Assembly (NCBI GenBank): GCA_903921785.1
Contig: CAIXRH010000328.1
Span: forward strand, 1-40,373
Reading direction: 5' to 3'
From: an uncultured Pseudomonadota bacterium
GTDB taxonomy: Bacteria > Myxococcota_A > UBA796 > SXON01
DNA: 40,373 nucleotides
Position numbers and translations under genes: made by a program. The notes under the pieces are model-generated. The model saw only the letters and a list, made by a program, of their open reading frames with translations, was not told where the DNA came from and searched no databases. The first letter of the stretch is position 1. Each line of letters begins with the position of its first letter. Shown here piece by piece: positions 1 to 40,373 of this stretch.

Positions 1-2
1 CG

Positions 3-905
3 CCGGTCGTGCTCGGCGCCGAGCCTTCATCTGTGCGCGGCAACATCGCCCTCGACCGCTTTGGGACGCCGGACCTGATCGCGGCCGCGACCGTGCGCTT
101 GCTCGACCCGCAGGGCGTGACAGTCAGTCTGGCGCCGGTGGGCGACGGGGGCGAGTTTGTGGTCGCGGATGTGGCGGCCGCCACCTACGAGCTCGAGGGG
201 CGCGGGGAGTGGGCCGCGGCGGAGGCCCTGCTCGCGGGCGACTGGCCTCCCGCGCTGGACAACGCCGCGAAAAACGACCGCCTCCTCCTCCTCCGGCTCC
301 GCGGCGCTCCCGCGGCCGAGCAGGCCGCGGCTGCGGACGGTGCGGCGCTCGGGACCCTGGTGCGCGCGGCGGTCGACGCGGAGCTCGCCGGAGGCCCGCC
401 GGGGCCGGTGCCCGAGGGCTTCGACCCGGCGGCGGTAGGGCTCTGGCAGGTGGCGCTCGCCTCCGCGCTCACGCCCGACGCCGCGCTCCTCGCCGAGCCC
501 GACGCCGCGTGGCGAGTGCCCTGCTCCGACGGCTACGCGGGGCCCGCCGAGGCGCTGTCGATTCCCGGCACCCCGACCCCCGGCTCCCTCGGCGACGCCT
601 GTCGGCTGCTCGTCCTCCGCGCGGCGCAGCCCGAGCCGCTCCCGCCCGAGTTCACCGCCCAGCTCGACGCGTTCCGCGCCGCGAACCCCGGCCTGTCCCC
701 GCTCTTGGAGCCGGTCGTCCGGGCGGCGCCGGGGGAGGTCGCCGCCGCGGTCGAGGCGACGGCCAGCGGGCAACCCACCGTCGCGCGGGGGATGGTGCGG
801 CTGTTCGGCGTGGTGCGGCTACGGGAGGCCGCGCCGCCGATCTGGCGCAAAGAAGCCCGGGCGTTCGTGCTGCCGCTGAACCGCTGGTACCTGCGCGCGG
901 AATGA
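3..905 (+). CDS. Hypothetical protein, 5' end outside the window
   Basis: The reading frame is open to the left edge, so the true start is probably upstream; the first in-window start codon is a GTG at 9. At least 298 residues, rich in Ala, Pro and Leu, with no transmembrane segment and no motif I recognise. The final third (about residues 225-298) is less biased and ends in a compact Trp/Arg-rich tail, suggesting a folded domain. It stops 9 bases before the stop of the convergent propeller gene at 915. Function unknown; I only claim that it is coding, because the frame is long and keeps high GC at third positions. Confidence 0.6.
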   Translation, partial: PVVLGAEPSSVRGNIALDRFGTPDLIAAATVRLLDPQGVTVSLAPVGDGGEFVVADVAAATYELEGRGEWAAAEALLAGDWPPALDNAAKNDRLLLLRLRGAPAAEQAAAADGAALGTLVRAAVDAELAGGPPGPVPEGFDPAAVGLWQVALASALTPDAALLAEPDAAWRVPCSDGYAGPAEALSIPGTPTPGSLGDACRLLVLRAAQPEPLPPEFTAQLDAFRAANPGLSPLLEPVVRAAPGEVAAAVEATASGQPTVARGMVRLFGVVRLREAAPPIWRKEARAFVLPLNRWYLRAE

Positions 906-914
906 GGCCACGAA

Positions 915-2177
915 TCAGGGCAGGAACACCACCTCGCCGCCGTCCCCGAGCGGCGGCCGGTGCAGCACGACCCGCCCTCCGCCGAACCACACCGGGTGGT
1001 ACTGCCCGTCCAGGCGCTTCCGCACCTTCCCGGTGCGCCGGTCCACGAGCCAGGTCCGCTTGTAGAGCGTGATCACGAGCCAGGTGTCGTCGGCCGCGAG
1101 GTGCACGTAGGCGGAGTCGTCGAGGTCAAGCCTGGCGAGCTCCGCGAAGGTCGGACCGAGCAGCCGCGTCGCCCCCGCGGTGGAGCGCCGCACAAAACCC
1201 CAGGGGGTGCCGAAGAGCACGTCGGCCTCCGCGAGCGTGAGCCGGGCGACCGGCGCACCGGAGGCGACGTCCACGAGCCGGACCACCGAGGGACCCGCCG
1301 CCACCAGGGGCAGCCCCGGCTCGCCGCTGAGCGGGTCCTGGACGGATCGGAACGAGGCGACGACGACCCGCTCCCCCGGCGCCGCGGGCACGGTCCAGAG
1401 GACATGGCCGTCGTCCCAGTCCAGGCACAGCGCCGCCGCCTCGCCGACGGCCACGATCCCCGCGTCCGTCGAGGAGAACTGCCTGAACCCGTCCAGGCTC
1501 GCCCGCCACCGCGCCGCCCCCGAAGCACAATCCACCGCCACCACGCCGTCGGGCGCGGCCGCCCAACAAAGTTCCCCGTGAGCCCCCGCTTCCACGCCCC
1601 CCGCGAGCGACACCCGCCACGCTTCCCGGCCGTCCGCCGCGATCCCGACCAGCATCCGACCGGGCGGCTCGATGTGAGGTTCTTCACCGAAGAGGACCGT
1701 CACGCCCCCACGCCGCGCCACCGGGACGGGCGCCGGACCATCGTATGTGCAGAGACGCTCGACGTCCCCGCCCGACGCGTGGCAGGTCGGGGCGAGGGGG
1801 TAGCTCGGCCCGAAGAGGGCGCCGGTTTGGGGGTCGAGGGCCGAAAAGTGGTCGATGCAGGAGAGGGCTGCGGCGCCCTCCGCCTGAAGCACCGCGCACC
1901 GCGACCGGGGGCCGAAGTCCAAAGGGGCGGCGGCGGACCCGTCCAGCGCGATGCGCGTCGCGGGGGTGCTGTCGGGGACGATGTCGCCGGCGAGCGCCCC
2001 GAGCGGCTGCCACCCGTAGGGGCGATCCACGAGGGTGCGCGTCCAACGCGGCGCCCCGTCCGCCGCGGCGAACGCGGCCAGACCGCGGTCGTCATCCCAG
2101 GTCACCACCACGTCGCCGTATGCGCGGACCGCGGTGGCGGGCGGTCCAGCGAGCGCGACGGCGGACAGAAGCCACAT
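915..2177 (-). CDS. Exported PQQ-like beta-propeller repeat protein
   Basis: About 420 residues. I start at the ATG at 2177 because it is followed directly by a short hydrophobic signal peptide (MWLLSAVALAG), whereas the upstream in-frame extension to 2237 looks like leader sequence. The mature protein shows repeated blade-like segments with the pattern of a variable or database-style value followed by a Gly-Ala-x-x-W-R/T strand (GAPRWTRTL, GAARWRASL, GHVLWTVPA), the signature of PQQ/quinoprotein-type propellers. No catalytic residues of PQQ dehydrogenases can be pointed to, so a binding or scaffold role in the periplasm is more likely than enzyme activity. It diverges from the gene at 2297. 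Confidence 0.7.
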   Translation of the reverse strand: MWLLSAVALAGPPATAVRAYGDVVVTWDDDRGLAAFAAADGAPRWTRTLVDRPYGWQPLGALAGDIVPDSTPATRIALDGSAAAPLDFGPRSRCAVLQAEGAAALSCIDHFSALDPQTGALFGPSYPLAPTCHASGGDVERLCTYDGPAPVPVARRGGVTVLFGEEPHIEPPGRMLVGIAADGREAWRVSLAGGVEAGAHGELCWAAAPDGVVAVDCASGAARWRASLDGFRQFSSTDAGIVAVGEAAALCLDWDDGHVLWTVPAAPGERVVVASFRSVQDPLSGEPGLPLVAAGPSVVRLVDVASGAPVARLTLAEADVLFGTPWGFVRRSTAGATRLLGPTFAELARLDLDDSAYVHLAADDTWLVITLYKRTWLVDRRTGKVRKRLDGQYHPVWFGGGRVVLHRPPLGDGGEVVFLP

Positions 2178-2296
2178 TCCGAACCGGTATCTCGTCGGAC
2201 ACGCCGGGACGTCGCCGCGCCCGACTCGCGCCGTCAACCGCCCAGCGCGTATGCCCGCCGTCCATCCCGCGGGGCGCCGCCACGATACCCGCCTTC

Positions 2297-3073
2297 ATGG
2301 CCTTCTCCCGTCCGCCGCCCCCCCCGCCGCTCGTCGGCCCCCGGTGGATCGTCGAGCACCTCAGCGCGAGCGGCCTCCGCGTCACCTGGCCGGACGGGGC
2401 GGCGCTCTCGTTCGACCCGCCCCGCGCCACCCCGGGCCCGTTGGTGGTCACCTGGTCCGAGAACGAGCGGGTGGCCGGGGTCAAGGCCGGCGCGCCCGGC
2501 CCGGTCGCCGCGCACGCGACGCTGCTCGACTGGCTGGATCGCCACGGCGTACCGCTCACGCCGGGCATCCCCACCCCGCTCGGCCCGTTCTTGATCACCG
2601 CCCACGCGTACCGCCCGATCCCCTGGGCCACCCCCACCGAGGCGGTTCGCAAGACCCTCAGCGGCCTGGGCTCGCCCGCGTTGGCGCTCACCCGCCTCCG
2701 TCACACCCTTCGGCGCCCGAAGGACCCGCCGTTGGTCATCGTGGCCGAGCACGCCGGTCGACGCTTCGTGCACCTCGGCCAGGCGCTCCACCGCTTCCTC
2801 CCCGAGCCCGACGCCGTCCGCCTCACCACCCTCGCCGCCGACGCCCACCTCGTCGTCGCGGGCACCGACTACGACGACGAAGCCGACGTCGGGAGGCTGC
2901 TGCATCGCTGCGGCTCCGGCCCGCTCGTCGTGGCCGATCTCGTGGGACAGGTGCGCCGGAGGCTCGGCCTGCCCACCCGTCCCCTGAGCGCCACGGTGGA
3001 CGCCGCGCCGCCCGGCACGCGGGGGCTCGACGTCGGCGGCACACTGGAGCTGCTGACGGGTCGTTCGGTTTGA
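2297..3073 (+). CDS. Hypothetical protein, possibly a degenerate metallo-beta-lactamase-like fold
   Basis: 258 residues from the ATG at 2297, which follows a poly-Pro opening (MAFSRPPPPPP). The longer in-frame opening to 1745 overlaps the opposite gene and is rejected. The layout (a strand ending in a D-P-P, then a strand plus a W-S-E-N turn, later a V-V-A-G-T-D-Y segment) vaguely recalls UlaG-like metal hydrolases, but the HxHxDH metal motif is absent, so I would not call an activity. The stop codon at 3071-3073 runs into a small hairpin. Stand-alone gene, divergent from the propeller gene. Confidence 0.6.
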   Translation: MAFSRPPPPPPLVGPRWIVEHLSASGLRVTWPDGAALSFDPPRATPGPLVVTWSENERVAGVKAGAPGPVAAHATLLDWLDRHGVPLTPGIPTPLGPFLITAHAYRPIPWATPTEAVRKTLSGLGSPALALTRLRHTLRRPKDPPLVIVAEHAGRRFVHLGQALHRFLPEPDAVRLTTLAADAHLVVAGTDYDDEADVGRLLHRCGSGPLVVADLVGQVRRRLGLPTRPLSATVDAAPPGTRGLDVGGTLELLTGRSV

Positions 3074-3087
3074 CCGTGACCACGGTC
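3072..3087 (+). terminator. Small hairpin overlapping the stop codon
   Basis: Seven-base arms GACCGTG / CACGGTC (3072-3078 and 3081-3087) flank a 2-base centre, in practice a 6-bp stem with a 4-base loop. It begins inside the TGA of the preceding gene. There is no T-run after it, so intrinsic termination is only a possibility. Confidence 0.25.
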
Positions 3088-3394
3088 GATCGCAGGGAGC
3101 GGCGACGCCAAGCGAGTCCGTGCAGCAAGCCAAGGCGGGCTTCCCGACGTCGCGGGCAAACCTTGCCCTTGTTCGCCGACGGTTCGGGGTGCGATGACGG
3201 GGCGGGTGACGTCGCCAGCGGCGGGCGGAGCGCAGCGATCGCCCGTCGGTGGTGGCGGCAGGACCCAGGGCTGACGCCCACTGTTACTGAGGCTACAAGT
3301 GCCGAACTCGCGACGCCGTGAAGCCCGTCCCCCGGGCGCCGCGTCCTCGCCGGGCGAGCGGTGATCCCGTTCAAACCGGGTTAGCCCGGCGCCG
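3088..3394. other. Gene-free stretch upstream of the XRE regulator
   Basis: About 300 bases without a convincing reading frame; the frames crossing it are shadows of the flanking genes. Just before the regulator start there is a short imperfect dyad (AACCGGGTT, about 3374-3382) that could be an operator, but I cannot separate it from chance in such GC-rich DNA. Nothing else recognised. Confidence 0.4.
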
Positions 3395-3943
3395 ATGGAC
3401 GACCCTGCCCGGAACCTCGGCCGCAACCTGCGCCTGTTGCGGACGGCGCGTGGCGTGAGCCAGGCGCAGATCGCCCACGCGGCGGGGATTCCCCGCGCCA
3501 CCTGGAGCAACCTCGAGTCCGGGGGCGCCAACCCGACGCTCACGGTGCTCGCGGCGGCGGCAGCGGCGCTCGGCGTGTCCCTCGAAGAGCTCCTCGCCTC
3601 GCCGCGCACCGAAGCGCGGCTCCATCCCCGGGACAGCCTGCCGGTGCGCCGCCCCGGCAACGCCTCGGTCCGCAAACTCCTCCCCGATCCGGTGCCCGGC
3701 ACCGACATCGAGCGGATGGAGCTGCCGCCCGGCGGGCGCTTCACCGGCGTACCCCACACCCCGGGTACCCGCGAATACCTCACCTGCGAAGCGGGCACCC
3801 TGGAAGTGACCGTCGCCGGCGAGGTGCTCCTCGCCGCCCCGGGCGACGTGATCGCCTTCCGTGGCGACCTCCGCCACGCCTACCACAACCCCGGCGCCGG
3901 GGTGGCCATCGGCTACTCCGTCGTCGTCCTGGCGGGCGCATGA
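3395..3943 (+). CDS. XRE-family transcriptional regulator with C-terminal cupin domain
   Basis: 182 residues. Residues about 8-62 form a Cro/C1-type helix-turn-helix (LGRNLRLLRTARGVSQAQIA, then GIPRATWSNLESG). After a linker, residues about 100-178 are a cupin barrel, with Gly/Pro turns, a T-R-E-Y-L strand and a G-D-V-I-A-F segment followed by H-A-Y-H. This is the arrangement of the SutR/PuuR-like family, in which the cupin binds a small ligand and the HTH binds DNA. The stop overlaps the xseA start by four bases (ATGA), so the two genes are translationally coupled. The ligand cannot be read from sequence. No clear Shine-Dalgarno sequence is visible. Confidence 0.9.
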   Translation: MDDPARNLGRNLRLLRTARGVSQAQIAHAAGIPRATWSNLESGGANPTLTVLAAAAAALGVSLEELLASPRTEARLHPRDSLPVRRPGNASVRKLLPDPVPGTDIERMELPPGGRFTGVPHTPGTREYLTCEAGTLEVTVAGEVLLAAPGDVIAFRGDLRHAYHNPGAGVAIGYSVVVLAGA

Positions 3944-5136
3944 GCACGCCGGCGAAGTACCAGGTCGGCGAGCTCGTCGCGGAGATCGGCGATCTCCTTG
4001 GCGAAGCGTACGGAGACATCTGGGTGGAGGGCGAGGTGAGCGGGTTCAAGGTCGCCGCCCGCGGCCACTGGTACTTCTCCCTGAAGGACCCGGAGACCGA
4101 CGCGGTGATCGCCTGCGCCATGTTCGCCCGGGAGAACACCAGCGTTCGAAAACCCCCGCGCGACGGGGAGAAGGTGCTCGTCCGCGGCGGGGTCGACGTG
4201 TACGCCCCCCGCGGCAGCTTCTCGCTCATCGTGCGGCGGATGGAGCTCACCGGCGCCGGCGAGCTCGCACGACGGTTGGAGGAGCTCCGCCAGAAGCTGG
4301 CCGCCGAGGGGCTCTTCGACCCCGCGACGAAGCGTCCCCTCCCCGCCTACCCCCGCGCCGTGGGCATCGCGACCAGCCCCACCGGCGCCGCCCTCCAGGA
4401 CATCCTCCGGGTCATGGGGCAGCGATGGCCGGGCATGCCCGTGTACCTCGCCCCGTGCCGCGTCCAGGGCGAAGGCGCGGCGGAGGAGATCGCCGCCGCG
4501 GTGGACCTGCTCAACGAACACGGCAAGGCCGACGTGCTGCTCGTCGGCCGCGGCGGCGGCTCCGCCGAAGACCTCTTCTGCTTCAACGAAGAGGTCGTGG
4601 TCCGCGCCGTCGCGCGCAGCCGCATCCCCATCGTCTCCTGCGTCGGCCACGAGGTCGACACCACGCTCGCCGACTTCGCGGCGGACCTTCGCGCGGCGAC
4701 GCCGTCGCACGCCGCGGAGAAGGTCGTGCCCGTCCGTGCCGAGCTGCAACGCTGGGTGGCCGACCGGGACGCCCGGCTCACCGCCGCGATGCAACGCCGG
4801 GTTCGGATGCTGCGGGAGCGCCTCACCCGCGTCCGCGTCCAGCACCCCCGGCAGCGGATCGAGCGCGCCCGCCTCCGCGCCGACGAGCTCGACGAGCGCA
4901 TCCGCCTCGCCATCGCCCGGATCCTCGCCCGCAAACGGGACCGCTCCACCGCCGCCGCCCGCCACCTCGACGCCCTCTCCCCCCTCCGCGTGCTCGACCG
5001 CGGCTACGCCCTGGTGCAACGCGACGGGCTCGCCGTGACCGACGCCGCCGCGCTCAAGGCGGGCGATCAGGTGGAAGCCCGCTTCGCCAAGGGTCGGGCC
5101 ACGCTCACCGTGAAGCGCACCAGCGGGCTCTTCTGA
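3940..5136 (+). CDS. xseA: Exodeoxyribonuclease VII large subunit
   Basis: 398 residues, normal to slightly short for XseA (E. coli about 456). The N-terminal OB-fold (residues 1-100) binds single-stranded DNA. The catalytic core carries the family blocks TSPTGAALQDIL (about 146-157), GRGGGSAEDLFCFNEE (about 204-219) and the V-G-H-E-V-D-T-T-L-A-D-F-A-A-D-L-R-A block with the catalytic Asp/His cluster (about 235-254). A long coiled-coil region (about 270-345) follows and should bind XseB. The enzyme trims single-stranded DNA from both ends in repair and recombination. It overlaps the regulator upstream by 4 bases and the phosphoesterase downstream by 1 base. No xseB lies beside it in this window. 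Confidence 0.95.
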   Translation: MSTPAKYQVGELVAEIGDLLGEAYGDIWVEGEVSGFKVAARGHWYFSLKDPETDAVIACAMFARENTSVRKPPRDGEKVLVRGGVDVYAPRGSFSLIVRRMELTGAGELARRLEELRQKLAAEGLFDPATKRPLPAYPRAVGIATSPTGAALQDILRVMGQRWPGMPVYLAPCRVQGEGAAEEIAAAVDLLNEHGKADVLLVGRGGGSAEDLFCFNEEVVVRAVARSRIPIVSCVGHEVDTTLADFAADLRAATPSHAAEKVVPVRAELQRWVADRDARLTAAMQRRVRMLRERLTRVRVQHPRQRIERARLRADELDERIRLAIARILARKRDRSTAAARHLDALSPLRVLDRGYALVQRDGLAVTDAAALKAGDQVEARFAKGRATLTVKRTSGLF

Positions 5137-5795
5137 TGGCGCGCACCCTCTTCGTCGGCGATGTCCACGGCTGCGCCCGCGCGCTCGATGCGCTGGTCAC
5201 CCGCGCGAAGCCCGATCGGCTCATCCTCCTCGGCGACCTGTTCACCAAGGGCCCCGATCCCGAGGGGGTGTGGGCGCGCGTGGCCGAATGGCGACCTGAG
5301 TGTGTGATGGGCAACCACGACGCGCGGATGTTGCGGATGTGGGGGCTCGCGATGGAGAGCAAGGCCGCCGCCACCGCGGCCCGGCTGCCCGAGGCGGCGC
5401 GGGTGTGGCTCGAAGCCCGCCCCTCCACCATCAGCGGCGAGCACGAGGGGCGGCCCTGGATCGCGGTCCACGGCGGCTTGCACCCCACCGCCGGCATCTT
5501 CGGGACCGATCCGGTGATGGGCTACCTGCTCCGGCGGTGGCCGGACGACACCTCGCTGAGCCATTCATTCTGGTGGCAGCTCTACCGTCGCCGGGAGCGA
5601 GTGTTCTACGGACACGACGCGATGCGCGGTCTGCAGGTGCGCCCCCACACCGTCGGCCTCGACACCGGCTGCTGCTACGGCCACGCGCTCAGCGGCTACC
5701 TCCTCGAAGAGGAGCAGGTGGTGCAGGTGCGGCCGGACGGCGCGCCGATCGACCCGCCGCAGCGGTTCTGGACCGACTACTCCGAGCCCGGCTGA
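5136..5795 (+). CDS. Calcineurin-like metallophosphoesterase (PrpE/ApaH type)
   Basis: 219 residues beginning at the ATG that overlaps the xseA stop (TGATG). The complete metallophosphoesterase motif series is present: D-V-H-G-C (about 9-13), G-D-L-F-T-K-G-P-D (about 31-39), G-N-H-D-A (about 54-58), V-H-G-G-L-H (about 112-117) and G-H-D-A (about 161-164). These bind two metal ions. Relatives hydrolyse diadenosine tetraphosphate or act as Ser/Thr protein phosphatases; sequence alone does not choose. The close coupling suggests one transcript with the regulator and xseA. Its last 19 bases overlap the 3' end of the convergent histidine kinase gene. Confidence 0.9.
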   Translation: MARTLFVGDVHGCARALDALVTRAKPDRLILLGDLFTKGPDPEGVWARVAEWRPECVMGNHDARMLRMWGLAMESKAAATAARLPEAARVWLEARPSTISGEHEGRPWIAVHGGLHPTAGIFGTDPVMGYLLRRWPDDTSLSHSFWWQLYRRRERVFYGHDAMRGLQVRPHTVGLDTGCCYGHALSGYLLEEEQVVQVRPDGAPIDPPQRFWTDYSEPG

Positions 5796-7903
5796 GCCAA
5801 CGCCGCCAGCAGCACGCCGAGCTGCTCCAGCCGCATCGGCTTGGTGACGAAGTCATCCATCCCGGCCTCGACGCAACGCTGGCGCTCCTCTTCCTGCGCG
5901 TGGGCGGTGAGCGCCACGATCCGCACCCGCCTCCCGCTCTCCCGCTCCAGCTCGCGGATGCGTCGGGAGGCCTCGGGACCGTCCATGACCGGCATCTGGC
6001 AGTCCATCAAGACAAGGTCGAAGGTGCCGGCGGCGTAGGCCCGCACCGCCGCCTCCCCATCCCCGGCGACGGAGGGCTCCACGCCGAACTGACCCAATTG
6101 CAGGCGGATTACCCGCTGGTTCACCGGGTTGTCCTCGGCCACGAGCACCCGGAGGCGACTCGGGCTGAGGTCCACTCGACGCGGGGCGGTGGCCGCCCCC
6201 GGCTTGCCGATGATCGCGGCGCGGAGCGCGGGCCCCTTCGCCGGCATGCCCAGCGTGACGTAGCCCTCGGGGATGCTGCCCGCGGGCGAGCCCACGGAGC
6301 TGAGCACGACCCCCCGGCGCGCGCCGCGCGGGCCGATGAGCGCCGCCAACGCCGGCTGGCTGCCGCCCCCCAGCCCAACCACCACCACGTCGAGCGGCGC
6401 GCCGATGCGCGGGTCGCGGAGCACGCCCAGCGCCGACGCCGCCTCCCGAACGCGGAGCACGTGGGCGCCCCAGGCCTCCAATCGCGAAGCGAGGAGGTCT
6501 CCCCGCGCCTCGTCGGGCTCGATGAGCAGCAGGCGCAGCCCCGAAAACGGCGGGGGGGCGCACGAGCGGACGACGCCCAGCGGCACCTCGAACCAGAATT
6601 CGCTGCCGACCCCTTCTTCGCTGCGCATCCCGACCGTGCCGCCCATGAGATCCGTGAGCTGCCGGGCGATGGCGAGCCCCAGCCCGGTCCCCCCGAAGCG
6701 CCGGGTGGACGTCGTATCCGCCTGGGTGAACGGCACGAACAGCCGGTCGCGAGCCGCCTCCGCCACGCCGATGCCCGTGTCGATCACTGCGCAGCGGAGC
6801 CGGAAGCCCGCGTCGAACGGCACCGGGCGAGCATCGATCGTGACCCGGCCATGCTCGGTGAACTTCAGGGCGTTGCCCACCAGGTTGTCGAGCACCTGCC
6901 GTAGCCGGGTGCGGTCGCCGCGCACCCGCACGGGGAGCTCGGCGGCGGTGGTGAGCCCGAACGCGAGCCCGCGCCGGGCCGCGTCGTGCGCGAAGGCGGC
7001 GACACACTCGTCGAAGAGCTCTTCGAGGTCGAACTCGGCGAGCTCCAACTCCACACGACGCGCTTCGATCTTGGAGAAGTCGAGCACGTCGCCGATGAGG
7101 GCGAGGAGTCCTTCGCCGCTCTGGTGCAAGAGCGCGGCGAGCTCCTTGGACTCGGGGGGGAGCGGGCGCTCCAGGAGGAGCCCCGACAGGCCGACCACCG
7201 CGTTGAGCGGCGTACGCAGCTCGTGGCTCACGTTCGCCAAGAACTCGCTCTTCGCCCGGGTGTTGGCCTCGGCCAGCTCCCGCGCCGCGCGCAGCGCCTC
7301 GGCGGCGGCGTGGGCCTGCTGGTGGTCGAGCACCAGCCCTTCCAGCGCCACGGGTAGCCCCTCCCGATCGAAGCGGGTGGCGGCGCGGAGCTCCACCCAC
7401 CGCATCGTGCCGTCGGGCGCGAGGAGCCGCGCTTCGGCCTGGAGGCTCGCGGCGCCCGTGTTCACCCGCACCACCCGCTCGGTGATCCGCACGACGTCCT
7501 CCGGGTGGAACCACCCGGCGATCGTGGTGCGATCGGCGTTGACGAACTCGCTCGCCGGCCGGCCCGCCAGGGCGAGGATGCCCTCGCTGACGAAGGAGAT
7601 CCGCGCGTCGGCGAGCTCGAAGCGAAAAACGGCGCCGGGAACGGCCCGCACCAGCGCGTCGAGCCGACCCTCGGCGGTGACCCGGCGCTCGGTCTCCTGG
7701 GCGGACAGGCGCTCGTAGAGATCGCGCATCTCGGCGCTGGAGAGCTCCAGGCTCCGCTCCATCGTGTACCGGTCTTCGTCGGCATGGCGGTAGACGCCCT
7801 CGACCGCCTGGAGGAACGCGGCCCACGCCGCGGCCTCCGGGGGCGCCCCCTCGGCGATGCCCAGCCTCCGGAGCTGCCGCAGCAGGGTCGGGTGGCTCAG
7901 CAC
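5777..7903 (-). CDS. Hybrid sensor histidine kinase: PAS, HisKA, HATPase, degenerate REC, REC
   Basis: 708 residues, GTG start at 7903, four bases after the stop of the FIST gene. No transmembrane segment, so cytoplasmic. A PAS domain lies at about 80-195. HisKA carries the phosphorylated His227 in F-L-A-N-V-S-H-E-L-R-T-P. HATPase boxes are N (N-L-V-G-N-A-L-K-F-T, about 340-349), G1 (D-T-G-I-G-V, about 375-380) and G2 (F-G-G-T-G-L-G-L-A, about 403-411). A first receiver at about 457-570 has lost the acceptor Asp (V-V-V-V-G). The last receiver (about 585-705) is intact: E-D-N at 590-592, acceptor Asp634 in L-M-D-C-Q-M-P, K688. The FIST partner upstream probably supplies the signal. Confidence 0.93.
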   Translation of the reverse strand: MLSHPTLLRQLRRLGIAEGAPPEAAAWAAFLQAVEGVYRHADEDRYTMERSLELSSAEMRDLYERLSAQETERRVTAEGRLDALVRAVPGAVFRFELADARISFVSEGILALAGRPASEFVNADRTTIAGWFHPEDVVRITERVVRVNTGAASLQAEARLLAPDGTMRWVELRAATRFDREGLPVALEGLVLDHQQAHAAAEALRAARELAEANTRAKSEFLANVSHELRTPLNAVVGLSGLLLERPLPPESKELAALLHQSGEGLLALIGDVLDFSKIEARRVELELAEFDLEELFDECVAAFAHDAARRGLAFGLTTAAELPVRVRGDRTRLRQVLDNLVGNALKFTEHGRVTIDARPVPFDAGFRLRCAVIDTGIGVAEAARDRLFVPFTQADTTSTRRFGGTGLGLAIARQLTDLMGGTVGMRSEEGVGSEFWFEVPLGVVRSCAPPPFSGLRLLLIEPDEARGDLLASRLEAWGAHVLRVREAASALGVLRDPRIGAPLDVVVVGLGGGSQPALAALIGPRGARRGVVLSSVGSPAGSIPEGYVTLGMPAKGPALRAAIIGKPGAATAPRRVDLSPSRLRVLVAEDNPVNQRVIRLQLGQFGVEPSVAGDGEAAVRAYAAGTFDLVLMDCQMPVMDGPEASRRIRELERESGRRVRIVALTAHAQEEERQRCVEAGMDDFVTKPMRLEQLGVLLAALAQPGSE

Positions 7904-7906
7904 GGT

Positions 7907-9019
7907 CTACCGCTCCTGGAGAGTGAAAACCGTCATGCTCTGGTTGTGCAGGGCACTCCGATCACCGCAAGCTATCCCGCTCGGGCCGATCTCTCCGTAG
8001 CTGTAGAAGCCCACCTGGGTGCTGCCCGAGGGCAGGTTGGCGAGCACGGCCTCCACCTCCTCCTCGGTGCGAGCGCCCAGGGCGAGCCGCCGCCCGACGC
8101 AGCTGATCAGGGTCGCGAACGCCGGTTGATCGGCGCTCAAGGAGGGGGCCGCCCCAGCCGCCCCGTCAATGAGCCGCTCCGGATTCGCCCGCATGAGCTT
8201 CGCCAGACCCCCCTCGGGGACCTCTCCGGCGAAGGTGAGGCTCTGCGTCGCCTCGTCGAGCTGCAGGATGGTCCGGACGACCGGGAGGGAGCCTTCGTCG
8301 GCGCGGACCTGCAGGGGGAAGTGCATCGCGGCCGCCGGCAATCCCGCGGCCCGTTCCCCAAGGTAACGTTTGTAGAGCTCCAGCGCGGGGCGACCGTCCA
8401 GCTCGTACAGCGTGTTTCGCTCGGCGCGGGTGATGCGCCGCTCGGGGCCGAATTCGTTCCAGCCGCCCTGGGTCCCGACCCTCACGTCCATCCGCTCTCC
8501 GTAGAACCCGACCGCCGTCACCCGGCCGCGGCGGGGGACGCCGTCGGCGTCGAGCGTCCAGGTCTCGCCGAAGCGGTCTCCATCTCCGGCGAGGCCGCCG
8601 CCCATGACGACCCCCGGGCCGAGGCCCCGTTCGAGCCCGCGGACCAGGGCGCTGCCGTTGACCTTCTCCCCGTCGCAGAGCACCAGGACCCCCCGCAGCC
8701 CCGGCGCGGCGAGCTCGCGGGCGAGCGTGAACCCCGCGACTTCGTCCCCGAGGTCGAGCGCGACCTCGGCGCGGCGCACCTTGCCGCGCTCCAGCGAGAG
8801 CGCCGCCACCACGATCCCGCCCTCGCCGACGCGCGCGCCGCTGATCTCGCCCGCGGTCGACGCGCCGACGATCACCGCGCCAGGGAACCGCTCCCGCAGC
8901 CGCGCCTCGGCCACCTGCGGACCGGAGCGGCGGTCCGCGAAGAGGAGGATCAGATCAACGCCCCGCTCAGGAGGCAGGGAGGCGTCCCCGGGGGACAGAT
9001 CAACGATACGATGACGCAT
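7907..9019 (-). CDS. FIST domain sensory protein
   Basis: 370 residues from the ATG at 9019. The first half (about 20-210) matches FIST_N: a conserved strand ending in G-A-S-T-A-G-E-I, then V-L-V-L-C-D-G and G-G-G-L-A-G-D. The second half (about 215-365) matches FIST_C, ending in the diagnostic G-F-Y-S-Y-G-E-I-G-P and L-H-N-Q-S-M-T-V segments. FIST proteins are thought to bind small ligands such as amino acids and to feed two-component systems. The kinase gene begins only 3 bases after its stop, so the pair is one operon and probably one signalling unit. No signal peptide is seen. Confidence 0.93.
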   Translation of the reverse strand: MRHRIVDLSPGDASLPPERGVDLILLFADRRSGPQVAEARLRERFPGAVIVGASTAGEISGARVGEGGIVVAALSLERGKVRRAEVALDLGDEVAGFTLARELAAPGLRGVLVLCDGEKVNGSALVRGLERGLGPGVVMGGGLAGDGDRFGETWTLDADGVPRRGRVTAVGFYGERMDVRVGTQGGWNEFGPERRITRAERNTLYELDGRPALELYKRYLGERAAGLPAAAMHFPLQVRADEGSLPVVRTILQLDEATQSLTFAGEVPEGGLAKLMRANPERLIDGAAGAAPSLSADQPAFATLISCVGRRLALGARTEEEVEAVLANLPSGSTQVGFYSYGEIGPSGIACGDRSALHNQSMTVFTLQER

Positions 9020-9109
9020 GCCGGCACCGGCGGTGCGCCCTGTTTCGGATCATCTCCGCGAGCGCTTGAGGCGAACGCGTGGCGAAACCGACGGAGTGGA
9101 CGCGGCGGC

Positions 9110-9607
9110 TCAGCGCGCGGGGTGCGTGACCTTCCGGACGAGGGCGACCACGGTGTCCCGCGCGCTTTGGAGCACACCCTTGCGCACCATCGCGCGCGGC
9201 ACCGGGAGATCGACCTCGGTGCGTACACGGTACGAAACATCCGTGCCGCCGCCCGCGTGCGGCGCCAGCGACCACTCGGCCTCGTAGGCGGTGATCGAGT
9301 CGCTCTTGACGAGCTGGTAGGTGAACCCGTGGGCGGTGGGGCACCGCTGGGTGGTGTAGCTCAGCGGGTCCCACGCCCCCTTCACGGTGACGCCGAGGGT
9401 GATGCAGGCGCCCTGGCCGAGCATCTTGAGCATCTTCACGTCGAGCACTTCAGGGGGGAGCGCGGCCGCCAACTGGGGATCGGCGAGCGCAGCGCGCACC
9501 TCGGCCTCGGTCTGGGAGACGACAGCGCTCACGTGCGCGGTGCCCGCGTCGTCCATATAGGCGGTGGGCTCCGCGGCCGCAGCGACCCCGATGACGACGA
9601 GCAGCAC
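9110..9607 (-). CDS. Exported SRPBCC/START-like protein
   Basis: 165 residues with a GTG start at 9607 and a short signal peptide (MLLVVIGVAAAAEP). A purine-rich GGGGCGGAGG lies just upstream as a possible ribosome-binding site. The body alternates strands and helices and ends with T-D-V-S-Y-R-V-R-T-E-V-D-L-P-V-P and an amphipathic helix with V-R-K-G-V-L-Q-S-A-R, the pattern of polyketide-cyclase or lipid-transfer (SRPBCC) domains, which hold hydrophobic ligands in a deep pocket. The ligand is unknown. The gene lies downstream of the 212-aa exported protein on the same strand but is separated by two hairpins, so it probably has its own promoter. Confidence 0.7.
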   Translation of the reverse strand: MLLVVIGVAAAAEPTAYMDDAGTAHVSAVVSQTEAEVRAALADPQLAAALPPEVLDVKMLKMLGQGACITLGVTVKGAWDPLSYTTQRCPTAHGFTYQLVKSDSITAYEAEWSLAPHAGGGTDVSYRVRTEVDLPVPRAMVRKGVLQSARDTVVALVRKVTHPAR

Positions 9608-9655
9608 GAGCGCCTCCGCCCCCGGGGATAGCCGCAGGGACGGGCCAAGTCAACG

Positions 9656-9683
9656 GCAGGTGCGTATTATTTTACGCACCTGC
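9656..9683. promoter_or_regulatory. 11-bp perfect inverted repeat upstream of the SRPBCC gene
   Basis: Arms GCAGGTGCGTA (9656-9666) and TACGCACCTGC (9673-9683) surround the AT-only loop TTATTT. It sits 49 bases upstream of the GTG start of the minus-strand gene at 9607 in otherwise GC-rich DNA. It could be an operator for a dimeric repressor or an RNA hairpin; the short loop favours a structured RNA or terminator, the position favours an operator. Confidence 0.5.
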
Positions 9684-9830
9684 GTAGACCGCATCGCACC
9701 CGGGCGCGGTGGCCGAGGCAGGTGCCCCGACCAGCCACGCCCTCAGGGGAGCGGGAGCGACCCACACGCTGTCGCGCGGCCGGACCCCGCATCCCTAAAA
9801 ATACCCTCTGCATCAACGTTTACGCCACAC

Positions 9831-9848
9831 CCTGAACCGAAGTTCAGG
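9831..9848 (-). terminator. cUUCGg tetraloop hairpin at the stop codon
   Basis: Read on the minus strand, CCTGAAC-TTCG-GTTCAGG forms a perfect 7-bp stem closed by a C-G pair around a UUCG loop, an exceptionally stable RNA tetraloop. The TGA of the gene ending at 9844 lies in the 5' arm. No T-run follows immediately, though the next 45 bases are AT-richer than average. Likely a terminator or a 3'-end stabiliser. Confidence 0.55.
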
Positions 9849-10476
9849 AACCGAAGGCGGTGCTCACATCGCTGACGATCTTCGACGCTTCGTCGATGAG
9901 GAGCTGGAGCCGATCCGGGAGGGCGCTGGTGGCCTTGACGTCGTCGCCCACGACCTTGCCCTTGGAGAGGACCTCCATCGGGTTCTTCACCAGGCCCGGC
10001 ACCTGGCCGGGGAACGCGGCGCACGCGCCCGCGAGCCGGACGGCGTTGGTCTTGAGCGAGCCGGCCGTGGAGATGGTGTGGTTCGCGGCGTCGATGAGGC
10101 CGTTGACCGCCGTGATGCCCGTCTGCACGTTCTCGGGGAGCATCTTGTCGGGGTTGAGCTTCGGCACCCCGCCCTCGTTGATCACCTTGATCTTGTGCTC
10201 GGCCTTCTTCTGGAGCTCGGCGAACGCGGTGTCCAGCGGGGCGTCCTCGGCCACCCCGAGGGCGTCCGTCGTGCTCTTGCGCGCGGTCTTGAGGTTCGTG
10301 GTCTCCGACTTCAGGTCGTCCTGGATGCCCTTGGCTTCGCCGAAGACCGCGTCGAACTCGGAGATCTTGGTGAGGACGATGACCGGAAGCGGGTCCGGCT
10401 CCTTGGCCTTCGGAGCGGCGAGCGCGAGCACGGGGACGAAGACGGCAGCGGCGACGAGGAAGCGCGGAAGACGCAT
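9844..10476 (-). CDS. Exported helical protein of unknown function
   Basis: 210 residues from the ATG at 10476; a GTG two codons upstream (10482) is possible, but the AGGTG five bases before the ATG favours the ATG. A classical signal peptide is clear: M-R-L-P-R-F-L, then a hydrophobic run and A-L-A-A-P cleavage. The mature part is Lys/Asp-rich, mostly helical heptad-like sequence with a single internal Cys and several Val-Leu-rich helices. I do not recognise a family. The composition suits a soluble periplasmic four-helix type protein. The next gene upstream, also exported, ends 68 bases away on the same strand. Confidence 0.75.
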   Translation of the reverse strand: MRLPRFLVAAAVFVPVLALAAPKAKEPDPLPVIVLTKISEFDAVFGEAKGIQDDLKSETTNLKTARKSTTDALGVAEDAPLDTAFAELQKKAEHKIKVINEGGVPKLNPDKMLPENVQTGITAVNGLIDAANHTISTAGSLKTNAVRLAGACAAFPGQVPGLVKNPMEVLSKGKVVGDDVKATSALPDRLQLLIDEASKIVSDVSTAFGS

Positions 10477-10544
10477 GAGCACACCTGGTAGGTGCGCCCC
10501 GCTATCCCGTAGCCGCCGCTACCGCCGCCCCGGGGCGTGGCGGT

Positions 10545-11084
10545 TCAGCCGCCGTTGCTGGCCTCGAAGGTGGGGGCCTGGTTCTTCCAGGTCTCCGAGC
10601 CGTCGGGCACGCGGGCGGCGGAGATGTCCGCCGTCTGGCCGGTCTCCCAGTAGACCGAGTCCGCCGTGACCACCTGGTTGTCCTTCGCGTAGCTCAGGTA
10701 GAGCGTGTCGCCCTTCTTGTTGAGCTTGAACGAGGTGTGGTACTCGGTGGCCGTGCTCTGCTCGGGCGTGCCGTCGCACCACACGGCCACGAAGTCGTGG
10801 GCGCCGATGCCGGTGCCGGTGGGCAGGGCGTACTTGGTGGGCTCGGTCTCGTCGTCGGAGAGGTAGAACCCATCGAACTGAACGATCGCGTCGGTGTTGT
10901 TGTAGAGCTCGACCCAGTCATCGAACTCGCCGGCGGAGTCGGAGTTGATGGTGTCGTTGCTGGCCAGCACTTCGTTGATCACGAGGTCCGGGGCGGTGAT
11001 CGTGGGACCATCGGACGTGTCGCCGCCACCGGAGGTGTCGGTGGCGTCGGTGGAGCAGGCCAGGAGGGCGAGAGCGAGCAGCAT
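10545..11084 (-). CDS. Lamin-tail-domain lipoprotein
   Basis: 179 residues. I choose the ATG at 11084 because it opens directly on a lipoprotein signal M-L-L-A-L-A-L-L-A-C; the in-frame extension to 11285 crosses the divergent promoter region. Cys10 would be acylated and is followed by an Asp/Thr/Gly linker. From about residue 30 a lamin tail (LTD) immunoglobulin-like fold is visible: L-V-I-N-E-V-L-A-S-N, then D-D-W-V-E-L-Y-N-N-T, F-Y-L-S-D-D and, near the end, F-K-L-N-K-K-G-D-T-L-Y-L. Bacterial LTDs occur on surface proteins and are thought to mediate binding. Divergent from the radical SAM gene. Confidence 0.85.
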   Translation of the reverse strand: MLLALALLACSTDATDTSGGGDTSDGPTITAPDLVINEVLASNDTINSDSAGEFDDWVELYNNTDAIVQFDGFYLSDDETEPTKYALPTGTGIGAHDFVAVWCDGTPEQSTATEYHTSFKLNKKGDTLYLSYAKDNQVVTADSVYWETGQTADISAARVPDGSETWKNQAPTFEASNGG

Positions 11085-11253
11085 GCGGGAGATTCCTCGA
11101 GTGAGCGCGGCCGTTGCGAGAACGTCACGCAGCATAGCACCCCCTGGGCGATGTAGCAGCGACGACAGGCGCGACGGATAGTCGCCCCCCGCCGCCGCCT
11201 TCGCCCGACGGCCCCGCCCGAGGGTGCTAAGGTCGGAGGGACCCGAGGTTCCC

Positions 11254-12729
11254 GTGAGCACGAAGAAGACCAAGATCCTCTTCATGAAGTACCACGAGGC
11301 GGCTGATCAGCAGCCGTTGTCGCAGAAGGCTGCGGAGAAGCTGGGTATCTTCCCGTCGCTGCCGCTCTTGCAGCTCGCGGCGTGGATCCGGCAGGCTGGG
11401 TTCCCCATCCAGCTCATCGACCTGCACGCCGAGAACCTCTACCCGAAGGACGCAACGCCCCGGGTGCAGGAGTACGACCCACAGATCGTGGCGCTCACCG
11501 CCAAGACCCTGGGTTGGCCCGCGGTGATCGAGGTGGCGCAGATGGTGAAGGCCGCGTGCCCGAAGGCCATCGTCGTCGTGGGCGGCCCCCACCTGAGCAT
11601 CTACCCGAAAGAGTCGCTCACCTGGGAATGTTTCGACATCGCCGTGGTGGGCGATGGCGAAGAGACGTTCCTCGACATCTGCGAGGCCGTGGAGTCCGGC
11701 TCCAGCCTCGAGGACATCCCCGGGACCTGCGTACGCAAGGGGGGGGAGATCGTCATGAACCCCACCCGCTCCGTGCCCAAGGACATCGACAAGTACCCGA
11801 TGCCGGCCTGGGACCTGGTGGACGTCAACCGCTACCACTGCCTCACCCTGCTCAAGCCCTTCGCCACCATGGTGACGACCCGCGGCTGCCCCTGGCATTG
11901 CGGCTACTGCAGCCAGGTGTACAGCGACAAGCTCCGCTTCCGCGACCCCGTGCTGGTCGTCGACGAGATGGAGTGGCTGGTGAAGAACCATGGCGTTCGC
12001 GAGATCGTCATGTTCGACGAGACCTTCACCATCGGCAAGAAGCGGATGCGGAAGTTCTCGGAGGAGGTCCTCCGCCGCGACCTGAAGGTGAAGTTCAACA
12101 TCCGCGCCCGGGTCGACACCGTGGATCGTGAGGTGCTCGAGCTGCTCAAGCGCGCCGGTCTCCGCAGCATCCACATGGGCGTGGAGGCGGGCACCGACCG
12201 CGTGCTCAAGATCATGAACAAGCAGATCACCCGCGAGCAGACCGAGCGGGCGTTCCGCATCGCCCGCGAGGTGGGCATCGAGACCCGCGGCTACTTCATG
12301 GTCGGCTACTACGACAGCACGCCGCAGGACGTCGAGGAGATGATCAAGTTCTCCGCCAGCCTTGGGCTGGACTGGGCGAGCTACTCGGTGGCCACCGCGC
12401 TGCCGGCGACCGATCTCTACCGGATCGCGCAGGAGCGCGGCTACGTGGACGGCGACTTCTGGCGCCGCTACACCATCAACGGCGGCGGGCCGATCCCCCA
12501 GCTCGAAACCGAGACGTTCACCGCCGAGCGCCTCCGCCAGTACCGCACCAAGGCGTACCTCAACTTCTACCTCCGCCCCGACCTCATCCGTCGGAAGCTG
12601 AGCAAGTCCGAGGGGCGCGAGGAGCTGATGGAGATGCTCGGCGGCGTCACCGTGCTCAGCGAGATCGTGAAGAGCACCGTCACCAAGGCGATTCCGAGCG
12701 TCGGGATCGGGAAGTGGAACACGGTGTGA
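11254..12729 (+). CDS. B12-binding-type radical SAM enzyme
   Basis: 491 residues from the GTG at 11254, preceded by CGAGG; an earlier GTG at 11224 adds ten unlikely residues. Residues about 5-145 form a Rossmann-like cobalamin-binding domain (I-Q-L-I-D-L-H, V-V-V-G-G-P-H-L-S, V-V-G-D-G-E-E-T-F), without a clear Co-ligating D-x-H-x-x-G. The radical SAM barrel follows with C212-x3-C216-x2-C219 (CPWHCGYC) binding the 4Fe-4S cluster, and later M-G-V-E-A-G and Y-F-M-V-G-Y segments. Members of this class include methyltransferases and hopanoid or lipid modifying enzymes. The substrate cannot be assigned; the neighbours give no clear pathway. Confidence 0.9.
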   Translation: MSTKKTKILFMKYHEAADQQPLSQKAAEKLGIFPSLPLLQLAAWIRQAGFPIQLIDLHAENLYPKDATPRVQEYDPQIVALTAKTLGWPAVIEVAQMVKAACPKAIVVVGGPHLSIYPKESLTWECFDIAVVGDGEETFLDICEAVESGSSLEDIPGTCVRKGGEIVMNPTRSVPKDIDKYPMPAWDLVDVNRYHCLTLLKPFATMVTTRGCPWHCGYCSQVYSDKLRFRDPVLVVDEMEWLVKNHGVREIVMFDETFTIGKKRMRKFSEEVLRRDLKVKFNIRARVDTVDREVLELLKRAGLRSIHMGVEAGTDRVLKIMNKQITREQTERAFRIAREVGIETRGYFMVGYYDSTPQDVEEMIKFSASLGLDWASYSVATALPATDLYRIAQERGYVDGDFWRRYTINGGGPIPQLETETFTAERLRQYRTKAYLNFYLRPDLIRRKLSKSEGREELMEMLGGVTVLSEIVKSTVTKAIPSVGIGKWNTV

Positions 12730-12779
12730 GGTGAAGATGCGGCGGTCGCCCGCCTGCGGCGGTCGCCGGGCCCTCCCTG

Positions 12780-12794
12780 CGGCCCTTCGGGCCG
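12780..12794 (+). terminator. GC-rich hairpin after the radical SAM gene
   Basis: CGGCCC-TTC-GGGCCG, a perfect 6-bp stem, lies about 50 bases past the stop and within the short gap to the convergent glycosyltransferase gene. No T-run follows, so it may be a weak bidirectional terminator. A 13-base direct repeat (TGCGGCGGTCGCC, near 12738 and 12755) lies just before it. Confidence 0.3.
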
Positions 12795-12848
12795 AGCGCC
12801 CTGAAAGGTTCGGTCCCTGCCGCGGCGCCGCTGGAGCGCGCTGCGACG

Positions 12849-14927
12849 TCAGGGCGCCGCGGGCGCCGGAGGCGCTGCGAACGACGCGTCCGGGGCGGGG
12901 TCCGCCGCGGGCGCCGGGGGCGCTGCGAACGACGCGTCCGGGGCGGGGTCCGCCGCGCCCCCCTCGACCGCTTCCAGCACGATCACCGCCGAGGGCGGCA
13001 GCAAGAACCGTCCGTCTTCCACGGTTCCTCGCGCCACGTCGTAGCCCCACCGAAGCTTCCACCGACCCGAGCGGAGGAGCACCCCCGGATCCGGCTGGTT
13101 GGCCTTCCGGTATTCCCCGTGGGAGGAGACGAGGAGCCAGCGGGACGGCGTCGCCTCACGAAGCGCCTCCGGGCAGGCCTTCTGCGCTTCTCCATGGGTA
13201 AAGCGCGGGTCTTCGGGGCGGACCATGAGCAGGCCGCCGGGGAGGCAGTCGGCGAGCGGTCGCGTGGGGTCCTGCGTATCCAACCAGGCCGAGAGCGCCG
13301 CGAGGTTGCCGGCGTAGCCCCCCGGGTCTTCCTTGGCGTGCGCGGAGGGCGGCGGGAAGGTGAGGGTCGGCGCCCGCCACGCTTCGGGATCGTCCGTCCA
13401 ACAGCCCAGGGCGTAGGCGCCAAAGAGGTAGAGGAGCACCCCGCGCCCCGCGAGCGTCGCCGGGCCAGGGAGGAGCCACTGCACGAGGCGGTCGTACCCG
13501 GCGACGGCCAACGCAGCCGCGAAGGGCAGCACGTGGAGCACGTAGTGGTCGCCGAAGCGGAGGGTCAGGGGAGCGATGGCGGAGGCGAACCCGAGGGCCA
13601 ACGCCGCAGCGACCCGGGCGCGCCCCCGCCCGAAGAGCAGCAGCGCCAACGTCCCGGTCACGACGAGCCACAGCCCCGGCCACGGCAGCGGTCCGGTGAC
13701 CGACGGCAGCGTGAGGAGGTTGGCCCGGACGCGCACCTCCAGCGGCGGGATCGTCGTTCCGGCGATCTCCCGCCAGACCACCGGGCGCCCATCGCCGGTG
13801 CGGGTGAGGCTCAGGGAGTTGCTGTCGGGTGGCGTACGAAGGCTGGCGATCCACGACTCGATCTCGCCGTCCCAGAGCGGCTTGGGGAGCCAGGACCGCA
13901 CGCCCGCGGGGTCGCCGAGATCGGGGTGCTTCACCGCGGGCCAGTCGTACGGGAGGCTCACGTGCACCTCCTGCCGCTGGTTCGTCACCAGCGAGACCAT
14001 CGGCGTGTAGCCGCGGGGAGGCGCCGAGGCGTAGACCACGGCGGCGAAGGCGCCGATCCCCAGGGACATCCTCATGAACGCGAGCCCGAGGCCCCGACGG
14101 CGCTGACCCGCCGCGGCGCGCCACCAGGACGGGAGCGCCAGGATCACGGCGACGCCCACCACCGGGAGCAGCACGATCATCGTCTTCTCCTGCGTGGCCG
14201 CCCCGCACCCGGCCACGAGCCCGGCGACCACGGCCGAGCCGGCAGACGGCGCCTGGATCGCCCACACCACCGCCGCCGCCGCGACCCCCGCCAGCAGGTA
14301 GAACAGGGGGTACGCGGTGGTCTGGGTGGCGAAGCGAAAGATCAGGGGGAACGCCAGGGTGAGCGTGGCCGCCAGGATCCCGGCGAACACCCCCGCGCCC
14401 CGGCGCGCCATCGCCCACGCGCCCAAGGGGAGCAGCGCCGTCGCCGCGACGCTCACGCGCACCAGCATCCCGGAGAGCCCCGCGCCTCCGTCCCAGAGCG
14501 CCGCGACCACCCGCGCGTGGAAGAGGTGTTTGTCCGGGATGAACAACTTCCAGTCCCCGGTCTTCACGGCGATCGTGTTCAGCGCGTAGGTGTCGTAGTC
14601 GTTTCCACTTAGATGGAGGTCGGGGTTGGCGACGGCAGCCCAGCCCCACATCGTCGCGAACGACAGCGCCGTGAACATCGTGAGGAAGATCACCTCGACC
14701 CACCCCGGGGGCGTCGGCAGCGCCAGCGGTTCGCGGCGGCGCCAGGCCCACCACATGCAATGCACCAACGTCAACACCCCAAGCGCCCACAAAGACTGGA
14801 GAAGTGGCGTCCAGTCGAGCGCCGAATCGTTGAGGTGGTGATGTCGGAACGGCTGCCACAGGGTCACCGACATCAGCGCGCCCCCGAGGAACGCTCGCGG
14901 GACGACCGCGCGGAGGGTCCCCTTCAC
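12849..14927 (-). CDS. Polytopic membrane protein, GT-C glycosyltransferase-like
   Basis: 692 residues. The GTG at 14927 overlaps the stop of the GT2 gene by four bases (GTGA), which fixes the start. The first 450 residues contain about ten hydrophobic helices. An early extracytoplasmic loop has an acidic G-N-D-Y-D (about 108-112) before a Trp-rich turn, as in GT-C enzymes of the ArnT/PMT type that move sugars from polyprenyl-phosphate donors. The last 200 residues are a soluble domain, ending in a duplicated 16-residue Ala/Pro-rich tail. Coupling to a polyprenyl-phosphate sugar synthase supports the role: it would use the lipid-linked sugar made by that partner. The acceptor is unknown. Confidence 0.78.
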   Translation of the reverse strand: MKGTLRAVVPRAFLGGALMSVTLWQPFRHHHLNDSALDWTPLLQSLWALGVLTLVHCMWWAWRRREPLALPTPPGWVEVIFLTMFTALSFATMWGWAAVANPDLHLSGNDYDTYALNTIAVKTGDWKLFIPDKHLFHARVVAALWDGGAGLSGMLVRVSVAATALLPLGAWAMARRGAGVFAGILAATLTLAFPLIFRFATQTTAYPLFYLLAGVAAAAVVWAIQAPSAGSAVVAGLVAGCGAATQEKTMIVLLPVVGVAVILALPSWWRAAAGQRRRGLGLAFMRMSLGIGAFAAVVYASAPPRGYTPMVSLVTNQRQEVHVSLPYDWPAVKHPDLGDPAGVRSWLPKPLWDGEIESWIASLRTPPDSNSLSLTRTGDGRPVVWREIAGTTIPPLEVRVRANLLTLPSVTGPLPWPGLWLVVTGTLALLLFGRGRARVAAALALGFASAIAPLTLRFGDHYVLHVLPFAAALAVAGYDRLVQWLLPGPATLAGRGVLLYLFGAYALGCWTDDPEAWRAPTLTFPPPSAHAKEDPGGYAGNLAALSAWLDTQDPTRPLADCLPGGLLMVRPEDPRFTHGEAQKACPEALREATPSRWLLVSSHGEYRKANQPDPGVLLRSGRWKLRWGYDVARGTVEDGRFLLPPSAVIVLEAVEGGAADPAPDASFAAPPAPAADPAPDASFAAPPAPAAP
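12859..12954. repeat. 48-bp tandem duplication in the 3' end of the GT-C gene
   Basis: Units 12859-12906 and 12907-12954 are identical at 47 of 48 bases. In the minus-strand gene each unit encodes one copy of A-D-P-A-P-D-A-S-F-A-A-P-P-A-P-A. The near identity shows a recent slippage event; the tail is low-complexity and should be disordered. Confidence 0.9.
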
Positions 14928-15637
14928 CGGTAGTGCCCGGCGGCGCGGTGCATGAGGACGCGCGCCGAATCCACGAGCATGCGGGGGCCGTCCTTGCCGA
15001 TCACCAACCGAGAACCGGCGGCGTCCCCCCAGCGGACGGGCACCTCCACGACCCGCAGCCCCAGCTCCCGCGCAACCAGGAGCACCTCCACGTCGAAGGC
15101 GTAGCGGTCGACGCGGGTGCGGGAGAAGATCGCCTCGGCGGCGGCGCCCGTGAACAGCTTGAACCCACACTGCGAGTCGTGAACCCCCACGCCGATGAGC
15201 CGCGTGAGCCCGCGGAACGTGTGGCTCAGCGCCGCCCGGCGGGGTGCCACCGGCGGGCTCCGTCGGCCGGACGGGTCCCGCCGCCCCACGGCGACGTCGG
15301 CGCCCGCGTCGAGGGCGGCGAGCATCGGGAGGACGTCCACCAGCGGCGTGGACGGGTCCACGTCGCAGAAGAGGCGGCGGAGGCCCGTCGCGGCGAGCAT
15401 ACCGGTGCGCACCGCGGCGCCCTTTCCGCGGTTCTCCGGATGGACGACCGTCCGGAGCCCTCCCGCACGGGCGAGCTCAGCGGTGCCGTCCACGCTGCCG
15501 TCATCGACCAGCAGCCCCTCCACGTCGGGCACGAGGGCGCGCAGCTCCGCCACGCCGCGCAGCGCGGCGTCGAGCCTCCCGGCTTCGTTCCACGCGGGGA
15601 GCACGACGCTGAGCGAAGGTGGCACGGCGTGGATCAT
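14924..15637 (-). CDS. GT2 polyprenyl-phosphate sugar transferase (DPM1/ALG5-like)
   Basis: 237 residues from the ATG at 15637; an upstream in-frame start at 15697 would add a Pro-rich stretch not seen in the family. GT-A fold landmarks are all present: S-V-V-L-P-A-W-N-E (9-17), D-D-G-S-V-D-G-T (45-52), N-R-G-K-G-A-A-V (69-76), metal-binding D-V-D (92-94) and the D-S-Q-C-G-F-K-L-F block (154-162) typical of dolichyl/undecaprenyl-phosphate glucosyl or mannosyl synthases. It moves a sugar from a nucleotide donor to a polyprenyl phosphate on the inner leaflet. Directly coupled to the membrane glycosyltransferase downstream. Confidence 0.92.
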   Translation of the reverse strand: MIHAVPPSLSVVLPAWNEAGRLDAALRGVAELRALVPDVEGLLVDDGSVDGTAELARAGGLRTVVHPENRGKGAAVRTGMLAATGLRRLFCDVDPSTPLVDVLPMLAALDAGADVAVGRRDPSGRRSPPVAPRRAALSHTFRGLTRLIGVGVHDSQCGFKLFTGAAAEAIFSRTRVDRYAFDVEVLLVARELGLRVVEVPVRWGDAAGSRLVIGKDGPRMLVDSARVLMHRAAGHYR

Positions 15638-15800
15638 CGACGGATTCGGCGGCGCTGGGACAGGGGGACGAGCACGGGAGGCGGGAGCCGCCCACAAAGC
15701 CGCGTTCCCCGTGCTCCGGGGCCCACCGCAGGTGGAGCGCCGGGCGGACCGGTGACGGCGGGCGGCGGCGCGCGAACGGTCAGGGGCTGGCGGCGCGAGG

Positions 15801-15860
15801 CCGGCTTGCCTCCCGGCCGGCGTCAGCGGTCGAGGAGCGGCCGGGGCGAGAAGGGGGAGG
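15801..15860. repeat. Dispersed intergenic repeat, copy A
   Basis: This 60-base stretch aligns without gaps to 28581-28640 with 46 of 60 bases identical; the strongest part is CGTC-R-GCGGTCGAGGA followed four bases later by CCGGGG-Y-GAGAA. It lies in the 240-base gap between the M16 peptidase and the GT2 gene. No reading frame is conserved between the copies, so it looks like a non-coding repeat family. Confidence 0.55.
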
Positions 15861-15877
15861 GCGGGCGATCGTCCGGA

Positions 15878-17344
15878 TCAGGGGGCAGCGACACGCCGCG
15901 CGCGGCGCGCCTGCCGCCAACGCCACAGCTTCCGGCCCAGCCAACCGAGGAGCGGAACGCCGATCGCGAGCCCCACCCCCCACGCCTGCGCCACCGTGAG
16001 CACCCCCCGCGAGAACCAGATGAGCGTCTGGTTCGGGGGCAGCCACCGGCGGGCGACCTCCGCCATCGCCTCCGGAGTCACCTCGGCGAGGGCCGCCGCC
16101 GTGACCGGCGTCGAGAACGGGGCGGCGTGGGCCAGCTCGTTCTGGACCGCGTCGCCCCAGGACGTGGCCCCGTCCAGGTAGATCGCCTCGGTCCCCGCGC
16201 GCGCGCTCCGGGCCTCCTCGAACCGGGGTCGGTCGAGCTCCCCCGCGGCCACGGCCACCACCAGCCCCTCGATCGCGTCGGCCACCTCGTCTTTGTGGGC
16301 GCAGTCCGTCTCCACGCTCACCGTGAACTCGCCCGAGTCGGACTGGGAGGAGAGCCGCGCGCGCACCCCATAGGTGATCCCTCGCTGCTCGCGGAGATCC
16401 GCCTCCAGCACGCGATCCAGGTAGGTCGACAAAACTTCGGCGGCGGCCGCGTCCGGGGCGTCGAGCGCCGGCCCGCGCGCCCCGAACGAGACCTCACACC
16501 GATTGCTGACCATCGGCTCCCACACGTTCCTCCGCCCGCCGAGCTTGATGTCGCCGAAGTCGTGGGGCGGCGTCAGCCGAGGGCCAGCCGGGATGCCGGC
16601 AAACGTCGCCTCGGCGAGGGCGAGCACCGCGGCCGGCTCCTCGTCCCCGACCACGACAAGGTCGGCGTTCTGTGCAGTGTAATGCGCCTGGTAGAACGTG
16701 CGGAGGGCCTCCACCGTGAGGCCGTCGAGGCTCCGTTCGTCTCCAATCTGGCGCCGGCTGCGGCTTGACCCCGGGAACAGGGCCCGCTCGCGCGACTCCC
16801 ACAGGCTCATGGGGAGGCCGGCCTCGCGAAACAGGCGGATCACCAGGGGGTCGTGCCCGTCCCGCTCCTCGAAGACCACCTCCCGCTCGCGATCGAACTC
16901 CGACGCCGGGAGCGTAGGGTGGAAGACCACCTGGTCCAGCCAGTCCAAGGCCACCGGGATGCGGCCCTCCGGCAGCCAGGCGTAGTACCCGACCTGCTCC
17001 TGCCCGGTGAACCCGTTGTCCTGGCCGCCGGCGCGGTCGATCACGGCGCGCACCTCCTCCTTGTCCCACCGCTCCGTGCCCACGAACAGCATGTGCTCGA
17101 GCATGTGGGATGCGCCGCTGGTATGCGCATCCTCGTAGCGGCCGCCGGCGTGAATCATCACGGATGCGTACACGCTCGACGCGCCGGACTTCGGTGCGAA
17201 CCAGAGCGTCAGCCCCGTAGACAATGAAGCTCGGAGCAATGGAAACGGCGCCCCCTCCACGCGCGTGTAGCCTGGGGGAACCGCCTCGGCCGCGCCCGCC
17301 GTGGCCACCTCGACCCGCTCAACCATCGCGACGTCTGCATCCAT
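15878..17344 (-). CDS. M16 family zinc peptidase with C-terminal membrane anchor
   Basis: 488 residues, ATG at 17344 (an ATG six codons later is possible). The inverted zinc motif H80-x-x-E83-H84 (HMLEH) is intact, with the third ligand Glu about 76 residues later (E160 in V-V-F-E-E-R-D-G). The second half holds the M16 C-domain with an R/Y-type substrate-binding segment (L-R-E-Q-R-G-I-T-Y-G-V-R-A, about 345). Unusually, the protein ends with a hydrophobic helix (about 452-470) and a basic Arg-rich tail, so it should sit in the membrane with the catalytic domain outside. No N-terminal signal peptide is evident. Stands alone on this strand, divergent from the TonB-dependent receptor. Confidence 0.92.
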   Translation of the reverse strand: MDADVAMVERVEVATAGAAEAVPPGYTRVEGAPFPLLRASLSTGLTLWFAPKSGASSVYASVMIHAGGRYEDAHTSGASHMLEHMLFVGTERWDKEEVRAVIDRAGGQDNGFTGQEQVGYYAWLPEGRIPVALDWLDQVVFHPTLPASEFDREREVVFEERDGHDPLVIRLFREAGLPMSLWESRERALFPGSSRSRRQIGDERSLDGLTVEALRTFYQAHYTAQNADLVVVGDEEPAAVLALAEATFAGIPAGPRLTPPHDFGDIKLGGRRNVWEPMVSNRCEVSFGARGPALDAPDAAAAEVLSTYLDRVLEADLREQRGITYGVRARLSSQSDSGEFTVSVETDCAHKDEVADAIEGLVVAVAAGELDRPRFEEARSARAGTEAIYLDGATSWGDAVQNELAHAAPFSTPVTAAALAEVTPEAMAEVARRWLPPNQTLIWFSRGVLTVAQAWGVGLAIGVPLLGWLGRKLWRWRQARRARRVAAP

Positions 17345-17405
17345 CGCCCAAACGTAGCGCGTCCGGACGCGATCGTAGCGTGGACCGGCGTTTCCGCATT
17401 CGGTG

Positions 17406-17433
17406 TTTGTCGCCCCTCGTCATTTCATATTCT
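17406..17433 (+). promoter_or_regulatory. Possible promoter for the TonB-dependent receptor
   Basis: TTTGTC and TATTCT are 16 bases apart in a locally AT-rich gap, with the second hexamer 21 bases before the ATG at 17455. The match to sigma-70 boxes is modest and the spacing slightly short. The gap is the shared divergent control region with the M16 peptidase gene. Confidence 0.3.
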
Positions 17434-17454
17434 GTGTGTAACAGTCAATGACCT

Positions 17455-20091
17455 ATGCTCCCCCTCCTCCTCGGCCTCGCGCTCGCCGCCCCCGACGACG
17501 CCCCGCCGGCGGCGCCTCCGGCCTCGCCCCCCGCTGACGCGCCCGCTGCGCCCGCTGCTCCCCCGGCCGCCGCGCCATCGACGGCGCCCGCGTCCGGCGA
17601 GCCGGCCACCCCCGCCGAACCTCCGGCCTCCAAGGCCCGCCTCCCCTCCCCGCTCTCGGTGCCCAACGCGCCGTACCCGGCCGAGGCGCTCGCCGCCGGA
17701 CAGGAAGCCGCGGTCCTCCTCGAGGTCACCGTGGCCGCCGATGGCACGGTGCCGCGGGTGGCGGTGCGGGAGTCCGCCGGGGCGGCGTTCGACGCAGGCG
17801 CGATGGCCGCCTTGCGCGCCGCCCGGTTCACGCCGCCGCTCGATGACGCCGGGGAGCCCGCGGCCGCCGTGATCCTCTACCGGTACCGGTTCACGCTCGC
17901 CACGGTCGCCACCGTATCGGCAGAAGGCACGGTGAAGCTGGCGGATGGAACGCCCGTGCCCGCCGTGGAGGTCCGCGCCCTGCGCGAGGGCGAGACCCGC
18001 TACGCCACGACCGACGACAACGGCGCCTTCCGCTTCGCCGACCTCGCCAGCGGCGAGTGGACCGTGGTGATGCAGTCCCTCTCCCTGGAGACGGCGACGG
18101 CCCCGTTCACCGTCACCGCCGGGCAGGTGGCCGTGGTGACCCTCGTCACCCGGATCCCCGAGCCCGACCCGGTGAAGGTGCGCGGCGCCACGATCCTGGT
18201 CGAGGCCGACGCGATCTCCACCGAGGTGTCCGAGCGGAAGCTCAGCGCCGCGGAGATCGCGTACCTCCCCGGCACCAACGGCGACGTGGTGAAGGTGGTG
18301 CAGAACCTCCCCGGCGTCTCCCGGCCGCCGCTCGGCACCGGCAACCTGATCATCCGCGGCACCTCTCCCGAAGACAGCGCCGCGTACCTCGACGGCAGCC
18401 GCATCCCGGTGGTCTTCCACTTCGGCGGCCTCACCACCGTGATCAACGGCAACCTCCTCGAAGAGGTGAGCTTCGTCCCCGGCAACGCCTCCGCCCGCTA
18501 CGGCCGCTTCCTCGGCGGCATGGTGGAGCTGCGCACCAAGCCCGACGCGCCCACCGGCCAGCACGGCCAGGCGCAGATCGACCTCTACCAGGCGACGCTC
18601 TTCGTCGAGAGCGCCATCGCGAAGGACGCCGGCGTGACCCTGTCGTTGCGCCGCTCCTACGCCGACGCCGTGCTGGTGCCGATCTTCAGCTCCATCCCCG
18701 GGGTGGACATCCAGGCGCCGCGGTACTTCGACATCCAGGCGCGCGCCCAGGCGAAGGTCGGCGCCACGAAGGTCGAGGGGCTCCTCACGCTGAGCGACGA
18801 CACGTTCGCGCTCGTCGGCGACAGCGAGGGCACCGAGGACGGGGCCGTGCAGATCGGCCTCTCCACCAACTTCTGGCGGGCACGCCTGAGCGGCCTCACG
18901 GAGCTCAACGACGGTTGGCACAACGAGCTCCGCCTCGGCACCGGCTACGACGCACAGGAATTCAAGTTCGACACCACCGGCACCGCCCGGGAGTCAAACA
19001 CGGCGTTCACTCTACGTGAAGAGCTGTCCCGGCCGGTGGAGAACGGGCGGATGGTGGGGTGGCGCTTCGGCATCGACGCCGAGGCCGGCCCGCAAGAGTT
19101 CCTCTACGACGTGAAGTCCTTCGGGGCCAAGGAAGCCGGCTCCGCGCTCCGCTTCGCCCCCGCCGCCTACGCCGAGGCGACCCTCCAGCTCGGCCCGGTC
19201 CGGGTGATCCCGGGGGTGCGCGCCGACGCGATGATCCTCGACAGCGACTACGCGAACGTCACGGTAGACCCGCGACTGAGCGGGCGCTGGGCCATCACCG
19301 AGACCACCGCGCTGCGCTTCGGCGTGGGCCGCTACAGCCAGTATCCGACGGTGCGGCAGCTCCTCCCCGACGGCGACGGCAACCCCGACCTCGGCCCCGC
19401 GTGGGCCCTCCAGTCAAGCCTCGGGGTGGACCAGGAGCTCTTCTCGATGCTCCACGTCGAAGCCACCGTCTTCTACAACCACCTCGACGATCTGGTCGTC
19501 GGCCGCGAAGACCGCATCAAGTTCTTCACGGGGCCGCCCAATTTCGGACCCAAGGACACCGACCCCTACGCCAACGACGGCACCGGGCGGGTGTGCGGCG
19601 GCGAGCTGCTCCTGCGCCTCGACGCGCCGAAGACCCTCGCGCTCTTGAGCCTCACGGTGTCGAATTCTGCGCGCGTCAAGCGCCCCGGCGACGCCGAGGT
19701 GCTGTTCGAATATGACCAGCCGGTCGTGCTCAACGTGCTCGGCAGCCGCGACCTCGGCAAGGGCTGGCGCGCCGGCGCGCGCGTCCGGTACGGCAGCGGC
19801 GACCCGTACACGCCGGTCACCAACCGCTTCTACGACATGAGCTCCCGCTCCTTCCTGCCGATCTACGACGAGAGCGCCAGCGACCGGCTCCCCGACTTCT
19901 TCTCCCTCGACGTCCGCATCGACAAACGCTGGACGGTGAAGTGGGGCGAGATCGCCGCCTACCTCGACGTGCAGAACGCCACCTACGCGCAGAACGTGGA
20001 GGTGATGCGGTGGAACTACGACTACACCGAGGCCGATCCGGTGACCGGCCTGCCGACGTTCCCCACGTTCGGCCTGGAGGCGAAGTGGTGA
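17455..20091 (+). CDS. TonB-dependent receptor with N-terminal TonB_C domain
   Basis: 878 residues. Signal peptide 1-11 (M-L-P-L-L-L-G-L-A-L-A), then an Ala/Pro-rich linker to about 60. Residues about 62-150 look like a TonB C-terminal domain (P-Y-P-A-E-A-L, E-V-T-V-A-A-D-G-T-V, F-D-A-G-A-M-A-A-L, A-A-R-F-T-P-P). Residues about 155-235 are a carboxypeptidase-regulatory-like Ig fold. The plug follows at about 250-365 (V-V-Q-N-L-P-G-V, L-I-I-R-G-T-S-P-E-D, G-G-M-V-E-L-R-T-K) and then a 22-strand-type barrel ending in a terminal Trp. It sits in the outer membrane. The substrate is unknown. The next gene overlaps its stop, so the lipoprotein is a likely partner. Confidence 0.9.
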   Translation: MLPLLLGLALAAPDDAPPAAPPASPPADAPAAPAAPPAAAPSTAPASGEPATPAEPPASKARLPSPLSVPNAPYPAEALAAGQEAAVLLEVTVAADGTVPRVAVRESAGAAFDAGAMAALRAARFTPPLDDAGEPAAAVILYRYRFTLATVATVSAEGTVKLADGTPVPAVEVRALREGETRYATTDDNGAFRFADLASGEWTVVMQSLSLETATAPFTVTAGQVAVVTLVTRIPEPDPVKVRGATILVEADAISTEVSERKLSAAEIAYLPGTNGDVVKVVQNLPGVSRPPLGTGNLIIRGTSPEDSAAYLDGSRIPVVFHFGGLTTVINGNLLEEVSFVPGNASARYGRFLGGMVELRTKPDAPTGQHGQAQIDLYQATLFVESAIAKDAGVTLSLRRSYADAVLVPIFSSIPGVDIQAPRYFDIQARAQAKVGATKVEGLLTLSDDTFALVGDSEGTEDGAVQIGLSTNFWRARLSGLTELNDGWHNELRLGTGYDAQEFKFDTTGTARESNTAFTLREELSRPVENGRMVGWRFGIDAEAGPQEFLYDVKSFGAKEAGSALRFAPAAYAEATLQLGPVRVIPGVRADAMILDSDYANVTVDPRLSGRWAITETTALRFGVGRYSQYPTVRQLLPDGDGNPDLGPAWALQSSLGVDQELFSMLHVEATVFYNHLDDLVVGREDRIKFFTGPPNFGPKDTDPYANDGTGRVCGGELLLRLDAPKTLALLSLTVSNSARVKRPGDAEVLFEYDQPVVLNVLGSRDLGKGWRAGARVRYGSGDPYTPVTNRFYDMSSRSFLPIYDESASDRLPDFFSLDVRIDKRWTVKWGEIAAYLDVQNATYAQNVEVMRWNYDYTEADPVTGLPTFPTFGLEAKW

Positions 20092-20897
20092 TGCTCCTTC
20101 CCCTGTTCTTCGCCTGCTCCGGCCCCAACGACGAGACCCTGGTCGACGAGCTCCGCGTGCTCTCGATGATCCCGGCCGCGCCGGAGATCGCCCCCCTGGA
20201 GACCACGGATGTCGACGTGCTGGTCGTCGACCCCGGCGCCGACGGCTACCGCGCCCTGGTGTGGTCCTGCACCCGCCTCGGCGACACCTGTCTCGAAGAC
20301 GACGAGGGCCGCACCGTCTCGGTCGTCGAGCCCGAAGCCGGCGCCACGGCGACGCATTTCCCGACCCCGGTCACCGCCTCGGCCGCCCTCGCCGCTGTCG
20401 CCAGCCCGGCGCCCGTCCCGTTCATCTCGGTGTGGGCGCTCGCCTGCGTGGACGGCGCATGCCCGCTCCTCGACCAGGTGGAAGCCGGGGAGTCCATCGA
20501 CCCCGCCGTCTGGTCCGACCCGACCGACTGGCTGGCCGACCTCCCCATCGAGGGCACCACGCTCGCGTTCACCACCCTGTCCGTCTCGACGAACCTCCCG
20601 GAGGATCGGCATCAGAACCCGATCCTCACCGTGGAGCCCAACGAGGAGTCGGTGGCGCCCGGCGAGACCAACCGGCTCATCGCCCAGCTCGCGGGCGAGA
20701 TCGGCGCCGAGGCGAAGGTGTGGGGCTATGCCGCCGACGGCGGCTTCGAGATGACCGACGACCGGCCGAACCTGAACCTCCGCGCGAAGCTCGACTGGGT
20801 GGCGCCCGCCGACGCCGGCGAGACCGACGTCTGGCTCATCGCGGAGGACGGCCTGGGCGGGGCGGCCTTGTGGGAAGGGAGCCTCACGGCCGAGTGA
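20091..20897 (+). CDS. Lipoprotein coupled to the TonB-dependent receptor
   Basis: 268 residues. The ATG at 20091 overlaps the receptor stop (TGATG); a GTG one codon upstream would give a GTGA overlap and the same protein. The signal is extremely short, M-L-L-P-L-F-F-A-C, with Cys9 as the acylation site, followed by S-G-P-N-D. The mature part is acidic and strand-rich, with two or three Ig-like repeats (E-P-N-E-E-S-V-A-P-G-E-T-N near the end) and two Cys pairs (about 60/68 and 123/128) that could form disulfides. No known family. By analogy with SusD-like or other TBDR companions it may be a substrate-capture lipoprotein, but this rests on position only. Confidence 0.75.
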   Translation: MLLPLFFACSGPNDETLVDELRVLSMIPAAPEIAPLETTDVDVLVVDPGADGYRALVWSCTRLGDTCLEDDEGRTVSVVEPEAGATATHFPTPVTASAALAAVASPAPVPFISVWALACVDGACPLLDQVEAGESIDPAVWSDPTDWLADLPIEGTTLAFTTLSVSTNLPEDRHQNPILTVEPNEESVAPGETNRLIAQLAGEIGAEAKVWGYAADGGFEMTDDRPNLNLRAKLDWVAPADAGETDVWLIAEDGLGGAALWEGSLTAE

Positions 20898-20903
20898 GCG
20901 GGG

Positions 20904-21227
20904 CTAGAAGAAGTCCCCGAGCGAGCACGAGTACACCTGGGCGCAGTCCTTCGGGTAGTCCTCGTAGAGCTCGCCGCAGGTGGCCGCCTGCACCTTCTCC
21001 AGGCAATCCCGGGCTTCGTCGTCGTCGAAGTCGCAGCCGGAGGGGACGTCGTCGAAGTTGTCGAGGACGTCGTCCACGCAGTCGTCCATCACCCCGTCCC
21101 ACTCGGCCTCGAAGTAGCCGCGGCTGCACTCGCGGGTGCGCTCGCAGGAGAGGGAGGCGTACTGATCGGGGAAGGTGTCCTCGTCGACGACGAGGAAACA
21201 ACCGACGAAGGCGAAGAGGGCGAACAT
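20904..21227 (-). CDS. Small Cys-rich acidic lipoprotein
   Basis: 107 residues, ATG at 21227 with a strong AAGGAG seven bases before it. The lipobox is F-V-G-C with Cys10; eight further Cys (28, 34, 50, 65, 75, 84, 95, 101) are spaced as four probable disulfides. The sequence is very acidic (long Asp/Glu runs). The repeated pattern of a C-x5-C pair, a Y-F-E-A-E-W motif and a final C-A-Q-V-Y-S-C resembles a lipoprotein type that I know from Myxococcota, of unknown function. It lies 22 bases after the stop of the metzincin gene on the same strand and may be the last gene of the redox lipoprotein operon. Confidence 0.78.
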   Translation of the reverse strand: MFALFAFVGCFLVVDEDTFPDQYASLSCERTRECSRGYFEAEWDGVMDDCVDDVLDNFDDVPSGCDFDDDEARDCLEKVQAATCGELYEDYPKDCAQVYSCSLGDFF

Positions 21228-21249
21228 GGCGGGGCTCCTTGGCCCGCGG

Positions 21250-21909
21250 CTAACCGGGCGAGGTGCCCGCCGGCACGCCCGTCGCGTCGGGACACGCCGC
21301 CCGCCGCAGCCGCGCCGCCATCGCCAGGCTCACCGGGTGGGGTTCGGCGTCCCGTCCGGGGTCCATCAGCGACCGCGCGTCGGTGGCGTGGCCTTCGCCG
21401 AGGAGGTGCGCGAGCTCGTGGCCGAGCACCTCGCCCGCGTCGGGGTGCCCGTGCAGCGTGCGCCGGGAGGCGAGGATCGTCGGGGGAAGCCCTGGGGGAA
21501 TCGGCAGGTCCGCCGCGAGCGGGGTGAGCGCCAGCGCCTGGAGCGTGCCCAGCGTCCGCGCAGCGACGGTGTCCGGCGCGGCGAGGTCGGGCACGAGCAC
21601 GAGCTGGAGCCCGACGCCGCCGAGCGGCAGGCGGTCGAGCCCGGCGCCGTCGAGCGGGTCGCCGTAGGCGCCGACGCCCACCTCCTGCGAAGGCTCCATG
21701 CGCAGCCCGATCGGCGCCGCCCAGGCCGCGAGCGCCGCGACCATCGCCGTGGCGTCGGCGGGGGCGAGCGTCGCGTCCACGAACGTGCGCACCGGGACGA
21801 CACAGGCGCCGGCCGCGGCGTGCCACGCGCCGAGCGGCACCACCGACGCCGGGGTGGGAGCCGGGGGCGCCGCCCCCCCGCAGCCGAAGAGCCCCGCGAA
21901 GAGGATCAC
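21250..21909 (-). CDS. Metzincin-type metalloprotease lipoprotein
   Basis: 219 residues. The GTG at 21909 overlaps the cytochrome stop by four bases (GTGA); a GTG one codon earlier (21912) is possible. The signal is minimal: M-I-L-F-A-G-L-F-G-C with Cys10 as the acylation site. The long metzincin zinc motif H164-E-L-A-H168-L-L-G-E-G-H174 is complete, with a Met182 shortly after (S-L-M-D-P) as the Met-turn. The short spacing between the third His and the Met is typical of small archaemetzincin-like or M10/M12-like bacterial proteins. It should be an active surface or periplasmic protease. Its target is unknown; coupling to the cytochrome gene suggests maturation or turnover of a partner. Confidence 0.82.
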   Translation of the reverse strand: MILFAGLFGCGGAAPPAPTPASVVPLGAWHAAAGACVVPVRTFVDATLAPADATAMVAALAAWAAPIGLRMEPSQEVGVGAYGDPLDGAGLDRLPLGGVGLQLVLVPDLAAPDTVAARTLGTLQALALTPLAADLPIPPGLPPTILASRRTLHGHPDAGEVLGHELAHLLGEGHATDARSLMDPGRDAEPHPVSLAMAARLRRAACPDATGVPAGTSPG

Positions 21910-23243
21910 CACGCCTCGACCGAGCCCTCCGCCCCCGCGAGCTCGTAGATCGGCAGGTCGGGGATGTGATCGTCCAGGCCCGCGGTGCGCAACAGATGCG
22001 GCGACGCCGGACGGAGGCGCAGCCGCACCGCCACGTCAATCGGCCCCGCCGCCGCCGCGCTCGTCGGCACGAAGTACGTGGATGCCCGCTGGTACCCCGG
22101 CGGGATCGCCGCGCTCCAGTGCTCCGTGGCCCGCCACGGGAAGAGCGTGGGCTCCCCGTCGGCGTCGATGAACCCGCTGCCGAACGTCACCAGGTCGGGG
22201 TCCCCGTAGGGGTCCGACACGGACCAGTAGCCGCGGAGATCCCCGTCGTCGCCGAGGGTGCCGCTCTCGTAGAGCACCGTGCCCTCGGCGTCCGTCACCA
22301 CGAGCTCGATCCACAGCTCCCGGATGAACGTGGAGCCCGTCGGGAGGTTGTGCCCGGCGATGAGGTTGGTCACGTCCACCGTCACCGGGAGCACGTCGCC
22401 GCGCGCCACGCCGTCCGGCAGGACGAGGTCGACCGCGGCGGCCTGGGCGAGGAGCGTGTCGATCCGCGCGGCGACGTCGGCGTCGCCGAAGGGGTTCTCG
22501 ATGCCGACGAAGCGGTGGTCGTGGACGGTGCGCTCCGGCCCGTCGGTCGCCGCCTTGCCCGTGGTCTCGGGCATGTGGCAGTCCTGGCACGTCTGCCCCT
22601 CCAGCGCCGCCGGCGACTCCTCCCACTCGTAGTACGGGCGTTCGAGGTCGAGCCCCGAGGGCTCGATGACGTCGTGGCAGGCGCCGCAGAAGCGCGCGCC
22701 CGAGAAGTCGTCCAACGGCGCGGACGCGTGGAAGCTGTTGCCGGTCGGGTCGGCGATCGGCCCGTGGTAGGGCGCGGCGGGGTCGAGCACGAGGCCGCTG
22801 TTGTAGTCGCGTTCGACCGAGGTCGTGGCGTGGCAGGCGAGGCAGGTGACCCCTTCGTCGACCACGGGGCTGAGCGCATCGAACGAGAAGCCCGGCGCGA
22901 TCTCCCCTCCCCGCACGCCGATCGCCGAGTGGCACTGGGTGCAGAAGCGGTCCTGCTTCCCCTCGAAGTCACCCTGGCGCACGCTGACCAGCACCTGGAA
23001 CAGCGGATCCACGATGGCGTAGGCGTGGTTGCTCGTCGACCACTGCGCCACCTGATCGGGGTGGCACTTCGCGCACTGGGCGGAGGTGGGGAAGTCGGAG
23101 GGATCGAGCGTCGGCGTCCCCGGCATGGACAGCGGATCGGTGAGCGAACCGTCGCCGGAGTCGGCGGTGTCGGCGGCGGTGTCGGGGCTCGTGGTGTCCG
23201 TGGCGCACGCGGCGAGCGCGAGGAGGAGGAGGGCGCGGCTCAT
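21906..23243 (-). CDS. Pentaheme cytochrome c lipoprotein
   Basis: 445 residues, ATG at 23243 overlapping the upstream stop by four bases (ATGA). Lipobox L-A-L-A-A-C13 followed by an Asp/Thr linker. Five CxxCH heme sites: C57-C60-H61, C101-C104-H105, C134-C137-H138, C186-C189-H190 and C219-C222-H223, all in the first half, as in cytochrome c554-type multiheme domains. Several extra His (for example near 73, 160, 172, 241-243) could be distal ligands. The second half (about 265-445) is a heme-free beta-sandwich beginning V-D-V-T-N-L-I-A-G-H-N-L-P-T-G. It should carry electrons at the membrane surface between the di-heme oxidoreductase partner and another donor or acceptor. Confidence 0.92.
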   Translation of the reverse strand: MSRALLLLALAACATDTTSPDTAADTADSGDGSLTDPLSMPGTPTLDPSDFPTSAQCAKCHPDQVAQWSTSNHAYAIVDPLFQVLVSVRQGDFEGKQDRFCTQCHSAIGVRGGEIAPGFSFDALSPVVDEGVTCLACHATTSVERDYNSGLVLDPAAPYHGPIADPTGNSFHASAPLDDFSGARFCGACHDVIEPSGLDLERPYYEWEESPAALEGQTCQDCHMPETTGKAATDGPERTVHDHRFVGIENPFGDADVAARIDTLLAQAAAVDLVLPDGVARGDVLPVTVDVTNLIAGHNLPTGSTFIRELWIELVVTDAEGTVLYESGTLGDDGDLRGYWSVSDPYGDPDLVTFGSGFIDADGEPTLFPWRATEHWSAAIPPGYQRASTYFVPTSAAAAGPIDVAVRLRLRPASPHLLRTAGLDDHIPDLPIYELAGAEGSVEAW

Positions 23244-25621
23244 CGGGACTCCACGAAGGCCAGGAGGTCCGCCTGCTCGGCGGGCGTGAGCAGGTCGTAC
23301 GCTTCGCGCGACGCCAGCCCTTCCCCGTCGTGCCGCTCGATGGCGTCCGCCACGGTCTCGGAGGCGCCGTCGTGGAAGTACGGCTTGGACTCCGCGATCC
23401 CCCAGAGCGGCGCGGTGCGGAACTCGCCCATCTCGGCGCTGCCGTCCTCGATGCCACGGCTCCCCGCCGGGAGGATGTCGTGGAGGAGGAAGTCGGAGTA
23501 CGCCGCGACGGCGCCCCGGTCGCCCTCCAGCACGGGCACGTGGCAGAGATCGCAGCCGACGGTGCTGAAGGTGACCTCGCCCCGCGCGACGGCGTCGGCG
23601 TCCGCCGGCGTGGGTCGGGGCGGCGGCCCGAGCTCGCTGAGGAAGGTCAGCAGCAGGTCGGCGTCGGCCTGGGAGAGCTCGGGGTCCGCGACGTCGTCGT
23701 TGTCGTAGATCCGCCCGAACGTGAGGCCGTCCTCGCGGGGGAGCGTCATCCCCAGCTCGGTCGCCACGGCGTCGCGGACGAACTCCGCGAGGGTGGGGAC
23801 CTGCGCTTTCCAGCCGAAGCGGCCGAGGCGGCCGCCGTCGACGCGGCTGACGCGGCCGGAGATCCCGTCCGGCGTGCGGGTGTCGTCCGGGTCCGCCAGC
23901 GCCTCGATCACGGCGTCGGGGATCGCGTCCACGAGGCCGAGGCCGAACAGCGCCGGGGTGTTGCGCGGCTCGTAGACGTTCACCTGGGCCTGGGCCTCGA
24001 TGCCCGTGCCGAGGAGCGCGGTCTCCCGGTGGAGCACGGTGCCGATGGTCGGGACGATGAAGCTACCGTCCGCGTCCACGATGCCGTGGCGCATCACCGC
24101 GAGGTCGCGGGGGCCGGAGCCGCCGATGACCGGGTCGAAGTGGCAGGCACGGCAGGAGTCGCCGTTGAAGCGGGGGTTGCCCACGCCGTCGTCCACGCCG
24201 AAGTCGTGGTCGAAGCGCTCGCGCCCGGCAACGTAGGCGTCCAGGTCGGCGCCGGAGAGCTCCGTCGCCGGGCCGCCGAACTCGCCGGCGGCGGGGACGG
24301 GGGCCGCGGGGGGCAGGAGCCCCGTCGTGGCCTGGTCGGCGCCGCCGAGGGAGAGGAGGAACGCCACGACCTCGGCTTGTGCGGCGGCGTCGAGGGCGGC
24401 GTAGCGGTCCCGGGATTCCTGGCCTTCGCCCCCGTGGAGGCGGATCGCGTCGTCGAGCGACTGGGCGCGCCCGTCGTGGAGGTACGGGCCCTCGGCCGCG
24501 ACACCCCAGAGCGGCTGGGTGCGGAACTCGCGCGCGGTGGCGAAGCCCTGGACGATGCCGTCCGCGAGGTCGTCGCCCATGTCGTGGAGCAGGAGATCGC
24601 TGTAGATCGGCACCGGACCGCGCGGGCCCTGGAGGCGGGGCGCGTGGCAGGCGGCGCAGCCGAGCTCGTCGAAGTGGGCCTGCCCCGCCAGGGCGTCCCC
24701 CGTGGGGGTCTCGATCGGCGGAGCGCCGAGGAGCATCGCGAAGCTCACGAGATCGAAGAGGTCGTCGCTGCTGAGCTCAGGGTCGGGGATGGCGTCGGTG
24801 TCGGTGAGCGGGCCGTCCGGCGCCGCCGCCTGGGCGTAGGCGGAGAGGCCATGGAACGGGTCGCTCGCGCCGCCGGTCGGGCCGGAGGGGCCGAGGAGCC
24901 GGTCGAGCAGGCCGACGCTGCCGGTGCTCGAGTCCACCGGGAGGCGGGCGCGCTGCTCGTCTGAGAGCGGGTTGCTGGTGATGCCGACGTGGTTGTTGAG
25001 CGGCCCGCGGATGAACGCCTCGATGGAGACGGTCTGCGCCTTCATGCCGAACTTCCCCACGTAGCCCCGGTCGTAGTTGGGGCGGCCGGAGATGCCGTCG
25101 CCGTCGGCGTCGTCGGGATCAGCGCGGCGGAGGATCTCCTCATCGTCGATCTCCGCGATGAGCCCCATGCCGAAGAACGGGATGGGATTGCGCTGGGCGA
25201 AGACGTTGTCGCTGTCGGGCACCGCAGGACGCGCGTCGTACGCGGCTCCCGCGTAGTTGATGCGCACGACCCCCGAGGCGTTCCCTGCGGAGGAGCCGAA
25301 GAAGAAGCTGCCATCCTCCAGGACGCGCCCGGCGATGAAGAAGTTGCGGTACATGCCCGCGGAGCCGCCGAAGACCGGCTTCTCGTGGCAGGCCGCGCAG
25401 AAGCTCACGTTGAAGCCCGGCCCGAGCCCGGTGGAGCTGTCGAAGCGCCGCTTGGCGACCTCCTTGCCGCGCTTGAACGTGGCCAATTGTTCCGCCGTGG
25501 CGGAAGGCATCGGCTCCCCGAGCGGCGCGAGGATTCCCTCGGCGATGGGGCCGTGGCCCTCGCCCCCGGTGTCGGTGTCCGTGGAACAGGCCGCGAGGAG
25601 CAGGAGGAAGATCGGGCGCAT
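23240..25621 (-). CDS. Tandem fusion of two di-heme oxidoreductase (DUF1111/DHOR) modules, lipoprotein
   Basis: 793 residues from the ATG at 25621, which overlaps the propeller stop by one base. Lipobox L-L-L-A-A-C12. Two full DHOR modules lie in series. Module 1 (about 35-430) has hemes at C75-C78-H79 and C322-C325-H326; module 2 (about 455-793) at C490-C493-H494 and C690-C693-H694. Both keep the signature block R-T-x-P-L-W-G-V/I-A followed by Y-L/F-H-D-G and a H-G/D-G-E-G loop. DHORs are MauG/peroxidase-like proteins often found with imelysins or copper/iron systems and annotated as thiol oxidoreductases. A tetraheme fusion could pass electrons along its length. Usual members are about 450-500 residues, so this is a doubled form. 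Confidence 0.93.
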   Translation of the reverse strand: MRPIFLLLLAACSTDTDTGGEGHGPIAEGILAPLGEPMPSATAEQLATFKRGKEVAKRRFDSSTGLGPGFNVSFCAACHEKPVFGGSAGMYRNFFIAGRVLEDGSFFFGSSAGNASGVVRINYAGAAYDARPAVPDSDNVFAQRNPIPFFGMGLIAEIDDEEILRRADPDDADGDGISGRPNYDRGYVGKFGMKAQTVSIEAFIRGPLNNHVGITSNPLSDEQRARLPVDSSTGSVGLLDRLLGPSGPTGGASDPFHGLSAYAQAAAPDGPLTDTDAIPDPELSSDDLFDLVSFAMLLGAPPIETPTGDALAGQAHFDELGCAACHAPRLQGPRGPVPIYSDLLLHDMGDDLADGIVQGFATAREFRTQPLWGVAAEGPYLHDGRAQSLDDAIRLHGGEGQESRDRYAALDAAAQAEVVAFLLSLGGADQATTGLLPPAAPVPAAGEFGGPATELSGADLDAYVAGRERFDHDFGVDDGVGNPRFNGDSCRACHFDPVIGGSGPRDLAVMRHGIVDADGSFIVPTIGTVLHRETALLGTGIEAQAQVNVYEPRNTPALFGLGLVDAIPDAVIEALADPDDTRTPDGISGRVSRVDGGRLGRFGWKAQVPTLAEFVRDAVATELGMTLPREDGLTFGRIYDNDDVADPELSQADADLLLTFLSELGPPPRPTPADADAVARGEVTFSTVGCDLCHVPVLEGDRGAVAAYSDFLLHDILPAGSRGIEDGSAEMGEFRTAPLWGIAESKPYFHDGASETVADAIERHDGEGLASREAYDLLTPAEQADLLAFVESR

Positions 25622-26601
25622 CAGGGCACCTCGCGGCGGATCAGGAAGCCTCGGTAGGGTTCGGCGAAGACGCCGCCGACGCCGTAGGCGTGGCCCGCGC
25701 CGTCGCTCCAGATCGCGTGGACGTCGTCCGTCGTGACGAGCGGGTCCTTCACCACGTCGCCGCTCGCGAGGTCGTAGGTGCCGGTGAAGCCGTAGATCCC
25801 CCCGATCCAGGCGTCGTCCCCGCTGACGTACACCGCGTTGAGCCCGGTCATCGCGTCGGGCATCTCGGTGGTCCAGGTCGTACCGTCGTACCGGGCGATG
25901 CGGCCGTTGCCCCGCCCGCCGACGGCGACGACGTCCGTGGCCGAATTCCCCCACAACGACACGAAGTCGTCGTTCGCGAACGGCCCGCCGAACTCCTCCA
26001 CCCAGCGGGTGCCGTCCCACTCCACGATGAGCCCCAGGTCGCCCACCGCCCAGACCTTCCCGTCGATGCCCCAGACCTTGAACAGCGCGACGCCGCCGTG
26101 CTGGTTCTGGTCGGTCTCCACCGGCACTTCGGTGAACGACGTGCCGTCGTAGTGGAGGATGAGCGGCCAGGTGCCTGTGACTTCTCCCCCAACGATCCAC
26201 AGGTCCGTGGGCGAAGTCCCCCACACGCCCCAGAGGTCGCGAGTGGTGCCGGAGTCGAGGGTGCTCCACGCGCTGCCGCCCCAGTGCAGCACGCTGCCGC
26301 CACGCCCGACCGCGAACACGTCGTCCGAGGCGAAGCCGTAGGCCCAGACCAGGAGGTGGGTGCCGTCCGGGACGGCGCTCTCGGACCAGGTGCTCCCGTC
26401 GAAGTGGCGGACGTCCGCGACGTCCTGGTTGCCGCCGACGGCCCAGATGTCGTCGGGTCCCGCGCCCCAGACACCGCTCATGGCCGTGGTGTCTGAGGTG
26501 TAGACCTCGGTCCACTCCGCGCCGACGGGGCCGGCGGTATCCCCCGTGTCTTGGGAGTCGCAGGCGGAGAGGAGGGCGAGGGCGACGACGGAGCAGCGCA
26601 T
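25621..26601 (-). CDS. Beta-propeller lipoprotein with WG repeats
   Basis: 326 residues, ATG at 26601. Lipobox A-L-L-S-A-C14 followed by D-S-Q-D-T-G-D-T. At least six blades carry the pattern S/A-V/L-W-G-x-x-x-x-D-x-W-x-V-G-G (for example G-V-W-G-A-G-P-D-D-I-W-A-V-G-G and S-L-W-G-N-S-A-T-D-V-V-A-V-G-G), a form abundant in myxobacterial lipoproteins. It should be a protein or ligand binding platform outside the cell. It is the first gene of the all-lipoprotein run; a hairpin with the ribosome-binding site in its loop lies directly before the start, so expression of the whole run may be controlled there. Confidence 0.88.
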   Translation of the reverse strand: MRCSVVALALLSACDSQDTGDTAGPVGAEWTEVYTSDTTAMSGVWGAGPDDIWAVGGNQDVADVRHFDGSTWSESAVPDGTHLLVWAYGFASDDVFAVGRGGSVLHWGGSAWSTLDSGTTRDLWGVWGTSPTDLWIVGGEVTGTWPLILHYDGTSFTEVPVETDQNQHGGVALFKVWGIDGKVWAVGDLGLIVEWDGTRWVEEFGGPFANDDFVSLWGNSATDVVAVGGRGNGRIARYDGTTWTTEMPDAMTGLNAVYVSGDDAWIGGIYGFTGTYDLASGDVVKDPLVTTDDVHAIWSDGAGHAYGVGGVFAEPYRGFLIRREVP

Positions 26602-26624
26602 GGCGGGATCTCTCCTATCCCGCC
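26602..26624 (-). promoter_or_regulatory. Leader hairpin with the Shine-Dalgarno sequence in its loop
   Basis: Read on the minus strand, GGCGGGAT-AGGAGAG-ATCCCGCC has a perfect 8-bp stem and a 7-base loop, and is followed immediately by the ATG at 26601. The loop holds AGGAG, ten bases from the ATG. The fold would not bury the ribosome-binding site itself but would place a GC-rich stem against the start codon, a plausible translation switch. It could instead be a DNA operator. Confidence 0.5.
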
Positions 26625-26649
26625 AAGCAATTTCAGTGCCGCCGGGCGA

Positions 26650-27360
26650 TCACTCCGCCTGGACGCGGATGTCTCCCGATCCGGTGCTGAGGTCGAGGAC
26701 GTTCGGGGACGACGCGTCGATCACGATCCCGTCGTCCACGTGCACCTCGCCGGAGCCGACGTCGGTGCTCAGGGCGTAGCTGCCGGCGGGGACGCTGAGC
26801 TCCACGTCGCCCGAGCCGGTGCCGATCTTGACCTTGGTCGGCGCCACCGTGAAGCCGACGGTGATCTCGCCCGAGCCGGTGGACGCCTCCAGCGTCGCGG
26901 CGGTGGCGCGCTTGACGGTGATGTTGCCCGAGCCGGTGGCGAGGAGGGTGTCGCCCAACGGGGTGTCGAGGTCCACGTCGCCAGAGCCCGTCTCGAGGTC
27001 GAGCGCGCCGGTCATCGCGCGTACGTCCAGGTCGCCGGAGTCGACGAGCACCTTCAGCGAGATCGCCTCGGGGAGGGTCACGTCGGCGGTGATCTCGCAG
27101 ATCGCCAGCTCGGGCTGGCAGATCGACTCGACCGAGAACACCCCGTCGGCATCGACGTCGTGGGAGAGGCTCGGTTCGCTGCCCGAGAAGCGGGCGCTCA
27201 TCTCGGCGATCGCGCCGGTGGCTTCGGCGTCCCCGTCGACGGTGACCGTGCCAGAGCTGACATGCAGATCGGCGCCGGTCAGCGGGCCGTCGGCCTCGAT
27301 GGTCTTGTCGACGGTGTCGACGGTGAGGACGCACGCGGTGAGGGCGAGGAGGAACGTCAA
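26650..27360 (-). CDS. DUF4097-type beta-repeat lipoprotein
   Basis: About 236 residues. I choose the TTG at 27360, with GGAG five bases upstream, giving M-T-F-L-L-A-L-T-A-C as a minimal lipoprotein signal like its neighbours; a GTG at 27390 would add ten basic residues. The mature protein is a stack of short strands with recurrent S/T-G-S-G-D/E-I/V turns (for example L-E-T-G-S-G-D-V-D-L, A-T-G-S-G-N-I-T-V, S-T-G-S-G-E-I-T-V, G-T-G-S-G-D-V-E-L), the DUF4097 right-handed parallel beta-helix. Usually surface-attached, of unknown role. It begins 48 bases after the SGNH gene stop, probably on the same transcript. Confidence 0.82.
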   Translation of the reverse strand: MTFLLALTACVLTVDTVDKTIEADGPLTGADLHVSSGTVTVDGDAEATGAIAEMSARFSGSEPSLSHDVDADGVFSVESICQPELAICEITADVTLPEAISLKVLVDSGDLDVRAMTGALDLETGSGDVDLDTPLGDTLLATGSGNITVKRATAATLEASTGSGEITVGFTVAPTKVKIGTGSGDVELSVPAGSYALSTDVGSGEVHVDDGIVIDASSPNVLDLSTGSGDIRVQAE

Positions 27361-27408
27361 GTGGACTCCATGGTGGTGCCGCTTCGACACCGACCGTGAA
27401 GGAAGCTG

Positions 27409-28434
27409 CTACCTCGCCGGAGCGACAGATGACGGACACGGCGCCACCCACCGCCGGCCTTCCCCGCCGCCACCGGTCAGCGCCCCGAGCTCCCCGATCC
27501 CCCGGGCCACAAGCACCGTCGCCGCGGCCCTCCCGTCGGGCGTGAGGTGGTGGTGGGTGGTGAAGTCCCGCTCCTGGTCGAGGGCCGTGGAGAGGTCGAG
27601 GAGGTCAGCGCCGCCCGCCTTCAAGCTGGCTTCCAGCTCCGGCAATGCCACGGTCGGGCCGCAAGCGCGCGGGTGGCCCTCGGGGTTCGCCGCGGCCTGG
27701 ACCACGACGAGGCGGGCGCCGGTGCGGCGCGCTTCATCGAGGAGCGCGGCGGCCACCTCCGGGCGCGGGGCGCTCGCGGCCACGACCGGCGCGCCGCCGC
27801 CGTCCACGCGCTGCCCCTGGCCCGTGTGTTCGTTGGGCCGAGGCGCGCCGAAGAGCGCCGCCCGCGCGCGGCTCGACGCGGTCTTCCCGCTCGGCGACGG
27901 CTGCCAGAGCAGGTCCGCGAGGCCGGCGGTGAGCCCGTCGAGGACGGTCTCCCGGAGGTGGAACCGGCGACTCTGGAGCGTCGTGACCACGTCGGGGGCG
28001 GGGTGCCCGGTGAGCGCCCAGGCGGCGTCGGGCGCGCCGAGGTCGGCCAGCAGGGCGAGGTCGCTCTCGTGGGGGTCCTCGGGCGTCCAGACCATGTGCA
28101 GCGGCACATAGAGCAGGACGATCCTCGGGTGGAGCCCGGCGCGCACCGCCCGGTCCCAGCTCGCGAGCCAGGTGGCGGGACCGGCGCCCTCCGTCGCGAG
28201 CTTCGCCACCGCGCCCGCGGGCAGGTGCAGCGCTTCGCCGAGCGCCGGCGCGTCGATCGCGGACTGGGTCACGGAGTTCCCGAGCACCAGGACGTCGCCG
28301 GAGCTGGCGGCGATCGCCTCGTCCACGGCCACGGCGCGCGGGTCGCCGCCGGCGCCGCCGAGGCCGGCCAGGAGCGCCTGACCGAGCGCGAGCACGGCGA
28401 CGAACGAAGCGACCGGGGCGAGGGCGGAGCGCAT
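27409..28434 (-). CDS. SGNH hydrolase-like exported protein
   Basis: 341 residues from the ATG at 28434; the longer opening to 28593 runs through the repeat-rich gap. A hydrophobic N-terminal segment (about 5-30) acts as signal or anchor. Block I of the SGNH fold reads V-L-V-L-G-N-S-V-T (about 48-56) with Ser54 as candidate nucleophile. The C-terminal block with the catalytic His appears as T-T-H-H-H-L-T-P-D-G (about 292-301). This pairing resembles DUF1574/AlgX-like acyl transfer or esterase proteins that act on cell-surface sugars. No MBOAT acyltransferase is adjacent. The DUF4097 lipoprotein follows closely on the same strand. Confidence 0.75.
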   Translation of the reverse strand: MRSALAPVASFVAVLALGQALLAGLGGAGGDPRAVAVDEAIAASSGDVLVLGNSVTQSAIDAPALGEALHLPAGAVAKLATEGAGPATWLASWDRAVRAGLHPRIVLLYVPLHMVWTPEDPHESDLALLADLGAPDAAWALTGHPAPDVVTTLQSRRFHLRETVLDGLTAGLADLLWQPSPSGKTASSRARAALFGAPRPNEHTGQGQRVDGGGAPVVAASAPRPEVAAALLDEARRTGARLVVVQAAANPEGHPRACGPTVALPELEASLKAGGADLLDLSTALDQERDFTTHHHLTPDGRAAATVLVARGIGELGALTGGGGEGRRWVAPCPSSVAPAR

Positions 28435-28493
28435 GGGCGGCGTCGAGGGTACCACGGAGGGGCCGCGGAGCGAGGTCGGGGGACCGCGCGGCG

Positions 28494-28550
28494 GCGCCGC
28501 CGACGGGGGTCCTGGCTCGCGAGGGTCGAGGAGGGACGGGAGGGGGGACC
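28494..28550 (+). repeat. Dispersed repeat E, direct copy of 30073-30129
   Basis: 57 bases aligned without gaps to 30073-30129 with 49 of 57 identical, in the same orientation. Shared core: GCGCCGCCGACG, then GGCTCGCGA, then GGTCGAGGAGG and a GGGAGGGGG tract. The two copies bracket the tandem array, the secreted-peptide gene and the broken gene. Confidence 0.7.
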
Positions 28551-28580
28551 ACGTAGGTCGGCGGGCTGGAGCCGGGTGCG

Positions 28581-28640
28581 CCGGCCTGCCCACCGACTGA
28601 CGTCGGCGGTCGAGGAACCACCGGGGTGAGAATGGGCGGG
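28581..28640. repeat. Dispersed intergenic repeat, copy B
   Basis: Partner of copy A at 15801-15860 (46 of 60 bases identical, no gaps). A shorter version of its core, CGTCGGYGGTCGAGG followed by CGGGGT, also occurs at about 29969-29995 inside the inverted-repeat element. Non-coding, as the frames differ between copies. Confidence 0.55.
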
Positions 28641-28795
28641 TGAGCCACGGAACCGCCGAGAGACCCTACCCGTCCGGCGTCACCTCCCGGCCCACCGAGA
28701 CGGTGTACGGATGGCCGTCGAGCGCGGCCGCGCGACCGCACGCAGCGGGCGGGCGCTCCGCCCGGGCGCCGCTGCCGGGGGTGGAGCACCTCGCC

Positions 28796-29232
28796 GACCT
28801 CGGCGACTTCTGCACGCCGACGGGCGCCAGCGGCCCCGGAAACGCCACGATCGCCGCCGCGGCCGTGCACAACGCCCGGAGGTTCGGGAACCTCGACGAG
28901 TTGTGAGCGGCGGGAGGCCGCGATCCACTCACAAGTCGCGGCGGTTGCCCCGACCTCGCCGACTTCTGCACGCCGACGGGCGCCAGCGGCCCCGGAAACG
29001 CCACGATCGCCCCCGCGGCCGTGCACAACGCCCGGAGGTTCGGGAACCTCGACGCGTTGTGAGCGGCGGGAGGCCGCGATCCACTCCCAAGTCGCGGTGG
29101 TTGCCCCGACCTCGCCGACTTCTGCACGCCGACGGGCGCCAGCGGCCCCGGAAACGCCGCGATCGCCGCCGCGGCCGTGCACAACGCCCGGAGGATGGTG
29201 AACCTCGACGCGTTGTGAGCGGCGGGAGGCCG
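28796..29232. repeat. 156-bp tandem repeat array, 2.8 copies
   Basis: Units 28796-28951 and 28952-29107 differ at only 5 of 156 positions; a third, truncated unit runs 29108-29232. Each of the first two contains a small hairpin GAGGTT-CGGG-AACCTC (28879-28894 and 29035-29050) that is broken in the third. The period is a multiple of three, so one minus-strand frame stays open across the array with a 52-residue repeat, and a plus-strand frame ends with L-D-E/A-L-stop in each unit. Differences between units are mostly non-synonymous in both frames, so coding is not supported. Could be a non-coding RNA cluster, a binding-site array or a slippage product. Confidence 0.9.
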
Positions 29233-29338
29233 GGAGCCGACGGCGCGCGATACCGGACCCTACGGCTGCAGCTCGCGAGGTGCCGCCGTTCGGCGCCTTC
29301 GCCCCTCCACCAGCCGCCTCCGTCCTGAGGAAGCCCAC

Positions 29339-29566
29339 ATGTCCAGCCTGAAGCTCTACTCTGCCGTCATCGTCGTCGCGTTCGCCACCGCCCTCGCGGT
29401 CGCGGTCAGCAGCAACTCCGCACACGCGGAGGCGCCACGGACGGCCGCCTGCACCTCGATCTCCTCCCGAAACGCGGCGACCTCCGCAGAGGAGTACATG
29501 ACCGCGCAGATGGCCGAAGGGCGCACCCACTTCGCGTTCACCGGGTACGTCCTCTGCGCCTGGTGA
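29339..29566 (+). CDS. Small secreted peptide of unknown function
   Basis: 75 residues, ATG at 29339 with GAGG nine bases upstream. A textbook signal peptide is present: M-S-S-L-K-L, a long hydrophobic core of Val/Ala/Leu, and S-N-S-A-H-A cleavage before E-A-P-R. The mature product is about 45 residues with two Cys (positions about 38 and 73) that could form one disulfide, and an aromatic C-terminus. No family recognised. It follows the 156-bp tandem array and is followed by an inverted repeat suitable as a terminator. The strength of the signal peptide and the ribosome-binding site make it a real gene despite its size. Confidence 0.75.
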   Translation: MSSLKLYSAVIVVAFATALAVAVSSNSAHAEAPRTAACTSISSRNAATSAEEYMTAQMAEGRTHFAFTGYVLCAW

Positions 29567-29580
29567 GCGCCCCACCGGTC

Positions 29581-29617
29581 CGGCTTCGCCATGACGCCGC
29601 GACGTTCGGCGAAGCCG
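29581..29617. terminator. Inverted repeat between convergent small genes
   Basis: Arms CGGCTTCGCC (29581-29590) and GGCGAAGCCG (29608-29617) are perfect 10-mers with a 17-base loop. They lie 14 bases after the stop of the secreted-peptide gene and 9 bases after the stop of the minus-strand broken gene. The position suits a bidirectional terminator; there is no T-run. Confidence 0.5.
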
Positions 29618-29626
29618 CCCCCCACG

Positions 29627-29930
29627 CTACCGACCACGCTCCGCGAGCACCCGCCGCAACGTCGTGAGCACATCGACATCGGCGCGGCCCTCGAACTGAA
29701 ACGGACCAGGCTCCTGGCAACGGCCCGGGTCGACTTCCCCGTCATCGTTGCCCCGGAACGCGCATACTCGCCAGATCCCCCCGCGCCCGCTCGATCCCGA
29801 CGCTGATCGCGCCCCAGCCGAGGTCGCCGCACTCGGCGCAGCAGGAGATCAAGTTGCGTCCGCCGGGGAGGTCCGCGGTGCGCGCCGGAGCAGGCTCGGC
29901 GGATGGCGGAGGTCTTCGACGGTGGGTTCA
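29627..29930 (-). pseudogene. Frameshifted small gene of unknown function
   Basis: Two minus-strand frames join well across a run of six C (29777-29782, six G on the coding strand). The 5' frame gives N-L-I-S-C-C-A-E-C-G-D-L-G-W-G-A-I-S-V and E-R-A-R-G; one base of shift continues as I-W-R-V-C-A-F-R-G-N-D-D and ends with D-V-L-T-T-L-R-R-V-L-A-E-R-G-R and a TAG at 29627-29629. The joined product would be about 95 residues with a C-C-x-x-C cluster. Each half alone ends abruptly. It is either a real indel at a homopolymer or a sequencing error. Family unknown; start codon unclear, as the frame opens after a stop near 29930. Confidence 0.45.
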
Positions 29931-30130
29931 CCTCCCGGTGGTGCAGGAGCGTCGCGAGCCAAGACGGGCGTCGGTGGTCGAGGTGCCGCGGGGTCATCGT
30001 GCCTTGGCGCTCGCCTTCGGTGCCGCGGCGACGGGAGGCGTCCGCCCAGCCTCGTCCCGCCGCCCCCACTACGCGCCGCCGACGCTTGTCCCGGCTCGCG
30101 ACGGTCGAGGAGGACCGGGAGGGGGAACCC
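29924..30130. mobile_element. 207-bp MITE-like inverted-repeat element
   Basis: The left end 29924-29960 (GGGTTC, then CCTCCCGGT, ending GTCGCGAGCC) is the imperfect inverse of the right end 30093-30130 (GGCTCGCGAC to GGGAACCC). Over the aligned inner 30 bases 24 match, with two perfect blocks of 9 and 10. The interior has no reading frame that I trust but carries a copy of the dispersed GGTCGAGG core. The right end is itself repeated at 28494-28550. No clear target-site duplication is visible, so a decayed non-autonomous element or a large palindromic repeat are both possible. Confidence 0.5.
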
Positions 30131-30493
30131 TCGTTTTCGCCCTCGTCGGCCCCCACAGAGCGCCGCCCCCGTTCGGGCCCACAGTCTGACGCCTACAGCC
30201 TAAAGCCTCATCAAAACTTGAAGAGTCAAGCGATATCTGCGCCGTATTCGAAACTCCGGCCGATAGGCCAACATTTTCGAGCAGCCCTGCGCGCGCGCTC
30301 CGCAAACGGCCGCACGATTGTACCGCGAGAATCCGCGTGCGTGTGGGGAAGATGTGGGGGCGTGGAGCAGGCGGAAGCGCACCGCGGCAAGCCGGCGTGG
30401 TTGATGCGGATGGGGTGCGGACGGGGCTGGATCCCAACACCTTCGACAACGAGGCTGGCCACCCCGTGCCCGACCGAAACGGCCCACCGCCCC
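30131..30493. other. AT-richer gap beyond the helicase stop
   Basis: About 360 bases with no gene I accept. The part from about 30185 to 30330 is clearly less GC-rich than the rest of the window and contains a triplicated GCCT word (GCCTACAGCCTAAAGCCT) and a weak 5-bp hairpin (CTTGA-AGAG-TCAAG). Compositional contrast suggests foreign DNA or the edge of an insertion. No RNA gene recognised. Confidence 0.35.
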
Positions 30494-33394
30494 CTACCTC
30501 CTCCCTCCCCCCACCCGCGAACCGCCGCCCCCACCGTCAAAATCGCGCGTGAAGTTGCACCCGGTCTTGTCGCGCTTCCACTTCGTGCACCCCCAGAACT
30601 CCGTCCCCTTGGCCCGGTTGGGGCGCTTCACGAGCATCCCCTCCCGACACCGCGGGCAGACCTCCTCCCGGCCCGCGCAGCCCTTCCGGTTGCAGCGGTA
30701 CACGGTGCCCTGGAGCACGAGGGCTCCCTCCTGGCACACCGCGCAGGCTCGTGCGGACCCCTCGCAGTAGGGGTAGTCGACGCAGCCCCAGAACGGGGCA
30801 CTGGTCTTGTTGTTCGCCCGCCGAACGAGGGTGCCGCCGCAGTCCGGGCACGGCACCCGATCCGCCCACTCCGGCGGCCCCTCAACGAGACCGGCGTATT
30901 CCTTGTCGAGCAACTCTTCGACGAAGGCCGAACGATGCGTCTCGCGCGTGAGGACGAACACGCGGCGCTTCGCCCGGGTGAGGGCGACGTAGAACAAGCG
31001 CCGCTCTTCGGCATGCTCAAGGGCGTCGGGCTCGGCGAGCACCATCGAGAGCAGCGGGTCGTCGTCGATCTCGCTGGGAAACCCGAAGCGACCCGAGTTC
31101 GCGTCGAGCAGGATCACGAAGTCTGCCTGAAGGCCTTTGGACTTGTGCACCGTCAGGAACTCGAGCTTCAGCTTTGGGAAGCCCGAGGAGAGCGTCGCCA
31201 GTTCCGCTCCCCGTAAGCTGAAGCTGTATCGCCCGAGAAGGTAGACCGTTCCCCCCTCTGGCATCTGGGGGCTGATCCCCGCCAGGATGCCGCGAATGTC
31301 ATTCACCATCGCTCGCGTGGCGCCGCCGTCGGCCTCCGCCGGCGCCTTCGCCATCGGCACGATCACGATGGAAGGCCTGCCTTCGTCGCGGGCTGCGGTG
31401 AGGGTCTTGCGGAGCTGGCCGGGGTTCTTCTGCACGAACTGGGCGCTGGCCTGTAGGAGTCGACGGCCAAACCGGAAGCTCTCGTCCAGCGCGACCGAAG
31501 CCGTGTGCCCGAAGTGGGTGCGGAATTGGGTCATGTGGGCGATGTCGGAGCCCGCGAACCGGTAGATGGACTGCCAGTCATCGCCCACGCACGTGAGCCT
31601 CCGGTCAGGCACCTGGTCGAGGAGGGCGCGGAGGAGTCTGGCTCGCCCTCGGGAGGTATCCTGGAACTCGTCCACCACGACGTACCGGTAGGGCGAGCGG
31701 TAGCGACCCGACGTGACATGATCCGCTGCACGGCCGATCATGTCCTGGAAGTCGATGGCCTTCTCCTCGCGGAGCGCGGCTTCGTACGCTTGGTGGATGT
31801 GCTCGAAGACCCCGAGGAAGCTTCGCGCCCGCTGAGGATCGGCGGCGCCGGCGGCCGGTCGGAGGTCTCCGATGCTCCGGCGTCCTTCCTTGAAGTGCTG
31901 GAGGAAGGTGGAGAGGAGCCTCGCGAGCTGGGAGATTACGCCGCGCCCATCGGCCACACGTTCGAGATCGGCCGCCGGCATCGGCGTCGGAAAAACACCG
32001 ACGACGGCGAGGCGCTCGGCGAGGCGCTCCGTGAGCGCTCCCTCCTTCTTGTCGTAGGAAAACGTCTCCACGAGGCGTGTGCCGAAACGCTTGTGCGTCT
32101 CCCGCTTCCACTCCATCGCGGCCCGGTACGGCGCGGCTGGGATCCAGGGCGCGGTGCTCCCGTCCCGGTTGACGCCGAGGTGCTCGATGTAGACTCCGGA
32201 CTCCACCAGGTAGAAGTCAGGCTTGTACTGCCGATGCTCCGGACTGGCGACGTCGTGCTCGTAGTCGCGCTCGTAGACGTACTCGATGCCGTTGAGGAAC
32301 AGCCAATCGGCCACGATGCACTCTTCGAGGCTGCGAACCTGGTCGCCCTTCATGGACTTGATGTCCGCGCCCTTGAGCCACTTGATGTAGGCGTGCTTGT
32401 CGGTGAAGTCTTCCGCCACCCGGCAAGGACGGAGGTACTCCGTCAGGTGCCGCACCAAAACCGTCCGCCAGCGGTCGACGGTCAACATCGCCCGGAGTGT
32501 CTTCTCGACGAAGGTCGCCGGCTCGTCGCTGCGCTCGGCGAGGCGGCTCAGGGACGGCTTCTTCCCCTCCACCTGCGCGATGATGCCGAGTCCGAGGGCG
32601 TGGAAGGTGGACGCCTTCACGGTGACGCCCACGCGCGCATCGACCTTGGCCTGCAGTTCGTCGGCCGCCGCCTTGTTGTAGGCGAGGAGAAGGATTTCCT
32701 CAGGTCGGACACCGAGGCGCTTCACGACATACGCGACCTTCGCCACCACCACGCTGGTTTTGCCGGTACCGGCCCCGGCCACCACGAGCGTGTTGTCCTC
32801 GTCGGTGGCGACCGCACGACGCTGGCGTGCGGTAAGCGGGTTCTTCTCGGCGAAGTCGAACAGGGACTCGCACTCCCGCAGCTCCCGCACCAGGTGTTCC
32901 TCGTTCCGTGTGCCGGCCACTTCCTCAGTCTTGTCGAACGTCTCGATGAAGCAGGCCGCTCTGACGCGTGCCGGCGCCGGGAGCCACCGCAGGTCCGTCG
33001 GACGGAGCAGTTCGCGAGTTCCGGCCTCGCGTTCTCGCCATGCGGCCCAGGCGTAGTGGTTGAGGTATCGGTGTTTCGTGGCCGACTCCCAGGCCTCAAG
33101 CGCCGCCTCGACCCGTGGGGGAATGGCCGCCACGCTGAAGACGCCGCGGAGATGGTGCGCGGCGTGGTGGGCGAGGCCGCCGAAACGGACGACATGCGAG
33201 CCCGCCACCAACTCCAGCGTCGACCAGAACATCCCCGTGCGGACTCTAACGACGGTGACCGCGGTCGCGTCGACGTGCTGAGCGCGGGAACCGTCCCGGA
33301 TCGACCACCGGCCGCCGCCGAACGACAACGACCCACTCCCTGCGAAGGTGAGCAGGCCAGCCCAGAAGCTGCGGGTGTAGGTGACCGGTTCCAC
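30494..33394 (-). CDS. Helicase-IV-like UvrD-family helicase with three C4 zinc ribbons
   Basis: 966 residues, GTG at 33394. An N-terminal helicase-IV-like domain (about 1-180) precedes the SF1 core: Q-motif (L-T-A-R-Q-R-R-A-V, 187-195), Walker A A206-G-A-G-T-G-K-T213, Walker B V-V-D-E-F-Q-D-T (573-580), G-D-D-W-Q-S-I-Y (604-611), and V-A-L-T-R-A-K-R near 803-810. An insertion at about 352-410 (K-P-D393-F-Y-L to Y-I-E404-H-L-G) resembles a PD-(D/E)xK nuclease without the usual Lys. The C-terminus adds three topoisomerase-type C4 zinc ribbons (C849/852/871/877, C884/887/901/906, C913/916/936/946). Unwinds DNA. Third gene after yhaO and yhaN, 38 bases behind yhaN. Confidence 0.9.
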   Translation of the reverse strand: MEPVTYTRSFWAGLLTFAGSGSLSFGGGRWSIRDGSRAQHVDATAVTVVRVRTGMFWSTLELVAGSHVVRFGGLAHHAAHHLRGVFSVAAIPPRVEAALEAWESATKHRYLNHYAWAAWREREAGTRELLRPTDLRWLPAPARVRAACFIETFDKTEEVAGTRNEEHLVRELRECESLFDFAEKNPLTARQRRAVATDEDNTLVVAGAGTGKTSVVVAKVAYVVKRLGVRPEEILLLAYNKAAADELQAKVDARVGVTVKASTFHALGLGIIAQVEGKKPSLSRLAERSDEPATFVEKTLRAMLTVDRWRTVLVRHLTEYLRPCRVAEDFTDKHAYIKWLKGADIKSMKGDQVRSLEECIVADWLFLNGIEYVYERDYEHDVASPEHRQYKPDFYLVESGVYIEHLGVNRDGSTAPWIPAAPYRAAMEWKRETHKRFGTRLVETFSYDKKEGALTERLAERLAVVGVFPTPMPAADLERVADGRGVISQLARLLSTFLQHFKEGRRSIGDLRPAAGAADPQRARSFLGVFEHIHQAYEAALREEKAIDFQDMIGRAADHVTSGRYRSPYRYVVVDEFQDTSRGRARLLRALLDQVPDRRLTCVGDDWQSIYRFAGSDIAHMTQFRTHFGHTASVALDESFRFGRRLLQASAQFVQKNPGQLRKTLTAARDEGRPSIVIVPMAKAPAEADGGATRAMVNDIRGILAGISPQMPEGGTVYLLGRYSFSLRGAELATLSSGFPKLKLEFLTVHKSKGLQADFVILLDANSGRFGFPSEIDDDPLLSMVLAEPDALEHAEERRLFYVALTRAKRRVFVLTRETHRSAFVEELLDKEYAGLVEGPPEWADRVPCPDCGGTLVRRANNKTSAPFWGCVDYPYCEGSARACAVCQEGALVLQGTVYRCNRKGCAGREEVCPRCREGMLVKRPNRAKGTEFWGCTKWKRDKTGCNFTRDFDGGGGGSRVGGGRR

Positions 33395-33432
33395 GGAGGA
33401 GTCCTACCGTAAGCGGCGGGCGAAAGGCTGGA

Positions 33433-36400
33433 TCACCCGACGGGCCTATAGAACGTGCCCTTCGCCACCCCCTCCTGGATCACGCGGCCGCTCGTCCGGA
33501 GAGCTTGGATCGCCGCGCTCCAAAGCGCCTCCTCGACGCCCGACTGCTCCAGCAGCGCTGACTTCCCGAGCCCATCTGGGTGCTCCTGGATCACATCGAG
33601 CAGGCGCTGCGCGGCGTCTCCAGCGTCGAGGCCAGGGGTTCGGGGTTGGCGACCTGCAGCGGCCTTCCGGCCGGCGCCACCCGCCACGGGACCCGTGCGG
33701 CTCCCGAACCGGGGCATCTCCACCACCGTGCACCCCCGAACCGTGGCGCGGAGGAGATCTCGGGTCTCCGGCCTGCACGTCAACAGCAGCACCTGATGTC
33801 GCTGCGCCACGAGGCCGAGCAACCGGGCGACCTCTGCGGCGCGCTCTGGGTCGAGGTTGACGAGGACGTCATCCAGCACGATAGGCGGCCCACCATCCGA
33901 ATGACCGGCGCGGGACGCCTGGTCCTCGGCGAGGCCAAGGCGAAGCACCAAGTAAAGCAACTCCGCGGTACCGGTCGACAACTGGGCGGACGAGCGACGC
34001 CCCCCATCCCGGTCGATCAAAAGCAGGTCGCGCCCAAGTTGATCGGGCTCAACCGTGGTGTACACGCCGCCCGTCGCCGCCGACACGTAGCCGCCGGCGG
34101 TGCGCAAGATGGCTGGCTGGTGAGCGTCCCTGAACCGCTGCAGCGTCTGGTCGAGCAGCGAGGAAGCTTGGAGCGCTACTGCCAGGCGCCGCTGTGCCAT
34201 GCGCAGCGCCGCCGACACCGATGCGTGCTCCGCCGAGAGGCTAGGTACATCCACACTCTCCCGTATCCTGGACAGGTCCGCGGCCCGCGCTCCCTCGATC
34301 AGGGCCGCGGCTCGCCTTTCCTCCTCGGCCCGGGTGATCGCCGCCTCCGCGTCGGCCACCCGTCGCCGCCATCCGACCTCGTCCGGGGTGTCGAGATCCG
34401 CCACGGAGGAAGCGTAGACCCCGAGCGCAGCATCCCGGACTCGCGAAGACTCGCGGCGCAGCGCCTCAATCCTGGTCCGCTCCCGGCCTCGCTCAACGAG
34501 CGCACGAAGCCCCTCAATGTCGGCGACCTGAGCGTGGCTCAGCAGCGCCGCGAGGCTGGCTCGGTGCTCGTCCCGAGAGGCCCTGGCCGCCGCACAAGCG
34601 TCCGCCAACACCCGGATCTGCTTTTCGTCGTGCTCGCGCCCCCTGGCGCTCTCGGCCGCCGTGGCCTCAAGGCGGGCCGCGCGCGCCACGAAGTTGAGCG
34701 CCGCTCCCAGTCCCGTGGGCGTCGGCTCGCTCACCGCCGCGGCGAGGGCCGCTACCCCTTCCATGAACGTCGCGGCGTCGGCGCGTGCCTGCGCCTCGCC
34801 TCGTTCGGCAGCACCAAGAGCAGTCTCGGCGGCGCGTGCCCGGGCGATGGCTTGCAGCCGGAGATCCATGCCTTCGGCGGGGGTGTCCACCGCGAGCCCC
34901 GCATCCAACAGCGCCGCATACAAGTCCGCCCGGGCGACTTCCGCAGCCGTCGCTGCGGCCCGGGCCAGCGCTACCGCGCCCTCGGCATCGGCGAGCTTGT
35001 CCGCGGCCTGATCGACCCTTCGCTGGGCGGACTCGAGGTCCTCGGCAGCCCGAGCTGCCCGAGCACATCGAGCTTGAGTCGCTCCCAGGTCGCCGGTTCC
35101 ACCTCCCTCCGCGAGTCCTTGGAGCATCGACGCCACGCGCGCGTCCCAGGCCTCGACCTCCCCCGTGGCGTGGAGTGCGTCCGCCGTGTCCGCTTCAGCT
35201 CGGGCACACAGCTCCGCCCGGTGTGAGACGGCAGCGAGCCACCCGGGCGCGTCGAGAAGCGGAACCTGGGCCGGGACGCCAAGCAGGGTCGCCGACGTAC
35301 GCAGTTCCACCTCCGCAGAGAGCACCTTCGCCATCCCGGCGGTCGCCAACTCCCGCCTCCGGGCGGCCGCGTGCACCGCCTCTTGGGCGCCGGCGAGCAG
35401 GTTCTCGCGCCTGTCCCTCGCGCCCGCCAGCGCCCGGAGTTGGCCAAGCGCCGCCTCAACACCCTCGGGATCCAGCCCCGAAGGCCAGGCCGCCGCCCCG
35501 AGGGCCCTGGCCATCTCCGCCCGCGCCGCTGCGACCTCCTGCTCCGCCTCGCCCATCGCCATTCGGGCGCGTGCGTGCGCGGCAACTCGACCCGCCCCCC
35601 GGAGGTCGGCCTGGACGCGATTGCGCGCCTCGACGACGTCGGCCTCCGTCGCGTCCTTCGGTAGCCCGGCACGGGCCAGCGCCTCGGCGAGCTGTTGCCG
35701 GAGGCCCGGCAGTCCGGTGGCCCCCTGCGTCGGCCGGGACGGAGCGAGCGCGAACCACCCGCCGATCGCGACGAGCACGCCACACAGCAACACCATCGCC
35801 CCCGCCAGACCTACGCCCAGGTGCCCGACCAGCACCCCACCCGCCAGCAAGGCCAGGCCCACCGCAGCGACCAGCAGGCCCAGTGCCAACGCCGCCACGC
35901 GGGTCCATCCCGGCACGCCGCTCGCGCTGGACTGCCCGACAGCCACCTCCACGCGGCGAAGCAAGCGGTCCGCGGCCTCCAAATACTGGAGCCGCCGCTC
36001 CAACGCTGGAGGGTCCATTGCAAGCGCGCCCGCATCGACACCGGCTTCACCGAGGTCGGCCACCGCTGCGTCCAGGCCCTTCCGGGCAAGGCGGACGGCC
36101 AGGGCGCAGTCGCGGGTGCGGCGAACGCAGCCGCGCAGGGTCGCCGCGTTTCCCTCATCGGACTTTGCGGTCCCCAACCCCCTCACGTCCCACGGAGCGC
36201 CCAACGCCGCCCATGCCCGATCAGCGTCGGCGGCCGCCGCAGGCGCCGCCTGGCTGGCGAGACGCGCGAGCGTCTCTACCGCGGTCGACTCCTCTCCTTC
36301 CGCCGCGCGCCGCTCGAGCGACGCGGCGTCAAAGTCCCGGCTCCAGTCCTTCACCGCCGTCCCGAACCGAGCCTGCCCCGCTGCGTCCACCGGGGTGCCC

Positions 36401-37800
36401 GACAATCGGGCGGCGTGGGACCTCTCGAGACGGTCGATGTCGTCCTGCGTCCTCGCCGCCCGACTCCGAAGCTCTTTGACGCGCGCCCGCTGCCTGTCCA
36501 CGGACGCCGCTTCTCGCACCAGCGCGTCGACCTCGAGGCGGGCGGCGGCGGCGACGACGTCGCTCGGCAAAGAAGCCAGATCGTCGCGTGCCGTGTCGTG
36601 ACGAGCCTTCGCAGCGACGGACGCTGCAAGCCTCTCCCCGAGCGCGTCCGCGGCCCGGGCGGTCGTCGCGGCCTCGTTGGCGGCGCGAGAGAGTCGGACG
36701 TTCTCCGCGGTGCCCAGGCGGAGGGCGGCCAGCGAGCTCCGGTCACGAACTGCCGCGTCCGACAGGGCCTCGTCGAGCTTGCCGCCCGCTTCTTGCCGCG
36801 CGCGGACGGCGCGCTCGACGTGGTCGACGGAGAGGTCCTTGGCGAGCACTTCCAACTCGCGAATCGCGACGGATTGCGGCCCCCAGGGGTTCGGCCCGGA
36901 GCGATTCTGCAAAGCGGCGAGCGCGAGGTCGTGCGCACGTTCTCGCTCCGCGAGCAGGCCCTCCGCCGTGACGATCTCGGCGGCCAGCTCGTTGGCCTTT
37001 TCGAGCAGTGCGTCCGGGATGGCGACACCCTCGGCGACGAGGGCGAGGGCCTCCTGGGCACGAAGGCACTCCAAGTGGCTCGGCAGCGCGGTGAGCAACG
37101 CCTCGAACCGGCGCCGGTCCCGCTGCGCGGCGTCCACCGACCCGGACGCACCTCTTTGCCTCTCCGCCGCATCCTCGAGCTCGCGCTGCACGAGTTCGAG
37201 CCGCCGGGCGTCTCGCTGGGCGTCCGCAATCTTGCTCGCCAGCTCTGACTGCCGGCGGATGAGGTCGCCGACGACGCTGTTCGCGCGCGGGCGCCAAAGC
37301 GTTTCGAGCTTCTTCTGCAGGTTCCCCTGCGCAAGGCTGACGCTGCGGCCTGCCCCCATCAACGCGCCGGAAAACAGGCGGTCGCGCATCTCCTCCTTCC
37401 CCAGGGAGTCAAAGCTGCGCAGGTCCTGGAGAGAAAAAGACCAGATCGCGTCGTACATCTCGACATCGATGTCCCCCACGACCTTTCGGGATGCGCTCTC
37501 CCCCTCGAGACGGCCTGACGCCGACAGCGTCAGGTTCGCGCCCTGACGCGCAAAACGTTCCAGGGTCCCGGATTCTCCGCCGACAGTCAGGTAGAGATGG
37601 CCGCCAAGCTGCCCCCCGGCCAGCGCCGCGGGGAGTTCGCCGCGACCAGCCCCGAAGAGCATGTACCGGAGAAAGGCCGTCAGTGTGCTCTTGCCCGCCT
37701 CGTTCGGGCCATGGAGGACGACCAACCCCGGAGGCAGGTTGTCCATTCGCAGGTTGCTGAGCGCCCCGTAGCCGTCGATGTGGATGCCGGTGAGCTTCAT
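33433..37800 (-). CDS. yhaN: YhaN-like Rad50/SMC-type ATPase with C-terminal winged helix
   Basis: 1455 residues from the ATG at 37800, one base after the yhaO stop. Walker A is G-P-N-E-A-G-K-S-T (31-39). Very long Ala/Arg/Glu-rich coiled-coil arms follow on both sides of a hydrophobic double helix at about 632-690 (DNA about 35740-35905), the membrane or hinge segment known in YhaN proteins. The signature L-S-T-G-T-A-E and Walker B P-I-V-L-D-D-V-L-V-N-L-D (about 1306-1317) close the head. Beyond the usual end there is a flexible linker and an extra 60-residue winged-helix-like domain (about 1395-1455, G-K-S-A-L-L-E-Q-S-G, then G-R-V-I-Q-E-G). It should form a Mre11-Rad50-like complex with YhaO. 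Confidence 0.92.
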   Translation of the reverse strand: MKLTGIHIDGYGALSNLRMDNLPPGLVVLHGPNEAGKSTLTAFLRYMLFGAGRGELPAALAGGQLGGHLYLTVGGESGTLERFARQGANLTLSASGRLEGESASRKVVGDIDVEMYDAIWSFSLQDLRSFDSLGKEEMRDRLFSGALMGAGRSVSLAQGNLQKKLETLWRPRANSVVGDLIRRQSELASKIADAQRDARRLELVQRELEDAAERQRGASGSVDAAQRDRRRFEALLTALPSHLECLRAQEALALVAEGVAIPDALLEKANELAAEIVTAEGLLAERERAHDLALAALQNRSGPNPWGPQSVAIRELEVLAKDLSVDHVERAVRARQEAGGKLDEALSDAAVRDRSSLAALRLGTAENVRLSRAANEAATTARAADALGERLAASVAAKARHDTARDDLASLPSDVVAAAARLEVDALVREAASVDRQRARVKELRSRAARTQDDIDRLERSHAARLSGTPVDAAGQARFGTAVKDWSRDFDAASLERRAAEGEESTAVETLARLASQAAPAAAADADRAWAALGAPWDVRGLGTAKSDEGNAATLRGCVRRTRDCALAVRLARKGLDAAVADLGEAGVDAGALAMDPPALERRLQYLEAADRLLRRVEVAVGQSSASGVPGWTRVAALALGLLVAAVGLALLAGGVLVGHLGVGLAGAMVLLCGVLVAIGGWFALAPSRPTQGATGLPGLRQQLAEALARAGLPKDATEADVVEARNRVQADLRGAGRVAAHARARMAMGEAEQEVAAARAEMARALGAAAWPSGLDPEGVEAALGQLRALAGARDRRENLLAGAQEAVHAAARRRELATAGMAKVLSAEVELRTSATLLGVPAQVPLLDAPGWLAAVSHRAELCARAEADTADALHATGEVEAWDARVASMLQGLAEGGGTGDLGATQARCARAARAAEDLESAQRRVDQAADKLADAEGAVALARAAATAAEVARADLYAALLDAGLAVDTPAEGMDLRLQAIARARAAETALGAAERGEAQARADAATFMEGVAALAAAVSEPTPTGLGAALNFVARAARLEATAAESARGREHDEKQIRVLADACAAARASRDEHRASLAALLSHAQVADIEGLRALVERGRERTRIEALRRESSRVRDAALGVYASSVADLDTPDEVGWRRRVADAEAAITRAEEERRAAALIEGARAADLSRIRESVDVPSLSAEHASVSAALRMAQRRLAVALQASSLLDQTLQRFRDAHQPAILRTAGGYVSAATGGVYTTVEPDQLGRDLLLIDRDGGRRSSAQLSTGTAELLYLVLRLGLAEDQASRAGHSDGGPPIVLDDVLVNLDPERAAEVARLLGLVAQRHQVLLLTCRPETRDLLRATVRGCTVVEMPRFGSRTGPVAGGAGRKAAAGRQPRTPGLDAGDAAQRLLDVIQEHPDGLGKSALLEQSGVEEALWSAAIQALRTSGRVIQEGVAKGTFYRPVG

Positions 37801-37801
37801 A

Positions 37802-39037
37802 TCAGGCCCCCACGCCGAGAAGGAAAACCGCCAGGTCGGCGGCCTCATCGGAAATGCTCGCGAGCTCCTCGTCGGTCCACGTCACGCCGCGGAGTCCGTC
37901 GTGGGCCTGGAGCGCCCCGCGCACTCGGGAAGGAGCCCCCCGAAGCTCGGCCCAGCCCCGGGCCAGCTCGCCCTGCATGTCCTGGCGCTCAAGGAGCTGC
38001 GTCAGGTCCGCGATCGGCCGCACGCGAATGTCTACACCCGCCCAGTCAACCGACGCAGGCGCCCGATCGCGCAGGGTGGTCAACAACGCCTCGGGCTCTT
38101 GCTCTGCGAGATCCTCGTACGCCCCCGTGCGGCCAGTGAGCACGCCGCGAAGCAGAACGGTCCCCTCCCCTGTCGCCCACCGGCTGGCAGCTGCCTGAAG
38201 GCTGTCTACAACCGCGCCCAGGTCTCCGCACGGACCCGCATCGACCTCCACCTCCTCGAACCGCACGGTGGCGAGTTCCACGAACCGCGGAGTGACCTCC
38301 CGACCGTCAACCTCCACGACCAGGGCGCCCTTGGCCCCCAGCTCGCCGGGCTTGAATCCGCGGCCTTGAAGGTTGCCGGGGTACGCGATGAACGGCGCCG
38401 ACGCGCGCAGGGTCTGCCGAGTGTGGACATGGCCGAGCGCCCAGGCGTCATAGCGGGTCGCGACCAGATCCTCGAGACGGCAGGGGCTGTAGGGCTGGTG
38501 CGCCGCGACAGACCCGACGTTTGCATGGAGCAAGGCAAGGTGAAACCCCTCTCCCTCGGGGCCGGGGAAGCGTGCGTGCAGTCCCTCGCGAACGTCGCGA
38601 CGGGGGTAGCTGATGCCCGACACTGTCACGCGCGTTCCGTCCGAAGCCACCAACTCCCGCACCTCCACCCGGTCTGCCGAGAAGATGTGCACCCGCGGCG
38701 GCCACTGGCGTACCGCGGTCCACCCGCTGGCGGGTCCCGACGCAACCGGGTCGTGGTTGCCGTGCACGATGAACGTCCAAATGCCTTCTTGGTCAAGCTT
38801 CCTCGTCGCTTGCAGGGTGCGCACCTGCGCTCGGATGCCGCGGTCGGCACCATCGTAGATGTCTCCGGCCAGCACGACGAAGGAGACGGACTCGCGGATC
38901 GCGGTGTCGACCAGCTTGTCCAACGCGACGAGGCTCGCCTCCACGAGTCGCTCCTTGAGCTTCGGATCCGTGACGGACAGGCCATCGAACGGCGTGTCAA
39001 GGTGCAGATCGGCAGCGTGCAGATAGCGAAAAGCCAT
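37802..39037 (-). CDS. yhaO: YhaO-like Mre11-type DNA exonuclease
   Basis: 411 residues, ATG at 39037 with AGGA six bases before it in an AT-rich leader. The metallophosphoesterase motifs of Mre11/SbcD are intact: D10-L-H-L-D (10-14), G-D-I-Y-D-G (58-63), G-N-H-D-P (93-97), H171 in L-L-H-A-N-V-G-S and G-H-V-H (202-205). These coordinate two metals for DNA phosphodiester cleavage. The C-terminal part (about 270-411) is a capping/dimer and ATPase-binding region. The yhaN start follows after one base, so the two subunits are made together. In Bacillus this pair affects DNA damage response; here the adjoining helicase suggests end processing coupled to unwinding. Confidence 0.95.
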   Translation of the reverse strand: MAFRYLHAADLHLDTPFDGLSVTDPKLKERLVEASLVALDKLVDTAIRESVSFVVLAGDIYDGADRGIRAQVRTLQATRKLDQEGIWTFIVHGNHDPVASGPASGWTAVRQWPPRVHIFSADRVEVRELVASDGTRVTVSGISYPRRDVREGLHARFPGPEGEGFHLALLHANVGSVAAHQPYSPCRLEDLVATRYDAWALGHVHTRQTLRASAPFIAYPGNLQGRGFKPGELGAKGALVVEVDGREVTPRFVELATVRFEEVEVDAGPCGDLGAVVDSLQAAASRWATGEGTVLLRGVLTGRTGAYEDLAEQEPEALLTTLRDRAPASVDWAGVDIRVRPIADLTQLLERQDMQGELARGWAELRGAPSRVRGALQAHDGLRGVTWTDEELASISDEAADLAVFLLGVGA

Positions 39038-39129
39038 GTATTTTCCTATGCAATGTAAGATTCGTCAAATGGCCGGACGGGAAGCCCGATGCGAGCGCGA
39101 GCCCGAGGTGGGAAGGTCGCCGATGCGGT

Positions 39130-39396
39130 TCACACCTTCGTCCAGCTCGCATACGCCAACTTTGGCCAATCGCCCCGCTCCTTCCTCTCCCGCTTCATGC
39201 CGCGGATGCGCAGGAAGAACAGCGGTCCACGTTGACTGACCGGAAGGGCGGCGACGTACTCCATCGCCACGACCAGCGCGGCTTCTCCGTGCCAGCTCCG
39301 GACCCCGTCGATCTCGGCCGTCTTGGCCTCGCACTCGCCGAGCCACGCGACGATCTCGGAGGTCGTCCTCGGGAGTTCATCGTCAACCTCGGGCAT
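39130..39396 (-). CDS. Small hypothetical protein upstream of yhaO
   Basis: 88 residues, ATG at 39396 with a strong GAGGAGG five bases upstream, the best ribosome-binding site in this part of the window. The sequence is mixed and well balanced (M-P-E-V-D-D-E-L, an amphipathic helix V-A-W-L-G-E-C-E-A-K-T-A-E-I, a hydrophobic helix A-A-L-V-V-A-M-E-Y-V-A-A-L, and a Lys/Arg-rich C-terminus), with no signal peptide or known motif. It ends 92 bases before the yhaO start and may be the first gene of that operon or have its own message. No family recognised; a nucleic-acid-binding accessory role would fit the basic end but is speculation. Confidence 0.65.
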   Translation of the reverse strand: MPEVDDELPRTTSEIVAWLGECEAKTAEIDGVRSWHGEAALVVAMEYVAALPVSQRGPLFFLRIRGMKRERKERGDWPKLAYASWTKV

Positions 39397-39652
39397 ACAC
39401 CCTCCTCATCGGTTCCTCACGGACGCCCACCCGGGTATCGCCTCAACCCCATATCCCGGGAGACCCACCGCCTCGTCCGGATCCGGGCCGGTGAACAGGT
39501 ACGACGCCGGCCCTTGTCTGGTGCTTGTCGGCTTCGGAGCGCGACGCCGGGCGGCGACCCTTTCGGCGGGCCACCCTTCGCTCCCGGCCCCACGACGCCG
39601 CACGAAAGGGGGTGCGCCCCGGGGGCAGGAATTCTGCGCCAGCGGCGTTCCC
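39397..39652. other. Short gap with uncertain minus-strand frame
   Basis: An 85-codon minus-strand frame (39406-39663) ends 9 bases before the 88-aa gene. Its second half looks protein-like (S-Y-L-F-T-G-P-D-P-D-E-A-V-G) but the first half is Arg-rich and there is no ribosome-binding site, so I do not call it as a gene. Nothing else recognised here. Confidence 0.3.
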
Positions 39653-39748
39653 ATGAACATCACGGTGCAACGCCATGTTCATCGTGAACATGAACATGAA
39701 CTTGCGTGTCTTTTGTGCGGCGTGGACCGTCGGGCGCGGCGGACATAG
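39653..39748 (+). CDS. Possible 31-residue CxxC microprotein
   Basis: ATG at 39653, stop at 39746-39748, nine bases before the next ATG. The peptide is His/Glu/Arg-rich with C-L-L-C near the end (R-H-V-H-R-E-H-E-H-E-L-A-C-L-L-C-G-V-D), which could bind one zinc ion in a dimer. The His/Glu run is encoded by the palindrome and GAACAT repeats at 39674-39698, so it may be a by-product of a DNA site. No clear Shine-Dalgarno sequence. Upstream of, and possibly coupled with, the partial gene at 39758. Confidence 0.3.
   Translation: MNITVQRHVHREHEHELACLLCGVDRRARRT
39674..39692. promoter_or_regulatory. 19-bp palindrome, candidate operator
   Basis: CATGTTCA-TCG-TGAACATG is a perfect 8-bp dyad with a 3-base centre, followed at once by further GAAC repeats (spacing 6). 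It is 66 bases before the ATG at 39758 and 278 bases upstream of the divergent 88-aa gene. AT content is well above the surroundings. The GTTC/GAAC halves recall LexA-type or phage repressor sites but match no LexA consensus that I can state exactly. Confidence 0.55.
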
Positions 39749-39757
39749 GGACCGTCC

Positions 39758-40373
39758 ATGCCCCACTCTTCAAATGGTCGCCTGTTCGTCGAGCCCGTCC
39801 GCGTTGACTCGCGCGGGAGGCTGTGGTGGTCCAGCCTCGACCCCGCCGTGCGCGAGGAGCGCGTCCGCGTGATCGACCGCCCCGAGGGGGGGCGGATCGT
39901 TCGCCGCATCGTCATCCCCGCGCCGGGCTTCCTGCCCGAGGACATTCAGGTCGACCCGGCAGACGAGGCGGTACTTGTGGTGCCGCGGGAAGCGCGACGG
40001 CGGGCCGAGGTGGCGGCGATGGTGCATGCTCTCCGCTCGCTCGCGCGTAGGACCTCGGTGGGGACCGCGATGGAGGCCGGCGAGATTGGACCGGGCCGCG
40101 CGCTCACCATGCCCTCGGCTCGCCCGCTCACGAGCTGGGGCGACGTGGCCGCCGCGATCGGCATCTCCGAGGACACGTTGGCCCGGCGGCGGCGACGCTG
40201 GAACGTGGGGCGCGGGCGACCAAACTTCGATGACGTGGAGGCGGCTCGCGTTTGGTACCGGCGACTCGAGTGCCCGCCGCCGGTCGTGGAGCCGCCTGTC
40301 CGGCGGGCACCCCCGGCGCCCGCCACCCGCGCGAGCAGCGGAGCCAGCCAGGGGCTCACCCTCGCGGAGCTCC
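39758..40373 (+). CDS. Helix-turn-helix protein, 3' end outside the window
   Basis: At least 205 residues from the ATG at 39758; the frame stays open to the right edge. After a strand-rich first 80 residues (R-L-W-W-S-S-L-D-P, R-I-V-R-R-I-V-I-P) a MerR/terminase-small-subunit-like motif appears at about 125-170: T-S-W-G-D-V-A-A-A-I-G-I-S-E-D-T-L-A-R-R, then G-R-G-R-P-N-F and V-W-Y-R-R-L. This winged helix is typical of Nu1-like packaging proteins and of small phage or mobile-element regulators. A Pro/Ala-rich linker follows, so another domain probably lies beyond the edge. The candidate operator is just upstream. Confidence 0.75.
   Translation, partial: MPHSSNGRLFVEPVRVDSRGRLWWSSLDPAVREERVRVIDRPEGGRIVRRIVIPAPGFLPEDIQVDPADEAVLVVPREARRRAEVAAMVHALRSLARRTSVGTAMEAGEIGPGRALTMPSARPLTSWGDVAAAIGISEDTLARRRRRWNVGRGRPNFDDVEAARVWYRRLECPPPVVEPPVRRAPPAPATRASSGASQGLTLAEL

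What the first reader, a model, noticed from the sequence alone, without database searches (positions are those of the whole stretch)
20904..26601. Five consecutive genes, every product a lipoprotein, form a redox and protease module
Propeller, tetraheme DHOR fusion, pentaheme cytochrome, metzincin and Cys-rich protein lie in one direction. The first three junctions overlap by 1, 4 and 4 bases and the last gap is 22 bases. Each has a lipobox Cys (residues 14, 12, 13, 10 and 10). Together they carry nine CxxCH sites and one H-E-x-x-H-x5-H protease. Seen: coupling, lipoboxes, heme motifs. Known: DHOR proteins are MauG/peroxidase-like. Inferred: an assembled outer-face complex that oxidises a protein or metal substrate. 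I know of no described system with this gene set.
Basis: partly seen in the sequence, partly recalled or inferred. Interest (0 to 1): 0.78.

Follow-up and report, generated by a model that had tools for sequence, protein, structure and literature searches.

The report
Conserved propeller–double-MauG redox operon
Four neighbouring genes for lipid-anchored proteins (a seven-bladed propeller, an enzyme made of two fused MauG/peroxidase-like haem units, a five-haem cytochrome and a zinc protease) form a real operon that recurs in many Myxococcota, and its two-gene core also occurs in Planctomycetota, which points to an undescribed cell-envelope redox complex whose substrate is unknown.

Summary
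In detail: five minus-strand genes with the stated overlaps, lipobox cysteines, nine CxxCH motifs and one HExxHxxGxxH motif. Four of the five belong together; the fifth does not.

Core: a seven-bladed propeller (no Pfam family) beside a tandem DHOR, two MauG/cytochrome-c-peroxidase-fold units in one chain. In 80 named loci (Myxococcota, Phycisphaerae and a few others) the propeller family is present in 63, directly upstream in 52. In the window-type branch a pentahaem cytochrome follows (22 loci), then a metzincin (13). Elsewhere a DUF192 lipoprotein takes third place (21 loci). In 71 genomes of the class, pentahaem and metzincin occur only in genomes with the tandem DHOR (Fisher p 4e-8 and 3e-7). 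The Cys-rich fifth protein is in all ten other genomes of the genus searched, nine of which lack the tandem DHOR.

Best reading: a lipoprotein redox complex with the propeller docked on the double enzyme, as HZS-beta with HZS-gamma in hydrazine synthase, and the pentahaem exchanging electrons. Rival: the enzyme oxidises the propeller itself (MopE/CorA style). Complex formation and substrate are inferred. No description of this gene set was found in the open-access papers searched. New variant of a known kind.

The parts
25621..26601 (-). PROP: seven-bladed beta-propeller lipoprotein (326 aa), first gene, core partner of the tandem DHOR
   Evidence: AlphaFold2 pLDDT 94.6, pTM 0.89; top PDB match Ycf48; propeller family present in 63 of 80 tandem-DHOR loci
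23240..25621 (-). DHOR2: tandem di-haem oxidoreductase lipoprotein (793 aa, 4 CxxCH), two MauG/BCCP-fold units
   Evidence: PF06537 195 bits; AlphaFold2 pLDDT 91.7; fold matches Z about 16-17 to HZS-gamma, BCCP, MauG, MbnH
24302..25534 (-). DHOR unit 1 (residues about 30-440; haems at CxxCH 75-79 and 322-326)
   Evidence: HHalign unit 1 against unit 2, E 3.6e-89, 39% identity over 343 columns
23243..24295 (-). DHOR unit 2 (residues about 443-793; haems at CxxCH 490-494 and 690-694)
   Evidence: HHalign unit 1 against unit 2; MauG row covering 458-793, Z 15.9
21906..23243 (-). PENTA: pentahaem c-type cytochrome lipoprotein (445 aa, 5 CxxCH), c554-like haem part plus C-terminal GHNLPTG domain
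   Evidence: nearest solved structure 5ze8, T. tepidum pentahaem c552, E 4e-19; immediately downstream of DHOR2 in 22 of 22 loci that have it
21250..21909 (-). METZ: small metzincin-type zinc protease lipoprotein (HELAHLLGEGH...SLM)
   Evidence: weak M10 match, 16.3 bits, below cut-off; second gene after DHOR2 in 13 of 14 loci; confined to DHOR2-bearing genomes in the class
20904..21227 (-). Cys-rich small lipoprotein; adjacent but NOT part of the conserved module
   Evidence: orthologs in all 10 other genomes of the genus searched, 9 of which lack DHOR2; in a different gene context in the six of those nine read

Best explanation
The four genes 26601-21250 encode an envelope-anchored redox complex. 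Shown: (a) the genes are a conserved, tightly packed unit with a two-gene core (propeller + tandem DHOR) and lineage-specific additions (pentahaem + metzincin here, a DUF192 lipoprotein elsewhere); (b) each half of the DHOR has the MauG / bacterial cytochrome c peroxidase fold in a confident model. Inferred: the cofactor-less seven-bladed propeller docks on the double MauG-like enzyme as a scaffold or gate, as HZS-beta does with HZS-gamma in hydrazine synthase. In each unit the second haem is bis-His and passes electrons to or from the first, reactive haem, where a small oxidant (peroxide, or an N-oxide) or another substrate is converted. The lipid-anchored pentahaem, whose five CxxCH haems are matched by exactly five other invariant histidines, is the electron relay. 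The metzincin trims a component or a partner during assembly. The actual substrate is not known; a multi-electron reduction at the DHOR haems is my leading guess.
For: Conserved order and packing. Phyletic link: in 71 class genomes, pentahaem orthologs in 10 and strong metzincin matches in 9, all among the 17 with DHOR2, none of 54 without. The propellers that score 353-393 bits are exactly 12 that lie next to DHOR2; four more (221-246 bits), not in the training set, lie next to divergent DHOR2s. Co-divergence PROP-DHOR2 r 0.57 (n 56), PENTA-DHOR2 r 0.79 (n 20). Fold. Bis-His second haem: the BCCP axial Met aligns with His396, and His346/His714 lie in the motif that aligns with HZS-gamma; all are invariant in 67 sequences. 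Pentahaem: His73, 172, 243, 298 and 375 invariant in 24 of 24 beside the five CxxCH. Precedent: HZS is a seven-bladed propeller plus MauG-like di-haem subunit with a bis-His haem, and some fused beta-gamma relatives carry c554 domains (PMC12758564, PMC12607021). The window's own genome encodes propeller/di-haem fusion proteins.
Against: No physical interaction was tested. The propeller family also has members not next to any DHOR, and several of its invariant residues persist in an unpaired paralog, so they are not specific to DHOR binding. DHOR2 is not measurably closer to HZS-gamma than to BCCP, MauG or MbnH (tied Z). Most core loci lack the pentahaem, so it cannot be the only electron partner. 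Phycisphaerae copies lack pentahaem and metzincin almost throughout. Distal-pocket residues could not be mapped onto BCCP/MauG. The mirror-tree correlations also reflect shared species history.
Confidence: 0.45

Rival explanations
1. The propeller is the substrate: the MauG-like tandem enzyme oxidises tryptophans (or another side chain) of the propeller, making a metal site or cofactor, as proposed for SACCP/CorB acting on MopE/CorA.
For: One dedicated partner protein per di-haem enzyme, gene pairs conserved across phyla; propellers are Trp-rich (mean 4.7%) with Trp86 and Trp124 invariant in 58 of 58, and Trp124 is replaced by Tyr in the unpaired paralog L064; MauG and MbnH are among the nearest folds; precedent in PMC3912023.
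Against: Trp is a common structural residue of this propeller type; Trp86 and other invariant residues also occur in an unpaired paralog; the second haem is predicted bis-His, not His/Tyr as in MauG (own knowledge of MauG); the pentahaem is not explained.
Confidence: 0.25
2. An iron (or other metal) oxidation or uptake module, like the imelysin-DUF1111 (DHOR) operons.
For: DHOR is the DUF1111 family, which accompanies imelysins in Fur-regulated iron-uptake operons (PMC3143127); all parts are lipoproteins.
Against: No imelysin, permease or TonB-dependent receptor family recurs at a fixed place next to the pair in 80 loci; this genome has no DHOR other than the tandem one.
Confidence: 0.12
3. 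A surface peroxidase or electron outlet: the pentahaem feeds electrons to DHOR2, which simply removes peroxide.
For: Each DHOR2 unit has the BCCP fold; the nearest solved relative of the pentahaem is T. tepidum c552.
Against: Does not explain why the propeller is the constant partner and the pentahaem the variable one, nor the tandem architecture.
Confidence: 0.13
4. A chance neighbourhood of unrelated lipoprotein genes.
For: Lipoprotein genes are common here (23% background by a permissive pattern), and the fifth gene really is a chance neighbour.
Against: Recurrence of the four-gene order in divergent genomes, with 47-65% identity of the pentahaem and 55-72% of the DHOR; phyletic exclusivity.
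Confidence: 0.02

Closest known systems
Hydrazine synthase HZS-beta/HZS-gamma and the fused beta-gamma homologs of non-anammox bacteria (PMC12758564; PDB 5C2V)
   Same: Seven-bladed propeller without cofactor together with a MauG-like di-haem protein whose second haem is bis-His; some homologs carry c554-type multihaem domains; found in Planctomycetota and others
   Different: Here the enzyme is a tandem of two di-haem units of the DHOR family, far below the HZS-gamma cut-off; no third haem-bound Cys; no alpha subunit next to it; separate lipoproteins; a metzincin is added
MopE/SACCP and CorA/CorB of methanotrophs (PMC3912023)
   Same: Surface or secreted protein encoded with a di-haem BCCP/MauG-type enzyme; a proposed protein-oxidising pair
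   Different: MopE/CorA are copper proteins with another fold; single-unit enzyme; no pentahaem or metzincin
MbnH/MbnP (TIGR04039; PDB 6E1C)
   Same: MauG-like di-haem enzyme with a dedicated partner; close fold match (Z 16)
   Different: P0002 scores 34.6 bits against a cut-off of 362.85; the propeller has no mature cysteine beyond the lipobox, so it is not the four-Cys partner
Imelysin-DUF1111 iron-uptake operons (PMC3143127)
   Same: Contain a DHOR (DUF1111) di-haem protein in an envelope operon
   Different: No imelysin or other iron-uptake gene recurs here; tandem rather than single DHOR; propeller as the constant partner
Thermochromatium tepidum pentahaem cytochrome c552 (PDB 5ZE8)
   Same: c554-like first part and a C-terminal HxxPTGxxxR-type domain align with P0003 (E 4e-19)
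   Different: P0003 is a lipoprotein linked to DHOR2; function of neither shown here

Membership tests
DHOR / DUF1111 (PF06537) | Pfam score above the curated cut-off (22 bits) | tested here: met
   195.2 bits, two stretches, each covering profile positions about 208-499 only
Bacterial cytochrome c peroxidase / MauG superfamily | Di-haem BCCP/MauG fold | tested here: met
   Predicted model pLDDT 91.7; VIA Z about 16-17 over 222-261 residues to HZS-gamma, BCCP, MauG, BthA; HHalign to 27 BCCPs of related genomes, probability 99%
Bacterial cytochrome c peroxidase / MauG superfamily | Distal catalytic Glu and inter-haem Trp | tested here: inconclusive
   Unit 2 has invariant Trp604 and Glu622, unit 1 invariant His211, but the profile alignment does not resolve this region
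MauG (TIGR03791) | NCBIfam equivalog cut-off 443.85 bits | tested here: not met
   24.7 bits
MbnH (TIGR04039) | NCBIfam cut-off 362.85 bits | tested here: not met
   34.6 bits
MbnH/MbnP pair | Four-Cys MbnP partner next to the enzyme | tested here: not met
   The propeller has only Cys3 and lipobox Cys14
Hydrazine synthase gamma | NCBIfam cut-off 625 bits | tested here: not met
   27.8 bits
Hydrazine synthase gamma | Third haem-bound cysteine (gamma-Cys165, PMC12758564) | tested here: not met
   P0002 has only the eight haem cysteines and the lipobox Cys; no other conserved Cys column
Hydrazine synthase complex | Alpha subunit encoded with beta and gamma | tested here: not met
   No such recurrent neighbour in 80 loci; the genome's only HZS_alpha match is on another contig
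Imelysin-DUF1111 operon | Imelysin gene next to the DHOR | tested here: not met
   No recurrent neighbour family at a fixed position beyond PROP, PENTA, METZ and DUF192
MopE/CorA with SACCP/CorB | Kynurenine in the partner protein | not testable with these tools
   Needs protein chemistry
Metzincin zinc proteases | HExxHxxGxxH zinc motif and Met-turn | tested here: met
   P0004 HELAHLLGEGH...SLM; motif in 12 of 14 locus METZ proteins and Met-turn in 11 of those 12
Peptidase M10 (PF00413) | Pfam cut-off 24 bits | tested here: not met
   16.3 bits
Pentahaem c552 / c554-type cytochromes | Sequence relation and five CxxCH | tested here: met
   5ze8 E 4.1e-19 with three aligned stretches; PF13435 above cut-off
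Ycf48-like propeller | Sequence family membership | tested here: inconclusive
   Fold resembles Ycf48 (E 2.5e-10, TM 0.67) but no Pfam match above cut-off

The most novel reading that the evidence does not exclude
The propeller + tandem-DHOR pair is a widespread, undescribed class of envelope redox enzyme related in architecture to hydrazine synthase beta-gamma, with two coupled MauG-type active sites in one chain and its own multi-electron chemistry (for example on an N-oxide), found in Myxococcota and Planctomycetota.
Probability: 0.2. Interest if true: 0.85.

Novelty: new variant of a known kind. Interest (0 to 1): 0.56.

Why it matters
It gives a clear, testable unit out of a group of bacteria whose envelope redox biology is little known. 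The constant pairing of a propeller with a double MauG-like enzyme, across at least two phyla, gives a simple model for asking how MauG-type haem enzymes recruit partners and how hydrazine-synthase-like assemblies could have arisen from existing envelope cytochromes.

Tried and rejected
Cys-rich fifth protein as a module component: rejected. Direct membership in MauG, MbnH or HZS: rejected on curated cut-offs and missing features. Mapping distal catalytic residues (Trp604, Glu622, His211) onto BCCP/MauG: profile alignment with 27 BCCPs did not resolve the region, so the idea that unit 2 is the catalytic half and unit 1 the modified half is left as a lead only. Claim that the propeller's invariant residues (Trp86, Lys175, His295) are specific to DHOR pairing: weakened because an unpaired paralog keeps them. 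Pfam and NCBIfam for the propeller: no family above cut-off. Recurrent transporter or regulator next to the core: none found. An empty-site comparison for the module failed, because P0005 in sister genomes lies in another context. Literature searches for DHOR/DUF1111 with a propeller returned no description of this gene set (open-access library only).
Full report
OBSERVATION. Two flanking genes also look like lipoproteins: 26650-27360 on the same strand 48 bases upstream (DUF4097) and the convergent 20085-20897, so the limits of the block needed an outside test.

WHAT BELONGS TOGETHER. A search of 94 related genomes with the pentahaem protein found orthologs with 47-65% identity; those with enough DNA on that side have the tandem DHOR directly upstream. 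Longer stretches of these loci show propeller, tandem DHOR, pentahaem and metzincin in the same order in L031, L032, L035 and L037, a propeller moved to the far side of the set in two loci of another family (L038, L039), and no metzincin in L034 and L036. A scan of 84,980 species genomes with the tandem-DHOR alignment gave 80 named loci, mostly Myxococcota and Phycisphaerae, plus single MAGs labelled Binatia and Bdellovibrionales, and Myxococcus vastator. With my own gene caller and profiles, the propeller family is present in 63 of the 80 loci and directly upstream in 52; the pentahaem is immediately downstream in all 22 loci that have it; the metzincin is the second gene downstream in 13 of 14; a DUF192 lipoprotein follows in another set of loci (21 in all). 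Spacing is tight or overlapping in most. On the DHOR2 tree the pentahaem loci, together with the Phycisphaerae, fall on one well-supported side (SH-aLRT 100), and the DUF192 loci outside it. In the 71 genomes of the class, pentahaem orthologs (10 genomes) and strong metzincin matches (9) occur only among the 17 with DHOR2 (Fisher p 4e-8 and 3e-7). A caution: the profiles were built from cassette members, so thresholds favour them. Four propellers next to divergent DHOR2s that were not in the profile score 221-246 bits, above nearly all propellers that are not next to a DHOR2 (two of those reach 253).

WHAT DOES NOT BELONG. Orthologs of the Cys-rich protein (43-71% identity) are in all ten other genomes of the genus that were searched, and nine of those ten have no tandem DHOR at the threshold used. 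In the six of those nine whose loci were read (G001, G003, G004, G005, G006, G009) the gene sits in a shared, different context. In G002, the one genus member besides the window's own that has the module, the ortholog lies on another contig. It is a neighbour, not a part.

ANATOMY. The propeller model is confident (pLDDT 94.6, pTM 0.89), seven-bladed, closest to Ycf48 among solved structures, with no Pfam or NCBIfam family above cut-off. The tandem DHOR model is confident (pLDDT 91.7); its two units align to each other over 343 columns (39% identity), and the BCCP/MauG fold is matched at Z about 16-17 to hydrazine synthase gamma, BCCP, MauG, BthA and MbnH, which are tied. Most rows of that comparison cover unit 1; one MauG row (Z 15.9) covers unit 2. 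The axial Met of BCCP aligns with His396, and His346/His714 lie in the stretch aligned with HZS-gamma; with His764 all are invariant in 67 sequences, so the second haem of each unit is probably bis-His. The reactive-haem pockets could not be mapped by sequence. The pentahaem protein has five CxxCH and exactly five other histidines invariant in 24 sequences, consistent with bis-His haems and an electron-transfer role; its nearest solved relative is the T. tepidum pentahaem c552. The metzincin motif and Met-turn are mostly conserved, the rest of the protein varies.

MECHANISM. The constant pair is propeller + double MauG-like enzyme; the pentahaem and metzincin are additions. The closest worked-out precedent for a cofactor-free seven-bladed propeller bound to a MauG-like di-haem protein is hydrazine synthase beta-gamma, whose distant fused homologs are common in environmental bacteria and sometimes carry c554 domains (PMC12758564; PMC12607021). 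The window's own genome encodes a propeller/di-haem fusion (L184 6889-8820) and a second cluster that resembles the published HZS-homolog clusters (L260). I therefore favour a docked complex with electron exchange through the pentahaem. The main rival is that the propeller is the enzyme's own protein substrate, as proposed for MopE/SACCP and CorA/CorB (PMC3912023). Iron handling by analogy to imelysin-DUF1111 operons (PMC3143127) and plain peroxide removal are less likely. Shown: gene conservation, fold, haem-site counts. Inferred: complex formation, bis-His ligation, direction of electron flow, protease role, membrane face.

CELL LOCATION. Lipobox motifs are common in all four families. In E. 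coli Asp at +2 keeps lipoproteins in the inner membrane, and sorting signals differ among bacteria, M. xanthus included (PMC3222651). The window's propeller has Asp at +2, but only 5 of 50 propellers and 8 of 70 DHOR2s with a lipobox do. The membrane face cannot be decided from sequence.

NOVELTY. The parts belong to known superfamilies; the propeller subfamily, the tandem DHOR and their pairing were not found described in the papers searched (open-access library only). New variant of a known kind.

Noticed in passing
L260 (G000:C25:69000-85000), minus strand: A second redox cluster in the same genome: FG-GAP/ASPIC protein, propeller-thioredoxin fusion lipoprotein, ApbE, HZS_alpha-like 931 aa protein, and an 805 aa propeller + di-haem protein; resembles the HZS-homolog clusters of PMC12758564.
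   Followed up: partly
L184 6889-8820 (G000:C53): A 643 aa lipoprotein that fuses a YVTN-type propeller to a MauG-like di-haem domain.
   Followed up: partly
window 17455-20091, plus strand: One protein with a TonB C-terminal domain near its N-terminus, a carboxypeptidase-regulatory-like domain, and a TonB-dependent receptor plug and barrel: transducer and receptor in one chain.
   Followed up: no
window 20904-27360: Very short predicted lipoprotein signal peptides (Cys at residues 10-14), some without a positive charge; the METZ family median in relatives is also 10, while the other three families have 16-20.
   Followed up: no
L107, L111, L114 (Phycisphaerae): The propeller sits with a divergently transcribed two-haem DHOR next to the tandem DHOR.
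   Followed up: no
L123, L131, L137, L139, L148, L159, L160 and others: A DUF192 lipoprotein takes the third position of the operon where the pentahaem is absent.
   Followed up: partly
L176-L181: The Cys-rich P0005 family is conserved across the genus in a different gene context, opposite in strand to its flanking genes.
   Followed up: partly
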